Shown piece by piece: positions 1-27,170 of a stretch of DNA of 27,170 nt. The position numbers and the translations under genes are program-made. This stretch comes from a virus: the IMG/VR virus record IMGVR_UViG_3300021964_000418, positions 1 through 27,170 of that record. One strand, 5' to 3'. Each line of letters opens with the position of its first letter. Position 1 is the first letter of the stretch. The notes beneath the pieces were generated by a model that was given only the letters and a program-made list of their open reading frames with translations, did no database searches and was not told the DNA's origin.

Positions 1-13
1 AAGGTGGCACGGA

Positions 14-1675
14 ATGCCAAAGAAAACAGACTATACGGAGAGTAAAGAAATAGGTAAAACCCATTGCCCTGCTTGTCCTAGCAGCGATGGTTTTACTCTG
101 TATGATGATGGACATGGTTACTGCTTTGTATGTAACCATTATGAACGTAATGTAAATGAAAAGGAAAGTGAGATGGCTGTTGCAGCACCTCAAGTTACAA
201 GTCTAGAACTATTCGAATCACAACTAGGAGATTATCGTGGTTGTAAAGAGCGTGGCATTACAAAAACTATTGCGGAACACTACGGTGTTCGTGCAAGCTA
301 TGACAGTGAGCGTAACATTACTGCTTATAACTATCCTTATTACAAGGACAATGAGCTTATTGCTTATAAGGTAAGGACATTACCTAAACAATTTAAAACT
401 GTAGGAGACTTTAAAGATGTCTGGCCTTTTGGGTACCAAAGCTTCGGAATGGGAAGCAAACGCCTCGTCATCACTGAGGGTGAGTTCGACGCCATGTCGG
501 TTGCTCAAGCCTCATTGGATCATTATAATAAGATCTATCCTGCGATTAGTGTCGCCTCGGCTAGTAACCTCAAGAGCCTGTTGCAAGCAAGAGAATGGAT
601 TAGATCCTTCGAAGAAGTGGTATTGTTCTTTGACAGAGATGTAGCTGGTCAGAAAGCAATTAAAGATGCTGCTAATATTATTGGCATTGATAAAGTAAAG
701 ATAGCAAGTAGCACTGCTAAAGACCCTTGTGAGCTATACCAAGAGAAAGGTAAAGATGGTGTTATGCGTGCCATATGGGATGCACAACCATTTAGTCCTG
801 CTGGTATCGTAGTAGGGCATGATCCTGTGTGGGAGCAATATCTTGCTAGACGTTCTACTGAATCTGTTGCTTATCCTGATTGTCTTCGTGGCATTAATGA
901 TAAAACTAAAGGTATGCGCTTCGGTGAGATTACATTGTTTACTTCAGGTACAGGTAGCGGTAAATCAACTGTCATTAAAGAGATTGTATTAGACCTTCTT
1001 GATAAAACAGAAGATAAAATTGGTATGATTTCACTTGAAGAAAGCGTCGGTGATACTGCCGAAAAGTTTATTCAAATGAAACTTAAACGTAACTTACAAG
1101 AGTATGATGTATCTCTTGAAGAGCAAGAGGAGGCTAGTCGTGCAGTATTTGGTACTGAACAACTTGTATTACTGGATCACCAAGGCTCTGTTGGCGATGA
1201 ATCTCTTATTGATAAGATTGAGTATATGGCTCTTATGGGGTGTAAGTATCTTATCCTTGACCATATTACAATCGCTGTATCAGAAGGGGCTGAAGGTTAC
1301 ACTGGTAACGAAGCCATTGATAAAGTTATGTCAGATTTGCTTAAGCTTACTAAGAAGCATAACATATGGCTTGGGGTTATCTCTCACTTACGGAAGGTTC
1401 AAGGTGGGGGATCAACATTTGAACAAGGCAAATTACCTAGCATGGATGACATCAAAGGTTCTGGTTCAATCAAACAAATATCATTTGATATCATTGGATT
1501 TGCACGAGACATGGCTAATGAAGATGAAGACATCCGAAACACAATTAATTTTATTGTGCTTAAAAGCAGGTTTACAGGTAAAACAGGACCAGCTGGACAT
1601 ACCAAGTATAACCACGATACAACTCGATTAACTTATCACGATGAAAATGTTATTGATTTTGAGGTGCTGTCATGA
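14..1675 (+). CDS. T7 gp4-type DNA primase-helicase
   Basis: A replicative primase fused to a hexameric helicase, which primes the lagging strand and unwinds DNA at the phage fork. The 553-aa protein has a zinc-binding CxxC...CxxC finger (C18, C21, C37, C40) in a context close to T7 gp4 (SSDGFTLYDDGHGYCFVC). A TOPRIM primase core follows (TEGEFD at 154-159 and FFDRD at 205-209). A RecA-like helicase domain has Walker A SGTGSGKS at 311-318 and Walker B LILDH with D416. Length fits T7 gp4 (566 aa). An AAGGTGG ribosome-binding site lies just before ATG 14. The frame stays open to the window edge, so a longer start is formally possible, but the finger-to-start distance matches T7. Its stop overlaps the next start by 4 nt. 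It is the first complete gene of a + strand replication operon. Confidence 0.95.
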   Translation: MPKKTDYTESKEIGKTHCPACPSSDGFTLYDDGHGYCFVCNHYERNVNEKESEMAVAAPQVTSLELFESQLGDYRGCKERGITKTIAEHYGVRASYDSERNITAYNYPYYKDNELIAYKVRTLPKQFKTVGDFKDVWPFGYQSFGMGSKRLVITEGEFDAMSVAQASLDHYNKIYPAISVASASNLKSLLQAREWIRSFEEVVLFFDRDVAGQKAIKDAANIIGIDKVKIASSTAKDPCELYQEKGKDGVMRAIWDAQPFSPAGIVVGHDPVWEQYLARRSTESVAYPDCLRGINDKTKGMRFGEITLFTSGTGSGKSTVIKEIVLDLLDKTEDKIGMISLEESVGDTAEKFIQMKLKRNLQEYDVSLEEQEEASRAVFGTEQLVLLDHQGSVGDESLIDKIEYMALMGCKYLILDHITIAVSEGAEGYTGNEAIDKVMSDLLKLTKKHNIWLGVISHLRKVQGGGSTFEQGKLPSMDDIKGSGSIKQISFDIIGFARDMANEDEDIRNTINFIVLKSRFTGKTGPAGHTKYNHDTTRLTYHDENVIDFEVLS

Positions 1676-1887
1676 GTGAAACAGCTTTATATGAACAGGT
1701 AGGCTTACTACAACAACAGCTAGCTCATGCTAGACAATTAATTGAAGAGGTTACTAAAGATCGTAACAAGTATCGCAGTCAGGCGCTCATGCGTCAGGCT
1801 GCTAAAGACACTCTACAAGATGAAGTGAGGAACTTAGAAATAAAAGTACAACACTTAGAGCAACAGTTAGAGAGAGCTTATGAATAA
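1672..1887 (+). CDS. Small coiled-coil protein in the replication operon
   Basis: An unrecognised 71-aa protein. Almost its whole length is predicted by eye to be an amphipathic helix or coiled coil: leucines recur at heptad-like spacing with Gln/Glu/Arg between them (for example LLQQQLAHARQLIEEV near the start and VRNLEIKVQHLEQQLERAYE at the end). There is no membrane segment and no cysteine. The start overlaps the primase-helicase stop by 4 nt (ATGA) and its end overlaps the dCMP deaminase start by 8 nt, so it is translationally coupled and probably real. Position suggests an accessory or scaffolding role in replication or nucleotide metabolism, but no function can be assigned. Confidence 0.75.
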   Translation: MSETALYEQVGLLQQQLAHARQLIEEVTKDRNKYRSQALMRQAAKDTLQDEVRNLEIKVQHLEQQLERAYE

Positions 1888-2311
1888 ACAAGAACGCTAT
1901 GACACTATGTATATGGACATTGCACAACGAGTAGGTGAAATGTCTTATGACAGTGACACTAAAGTAGGAGCAGTAATTGTTAAGGACGGTAATATTATTT
2001 CAATGGGTTGGAATGGCACTCCAGCTGGGTTTCCTAATGAGTGTAAACATCCTGAAACAGGGGTTACATTACCTCATGTTATTCATGCTGAAGCTAATGC
2101 TATCTGCAAGCTGGCTCGTGATGGGGGCAACGGATTGGATGCCACCATTTATACCACGGTCGCGCCTTGTATGGAGTGTACTAAACTTATCTTGCAATCT
2201 GGCATCAATGAAGTTGTCATTACTAAAGCAGATGAGCGATACTTGGATGGATATAAAATTCTTAATGAGAAAGGCATGATACGATTATGCAAATCTTCTA
2301 CCAACAATTAG
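1880..2311 (+). CDS. dCMP deaminase (zinc-dependent)
   Basis: Deaminates dCMP to dUMP, feeding dTMP synthesis during phage replication. The 143-aa protein has the cytidine/deoxycytidylate deaminase zinc site: HAE with H69 as ligand and E71 as the proton shuttle, and PCMEC with C97 and C100. The segment NGTPAGFPNEC at 45-55 is typical of dCMP deaminases, as in T4 and cyanophage enzymes. Length agrees with the short bacterial and phage forms. The start lies inside the last codons of the coiled-coil gene (8-nt overlap) and the end overlaps the next small gene by 25 nt. Together with the class II ribonucleotide reductase on the other strand it indicates the phage remodels host deoxynucleotide pools. 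Confidence 0.93.
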   Translation: MNKQERYDTMYMDIAQRVGEMSYDSDTKVGAVIVKDGNIISMGWNGTPAGFPNECKHPETGVTLPHVIHAEANAICKLARDGGNGLDATIYTTVAPCMECTKLILQSGINEVVITKADERYLDGYKILNEKGMIRLCKSSTNN

Positions 2312-2550
2312 AGTCAGACCCTGATCATGTTGCATGGGTTAAATGTAAACCAGAAGATTTAGACATGGTAAAAGAAATATTTCCTGTCGAAAACTATGAG
2401 ATTTTAGTCGGAGTTAAACCAAACTTTAATCCCATAACATGTGATGTTCACACCTTAAACAATCCACCAGCCCCAACTTGGGGTGTAGATATCAGAAAGA
2501 GGACCAATGGAAGATCTGAAGGACTATCTCTTACAGAGAATAAGGAGTGA
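2287..2550 (+). CDS. Hypothetical small protein between dCMP deaminase and RNA polymerase
   Basis: An unrecognised 87-aa protein. The first half looks folded (alternating hydrophobic residues, HVAWVKCKPEDLDMVKEIF), followed by a Pro/Asn-rich stretch (NNPPAPTWGVD) and a charged tail. There is no recognised motif, membrane segment or signal peptide. It overlaps the deaminase by 25 nt and the RNA polymerase start by 44 nt. The large overlap at its 3' end means its C-terminal 14 residues are encoded by polymerase-coding DNA in another frame, so that tail may be poorly conserved. It is kept as a gene because otherwise a gap of about 195 nt would sit inside a fully packed operon. Confidence 0.6.
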   Translation: MQIFYQQLESDPDHVAWVKCKPEDLDMVKEIFPVENYEILVGVKPNFNPITCDVHTLNNPPAPTWGVDIRKRTNGRSEGLSLTENKE

Positions 2551-4624
2551 TGATCTTGGCGTTAAGCCTAGACGTAATCTACAACTAATGCGTATGATCG
2601 ATACCGATGGTGTTGACATGCTTGACTTTCTTATTGAAGATATGGTTATCTTTGCTAGGAAAGTAATACAACGCTGCTTTAAACGCAGCAAAGTAGAAGG
2701 CGAAACAGCTATTACACAAGTAAGTATGGCTGTTGGTAAACACATAATTGAAAACTGGGATCCAGACAACGTTAACTTTAGAGATCACGTTAGAGTTGGT
2801 GATCTTATTGTTGAAGCCTTTGTAATGTGTGGCTACCTTACTATAAGTGTAGGCCATATGAAGAGCCGTAAGCCAGTAACTATCCATGCCACTGAAAAAT
2901 GGGGCGAGATGGAAGCAGTTGCTGGCAAAACTGTTTGTATGAGTGAAGATCCTATCCTTCCAATTACATCTTTGTTTCAATCTAATGATCGCAGTGTTAT
3001 TAAGACTTGGGATAAATCAAAAGAAAAGAAGTTTAGAGACTACATTAATCAGCCATTTGTAAAAGCAATGAATAAACTTCAAGCTACACGTTGGCGTGTT
3101 AACTCTGATGTCCATCAGGCTATCTTAGATAACTGGGATGACTTTATTAGCAACGAAACTTTTGATGGTGAAGACGAAAAAGAAAATGAAAAGCTATATC
3201 AACGTCAAGCTTCTAAGAATAGAGAAGTTAAAGAAGTTATGGCTATCGCAAACAAATGGTTGGGTAAAGACTTTAGCTTTTATCTTGACGCTGACTATCG
3301 TGGTAGGCTGTACTATTCCGAACCTTTCTTTAACTTTCAAGGTTCCGATATCGCACGAGGACAACTAGTCTTTGCTAAAGGTAAACTCTTTAATGAGTCT
3401 GCTAGCTTTTGGTTAGGCGTACATACTGCTTGTTGTTTTAATCAGTCATATCTTGTTGAGGAGATACCTGAGTGGGTCACTACCGATTATCGTCAGGTGC
3501 TTTTAGATGAAGGTCTAGATACTATTTCAGTAGACAAGATGACACTTGAAGATAGAGCAATGTGGACTCAACAAAACATTGATGTCATTGTTGAGTTAGG
3601 TGAGATGAAATTCTTTGCAGATGAAGCTGAGAAACCTATTTCGTTTCTTGCTTGCTGTATCGAGTGGTATAAGTATGCTACTACTGAAGGTGACTTTTAT
3701 ACTCGCTTACCTATCCCTATCGATGGTGCTAATAACGGGTGGCAACACTTAGGCGCTATGTCTAAAGACGAACACACAGGTAAGCTAGTAGGCCTTGTAC
3801 CTACAGCCATTCAGAATGACTTCTATGTACAGGTAGCTAAGCGTCTTACAGAGCGTATGCCAGAGTGGTTTGAAGAACGTGAGATGCCTATGAAGCATAT
3901 TCGTAAGGGTATTGCTAAGCGTGCTGCTATGACTCGTGCATATAGCTGTGGACAAAAGAAAATGTCAGAGTCTATGTATAGTGATTGTTACCAGTATGGT
4001 TATACTGAGGAATACAATATTAATACATGGGACTGTGACGAGTTAAGTAACCAAGTAATACGATCTATCCAAGAGGTTTGTCCAGGACCGCTAGAGACTA
4101 TGCGTTATCTACAGCGTTTAGCTGAACAAGAGATAGCTAACTGGATGCGTGTCTATGGCACTGATCGTGGACATGGTATCGAGTGGACAACACTATCAGG
4201 CTTCCCTGTTGTGTATGAGTGTTATCGTACTCGACCAGTTAAAGTAGACTGTTATGGATTTAATACACCAGAAGGTGAAATACGATTTAAGCATGTTATC
4301 AGAGAGAAAACAGATATCCCTGATAGGCGTGGCTTTATGTGTGGCATTAGCCCTAACTTTGTGCATAGCATGGATGCCTCTCATATGGCTCTTGTAGTAG
4401 CTAACTGGGAAGATGACTTTGGTGCAGTGCATGATTCATTTAGTACTCATGCAGATGCAATAGAGCATCTAATGATAGACACTAGAAATAAGTTTATCCA
4501 GATGTATGACGTAGAAAACTTCTATGATGCAATACCGTTTGGCAAAGGCTTTACTGGTGATGTGCCTTCTATCGGTACACTAAATGTTAAGGAGGTAGCT
4601 AACTCTGACTACTTCTTTTGTTAA
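2507..4624 (+). CDS. T7-type single-subunit DNA-directed RNA polymerase
   Basis: A phage-specific transcriptase expected to read phage promoters, most likely those of the late - strand genes. All family signatures are visible in the 705 residues: DYRGR (263-267) followed by FNFQGSDIARG; motif A IDGANNGWQH with catalytic D406; motif B AKRAAMTRAY with K471 and Y479 (T7 K631 and Y639); PNFVHSMDASH; and motif C HDSF with catalytic D643 (T7 D812). It is about 180 aa shorter than T7 RNAP (883 aa). Most of the loss is upstream of motif A, where T7 has its promoter-binding and RNA-handling N-terminal domain. The end SDYFFC resembles the T7 SDFAFA foot. A purine-rich AGAAAGAGG ribosome-binding site precedes ATG 2507. 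It is the last gene of the + operon, unlike T7 where RNAP is the first early gene. Confidence 0.96.
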   Translation: MEDLKDYLLQRIRSDDLGVKPRRNLQLMRMIDTDGVDMLDFLIEDMVIFARKVIQRCFKRSKVEGETAITQVSMAVGKHIIENWDPDNVNFRDHVRVGDLIVEAFVMCGYLTISVGHMKSRKPVTIHATEKWGEMEAVAGKTVCMSEDPILPITSLFQSNDRSVIKTWDKSKEKKFRDYINQPFVKAMNKLQATRWRVNSDVHQAILDNWDDFISNETFDGEDEKENEKLYQRQASKNREVKEVMAIANKWLGKDFSFYLDADYRGRLYYSEPFFNFQGSDIARGQLVFAKGKLFNESASFWLGVHTACCFNQSYLVEEIPEWVTTDYRQVLLDEGLDTISVDKMTLEDRAMWTQQNIDVIVELGEMKFFADEAEKPISFLACCIEWYKYATTEGDFYTRLPIPIDGANNGWQHLGAMSKDEHTGKLVGLVPTAIQNDFYVQVAKRLTERMPEWFEEREMPMKHIRKGIAKRAAMTRAYSCGQKKMSESMYSDCYQYGYTEEYNINTWDCDELSNQVIRSIQEVCPGPLETMRYLQRLAEQEIANWMRVYGTDRGHGIEWTTLSGFPVVYECYRTRPVKVDCYGFNTPEGEIRFKHVIREKTDIPDRRGFMCGISPNFVHSMDASHMALVVANWEDDFGAVHDSFSTHADAIEHLMIDTRNKFIQMYDVENFYDAIPFGKGFTGDVPSIGTLNVKEVANSDYFFC

Positions 4625-4626
4625 AA

Positions 4627-4675
4627 AAAAATACCCCACAAGGTTTCCATATAGGATTCCCTGTGGGGTATTTTT
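4627..4675. terminator. Bidirectional intrinsic terminator between convergent operons
   Basis: A 14-bp perfect inverted repeat, AAAAATACCCCACA (4627-4640) and TGTGGGGTATTTTT (4662-4675), encloses a 21-nt loop that itself holds TCC/GGA pairs. On the + strand the stem is followed by a T-rich tail (TATTTTTATTTA). On the - strand it is followed by a run of T (the A-run 4623-4631 read in reverse). The stem lies directly after the RNA polymerase stop (4622-4624) and directly before the stop codon of the last - strand gene (4678-4680), so one hairpin can end transcription from both sides. Confidence 0.92.
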
Positions 4676-4677
4676 AT

Positions 4678-4920
4678 TTATAGTAATGCTTGTATTTCTT
4701 TTTTAGCTTCAGCACGTAATCTACCTGCTTTAGACTTTGCTTCATTAATAGGGATACCATCATTAATGTAGTTCTTAATATTTTTTTCGTACATAACATT
4801 AAGAATTGCATCATTAATTTCAGGTGTACCTGCTAAGTTAGGGTTAAGATTAAACTCTTTTACAAATTCATTATCATCAATATCTACACCTTGCAGTGCT
4901 AACCTATTAAAATTTTTCAT
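4678..4920 (-). CDS. Hypothetical small protein, last gene of the late operon
   Basis: An unrecognised 80-aa, mostly charged protein with an Asn/Asp-rich N-terminal half and a helical Lys/Ala/Glu-rich C-terminal tail (KSKAGRLRAEAKKEIQALL). It has no cysteine and no membrane segment. A good AGGAGG ribosome-binding site precedes the start, and the upstream TAG stop runs into it (TAGGAGG), 12 nt from the end of the 1156-aa gene. It is terminated by the bidirectional hairpin. Its place directly behind the proposed virion polymerase suggests a virion or packaging partner, but nothing in the sequence proves this. Confidence 0.75.
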   Translation of the reverse strand: MKNFNRLALQGVDIDDNEFVKEFNLNPNLAGTPEINDAILNVMYEKNIKNYINDGIPINEAKSKAGRLRAEAKKEIQALL

Positions 4921-4932
4921 ATAGCTATCCTC

Positions 4933-7900
4933 CTAGTTATATTGATAAGCCTTTAAAGCTAATTTTTTAAGCGCTATTGCTTTCCTTGTTTCTGAATCAG
5001 TTTTCCATTGACTAAAATCTCCAGCAATATTTTCATAATTCTCTATTGCGTTAAATAAATTAAGAAGATTTTCTCCTGAAATACTACCACCGTTTTCTGA
5101 CCAACCAAAAACTCTTGCAGCATCTAATAGTTTTTCTGCTGACCCTTTTTTACGGCGTCTACCTGTAATTGGTTGTACAATACGTTTTTGTTTTTCTTTT
5201 TCTCTTTCATTTAAAGCAACTAAGTAAGTATGCATTGAACGATGAGGTCCAGTTTCTGCTAGTAAATAAGCGCCATTAGGATTAACTGTATTTAAAAATA
5301 CTGATTTAGCTTCATTGTATCCATTAAGGATATTATTAGCTAAATTATATTTTTTGTTTACTTCCACAAAGTTTTTGTTAATTACTTGGTGATAATCTCT
5401 TACACTTGTTGCGTCTGTAATTATAGCATCATGTACAGGCAGCATAAACAATGGGTCTCTACGATTTTTATTTACATCAAGTATTGTTTGAGCCATAATA
5501 GCCGCATCAATTTGTTGAATAGAAATAACAGGTAGCTGGTTAGCAACTTCTCTACCGTAAGGCGAAGGTGGTGCTAACTCCCAATCACTTGTTTTTTGGT
5601 TAAGTCTTTTCTTACGAGCAGATCTAGCTGAGCCTGTTGGTTGTCTTGTTTTAACAGGACGCATAACAGTACCTTCAGGTGTAGGAACAGGCACTTGTAA
5701 TCCTGTTTCTGTCCATTCTTTAGATCCTAAAAATATATTAGTGCCAAGTGGTCCTTTATAAAAAGGAGTCTTACCCATCATTGACCACAACATGCCCATG
5801 CTTTGTAGTGTTTTTTGATGTTTAATATTAAGCGTACTACCTATTGTGTTTTCTATAAGCTTATTAAAGTCTTCAATCATATCCGCACGTTTATAGTTAG
5901 GGATATCTACTTCATTAGCTGCATCAATTAAAAGATTACCATACTTAGAATTAAGAAAATCAATTACTGTATCTTGGTTATAAGATGGATCTTTACCGTA
6001 CGATACCTCCATTAAAGGTGTTCTTGAAATTAATCTTACGATTGCTTTTCTTTCTTCATGGTCACTAATATTTTGTAACATTTTGTTAAAAATAGTTTTC
6101 TTTTCAGGACTATTTATAAATACCGTATCAATTGAACTTGGCATTTGATTAACGTATTGTTGTCTAATATCACCTTCTGGAATAACTGAGTCTTCCTCTG
6201 ACCTATACATTAAGCCTACTGCTTTTAATAAATCAATATTACCCATCTGCATAGCTTGGATAGCAATACCGTTCTGTTTACCATCATGTTGTGTTTGTGC
6301 TAATGGTTCAAATAAAACAGGACCATCCGTTTGTTTTGCAGCTTTCTTTGCATCTACATAGTTTGCAAAATCTACTAGCGATTGAAACTTATATCCCCAT
6401 TCTGCAGGATCTTGAAAGTCATCTATAAATTCTGGTCCAACTAATTCATTTAAAGCTTCAATATTAGTATAATCACTTTCTGCAATAGTTCTTAATTTGC
6501 TTCCTGTTTTATACCATTTAATATAGGTAGGGTTATTAGGGTCATTAATAATTCGATTAGTAGCTTTTTCAATTGCTGACCAACGCATATCTTCTGTTTT
6601 AGAAAATGCGCCAGAACGATCTTTTACTCCACCTTCTTCAGGTGTTAAAAGATTTTTACCAATAATATATTTCCAATTAGCTAGTATCTCTGATCCAGTA
6701 TCTTGAGAATTATTTAAATTCAAAGGAACACGTTTAGCGCTCCCTACAAAGTTTCTTACTAGCTTACTGTCTTGATAATTTAAAATAGTATTACGAACAA
6801 AGTATCTGCCTACTGAAGATGCATGAAACCATTTATTGTAAAATACTTTATCTCTACGTTGATCACCATCTATCATTGTTTGGAAAATCTTTTTTGCTTC
6901 GCGCCTTACTACTCTGTCTGCTTGATCTCTTGATAATGAAATGTCACCGTTATTTGTTTTTAAAGCTCTGTTATAAGCCTTTTGCCATTTCTTTTCATCT
7001 AGTCCTATCATTGCAGCCCATGGCTCATTCGAGAAAAAGCCTTCCGAAGATTGATTTGCTAAACCTATAATTGTTCCTTTATCATCTGTTTGAATAACAG
7101 AAGCTACAACTTGCATAGCAAAACCATATCGTTCTTCCATTATTTTAAGTGGCATACGAGACAGTGTATCTTTAACTTTATTTTCAATTACCATATTAGA
7201 ATCTAATTTAGATTTTTGGGAAACAGGACCAGTCCTTTCTCCTTTTAATCGCTCTAATCCTGGAATTGATTGACCGCTAATTGCTGGCGCATCTGAAACA
7301 TCTATTCGTCTTTCAGGTTGTATATCAGCTAAAAGCTCTCTTGAATTGTTAAAGAAGTCTTCTGCTTCTTTACTCATTGTGTAAAATTCAGTATCACCAT
7401 CTGCGTTTACTTCTAAAAAACCTGTATTTTTTACTGCATTCCACATAAGCGTATCAAGATAGTCTGCTTCTTCAGGTGTAAGAGTTTTGCCTGAATCACC
7501 ATAGCCGGTTACAGTTATACCATCTTGCGTTGGTGTTTGGCCTAGCTTACCAATAACGCCCCTTGCTAAATTTCCTCTAGTATAATCGCCATTTAAAATT
7601 TGACCTTGTAATTCTGAAGGTTTATCTGTATCAAAAAAGAAAGAAGCATTTTCAGATTGTGTTGAATTATATTTTCCAATTACACGTTCATCTCTTTTGT
7701 TAAGATGATCTTGAATATTCTCTAATAACTGTATAGTTAATGCGTTAGCTACTTTAGGTTTTAATTGATTAGTAGTAGTGTCTAACAAATCTTTTTGCAC
7801 TAAAGTATTTATTACACTGCGGCCTAAGTCTGTTTCGTCTCTTGTAGCAGGAATAAAAGTTTCGTCTAAATTTTCTCTAAGTCTAATACCAGTTGCAATA

Positions 7901-8403
7901 ACGTTATCAAGTGAATCTTTAGTTGATGTAGCTGTTTTAAATTTATTTCTTAACTCTGATGCTGTAGCAAAATCAAAGAAATCATCTTCTTCTTCAACTT
8001 TCATTTGCTCATAGCGAGGAGCCATAGCAAATTGTTTTTGCTGTTCAGAAGCAACTGCTCGTGCCGCTGTGACTTCATCATAACGAGTAGCGCCTTCAAT
8101 ATCAGTTACGCCTCTTGCAGCTACTGCTCTTGTAATAGGGGCTACACCACCTGACGGAGCTAAGCGATCTTCTACCGCTTGCATATCGCTAGCAGTTGGT
8201 TGCGCTGCTGTAACCACTCCTTCAGTTTGAGGTGGAGGTGCTACGCCTAACTTTTCTACAGGTGTTTTTGCAATAGTTCCTGTTTCTTGATCTAAAGTAA
8301 TCTTGCGTTTTGCTTGCTCTAGCTCTACTGCTTGTGGGGTTTGAGCAGGTGCTGCTACATTTTTAGCTGCTTGTAGTGTGTTACTAAAACTTTTTCTTGC
8401 CAT
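4933..8403 (-). CDS. Putative virion-packaged single-subunit RNA polymerase (N4 vRNAP-like)
   Basis: An 1156-aa protein in the internal-virion-protein module. The first 140 or so residues are a Pro/Ala/Thr-rich linker. Further on are diverged single-subunit RNA polymerase signatures in the right order: SSVGR (S529-R533, the T/DxxGR element) followed by NYQDSKLVR (542-550); motif A HDGKQNGIAIQ with D707; motif B RLISRTPLMEVSYG with R790, R794, Y802, G803; QQID with D966; and motif C VHDAI with H991-D992. Spacings are close to T7: A to B 87 (T7 94), B to C 198 (181), D966 to D992 26 (25). The motif B lysine (T7 K631) is replaced by R794. Length is near that of the N4 mini-vRNAP core (about 1100 aa). 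Being a second RNAP is well supported by motifs; being packaged in the virion is inferred from its place behind the transglycosylase and nuclease proteins. Alternative: a degenerate polymerase fold with only a structural role. Confidence 0.72.
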   Translation of the reverse strand: MARKSFSNTLQAAKNVAAPAQTPQAVELEQAKRKITLDQETGTIAKTPVEKLGVAPPPQTEGVVTAAQPTASDMQAVEDRLAPSGGVAPITRAVAARGVTDIEGATRYDEVTAARAVASEQQKQFAMAPRYEQMKVEEEDDFFDFATASELRNKFKTATSTKDSLDNVIATGIRLRENLDETFIPATRDETDLGRSVINTLVQKDLLDTTTNQLKPKVANALTIQLLENIQDHLNKRDERVIGKYNSTQSENASFFFDTDKPSELQGQILNGDYTRGNLARGVIGKLGQTPTQDGITVTGYGDSGKTLTPEEADYLDTLMWNAVKNTGFLEVNADGDTEFYTMSKEAEDFFNNSRELLADIQPERRIDVSDAPAISGQSIPGLERLKGERTGPVSQKSKLDSNMVIENKVKDTLSRMPLKIMEERYGFAMQVVASVIQTDDKGTIIGLANQSSEGFFSNEPWAAMIGLDEKKWQKAYNRALKTNNGDISLSRDQADRVVRREAKKIFQTMIDGDQRRDKVFYNKWFHASSVGRYFVRNTILNYQDSKLVRNFVGSAKRVPLNLNNSQDTGSEILANWKYIIGKNLLTPEEGGVKDRSGAFSKTEDMRWSAIEKATNRIINDPNNPTYIKWYKTGSKLRTIAESDYTNIEALNELVGPEFIDDFQDPAEWGYKFQSLVDFANYVDAKKAAKQTDGPVLFEPLAQTQHDGKQNGIAIQAMQMGNIDLLKAVGLMYRSEEDSVIPEGDIRQQYVNQMPSSIDTVFINSPEKKTIFNKMLQNISDHEERKAIVRLISRTPLMEVSYGKDPSYNQDTVIDFLNSKYGNLLIDAANEVDIPNYKRADMIEDFNKLIENTIGSTLNIKHQKTLQSMGMLWSMMGKTPFYKGPLGTNIFLGSKEWTETGLQVPVPTPEGTVMRPVKTRQPTGSARSARKKRLNQKTSDWELAPPSPYGREVANQLPVISIQQIDAAIMAQTILDVNKNRRDPLFMLPVHDAIITDATSVRDYHQVINKNFVEVNKKYNLANNILNGYNEAKSVFLNTVNPNGAYLLAETGPHRSMHTYLVALNEREKEKQKRIVQPITGRRRKKGSAEKLLDAARVFGWSENGGSISGENLLNLFNAIENYENIAGDFSQWKTDSETRKAIALKKLALKAYQYN

Positions 8404-8420
8404 TTTTTTTCTCCAAGGGA

Positions 8421-8445
8421 GGTCAGCCCCTTAGGAGGACTGACC
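8421..8445 (-). promoter_or_regulatory. Hairpin in the leader of the putative virion polymerase gene
   Basis: In the 48-nt gap between the 1405-aa and 1156-aa genes, GGTCAG and CTGACC form a 6-bp stem. Inside it four more G:C pairs can form around two single bulged bases, leaving a 3-nt loop (UAA on the mRNA strand). No T-run follows on the - strand, so it is unlikely to be an intrinsic terminator. It could be an mRNA processing or stability element, or a translation control element just ahead of the TTGGAG ribosome-binding site. A hairpin with a 3-nt loop also recalls N4 vRNAP promoters, but this is only a resemblance. Confidence 0.5.
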
Positions 8446-8451
8446 GTTGAA

Positions 8452-11400
8452 TTATTTTAATAATGCGCTGATTATATCTGTTGAATCAGGCAACTCTACC
8501 CCTTTAAGGGGGTTTTCTCCGTGCAATATATCTGCACCTGAACGCCTAGCTGAAGTTACTGGTCCAACATAAGGTGCAACTCTAAGTATATTTGAAGCTG
8601 CTCTTTCTGTTTCACCTTGTAAAGCTAACCCAGTCGATGTTAATACTGTTTCAATGTTTCTAGCTGATGGACCTGCTTCACCTAATACAGTGTTAAACAT
8701 CCACTCTAAACCTTCACCTCTTTGTGGATACAAAGGATTTACAACATCAATTACTCTTTCATATTGGCCTATAACACCAGAAGAATACAACGCTCTTTGT
8801 ACATAGCCTACCTCATTTAAGTAAGGGCTTGATTGACCAAACTTAATAAGATCTTTTATGTATTGAGAAGCTGCGCCTAACGCTATCATAGTTACTATTA
8901 AAGCAAAAGCATCATATTTTACTTTAGGATTCCCTTTAGCTAATTGATCTCGCCATAGTTTAGGTACTACATTAGCAGTAAATGTACTAATAAAACCGTT
9001 AAACTGAGTAAACAATTGATAATGAGGGTCTTGAAAAAATAAAGGTCGATTAGCAGATTGTGGATTTTGAATACGCTCATTTACAAAACGATAAATAGCG
9101 GTTTGTATTTGTTCGTTAATATCATCTTGTATTTCTTGAGAACGTCTCCATACCGCATCACCTTGAATGCCTTCTTTACGTGCTAATTTTCTTGTTGCTT
9201 GTTCACGCTGCGAAGGAGACCGAATATACTCTACTGTATTTGCTTCTACATTACGACCATCAGTAATATCAAACAACTGATCTCGATATAATTCTTCTGT
9301 TTCAGAAAAATAATCATAAAGAAGTTGAACATCAATGCCAAGATCACTAAGATCTAAGTATGTTCGTAACTCAATTTCATTAAACTTATCAATATCAAAA
9401 GTACCGTCTGCTTTTTTAGGAGCGTATTCTAAACGGTTCATACCTGCTTTAACAGTATCTACTGCAAATGCTGCATTCATTCGTCTTTGAAATTGAGTAA
9501 ATTGTTTAATACCTACTGATCTAAAGAAAGCTTCATGCGCTCTTACAAATGAAACATCGCGTTCACCAGTAGCTAATCTGTTTACAACTGTATTGGCGTC
9601 TTCAGGAAGACCAGATAATTCTAACTGTTTTTCAGACAGTTTAACTTCTGCACGTAAAGCTTTATCCCATGCAGAAGCTATCTCTTGCATCATTCTTGAA
9701 GTTGCTTGTTGAAACTCTGCATTATCTTTTACTTTAAAGTATACCATTGCTGTTTCAGGTATAGAAGAAATAGTAGATAAAGGTAATCCTGCAAATATAG
9801 ACCATGAAGTTAAATAGTTATTGATAGCCGCCCAACGAGGATTTTCTATTCGTCTGAAGTTACCGTGTGAGCTATCAATAATTGCTTTAGTATACCAAGC
9901 AAATTTTTCTATTTCTTCTTTAGATAAGACACCTTCTTTTTCTAAGTCTTTAAATAGCTTTGAAAGTTTAGAACCGCCTTCACCAAAGTATTTAGTAGTT
10001 GAATTATATTTAGCTGCTTCTACTTGTGTTTTATTTAATGTTTCAAATATATTATCATTAGACCAATCGGTAAAGCCATCTTGATCAGTAATATTAGCTG
10101 ACATCTCGGTAAAAGACCATGGACGCCACTTAACACCGTTAACTAATGAATACTCGCTTTGAATACCATTAGCTCCTCGATTAGCAATATTTTGATAAAT
10201 TGCTTCAACATCTAAAGAAGGATCAACACGAGCTAACCATTCTTTAAAGGCAGCAGGGTTTGCTCTTACTTTTGCATGATCAAAACCTTGATGTCGCCAC
10301 CAATAATCACTACGATAAGCTAGCTCTTTACCATTTGCTTTCTTGTATTCGTCGTTAGTAGCGTTCCAAGCAGCGTCATATGCATTTTTAATTTGCTTAG
10401 CTGCAGTATATAATTTATTAGCTTCGATAATGCTTGATACGCCTAACGCTTCAAATGGTACTTTACCTTTAGGAAACTTTTTAGCACGAGTATAATACTC
10501 TCTTATTTTAGCATCGGTATCTAAGCCTAAGTCTCTTAGTGTACCTACTGTATCGGCACTTCTGTCGCCTAACACATAGCTATCTGCTGCATCGTAAGCA
10601 CCTTGTTGCTCTAGTAACATTAACTCGTAATTTTCAAAGCCACCACTTCGCCCAAACGCTCTTACTTTTTTAGATATTTCTATTGCATTTTTAGTATTGA
10701 TTGTTTTAAAACCAAAATCTTTTGCTATAGCTTTTTCATCTACAAAAGTTTTAAGATCAGAAATAAGCTGATCATTTGCTTGTTTAAAGTTCATTCCAGC
10801 GTGATATACGCCTGTAGTCATCTGACCTATACGAGAAAATATATCTAGTCCTACTTTACTTTGAACTAGTTTATTAAAATCAATAGCAGAAGATTCAGCA
10901 GCCTTAACTAGTTTACCAAATCCTGTTGTTATTGCATCAATATAATCAGACAAGTCATCATTGTTTGCAAAGAAATTTTTAATTCCTCTTTTTTCATTTT
11001 CATGTGTCTGAGCTTTATTAGCAAAGTCATATTTATTTTCTTCATAATCAAAGCCTTCAATAGCAGCATCTCGATCATGTTGTTCAATATTATTTTCTAC
11101 ATTAGAAGGTCTACGATCAGTTGTATTAGTTGTTTGTCTATCCCGAATAGCCGCTTGTTCTATTACTCGGAATCTATCAGTACTGCCTTTTTCTAATTCT
11201 GTTTTTAAAAGTTTATTTTGTCCTTGTGAATAAACATTTCCTGCTGTTGAAAAACCAGAACCAAGAACACCTCCTGCTAATCCAGCATTAATAAACCGAT
11301 TAACAAGTTCGTCTGAAGTATAATCTTTATCTGACATTAAACCAGCAGTCGCTGCTTGAATTCCTTCTTGCAGAATTTCAGTACCTGATTCGGTTAATGC

Positions 11401-12669
11401 ACCTGCACCTGCTGCTTTTAAAACACTTTGTCCAGAAAAATTAGCTATGTCAGAAGGCTTTCCTCTTAACAGACCACCCTTAATTAGACTTGCTTGTTCT
11501 TGCTTAGCTGTATTTAATACAATATTTCGAGCATCTGATAGTCCTATCTTATTTTTCTTAGCATAAGCTTTGGTTAGCTCTTGTATTCCTTTTTTAGAAA
11601 GAACATCAGCTGGCTTTATTAACGCTTTCATACCTAGTCTTTCTACAGTTGCCGCAGCAACACCTGCAACACTTGCAGCTAAGAATTGTGGAATGCCTTT
11701 TTCACCTTCCATTTCATTCCAAGTATGACCTGCATAAATAAAAGAAATAGGTGCAACAGCAGTAACTCCACCCGCAACTGGTCCTGCAATTGCAGCTGTA
11801 GGAACTGCTGCAGCTGCTGCTCCGAATGTAGCTACTAAGTAAGGTGCGGACATTGCTGCATTGTTTAATACATATTCAAAGCCTGACCATACATCATCTA
11901 CATCTTGATAGTCTAATACTACTTCTGGGGCATCAACCATTCTACGCCTAGCGTTAGCAACTCCGGCTTCACCTAAGTTTTCTAACATTTCAGCGCCAGA
12001 GGTTTGACCAATTGCTTCTACATAACCCCATAGTCCTTCTTTAACGCCATCCCACCCTTGATCCCAAGAAGTTGCTATTGCGCCACCTAGCCCTTTAGCT
12101 TGGTTATCTATTGTGCGATTATTATCTCTATATCGTACTCCCGAATGTATTTCAGGATCATAAAATCTTTCGGTTATAGCTTTAGTTTTAAATACTAAAC
12201 CTTCTTGATCTATTTCATTAGCAATAGCATCGCCTAAATCATTAACTGGATCTTTTTCTTTTCCAATTGCAGCTTCATATAATTCTCTTTCTCGTTTAGC
12301 TATTACTGCTTCTTCTGAGGTATAAGGAGTAACATCAACTACGCCTGATGATACTAGTTTTGTTTCTAAGCTTTCACCTTTATCATTAAACAAGTTAATT
12401 ATTTGACGATCAAAGTCATCATAATTACCTGTATAATCTACAACATTAAAACCACCATCAGAAATTATTTTTGCAACTGCATTAGCTTGGCTTTCACCAC
12501 CCACTTCGCCGCGTTTAAATTCGTAACCATCATCGCCTTCAACAATTTTATCTACTTCTCTAGCATTAATATTTCCAAGACGAAGTCTGTTACCTTTATT
12601 ATCAGCAACAGTATCTCCATCTACTACTAAAAAAGAATTATTTTTCTTGTCACGAAATGTTCTATCCAT
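8452..12669 (-). CDS. Giant internal/ejection virion protein with N-terminal SNase-like nuclease domain
   Basis: A 1405-aa protein. Residues 1 to about 120 match the staphylococcal-nuclease fold: VVDGDT with D17 and D19; LRLGNINARE with R30 and E38 at exactly the spacing of SNase R35 and E43; and DDFDR with R88 in the place of SNase R87. SNase D40 is Asn here (N35). The next 150 or so residues look like a linker. A long Ala/Gly/Val hydrophobic region lies at about 265-312 and another hydrophobic segment near 1245-1263 (FALIVTMIALGAASQYI). The remainder is helical and charged, with no recognised domain. Size, membrane-active segments and position in the late module are like T7 gp16-type ejection proteins, which form the channel for DNA entry. 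The nuclease identity is read from motifs; delivery into the host cell is inference. Confidence 0.75.
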   Translation of the reverse strand: MDRTFRDKKNNSFLVVDGDTVADNKGNRLRLGNINAREVDKIVEGDDGYEFKRGEVGGESQANAVAKIISDGGFNVVDYTGNYDDFDRQIINLFNDKGESLETKLVSSGVVDVTPYTSEEAVIAKRERELYEAAIGKEKDPVNDLGDAIANEIDQEGLVFKTKAITERFYDPEIHSGVRYRDNNRTIDNQAKGLGGAIATSWDQGWDGVKEGLWGYVEAIGQTSGAEMLENLGEAGVANARRRMVDAPEVVLDYQDVDDVWSGFEYVLNNAAMSAPYLVATFGAAAAAVPTAAIAGPVAGGVTAVAPISFIYAGHTWNEMEGEKGIPQFLAASVAGVAAATVERLGMKALIKPADVLSKKGIQELTKAYAKKNKIGLSDARNIVLNTAKQEQASLIKGGLLRGKPSDIANFSGQSVLKAAGAGALTESGTEILQEGIQAATAGLMSDKDYTSDELVNRFINAGLAGGVLGSGFSTAGNVYSQGQNKLLKTELEKGSTDRFRVIEQAAIRDRQTTNTTDRRPSNVENNIEQHDRDAAIEGFDYEENKYDFANKAQTHENEKRGIKNFFANNDDLSDYIDAITTGFGKLVKAAESSAIDFNKLVQSKVGLDIFSRIGQMTTGVYHAGMNFKQANDQLISDLKTFVDEKAIAKDFGFKTINTKNAIEISKKVRAFGRSGGFENYELMLLEQQGAYDAADSYVLGDRSADTVGTLRDLGLDTDAKIREYYTRAKKFPKGKVPFEALGVSSIIEANKLYTAAKQIKNAYDAAWNATNDEYKKANGKELAYRSDYWWRHQGFDHAKVRANPAAFKEWLARVDPSLDVEAIYQNIANRGANGIQSEYSLVNGVKWRPWSFTEMSANITDQDGFTDWSNDNIFETLNKTQVEAAKYNSTTKYFGEGGSKLSKLFKDLEKEGVLSKEEIEKFAWYTKAIIDSSHGNFRRIENPRWAAINNYLTSWSIFAGLPLSTISSIPETAMVYFKVKDNAEFQQATSRMMQEIASAWDKALRAEVKLSEKQLELSGLPEDANTVVNRLATGERDVSFVRAHEAFFRSVGIKQFTQFQRRMNAAFAVDTVKAGMNRLEYAPKKADGTFDIDKFNEIELRTYLDLSDLGIDVQLLYDYFSETEELYRDQLFDITDGRNVEANTVEYIRSPSQREQATRKLARKEGIQGDAVWRRSQEIQDDINEQIQTAIYRFVNERIQNPQSANRPLFFQDPHYQLFTQFNGFISTFTANVVPKLWRDQLAKGNPKVKYDAFALIVTMIALGAASQYIKDLIKFGQSSPYLNEVGYVQRALYSSGVIGQYERVIDVVNPLYPQRGEGLEWMFNTVLGEAGPSARNIETVLTSTGLALQGETERAASNILRVAPYVGPVTSARRSGADILHGENPLKGVELPDSTDIISALLK

Positions 12670-12682
12670 TTAATGCTCCTTT

Positions 12683-12710
12683 AAAAAAGTAAGGGGAAAT
12701 CCCCTCACTT
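12683..12710 (-). terminator. Intrinsic terminator inside the late operon
   Basis: Read on the - strand, AAGTGAGGGG and CCCCTTACTT form a 10-bp stem (one G:U pair) with a 4-nt ATTT loop, followed immediately by a T-run (positions 12688-12683). The left arm overlaps the stop codon (TGA, 12705-12707) of the 744-aa transglycosylase protein. It lies before the ribosome-binding site of the 1405-aa gene, so it could attenuate expression of the last three late genes. Confidence 0.8.
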
Positions 12711-14939
12711 CTTCATGTTGCTGGGATCTTCTAGTTTAGTTGCAGTCTCGTCACCTACGACTACTGCTTGCATCCAAGCAATAAAAGGATCGTATCCTTC
12801 TGTTTTGCCTTCAGTAAATCGACCTTTAGATTTCATGTTATTCCAAGTTTCTTTTCCACTTGACCACAGATCTCTGTAAGTTTTAACGGCTAGTCTTTGA
12901 TCACCGTTGGCTGCATCAGCTGCAATGTTAAGTAATGTTTGTTCTAGCTGATCCATATTAGAAGCTGAAGTATTTTTAACATCATTATAACTAATTATAC
13001 CTTTTGTTTTTAATGATATAACTCGTTTATTATAATATCCTTCTAAACTAGTTGGTTCACGAGTACCACTTTCTTTAGCAGATTTAATTGCTTTAAGATA
13101 ATCGCCTTGCGCAGCTACTATCTCGTTTTTAAGACGTTGAGATTGCTTTGTATCCATACCAAAAGTATTTCTAGTTTCTTCATACAAAAGATATGACTCA
13201 CCTGCAAGCTCATCTGTTGCAAAATCAATCTGTTTATTAGCATCATCAATAGTCTTGTTAATTTCTTTAGTTCTATTATTAAGAGCTTTTTGAAAATAAT
13301 TAGTTACGTTAGTTGGATTGTGAACACTATCATTCATTACTTCAAATCGAATTCTATTTTCAGGCTTAGAAAGATCTAACAGTTGTCCATTTGAACCTTG
13401 AGTAACTAAACGTTTATCATCACCAGTCCCTATTGTGTAAACAGGCACTTCAAGCCCTGTTAATCGATCAAATCTAGTCCCTGATTGTCCTGTTATACCA
13501 CCACTGGTTTCAGTTTTAGTAACAAGTACATCTACATCTCCACTCTTGAGATATTCATTTAATGATTCAGGTGTATACAAATCTTCATTATCATTAACAA
13601 ATTTAGCTTGTCTAACTCTTTCAAGCTCTGCACGAGTGGCATAGTCTTTCATAGTGTAGTTAAGAGAACCATTATGATCATAACCTAATGCTCTAGATCC
13701 AGCATAGTTAATTACCATACGGGCAAGGTCTTTAGGTGGAAACATATCACCAAGCACTTCTAAAAATAAATCAGTTGTTTCTTTAAAGAATCCTGGATTA
13801 TTATTCTTTATATCAACACCTGCTTGAACAACATTATCATTAGTATCAGCATCTGGTGTTGGTTGATCTACTTCATCGCCTGTATCTGTTTCTGCAATAA
13901 TCTTATTTACAAAATCAGTCGTATTAACTGGTGAAATTGCTTTACTAGTTGATTGTAAATCAGCTAATTCTTTTTGTAATTTATCTACATTAGCTTTAGC
14001 ACCTTCATAAGTTTTTTGATTAATTCCTTTAAACTCAGGAAGACCTCTTGAAATATTATCTTGTCTTTTTTGTTCTAAAGTATCAAAAGAAGATTGTACA
14101 ATATCAAGATTATTAGTAACCGCTTTAATATTAAAACGAGTTAGGTCTTGTTTTCGTTTATCTGCATCTGAATCAGGCCTTGGCGGAATATAATCTTCGC
14201 CTAAAATTTTAGTAGGATAATCAATAGTTTCTTGAGCTAAAGGATCCCCTTTGCCAGACATTGCTTGAGCTAATCTACCCGGACCTGCATTATACGCTTG
14301 GAGTACTTGTGCAGGAGTATAATTAGGATTTTCTTTTTGAATACCTGCAATATACTGTGTAGCAAATCGTCTAGCTATTTCTGGATCATTACGATCTTCA
14401 AGAGAAATAGGTTGAACATTGTAACCTGGATCTAAAGCAGTATCTGCCATGATTTGTGCAGCACCTGTAGCGCCTGACTTTGGATTTACTGCTTTGTTAT
14501 TATTACTAGATTCAACTTGAATAAGGCTTTCTAATACTTGTGGAGTAAACCATTTAGGCACTTCATAAGGCTCATAGTCTTCACCGCCATAACCTTCTGC
14601 AGCATAAATAGACCCGCCATCAGCTGCATAAGTAGGAATAGGACCACCTTGTGCCTTTTGTATTTTCCTACCTTCCTCATTCATCTTATCAATTTTTTCT
14701 TGATTACCTGGAAGGCGTGATGCTTCGGCATTAACTACGTTTTCTCCAGGAGTAAGCCATGCTGGTACTGTATCAGTACCTTTAGGATCACCCGGATGAT
14801 TACTAGTATCAGCACCGTTAAATCCATCAGGCGCATCAGGTATCATAATCATTAATGGTACACTTTGGTCTTCAAACAGTTCGAGAGAAAACATATTACC
14901 ATAACGATCTTTTTGAGTAATACTTTTTATGTTATGCAT
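12705..14939 (-). CDS. Internal virion protein with lytic transglycosylase domain
   Basis: A 744-aa protein that likely cuts peptidoglycan during DNA entry. A soluble lytic transglycosylase (SLT, lysozyme-like) domain spans about 128-245. The catalytic Glu is E143 in LIQVESSNN, followed by SGATGAAQIM (the GxxQ motif) and AYNAGPGRL at 215-223. The first 115 residues include GTDTVPAWLTPGENVVN (54-70), a motif also common in phage tape-measure and virion proteins, and a Gly/Ala/Tyr-rich stretch. The C-terminal 490 residues are Asn/Asp/Lys-rich, mostly helical and unrecognised. T7 gp16 carries the same activity in its ejected internal core, which supports the assignment. An AAGGAG site precedes the start; an intrinsic terminator overlaps the stop. 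Confidence 0.88.
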   Translation of the reverse strand: MHNIKSITQKDRYGNMFSLELFEDQSVPLMIMIPDAPDGFNGADTSNHPGDPKGTDTVPAWLTPGENVVNAEASRLPGNQEKIDKMNEEGRKIQKAQGGPIPTYAADGGSIYAAEGYGGEDYEPYEVPKWFTPQVLESLIQVESSNNNKAVNPKSGATGAAQIMADTALDPGYNVQPISLEDRNDPEIARRFATQYIAGIQKENPNYTPAQVLQAYNAGPGRLAQAMSGKGDPLAQETIDYPTKILGEDYIPPRPDSDADKRKQDLTRFNIKAVTNNLDIVQSSFDTLEQKRQDNISRGLPEFKGINQKTYEGAKANVDKLQKELADLQSTSKAISPVNTTDFVNKIIAETDTGDEVDQPTPDADTNDNVVQAGVDIKNNNPGFFKETTDLFLEVLGDMFPPKDLARMVINYAGSRALGYDHNGSLNYTMKDYATRAELERVRQAKFVNDNEDLYTPESLNEYLKSGDVDVLVTKTETSGGITGQSGTRFDRLTGLEVPVYTIGTGDDKRLVTQGSNGQLLDLSKPENRIRFEVMNDSVHNPTNVTNYFQKALNNRTKEINKTIDDANKQIDFATDELAGESYLLYEETRNTFGMDTKQSQRLKNEIVAAQGDYLKAIKSAKESGTREPTSLEGYYNKRVISLKTKGIISYNDVKNTSASNMDQLEQTLLNIAADAANGDQRLAVKTYRDLWSSGKETWNNMKSKGRFTEGKTEGYDPFIAWMQAVVVGDETATKLEDPSNMKK

Positions 14940-14951
14940 TAGTTTCTCCTT

Positions 14952-16304
14952 TTACCATGTAGACTTATCGCCTGGACTGCTTCCCATTGAGCCACCAAAG
15001 GCACCTGGATCGTTGTAACCGCCAACGTCTGGTCCCCATCCACCTCTATCGTAAGCCTCTTTATCATATCCTCCGCCCCAAGTAGAATCACTATACGCAG
15101 CGTTAGCTGATGCTTTAGCAGCATCTTCAAGGGCTTTTTGTTTAGCTTCTTGTTCAGCTTTAAAGTTAGCATCAAAGTCTGCAAATGCTGTTTTTAAGCT
15201 GTCCATGTAAGGATTAGGTGTATTGTATTTACTAAGATTAACTGAAGGCGGTGAATAATTTCCAGGAATAGTATCTGTTTGCGGTGTCATTGTTTGACCT
15301 GTGCGAGGGTCTATATTTCCTGGAGAGTAATCGTAGGCACCACCAGTGCTTGTAGAAGTATAATCTTTAGTTATACCAGAGGTTTCTGGAGGCGAGTAAT
15401 CTCCTGGGTATGTTCCGTAATAACCAGGAATAGTGGTATCAATAGGGGTTATTTCTGGCTTATCGTCTCCAAAAATTGGATCATAAATATATTTGTTAAA
15501 GGGATCATAAACATATTTGTTAAAGGGATCATAAACATATTTGTTAAAATTATCTTTAACTGGATCAATATAATCTTCTTCAACTGTGCCTTGAACAACT
15601 GAAGTAACAAAATTTAAAGCAGATAATGGATAAGCTAAATTTGATGCTGCTTTATTACCCAATGCAGAAGCTACACCTACTCCTTTACTAACTGAATCTA
15701 CAACATCTTTAAATGTTGCTTCTTCTTTAGCTGTTGCTTTTGCAGCAATGGCTGCTTTACGATCACGCTCTCTGCGCTCCATATCTGCAAGGTCAGCCAT
15801 AGTAGGTATTGCTTCGCCTCGATCAGCATAAACAGGAGGGATTGTGCCGCCTGTTGACCAAGTAGACTTATCACCAGGATTGCTACCTCCTCCTGACATA
15901 TCACCACCAGATTGGTTTCCACCACCAGGTCCCCAACCGCCGCCACCTTTATCATAGCCTCCACCCGTTTTATTTGGATTACCTGGACCACTCCAAATAC
16001 CAGAGTCTTTACCGCCGCCACCACCACCGCCGGAAGGACGCTTAGGAGCAGGAGGGGGTGGAGGAGGAGGAGGAATGTAGCTAGGCGTATAGTTAGCAAA
16101 TATATTAGGATCAATACCACCGCCAAATGTGCCTGTAATTCCACCGCCTACTGATGGTCCTGCTCTAAACCCAAGTCCAGGCAGAGGCATATTAGTGTTT
16201 CCCATTCTAAAGCCAGGATTAACTGAAGGTATACTTGGTAATCCCATTGCAGCTACTTGTGTATTACCAGTAAGAAGAGGCGTAGTCGATCTAAACCCTA
16301 CCAT
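14952..16304 (-). CDS. Pro/Gly-rich low-complexity virion-module protein
   Basis: An unrecognised 450-aa protein of strikingly low complexity. After a Gly/Pro/Met-rich N-terminus come a run of eight prolines (YIPPPPPPPPAP near 77-88) and a poly-Gly tract. The middle has an Ala/Lys helix (about 180-200) and three tandem copies of the octapeptide FNKYVYDP. The Gly-rich segment GGGYDK...GGWGP...PGDKSTW occurs twice, once near 120-145 and again at the extreme C-terminus, indicating an internal duplication. There is no catalytic motif. It sits between Ala-rich virion proteins and the transglycosylase protein, so a structural or ejected role is likely. The start has an AAAGGGAG site and follows the previous stop by 1 nt. 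Confidence 0.8.
   Translation of the reverse strand: MVGFRSTTPLLTGNTQVAAMGLPSIPSVNPGFRMGNTNMPLPGLGFRAGPSVGGGITGTFGGGIDPNIFANYTPSYIPPPPPPPPAPKRPSGGGGGGGKDSGIWSGPGNPNKTGGGYDKGGGGWGPGGGNQSGGDMSGGGSNPGDKSTWSTGGTIPPVYADRGEAIPTMADLADMERRERDRKAAIAAKATAKEEATFKDVVDSVSKGVGVASALGNKAASNLAYPLSALNFVTSVVQGTVEEDYIDPVKDNFNKYVYDPFNKYVYDPFNKYIYDPIFGDDKPEITPIDTTIPGYYGTYPGDYSPPETSGITKDYTSTSTGGAYDYSPGNIDPRTGQTMTPQTDTIPGNYSPPSVNLSKYNTPNPYMDSLKTAFADFDANFKAEQEAKQKALEDAAKASANAAYSDSTWGGGYDKEAYDRGGWGPDVGGYNDPGAFGGSMGSSPGDKSTW
15477..15548 (-). repeat. Three tandem 24-bp repeats in coding DNA
   Basis: Three consecutive 24-bp units (15477-15500, 15501-15524, 15525-15548). The second and third are identical and the first differs at two positions. 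Each unit encodes the octapeptide FNKYVYDP (one copy has Ile for Val) in the Pro/Gly-rich protein, so copy-number change keeps the reading frame. Confidence 0.95.
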
Positions 16305-16305
16305 A

Positions 16306-16908
16306 TTACTCTCCCTTTGTTAATGGACCACCATAAGACATAGTCATAACTTCACCACCAGCTGATTTATATTGTGCTTTAGCAAGTGGACCAACATGTC
16401 CACCACCGCTAAAGAAGCCTAGCATTTTCATTGCAAGTAAACCACCAATAATAGGTGCTGCAGGGCTAGCCATAGCTGCTGTTCCAGCTGCTCCAAGCTG
16501 TGACATCATACCAGCCGCAGGTAAAGAACTAGCGGTAGTTGCTCCTGCTGCTTTACCAACTAAAGGTGCTGCTGCTTTTCCTGAACCAAGAATAGCTTGT
16601 GCCATTCCAGGAGACATACCTGTTCCAGCTGTTTGTAAGGCTGCTGCTTGTGTAGCTGTAGGTGCTGCAGCAGTCATTGCACCAATTCCTTTTTGTAGCA
16701 TAGGTGCGCCATACTTTTTAGCAAGGTCTACACTGCCTTGCGCTGCAGTATCAATACCTCTATTCATAGCTGCTTGAGCAAACTTAGATGCAATACCTTC
16801 TTCTTGTTGAGGAGGTGCTACTGCTCGTGGTGCTTGAATAGGTGTAATTCGTGGTCCTTGCATTGCTCTTTTTCTTGGATCATCGCTAGCAAGATTTAAC
16901 ATAACCAT
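16306..16908 (-). CDS. Ala/Gly-rich virion-module protein
   Basis: An unrecognised 200-aa protein. The N-terminal 45 residues are basic and Pro-rich (DDPRKRAMQGPRITPIQAPRA). The middle is dominated by Ala, Gly, Thr and Met with weakly hydrophobic stretches. Residues about 145-170 (MASPAAPIIGGLLAMKMLGFF) could be a membrane segment. The end GGGHVGPLAKAQYKSAGGEV is Gly-rich and resembles the GG-rich tails of neighbouring proteins. It starts 2 nt after the previous stop, with a GGAGG site. Position between gp14-like and transglycosylase proteins suggests a minor virion or ejected protein. Confidence 0.78.
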   Translation of the reverse strand: MVMLNLASDDPRKRAMQGPRITPIQAPRAVAPPQQEEGIASKFAQAAMNRGIDTAAQGSVDLAKKYGAPMLQKGIGAMTAAAPTATQAAALQTAGTGMSPGMAQAILGSGKAAAPLVGKAAGATTASSLPAAGMMSQLGAAGTAAMASPAAPIIGGLLAMKMLGFFSGGGHVGPLAKAQYKSAGGEVMTMSYGGPLTKGE

Positions 16909-16910
16909 AG

Positions 16911-17462
16911 TTACTTACCTCCACCTGAAGTAGTAGTTGTAGTAGACTTAGGTGCTGCACCTGTTACACGACCAAAGAAACGATCAAGTGCTGTGTCTAC
17001 TGCTGCAAGCTCAGCTTGTTGTTGCTGCTGTAAAGAAGAACCAACATCACCAAGTTGTTGAACACCTGCATCCATCATTGCTTGGCGTTCTTTTTGGTAT
17101 TCTCCTGCACGACCTGCGAGTGCAGATGCCATAGCCTTTTGACTACGTGCAGAACCAAGATTACCAGCTGCTTGTGCTGCACCAAGATTACTCCCTACAA
17201 GACCCATAAGTGACGCTTGTTCTGCTGCACGAGTATCATAAATACCAGAGCCTGTCATCTTATCTAGTGCTGCAGATTGACTTGCATTTAATGCATCAAT
17301 TTGTTGTTGTGTTAAACCAGCTACAACATTAGCTGGGTTTGCTAACTGACTTGAAAGTAACGTTTTTGATTGACCTAACGCATACTGTAAATCAGGTTTA
17401 AATTCTGCATCAATTCCTGATACGGTAGTTGAGCTGCCGCCGCCGCCTCCTCCACTTCCCAT
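16911..17462 (-). CDS. Putative internal virion protein (T7 gp14-like position)
   Basis: A 183-aa protein opening with MGSGGGGGGSS and closing with a Thr/Ser/Gly tail. Between these lies a long helical body rich in Ala, Gln and Leu (QAAGNLGSARSQKAMASALA; SSLQQQQQAELAAVDTAL). There is no enzyme motif. Small Ala/Gln-rich helical proteins directly behind the tail hub are typical of T7 gp14-type internal virion proteins, which are ejected and line the DNA channel. Here the assignment rests on position and composition, not on recognisable homology. It has an AGGAGAAAAG ribosome-binding site. Confidence 0.72.
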   Translation of the reverse strand: MGSGGGGGGSSTTVSGIDAEFKPDLQYALGQSKTLLSSQLANPANVVAGLTQQQIDALNASQSAALDKMTGSGIYDTRAAEQASLMGLVGSNLGAAQAAGNLGSARSQKAMASALAGRAGEYQKERQAMMDAGVQQLGDVGSSLQQQQQAELAAVDTALDRFFGRVTGAAPKSTTTTTSGGGK

Positions 17463-17471
17463 ACTTTTCTC

Positions 17472-17939
17472 CTATACACGACCATGCACACCACTAAACG
17501 GGGTAGCATTGTACTTTTTAATTAAAAACTTTACATAGTTATCTGCTTCATTTCCTGCTCTAATAGTATCTGCTCTCCAATAAGAGCCACCATTATCTTT
17601 AACATGCTTAATCATATAATTAAACATGCGAGCCGCTGTAAAAGCATTATTATATCTTTGATCAGTTATACAATCTTTTACATCCATAATCCATTCATGG
17701 TTATAAAAGTTTCTAAAAGCAGAAGCAAGCATAAATCCCCTAAGAGAGTCATCCTTACTATAATCTGCTATTGCAAGAAAAAGAGCGTTGCCTTTACTTT
17801 GTTCTTCCACATGATGTGAAATATGTTGTAACCAACAACGCTCATTTCTTTCATACAGTTGATGATCTAAGTTTTTTAATGATGTATTCATAAGCTCTAC
17901 ACACTTAAGAATATCATTGTCCCCAATTTCTTTTATCAT
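17472..17939 (-). CDS. Possible GNAT-fold protein (T7 gp13-like position)
   Basis: A 155-aa protein. The order of elements fits a reduced GNAT acetyltransferase fold: an N-terminal helix (DNDILKCVELMNTSLKNL), a beta pair (ALFLAIADY and RGFMLASAF), a further strand (HEWIMDVKDCITDQRY), and a helix carrying the cofactor-binding position (AARMFNYMIKHVK). The classical Q/RxxGxG/A acetyl-CoA loop is not evident, so enzyme activity is doubtful. T7-like phages carry a small protein, gp13, at this place between tail hub and gp14; I recall it being linked to the GNAT fold. The start overlaps the stop of the 54-aa gene by 4 nt. Confidence 0.55.
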   Translation of the reverse strand: MIKEIGDNDILKCVELMNTSLKNLDHQLYERNERCWLQHISHHVEEQSKGNALFLAIADYSKDDSLRGFMLASAFRNFYNHEWIMDVKDCITDQRYNNAFTAARMFNYMIKHVKDNGGSYWRADTIRAGNEADNYVKFLIKKYNATPFSGVHGRV

Positions 17940-18100
17940 TCATCTATCCTTGTTTGTAAGTCTGCAAAATCTGTTGCTTCTCTAATATCGTTAATAAGCT
18001 TTAAGTTCTTTTGTTCTAAAGAATTTACAAAGGTTACTAAGTCAAGCAATATAAAATCAACTTCTGGATTTCCCGTTGAAGGTGGATTCTGTACAGCCAT
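17936..18100 (-). CDS. Very small coupled protein behind the tail hub
   Basis: A 54-aa protein with a short acidic and Pro-rich N-terminus (MAVQNPPSTGNPEVDF) and one amphipathic helix (LLDLVTFVNSLEQKNLKLI). It is unrecognised. The start codon overlaps the tail-hub stop (TAATG) and its TGA stop overlaps the next ATG (ATGA). Such coupling on both sides, an upstream GGAGG, and filling an otherwise empty 160-nt gap make it a convincing gene. Confidence 0.78.
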   Translation of the reverse strand: MAVQNPPSTGNPEVDFILLDLVTFVNSLEQKNLKLINDIREATDFADLQTRIDE

Positions 18101-21100
18101 TATCTCTTGCCTCCTTTATTTATTCCTATTTGAAGACCTGAAATATTCCATTGATATTCATTAGTAGAAACATAATTGCTTGCATCTGCATTAGCATCAT
18201 CAATACGATAATTAAGCAAACGTCCTGTTATTCTAATATCTGACTTATAATTACTTGCAACTGTAAAGCTATTTACAACTAATTTATTAGCCTTAGAATT
18301 TGTAGCAGTGTTATCTTTAGCTGAAGTTAAAAATGCTTTTTCACCAGGATAGTTAGTTGCTCTAGCTCTTATTTGTAATGTAGCAAAATTATCATCGCCA
18401 CCAAGAGTAGTTATTGTGCTTCCATCTGCCCACAAAGCAATACTATTAATTGTTTCAGTATCAAAGTTAGGAGCAATAGACATTTGTTGACGCTCTACAT
18501 ACGACACATAAGGTGTCCCATCAAAGTCATAAGTTAAATCACCAGCACGAATACGATTAAATAACGTACCGCTTGTATAACCACTTTGAATAAAGATAGG
18601 ATATACTTTATTAGGGTTTATTTTATCATCACCCCAAGGCCTTACAATATCAAATACAGTACTAATACTACTACCTGATGCATCTTGTGTAGGATCAGTT
18701 GTAGCTACAGTAGTTCCTTCTGAAGATGCAATTAGTGTTGCTGTATCAGGAGCTACTTCTGCAGGTATAACTTCTGTTAAAGGACTAAAAGTAGTAACAT
18801 ACTGCGCATTAACACTAAACTGACTTGGCTCAACATCTATTGTAGTTGGTGCTGAAATACTATCAGGCGTAACAATAAGATAATTAAGAGTATCAATTTC
18901 ACCCAACATATCTAACAAAGAATCTGTCATAACAGTTACTTCACCGTTATCTTTAGCTTGCTCTGCTGTATTAGTTCTATTAAGATCTTTTTCAGGATCA
19001 TAATAAGCATTAAGATAATCAGCATCATTAGTATGTACAGTATCACCATAAGTATTATCATCGGCTGCTGGTGTAAAACTAGGATCTAAAAGTCTTCCTG
19101 GTCCTTCTCCATAATGTCTATCAAATATTACTTGAGGATTACCTATTGCTGAATCAACAGTAAGTGTTACTCTAGTTAACTTAGAAAATACTGGATCAAT
19201 ACCGTCAGTAATACTAATATTACTTCCTGTAGAATCTGTTATAAGCGGAGTTACTAGCGTTCCTGTACGCGAATCGCCATTGACAATAGTGTAAGCAAAA
19301 GAACCTGCAATAACACCTCTATCTACTCCTGTAAAAGTAAGAACTTCATTTGTACGAGATACTGTAAAGTAAGTTGTATCTGTCCAGGCAGCTTCTAATG
19401 CTGTTGCAATTTCTACAGCTGTTATTTCTGCAACGTTAGTTGGTGATGAACCTGAATCAGGATCAAATGCAGTAGTGCTGTCAAAGTTAATTGTAATAGC
19501 ATCACCTACAGGTGGAGTCAAAGTTATTCTATCTGTAGTATTGTGTGCTTCTACACCTGCTCTTGGTTCTGCATACGCAAAACTATTATTAGAAAATCCA
19601 GCAGGTAAAGTTCCAGTAGAAGATAATACAATATTAAAGTTATTACTTTGAACACCAACAGCTGCTGCTGTAGCTGTAACTACATTAGTCGCTACTGTAG
19701 AACTCCAATTAGCATTAGCTGTAACAAGGATATTTATTTCAGTTGCCACTGTAGCATTAGTGTGCGTACCTTTTAAATCTACGCTACTGCTATCCCCATT
19801 TGGAAAGTTAACAGTAAGTGTAGGAATAGGAGTACTATTGCTTACACCTGGAGTAACAACTGTAATTGTATCAGTAAGATTACCCCCGAACTCTGTTTCA
19901 GTATAAGTATTTCCACCTTGGCTTGTTTCAAAGTTAATTGTTAAAGCACTGTGATTACCGCCATAAGTAGAAGTAAGCCTTACATTATTTCCATTTGCTG
20001 CTACTGAATAAATAGAATTAGCATCACCATTAAAAACGCCATTAGCAGATAGTTTATCAACAATATCGTCTCTAATCGCTGTTTGAGTTGTGAGATTTTT
20101 TTCAAGAGTAATTGTTTCGTTAATTGCTGCATGGACACCTGCTACTGCTGGTGCTGTAATGTTCATAGAAATAGCTGGACTTAGATTAGCTGAAATACCA
20201 TAAACACCTACACCAGTTGTTGTACTGCTATGGGTTAAAGTATTTGACGCACCTCCAGATATATTGAACGTCGAAGTATTATTAAATGTACGAGGACCAG
20301 GAACATCCGAAGTGAATGTAAGTACATTAGCTGAAGCAGTAACTGTAAAATCTGATAATGCTTTATTATCATTAATATAATCTTTTACTGCTTCTACAAA
20401 TTGATTTACTGTAATTGTAGCGCCATCTGCATAATCAGTTCCTAAAACTGAAATTGCAGGAAAACTAACACTACCAATACCTGATGCAGCAGAACCATTA
20501 ATTACTGCACTTGCACCACCATCAAGATAAGTGGTTTGATTACGATCATAAGTAAAAGAAGTCCCTGAAGGGAAAGTAAGAGTGTCTACTGAATTAACAG
20601 TATTCGGACCAGTGTCTCCTGTAATACTAAGATCAATAACTTCTTGTACATCAGTTGTAAAAGAAGTAAATGAGCTTACAGTAACTGTTTTTCTACTTTT
20701 AGTACCTACAGTTTTCTTAGGTGTTTTACCATTAATAGTAACTGCCTGTACTTCTCTTGTACCTACATTGGTGTAACCTGCATTACCACTATCGCCAGTA
20801 ATTGTTAATGTTGCTTTAGGTATACCGCCGCCTTTAATTGGACCAATATCCCCTGCCATAACATCATTAAGTTCTCTAATAGTCCAATTGTTATCTCTAT
20901 AATTCCAGATTAAAGCTTCATCACACTCACCGCTAGTAGACGCAAGAGTAGGATAACAAAGCCATAGCTCTTGTTCAGGGTGATTTTGAAGAATAAATAA
21001 ACGTGCTTCATGTGTAGGATTAAGGTTGTTGTAAAAGTATTCTTTTACTCTACCTTTTGCCAAAGATTGAATTGTAGTTGGGTTTCCACCAAATAAATAA

Positions 21101-22347
21101 ATATCATTTGACCCTACTACAAAATGTCTACCGTCATACTCTTTAACGCCACCTGTTACTAAACAACCATATTCATCTGTTACAGGAGAAAACGAAACAG
21201 GTGCTCTAAGATTACCTGTAAGCCGCATAACGTGTATACTATCTGTACTGTAAATATACATGTTACCTTGTAAAGATTTCATGTCTTGAATAACGTTAGT
21301 TTCTGACAGTGTAAATTCATCTGCTGTACTTACGCCAGCTGCAAAGGGATTCCAGTTATTAGGTACTGAACCTGGTACTGCAAGATCAGAAGTTCTTACC
21401 ACGCCAGATAATCGTCTAATAACATTATTACCATCTTTCTCTGTAAGATCACCCGCAACAAGTAAGTTACCAAATGATTCAACAACGCCACATTGTACAG
21501 TTACTGCATTTCTAGAGTCAATAGTAACTTTAACTGAATCACCTACTGATAAATTACCAACAACAAGAACAGTTGTATTAGTAGCTGGATCAGTATAAAT
21601 TTGAAAGTTATTACTTGTGATAGTTGGTGTAGGGCTAGGTAACGCTCCAGGTACAAAGTCAACACCATTAACAGTGCCTGTACCTGCTGGGCTACCTGCT
21701 TGTGCTGTTTTATTAGCAGTACCTGTAACTGTAATAAGATTATTTGCAAAGTTTACGTTTTGGCCTAGATCAAATACATTAGTAGAAGAAGCTGTAAACA
21801 CATCATCTACAATTACCTGCGAAACATTATAGCTGTCCCATCCTGGAAGTTCTGCTAATACAAGATTACTAAGCGAAGTATTTCCGGGTGTATCTAGAAT
21901 ATAGTGTGGCTTATCTAAACCATTATTAATAATAAAAGTAAAACCACCACTAAACAATGTATGCTGCCAACCATCATCTGTAGCTTGAAAACCATTTCCG
22001 CTATTAAGTGAAGTAGGTGTTACATCTACTTTATTTCCGAGATGATCTTGAACAAAAATTTGTTGACCAACTACAACACCTGCAGAAACCTTATCAACAA
22101 CATACACATAGTATACACCAGTAGGTTGTCTATTAGGGTTTTCCCATACAGCAATATATTTTGCTTGACCTGTTGCACCTGCTATATCGTTTAAAAGTAA
22201 TTCTCCAGGCATTTTTCTAACAGCGCCATCTTTAAATCTTACATTTTTAACATCTGTAAATATATTTTGGGCTAAGGCAACGGGAGGAGTGTCGATAACA
22301 ACTCCTTTCGATGCAATATCGACAACAGAAATAACTTCTTCTGCCAT
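18100..22347 (-). CDS. Giant tail hub/tail tubular (gp12-like) protein with inserted beta-rich repeats
   Basis: A 1415-aa protein. The first 480 or so residues look like podoviral tail tubular B or stabilisation proteins: an opening about parameters and genome-entry face (NIFTDVKNVRFKDGAVRKMPGE), then beta-propeller-like repeats with VVGSNDIYLFGG and WNYRDNNWTIREL. The last 360 residues end in ITGRLLNYRIDDANADAS and a Gly/Lys-rich tail, a C-terminus common in this tail family. Between about residues 505 and 1050 lie four or five degenerate beta-rich modules of roughly 100 aa, recognisable by lines such as NVLTFTSDVPG, NNVRLTSTYGG and EVLTFTGVDRG. T7 gp12 is 794 aa, so the insertion roughly accounts for the extra length. 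The N- and C-terminal match is by pattern only. Confidence 0.72.
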   Translation of the reverse strand: MAEEVISVVDIASKGVVIDTPPVALAQNIFTDVKNVRFKDGAVRKMPGELLLNDIAGATGQAKYIAVWENPNRQPTGVYYVYVVDKVSAGVVVGQQIFVQDHLGNKVDVTPTSLNSGNGFQATDDGWQHTLFSGGFTFIINNGLDKPHYILDTPGNTSLSNLVLAELPGWDSYNVSQVIVDDVFTASSTNVFDLGQNVNFANNLITVTGTANKTAQAGSPAGTGTVNGVDFVPGALPSPTPTITSNNFQIYTDPATNTTVLVVGNLSVGDSVKVTIDSRNAVTVQCGVVESFGNLLVAGDLTEKDGNNVIRRLSGVVRTSDLAVPGSVPNNWNPFAAGVSTADEFTLSETNVIQDMKSLQGNMYIYSTDSIHVMRLTGNLRAPVSFSPVTDEYGCLVTGGVKEYDGRHFVVGSNDIYLFGGNPTTIQSLAKGRVKEYFYNNLNPTHEARLFILQNHPEQELWLCYPTLASTSGECDEALIWNYRDNNWTIRELNDVMAGDIGPIKGGGIPKATLTITGDSGNAGYTNVGTREVQAVTINGKTPKKTVGTKSRKTVTVSSFTSFTTDVQEVIDLSITGDTGPNTVNSVDTLTFPSGTSFTYDRNQTTYLDGGASAVINGSAASGIGSVSFPAISVLGTDYADGATITVNQFVEAVKDYINDNKALSDFTVTASANVLTFTSDVPGPRTFNNTSTFNISGGASNTLTHSSTTTGVGVYGISANLSPAISMNITAPAVAGVHAAINETITLEKNLTTQTAIRDDIVDKLSANGVFNGDANSIYSVAANGNNVRLTSTYGGNHSALTINFETSQGGNTYTETEFGGNLTDTITVVTPGVSNSTPIPTLTVNFPNGDSSSVDLKGTHTNATVATEINILVTANANWSSTVATNVVTATAAAVGVQSNNFNIVLSSTGTLPAGFSNNSFAYAEPRAGVEAHNTTDRITLTPPVGDAITINFDSTTAFDPDSGSSPTNVAEITAVEIATALEAAWTDTTYFTVSRTNEVLTFTGVDRGVIAGSFAYTIVNGDSRTGTLVTPLITDSTGSNISITDGIDPVFSKLTRVTLTVDSAIGNPQVIFDRHYGEGPGRLLDPSFTPAADDNTYGDTVHTNDADYLNAYYDPEKDLNRTNTAEQAKDNGEVTVMTDSLLDMLGEIDTLNYLIVTPDSISAPTTIDVEPSQFSVNAQYVTTFSPLTEVIPAEVAPDTATLIASSEGTTVATTDPTQDASGSSISTVFDIVRPWGDDKINPNKVYPIFIQSGYTSGTLFNRIRAGDLTYDFDGTPYVSYVERQQMSIAPNFDTETINSIALWADGSTITTLGGDDNFATLQIRARATNYPGEKAFLTSAKDNTATNSKANKLVVNSFTVASNYKSDIRITGRLLNYRIDDANADASNYVSTNEYQWNISGLQIGINKGGKR

Positions 22348-22366
22348 GAACTCCTCCGTTAATTAA

Positions 22367-24118
22367 TTAAGCGCACTCTTTTGCGCCAGTAAGCGGGTCG
22401 AAAAAGCAAGCTTCTGCCTTTCCTTCTTCTTGAGCCACTTCCTGAGTCTCGCTAGGTACCGTCTCTTTTTCTTCCACGGTTTCGTTGTTAAGGATCCCGA
22501 ACCTTTTACCACTAAGTCGGAACGTTGTGCATCCTTTCGCGTTGCCTTTCCAGGCATCAACATAGACCTGTTTGAACTCATCATATGTGACGTCATCTCC
22601 TACATTACAAGTTTTAGAACATGCCGAATCAACGTATTGTTGTGCTAGTAGAAGAACTTTAAGGTGATCTTGTACGCTAATTTCATTAGCAGTTTTACCT
22701 TCAACACCCTTTGAGTAAGCATAATCCATAACGCGTTCGACCTTTGGACCATCAAATGTTTGAATGGTGCGATCATAGTAATGATTAAATACTGGCTCAA
22801 TACCACCGCTTACATTATCTGCACAAATACTAATAGTACCTGTAGGTGCAATAGAAGTAAGATGGCTATTACGAATACCATTTGTTTTAATCAACTCAAT
22901 TACGTCCTCACTGAGTGTATTAATAAATTTACTTTCTAAATATTTTTCATTGTATAAAGGAAAGACTCCTTTTTCTTTTGCCAAGTTTGCCGAAGCACGA
23001 TATGTTTCATCTCTAAGCGTTTTAAATACGACTTCCATCCAATTAAGAAATCCAATTGTCCCGTAAGGGTATCCAAGCATTTCACCTGCATTAGCCAATC
23101 CTGTGATTCCAAGCCCCATTCGTCTTTTGTTTTGTGCTTCATCTTCTTGTTCCTTTAATGGATAAATTGTTCTATCAACTACATTATCCATTGCGCGAAC
23201 TACATGCTTAATATCTTCAATATAACTTGAATAATCAAATGTACATTTATCGTATGGATTATCTATTACATATTTAGTAAGATTAAAAGAACCAAGTAGA
23301 CATGCGCCGAAAGGTGGTAATGGTTGTTCACCACAAGGGTTTGTTGTTTCAATAGTTTCACAGTAATGCAAGTTATTCATTTCATTAATGCGATCAACAA
23401 AGATAACTCCAGGCTCTGCCCAATCCCAAGTAGAGTTCATTACCTCGTCCCACACCATTGGTGCCGAAAGAGTACCACGCTCATGACCTTCAAAGTAAAG
23501 AGTGTAATCAGAACCTGCTTCGAGTGCTTCCATAAAAGCATCTGTAATACCAACAGAAATATTAAAGCCAGTAAGCTTATCGCTGTTACGTTTAGCACTA
23601 ATAAAGTCAAGAATATCAGGGTGATCTACGCGAAGTACACCCATCTGCGCCCCACGCCTGTGACCACTACTAGCAATCGTTTGACAAATAGAATCAAAGA
23701 TTCCCATAAAAGAAACTGGGCCGCTTGATTTACTATCAAGAGATTTAATAAGGTCTCCTCGTGGTCTAATACGACTAAAGTCATAGCCGATACCACCGCC
23801 TCGTCGCATTGTTTCAGCTGCCTGAGTAGCTCGTAGCATAATGCTATCCATCGAGTCTTCGATATGACCACTTACAAAGCAATTATAAGCAGTAGTAATT
23901 CGTGGACTGCCCATAGCGTTTTGAACGCGACCAGCAGGTAAGAACCTACGATTACCTAAAATATCTTCTAGTGCATATTGATGTTCATCGTTATCACAGA
24001 GTGCCTTTGCTATGCGCTTAATCTTTCCATCAAATGTTTCGTCTTCTAATCTGTATTTCATTTTATCGATTTCTTCTGAAATAGGCATCGATGGACCTGT
24101 GTACTCTGTGTTTCTCAT
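22367..24118 (-). CDS. nrdJ: Class II (adenosylcobalamin-dependent) ribonucleoside reductase
   Basis: Reduces ribonucleotides to deoxyribonucleotides using a B12-derived radical, so it needs no NrdB partner, and none is seen here. The 583-aa protein has the N-terminal active-site cysteine in TTAYNCFVSG (C80), RRGGGIGYDFSRIRPRGD, the radical-site NPCGEQ with N260, C262 and E264, and GACLLGSFNL. Glycine-rich loop APTGTISICADN and C-terminal C571 and C582 (redox relay to thioredoxin) complete it. Monomeric class II enzymes of this size are common in marine phages. It lies inside the virion/lysis region between tail hub and lysozyme rather than with the other nucleotide gene. An AGAGG site precedes the ATG. 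Confidence 0.92.
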   Translation of the reverse strand: MRNTEYTGPSMPISEEIDKMKYRLEDETFDGKIKRIAKALCDNDEHQYALEDILGNRRFLPAGRVQNAMGSPRITTAYNCFVSGHIEDSMDSIMLRATQAAETMRRGGGIGYDFSRIRPRGDLIKSLDSKSSGPVSFMGIFDSICQTIASSGHRRGAQMGVLRVDHPDILDFISAKRNSDKLTGFNISVGITDAFMEALEAGSDYTLYFEGHERGTLSAPMVWDEVMNSTWDWAEPGVIFVDRINEMNNLHYCETIETTNPCGEQPLPPFGACLLGSFNLTKYVIDNPYDKCTFDYSSYIEDIKHVVRAMDNVVDRTIYPLKEQEDEAQNKRRMGLGITGLANAGEMLGYPYGTIGFLNWMEVVFKTLRDETYRASANLAKEKGVFPLYNEKYLESKFINTLSEDVIELIKTNGIRNSHLTSIAPTGTISICADNVSGGIEPVFNHYYDRTIQTFDGPKVERVMDYAYSKGVEGKTANEISVQDHLKVLLLAQQYVDSACSKTCNVGDDVTYDEFKQVYVDAWKGNAKGCTTFRLSGKRFGILNNETVEEKETVPSETQEVAQEEGKAEACFFDPLTGAKECA

Positions 24119-24124
24119 AGTTAA

Positions 24125-24144
24125 CCTCTATAATATATAATGAA
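24125..24144 (-). promoter_or_regulatory. Candidate phage late promoter upstream of the ribonucleotide reductase
   Basis: The 50-nt gap between lysozyme and reductase is one of the few non-coding gaps in the late module and is very AT-rich. On the - strand it reads ATTATATATTATAGAGG, whose 3' half resembles the TATAG-plus-purines core of T7-type promoters. The same bases also hold the AGAGG ribosome-binding site, so this may be chance. Confidence 0.18.
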
Positions 24145-24168
24145 CGTTTCTCCCCGTATAAGGGCGTT

Positions 24169-24609
24169 TTATATACTACGCATACGGTTAACTAATCGAT
24201 CTGCTCTATTAGTTACTTGTTGATACCAACGGCTATCAACCATTTCATCTGCAGCACGATTCCAGTTACCAGCATCTACTGCTGCTCGCATACCTCTAAA
24301 CTTACTAAGCCTAGGTCTTCCCATATTAAACATCATATTAGCAATAATTAATTGGACTTCACCAGGCAAAAGCTCGAAATTGGCATATAGCTTCTTGCAC
24401 TCCGATAACACGATTTTGACATCTTTAGCGAAGCACTCATTAACTCTATCTTCTGAGACTGGTGTGCCAACTTCTTGTCCATACTCAGGATCGCTATCAA
24501 GAACAAGATGGCCAATACCAAAAGTAGGGAGGCCAAGGTGATCGAGATAAATCTCGTACTTAACTCCTTCATCTACTTTTAGCTCCTCTCTTAGCTGATC
24601 TATATTCAT
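24169..24609 (-). CDS. Endolysin, T4-type lysozyme (GH24)
   Basis: Cleaves the beta-1,4 bond between MurNAc and GlcNAc, lysing the host at the end of infection. The 146-aa protein carries the T4 lysozyme catalytic triad at identical spacing: E14 (VDEGVKYEIY), D23 and T29 (DHLGLPTFGIGH), against E11, D20 and T26 in T4. GIGHLV and the C-terminal NRADRLVNRM segment are typical. It has no N-terminal signal-anchor or membrane segment, so it depends on the holin encoded just before it. Its start overlaps the holin stop (ATGA). Confidence 0.95.
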   Translation of the reverse strand: MNIDQLREELKVDEGVKYEIYLDHLGLPTFGIGHLVLDSDPEYGQEVGTPVSEDRVNECFAKDVKIVLSECKKLYANFELLPGEVQLIIANMMFNMGRPRLSKFRGMRAAVDAGNWNRAADEMVDSRWYQQVTNRADRLVNRMRSI

Positions 24610-25001
24610 TTTGTTTTTCCTTTTACTTTTTCAAATGTTCTAAGACCACCAAGACCAAGCATACCCATAAGAACAGTCATAAGTGTTTCCATTTCAAAAG
24701 TAGGCAACGGAGGAATATCTACATTAAACCATGATACAACAAACAAAGTAATAGGTAATCCTACAAAGTGCCAGAATAAAGCAATGCCACATGTCCAGCC
24801 AATAAACGGTCGCCAACCAGCTACAAAAATATTACGACTAGCTGCTTCTGCTTTGTTTATTTCAAGTTGACCTTTAGCTAACTCTTGAGCATGTCGTTCA
24901 CCCATAGTAGCTAATTCATGCGCTATGCGTGCTTTTTCATCTGCATCAGGAATAAATTTATCTAGTAGTCCTGTTACTGGACCTATTAAGGATGATATCA
25001 T
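24606..25001 (-). CDS. Holin, 3-TM (gene-transfer-agent type)
   Basis: Permeabilises the inner membrane to release the lysozyme. Of 131 residues, a short N-terminal amphipathic part and a charged helix (DADEKARIAHELATMGERHAQEL) precede hydrophobic segments at about 66-92 and 104-120, with the diagnostic FVAGWRPFIGW before them and GLGGLRTFEK after them, as in the GTA_holin_3TM family. The frame is open nine codons further upstream. ATG 25001 is chosen because it overlaps the previous TGA (ATGA) and follows an AAGGAC site. Confidence 0.9.
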   Translation of the reverse strand: MISSLIGPVTGLLDKFIPDADEKARIAHELATMGERHAQELAKGQLEINKAEAASRNIFVAGWRPFIGWTCGIALFWHFVGLPITLFVVSWFNVDIPPLPTFEMETLMTVLMGMLGLGGLRTFEKVKGKTK

Positions 25002-25201
25002 AAAGCTTGTCCTTTTAGTTGTACACACTTAAATTTTTTAGGTTCTATTTTACCTTTATTAATCATACGAATATCATTGCCCATTTCATAGGCTCTAGAA
25101 GTACATTGTTCGCGTGAATCGTATGGGCCTCTAGTATCGTAATATTCCCAACATTTATCTGGAACGGCTATACTACAAGCCAATACAATTACTTTAAACA
25201 T
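24998..25201 (-). CDS. Small four-cysteine protein in the lysis cassette
   Basis: An unrecognised 67-aa protein with four cysteines (C9, C17, C33, C59) spaced for disulfides. The N-terminal hydrophobic part (FKVIVLACSIAV) is too short for a standard signal peptide. VLAC resembles a weak lipobox, which would make C9 a lipid anchor, but the site is too close to the start to be convincing. It sits directly between the 157-aa membrane protein and the holin, so it may work at the envelope during lysis or exclusion. A clear AGGAG site lies 8 nt ahead. Confidence 0.75.
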   Translation of the reverse strand: MFKVIVLACSIAVPDKCWEYYDTRGPYDSREQCTSRAYEMGNDIRMINKGKIEPKKFKCVQLKGQAL

Positions 25202-25209
25202 TTAATCTC

Positions 25210-25683
25210 CTATGCAACTTTAAATGCACTTATAAGTGCTATTATTGCAAAAATTAAAACACCTGTAATTATCATTACTATTTTAATTGTTTCCATTAAT
25301 TCGTTATGTTTTTTTATTTCTTCTTTTCTTTTAGCAATAGCAGCTTCTTTAGCTTCTTGAATACGTTTAGCTCTAAGGTCTACAATGCTTTGCCAAGTAC
25401 CTGGTCCAAAGCGCATATCAATCATAGCTCTCATTTCTTGTATTTTTTCTTGAGCTAGTTTAGCATCAATTACTTCTTGAGCTACACTTTTAATACCTAA
25501 TTGATCACCAAAACCTACTCCTGATTTTTTAGATCGTTGTTGTTGTATTTGTTTTTCGCCCTCTAAAAGATTATCTACGTGAGAAGCTATCTCACCAATA
25601 TCTTTGGCGGTATTAATTGCTGATTTAATGCCCTCAACAGCACTTTTTACCAAAGCTATTCCAGCTAAGGTTTCAGCTATCAT
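25210..25683 (-). CDS. Tail-anchored membrane protein, possibly lysis-related
   Basis: A 157-aa protein with an N-terminal helical part (LAGIALVKSAVEGIKSAI), a central charged helix or coiled coil with Lys/Glu/Arg heptads (about 85-130), and one C-terminal transmembrane segment (IVMIITGVLIFAIIALISAF, about 132-152). There is no signal peptide and no catalytic motif. The topology is that of a tail-anchored inner-membrane protein. It lies just upstream of the Cys protein, holin and lysozyme, and could be an unusual spanin-like or holin-partner component; no such function is shown. A GAGGT site precedes ATG 25683. Confidence 0.75.
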   Translation of the reverse strand: MIAETLAGIALVKSAVEGIKSAINTAKDIGEIASHVDNLLEGEKQIQQQRSKKSGVGFGDQLGIKSVAQEVIDAKLAQEKIQEMRAMIDMRFGPGTWQSIVDLRAKRIQEAKEAAIAKRKEEIKKHNELMETIKIVMIITGVLIFAIIALISAFKVA

Positions 25684-25694
25684 ATTGTTTTACC

Positions 25695-25868
25695 TCACAG
25701 TTTGCCTATCATAGTGAGTGCGAGACCAACAATTACTATCGTTGATCCCATAATCATTGCTTCGAGTCTCCACATGCGCTTGTCAAGTGACTCTAATTTT
25801 TCATGAACAGCTTTATAGCGTATTTCGCATTCTCGCTCATGTGCTTCTAATTGAGATTGAGTATCCAT
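25695..25868 (-). CDS. Small tail-anchored membrane protein
   Basis: A 57-aa protein with a charged helical N-terminus (SQLEAHERECEIRYKAVHEKLESLDKRMW, given in part; residues 5-33) and one C-terminal transmembrane segment (STIVIVGLALTMIG, about 42-55). It is unrecognised by name, but this layout, a short charged coiled-coil-like head and a membrane tail, is frequent near phage lysis cassettes. The start overlaps the preceding TAA (TAATG), so translation is likely coupled; no strong separate ribosome-binding site is seen. Confidence 0.72.
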   Translation of the reverse strand: MDTQSQLEAHERECEIRYKAVHEKLESLDKRMWRLEAMIMGSTIVIVGLALTMIGKL

Positions 25869-26041
25869 TAGTCAGCATCCGCTATCGTCAGTTTGCCAGC
25901 CTCAACCTGACGCAGGATTTCTGCGTAGTGGCGGTTGGCTGGGTCAAGTGGAACGTATAGCTTATACCCATCAATAGTTGCTTCAATGCCATCGTTTCCT
26001 TCGCCATCAGCATCTATATATTTTGCATTTAAAATATTCAT
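25868..26041 (-). CDS. Small acidic protein downstream of tail fibre
   Basis: A 57-aa protein that is acidic and likely beta-rich in the first half (NAKYIDADGEGNDGIEAT), with YVPLDPANRHYAEI and a helical acidic end (RQVEAGKLTIADAD). Unrecognised. It follows the fibre stop directly (TAGATG) with GGAG 7 nt ahead. Its base composition is richer in G+C than the genes on its left and similar to the fibre gene, suggesting the two travel together. Confidence 0.72.
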   Translation of the reverse strand: MNILNAKYIDADGEGNDGIEATIDGYKLYVPLDPANRHYAEILRQVEAGKLTIADAD

Positions 26042-27106
26042 CTACAACTCCGCATCAAATGTCATATTTTGTTTTGGGTCTATAGCGCAAGCGTGGTTAG
26101 TTGAAAGGCCACTGGCGGCATTTACATCTAAATAAAGATTTGTTCCTTGCGCTATAGCGGCACTAACACTAGCGGCGGCTGTGTTTGTACCGTTGTGGCG
26201 AATATCAATAGTTGCGGCTGTAACATTTACAGTAGGGTTCGCCCTTAAAGCTACACCTAAAGGAAAGCAAACTTTAGTTTTTGTTGTTGAATTGCAATAA
26301 CCAAAAGCACCAGCATATGCGGCTGTAGTGTCTTGTAAGACGGCAAAATACCTTTGACACTTGCTAAGCGTAGTGCCGTAATCCTCGTGTTCAAACGGCG
26401 TGGCTGTCTCGCCTACTTCTAGCTGGACGCCTGTGATAAACAGTTCATTGCTAGTGCTTGAAAAAATACTTTCACATCCAACCATACGGTTTGCATTGGT
26501 TGATGTTGCCCAGCTTGTATTTAGTGTGCCACTTGTGTAATCAGAACCAGCGTAAAGCCACCAAATAATCTGCAACTCTGTGCTATTGTCATTGGCAATA
26601 GTTCCAGTTGTGTCTGCTGGTATTTCAATTTCAAATCGTTGCCAAGATGTTGTCACGTCAAAAGTCGCGCTAACTTGTCTTGAGTTGGCATCTCTAGTTT
26701 CAACAATGTATTTTTTTGCAGTTCCTTTAGCATAGAAACTTAACGTACAAACCTTTGCATCAGAGGTTCCTTTGGCAAGTTGTTGTAGGTTTTGGCCTTC
26801 AATACGCTGAAGAAAACCAAACGCTTCACTAGCACCAATAGATGTATCTGCTGTTGTAACATCAAACTTCATTGAATTGCCAAATCCGCTTGGTGCATCT
26901 GTTGCTTGTGACATTGTAGCCCGACCCGCAGTAGTGCCGTTGATTGCAATAGCAAATCTATCTAATGTTTTATATTCAGTGCTGTCACCAACCGTTAGTG
27001 AGGTAGACCGCTGTGCCACCTGCATCGCCCCATTGATGATGAGGTTGCGTCCTGTCACTGCGTCTGCGTCTGCAAGAGACTGATTAGTTAATTTTATAAG
27101 TGCCAT
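26042..27106 (-). CDS. Tail fibre/appendage-type structural protein
   Basis: A 354-aa beta-rich protein. N-terminal ALIKLTNQSLADADAVTG is a short attachment-like segment, followed by NLIINGAMQVAQRST, then a carbohydrate-binding-module-like beta sandwich containing CTLSFYAKGTAKKYIV, SWQRFEIEIPADTTG and FITGVQLEVGETATPFE. These patterns are common in marine phage appendage proteins, where the sandwich likely contacts host surface sugars. The C-terminal third (about 250-354) is Ala/Thr-rich and beta-like. Ribosome-binding site AGGAG precedes the ATG. Its G+C is higher than that of most neighbouring late genes. Confidence 0.75.
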   Translation of the reverse strand: MALIKLTNQSLADADAVTGRNLIINGAMQVAQRSTSLTVGDSTEYKTLDRFAIAINGTTAGRATMSQATDAPSGFGNSMKFDVTTADTSIGASEAFGFLQRIEGQNLQQLAKGTSDAKVCTLSFYAKGTAKKYIVETRDANSRQVSATFDVTTSWQRFEIEIPADTTGTIANDNSTELQIIWWLYAGSDYTSGTLNTSWATSTNANRMVGCESIFSSTSNELFITGVQLEVGETATPFEHEDYGTTLSKCQRYFAVLQDTTAAYAGAFGYCNSTTKTKVCFPLGVALRANPTVNVTAATIDIRHNGTNTAAASVSAAIAQGTNLYLDVNAASGLSTNHACAIDPKQNMTFDAEL

Positions 27107-27115
27107 ATCAGTCTC

Positions 27116-27170
27116 CTATAGCTCATCAGGCCAATTGTTAATAGGCGCATTGCCTGTTACATTACCATCG
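27116..27170 (-). CDS. Partial CDS, C-terminal end of an upstream gene
   Basis: Only the last 18 codons lie in the window, ending DGNVTGNAPINNWPDEL and TAG. The frame is open to the window edge. Its stop codon merges with the ribosome-binding site of the fibre gene (TATAGGAGA). Composition and context suggest another virion or appendage gene; the function cannot be read. Confidence 0.6.
   Translation of the reverse strand, partial: DGNVTGNAPINNWPDEL

Follow-up and report, generated by a model that had tools for sequence, protein, structure and literature searches.

The 27,170-base stretch of viral DNA analysed here (the window) encodes a predicted virion RNA polymerase (vRNAP) which, judged by its sequence, is closer to the virion RNA polymerase (RNAP) of phage N4 than to T7-type enzymes. 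The predicted protein has about one third of the size of N4 gp50, with the polymerase standing alone in phages that lie outside the Schitoviridae. Phage N4 packs an RNA polymerase in its particle, which switches on its first genes. We favour, with a probability of roughly 80%, an N4-lineage RNAP that has been cut to its catalytic core, is packaged with ejection proteins and transcribes early genes before the T7-type polymerase of the phage (RNAP1). It would be packed in the capsid together with the neighbouring ejection proteins, enter the cell ahead of or along with the DNA and transcribe the early genes until RNAP1 is made, which would take over later transcription. We infer packaging, ejection and early-gene transcription, packaging because N4 gp50, which is known to be ejected, has the same operon place, and because of the ejection-gene neighbours and the exchange with these genes. 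The gene and its motifs are:

4933..8403, minus strand: predicted vRNAP gene, 1156 aa (ORF call and translation)
6754..6807, minus strand: SSVGR...NYQDSKLVR block (R533, K547, R550), counterpart of N4 TRVGR...NPQSAKLVR and T7 DWRGR...NPQGND
6283..6285, minus strand: motif A catalytic Asp D707, equivalent to T7 D537 and N4 D559, invariant in 49 homologues
5995..6024, minus strand: motif B R794-x-PLMEVS-Y802-G803, equivalent to T7 K631/Y639 and N4 K670/Y678
5428..5430, minus strand: motif C catalytic Asp D992, equivalent to T7 D812 and N4 D951, invariant in 49 homologues

All five signatures that the earlier note had read from the protein are present in order and correctly numbered: SSVGR (residues 529-533), D707-G708, R790/R794/Y802-G803, QQID (D966) and VHD (D992). 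SKLVR follows SSVGR at residues 546-550, and the motif spacings agree with those proposed (A-B 87, B-C 198, D966-D992 26).

The AlphaFold2 model of vRNAP, built from a 49-sequence alignment, has a mean pLDDT of 83.6 and a pTM of 0.86, with poor modelling confined to residues 1-56 and short loops. Every one of the top 50 PDB matches listed by Foldseek (best E 5e-16) is an RNA polymerase, from mitochondria, T7 or N4. VIA-align gave Z 25 for T7 RNAP, Z 23 for mitochondrial RNAP and Z 19.6 for N4 mini-vRNAP (743 residues, rmsd 7.6), the last aligned over residues 128-1156 of the model. Since the structural alignments span residues ~64-1156, nearly the whole chain is predicted to be a single-subunit RNA polymerase, preceded by a low-confidence, Ala/Gln/Pro-rich N-terminus of ~60 aa. 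The right-hand fold, the motif A and C Asp residues and the motif B Tyr of the single-subunit RNAP superfamily are all in place, with the motif B Lys replaced by Arg in the window subclade. The earlier note had named two outcomes that would speak against a polymerase: a confidently predicted structure lacking the right-hand palm, and profile matches to an unrelated family. Neither was obtained; the profiles matched N4 RNAP, and the negative controls were clean.

We opened the family via the neighbouring gene. A scan for relatives of RNAP1 gave 78 loci, in each of which the family member was taken to be the large ORF that runs leftward immediately downstream of RNAP1, recovered by phmmer and the family profile. 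Scans of viral contigs with the single vRNAP protein or two sequences gave one relative, while tblastn against 50,697 phage records found no vRNAP relative and did not pick up Roseobacter phage CRP-7 either. Across the resulting 49-sequence alignment, in which the lowest identity to the window vRNAP is 15%, K547, R550, D707, G712, G730, D745, R747, D992 and N1009 do not vary; R533, Y802, G803 and D966 are almost invariant. The invariance of D707, G712, K547, R550 and D992 at this depth upholds the claim that the motif set lies beyond chance, as do shuffled or reversed reference profiles, for which E was at least 0.45. Two subgroups are distinguished by motif C, reading HDxxI or YDAF. In the window vRNAP and its nearest relatives, Arg (R794) replaces the motif-B catalytic Lys (T7 K631, N4 K670), a change that the earlier note did not mention; most homologues in the family carry Lys.

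Profile comparison places the family with the N4 enzyme. The family profile matched N4 mini-vRNAP (11 Schitoviridae sequences) with a probability of 98.9% and E 1.6e-17 over 871 columns, compared with E 1.8e-8 for a T7-type set (11 sequences) and E 0.45-0.94 for column-shuffled and reversed controls. The alignment pairs SSVGR with N4 TRVGR, NYQDSKLVR with NPQSAKLVR, DGKQNG with DGVTNG (motif A), R794-TPLMEVSYG with N4 K-NPLTITIYG, and VHD with IFD. Both the NPQxxKxxR block and (R/K)xPLME..YG are N4-type traits of the family that T7 RNAP and RNAP1 lack. When the family was compared with full-length gp50 (3500 aa), only residues 1010-2088 were matched; neither the N-terminal nor the C-terminal domain of gp50, taken in isolation, gave a match to the vRNAP family. 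When 48 sequences from all groups were aligned by MAFFT without guidance, the five catalytic residues (R533, D707, K/R794, Y802 and D992) shared columns with those of T7 and N4. IQ-TREE recovered the vRNAP family (UFBoot 97), the Schitoviridae vRNAPs (100) and the T7-types including RNAP1 (100, on a long branch), and FastTree agrees with this grouping. The tree is unrooted and its three groups alone do not prove sisterhood of the vRNAP family and N4, which we propose from the scores of the profile comparison and the length of the T7 branch. The overall shape gives T7 a slightly higher score than N4, and the assignment to N4 is based on sequence profiles, motifs and tree. The comparison with N4 vRNAP made in the earlier note, and its proposal of a second, highly diverged single-subunit RNAP, are both borne out, the latter by fold, profiles and motifs, the other RNAP in the window being T7-type.

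The surrounding genes are:

2507..4624, plus strand: RNAP1, T7-type single-subunit RNA polymerase, 705 aa (PF00940 190.8 bits, phrog_414 E 5e-105)
4678..4920, minus strand: 80-aa ORF, small and conserved, located between the RNAP1 and vRNAP genes; stays with the RNAP1 side of the boundary in the relative L016
8452..12669, minus strand: 1405-aa predicted internal/ejection protein (phrog_6958, virion structural)
12705..14939, minus strand: 744-aa predicted ejection protein with a transglycosylase (SLT) domain (PF01464 E 1.1e-15)

The vRNAP gene is convergent with that of RNAP1 and is the last gene of a leftward late operon, with the gene for the 1405-aa protein directly upstream in the same operon. 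The placement beside ejection-protein genes given in the earlier note holds, with the phrog_6958 protein and the SLT transglycosylase as neighbours, and is reinforced by the cassette exchange described below. The small convergent genome that it described was a misreading: relatives assemble to 52-58 kb and the window is a fragment. Sequences of relatives reach 57,850 and 51,771 bases, and the second spans the ends of the first, which gives a genome of ~58 kb. As separate observations, RNAP1 and its relatives have Tyr-Ser in motif B where T7 RNAP has Tyr639-Gly640, the N-terminus of the 1405-aa protein resembles by eye a staphylococcal-nuclease-type fold (VDGDT...RLGNINARE...DRQ), and the late structural operon includes genes for a ribonucleotide reductase and for lysis (lysozyme-like, holin) at 22367-24118, 24169-24609 and 24606-25028.

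Comparison of the window with L016 places a recombination boundary at the 3' end of the vRNAP gene:

4917..4933, strand not assigned: recombination boundary, where 97.4% DNA identity with L016 stops; vRNAP beyond it is ~30% identical

The 97.4% identity extends over window positions 1-4917, up to the vRNAP 3' end at 4933, and RNAP1 is 99.3% identical in this pair compared with 29.9% for vRNAP. Pairs with RNAP1 at least 95% identical fall into two sets, with vRNAPs 70-100% or 19-35% identical, and identity of the 1405-aa neighbour tracks that of vRNAP where both are available. Likewise, between the phages G001 and G002 the major capsid, portal and terminase are 96-98% identical and vRNAP 31%. 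A sharp boundary at the vRNAP 3' end is also observed between these two phages, with near-identical replication genes and highly diverged polymerase and ejection genes. These patterns indicate that vRNAP is swapped between phages together with ejection genes and not with RNAP1 or the primase, as expected if polymerase and ejection partners have to be compatible.

The exchange pattern bears on whether the enzyme is packaged. The phage also encodes the T7-type RNAP1, so vRNAP might be an active but unpackaged enzyme, a second cytoplasmic polymerase made late and placed in the late operon by chance. We regard this as unlikely: the closest kin by profile and tree are virion RNAPs, the gene occupies the same operon end as N4 gp50, and it is exchanged with an ejection protein rather than with RNAP1 or the primase.

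A cultured relative extends the family further. CRP-7 (58,106 bp) has the same gene order as the window, with RNAP gp30 followed by leftward gp33, gp34 and gp35, and gp33 closes the leftward late operon, as vRNAP does. By profile, gp33 is homologous to the vRNAP family (E 9.6e-16, ~14-20% identical), and the adjoining gp34 is homologous to the 1405-aa neighbour. gp33 keeps the motif A and C Asp residues and has Arg for the motif-B Lys, and its clade shows poor conservation of the R533 block. The clade profile matches N4 weakly (E 0.018), and the link to N4 runs through the main family. The predicted model of a viral-contig relative 83% identical to gp33 has a low pLDDT of 56.5, and its listed PDB hits are all RNAPs; since the underlying alignment included main-family sequences, the support from this model is weak. 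The paper describing CRP-7 reported only the T7-like RNAP, and gp33 is 'hypothetical' and was never annotated as a polymerase (PMC6918029).

The motif-B Arg could lower the activity of the window vRNAP. Together with the poor R533 block of the CRP-7 clade, where the Arg recurs, and the very fast divergence of the family, it would fit an ejection protein that is derived from a polymerase, is no longer catalytic and plays only a structural or channel part. We consider this still less probable than an unpackaged enzyme. Against it, the family retains both catalytic Asp residues, the motif-C block and Tyr-Gly despite deep divergence, and the Lys is present in most homologues. An active, packaged polymerase remains our preferred reading.

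Single-sequence searches gave little signal. With the lone window vRNAP, PF00940 scored 16 bits (E 0.0054, under the cut-off) and phrog_414 E 1.3e-4. Neither phmmer with the single protein nor hmmsearch with the family profile found a polymerase match among PDB sequences, because the divergence is too great for sequence search. These results explain why the gene would go unannotated. The weak Pfam score and the lack of a phmmer match are also what would be seen with chance motif matches or another palm enzyme such as a family A DNA polymerase, an explanation with a negligible probability, refuted at the fold level by listed structural matches that are all RNA polymerases and opposed by the N4 RNAP profile match with its clean negative controls.

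N4 vRNAP requires short DNA hairpins extruded from supercoiled DNA (PMC4496689). The window holds no early region, and in the early region of the phages G001, G002 and G004 tandem hairpins lie shortly upstream of ribosome-binding sites, in each of which a TAG...CTA stem precedes a second stem of 6 bp that has a 4-base loop:

G001 (L106), positions 185, 672 and 2955: tandem hairpins
G002 (L111), positions 9239, 9746 and 11686: tandem hairpins
G004 (L113), position 13875: tandem hairpin

The three in G001 fall within 3 kb, where ~0.02 are expected (6-10 pairs in 1.38 Mb of random sequence). Their loops are of 4 nt, not the 3 nt of N4-type hairpin promoters, and no tandem hairpins were found in CRP-7 or G003. 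The hairpins are common to phages whose vRNAPs are only ~20-30% identical, which makes a link to vRNAP uncertain. We only suggest them as candidate early promoters used by vRNAP, and a role at the RNA level is an alternative.

In a broader reading, these phages would keep a split form ancestral to the giant N4 vRNAP (or the reverse), with the polymerase next to an ejection protein taken to resemble the gp50 N-terminal domain, in the order of the gp50 domains; the pair would move as a cassette and start early transcription from tandem-hairpin promoters. This reading is speculative and we consider it doubtful. The 1405-aa protein matched the gp50 N-terminal domain with E 1.6e-4 and a probability of 50%, in an alignment mostly of Gly/Ala-rich, membrane-like stretches, and was set aside as a detached gp50 domain, the weak match serving as a lead only. 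Profile comparison gave no similarity of this protein to the gp50 C-terminal domain or T7 gp16.

In the Schitoviridae the vRNAP is the third ejection protein, in place of T7 gp16; virion-packaged single-subunit RNAPs have been called unique to this family, and their 3500-aa size makes tail passage a puzzle (PMC12633501). A large search of IMG/VR for N4 vRNAPs required seven hallmark genes of every contig retained and also took vRNAP length into account in its filtering (PMC10654107), so that compact relatives may have been passed over. No compact vRNAP outside the Schitoviridae is described in the open-licence literature that we searched. A relative of one third of the size would offer a natural minimal system for the role of the extra gp50 domains. 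It also allows one to ask whether hairpin promoters are general and why the polymerase is swapped along with the ejection machinery. The cultured relative CRP-7 makes the claim testable, and standalone vRNAP relatives may be useful as transcription enzymes.

Among known systems, the putative vRNAP of StenR_269 is likewise a large protein proposed as a vRNAP in a non-Schitoviridae podophage, although that proposal draws on size, helix content, the absence of Cys and low-confidence models, with no polymerase motifs shown (PMC10747016). T7 RNAP and the Autographiviridae RNAPs (PF00940, phrog_414), as well as RNAP1, have the same fold and catalytic residues as vRNAP. They differ in their DxRGR and NPQGND-type blocks, the absence of KxPL, a replication-side position and a weaker profile match. 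N4 gp50 and the Schitoviridae vRNAPs (phrog_2206; PDB 2PO4, 3C3L, 9PNT) share with vRNAP the single-subunit fold over the whole mini-vRNAP core and the TxxGR-type, NPQxxKxxR, A, B (KxPL...YG) and C motifs. The gp50 gene is also the last of a leftward late operon, convergent with the replication genes, in a phage with a separate T7-like RNAP. However, Schitoviridae vRNAPs have 3240-3785 aa compared with 1156 aa here, where the gp50 N- and C-terminal domains are absent, N4 has a heterodimeric RNAPII in contrast to the one-chain, T7-type RNAP1, and Schitoviridae genomes are of ~70-75 kb compared with ~52-58 kb. The major capsid belongs to PHROG 1328 compared with 1357 in N4, while portal PHROG 1216 is common to both; in G001 the portal (L108 12223-14391) falls in the N4 portal PHROG and the capsid protein does not. 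The common portal PHROG hints at partial ancestry in common with the Schitoviridae. By RNAP1 chain composition, capsid PHROG and genome size, we place these phages outside that family.
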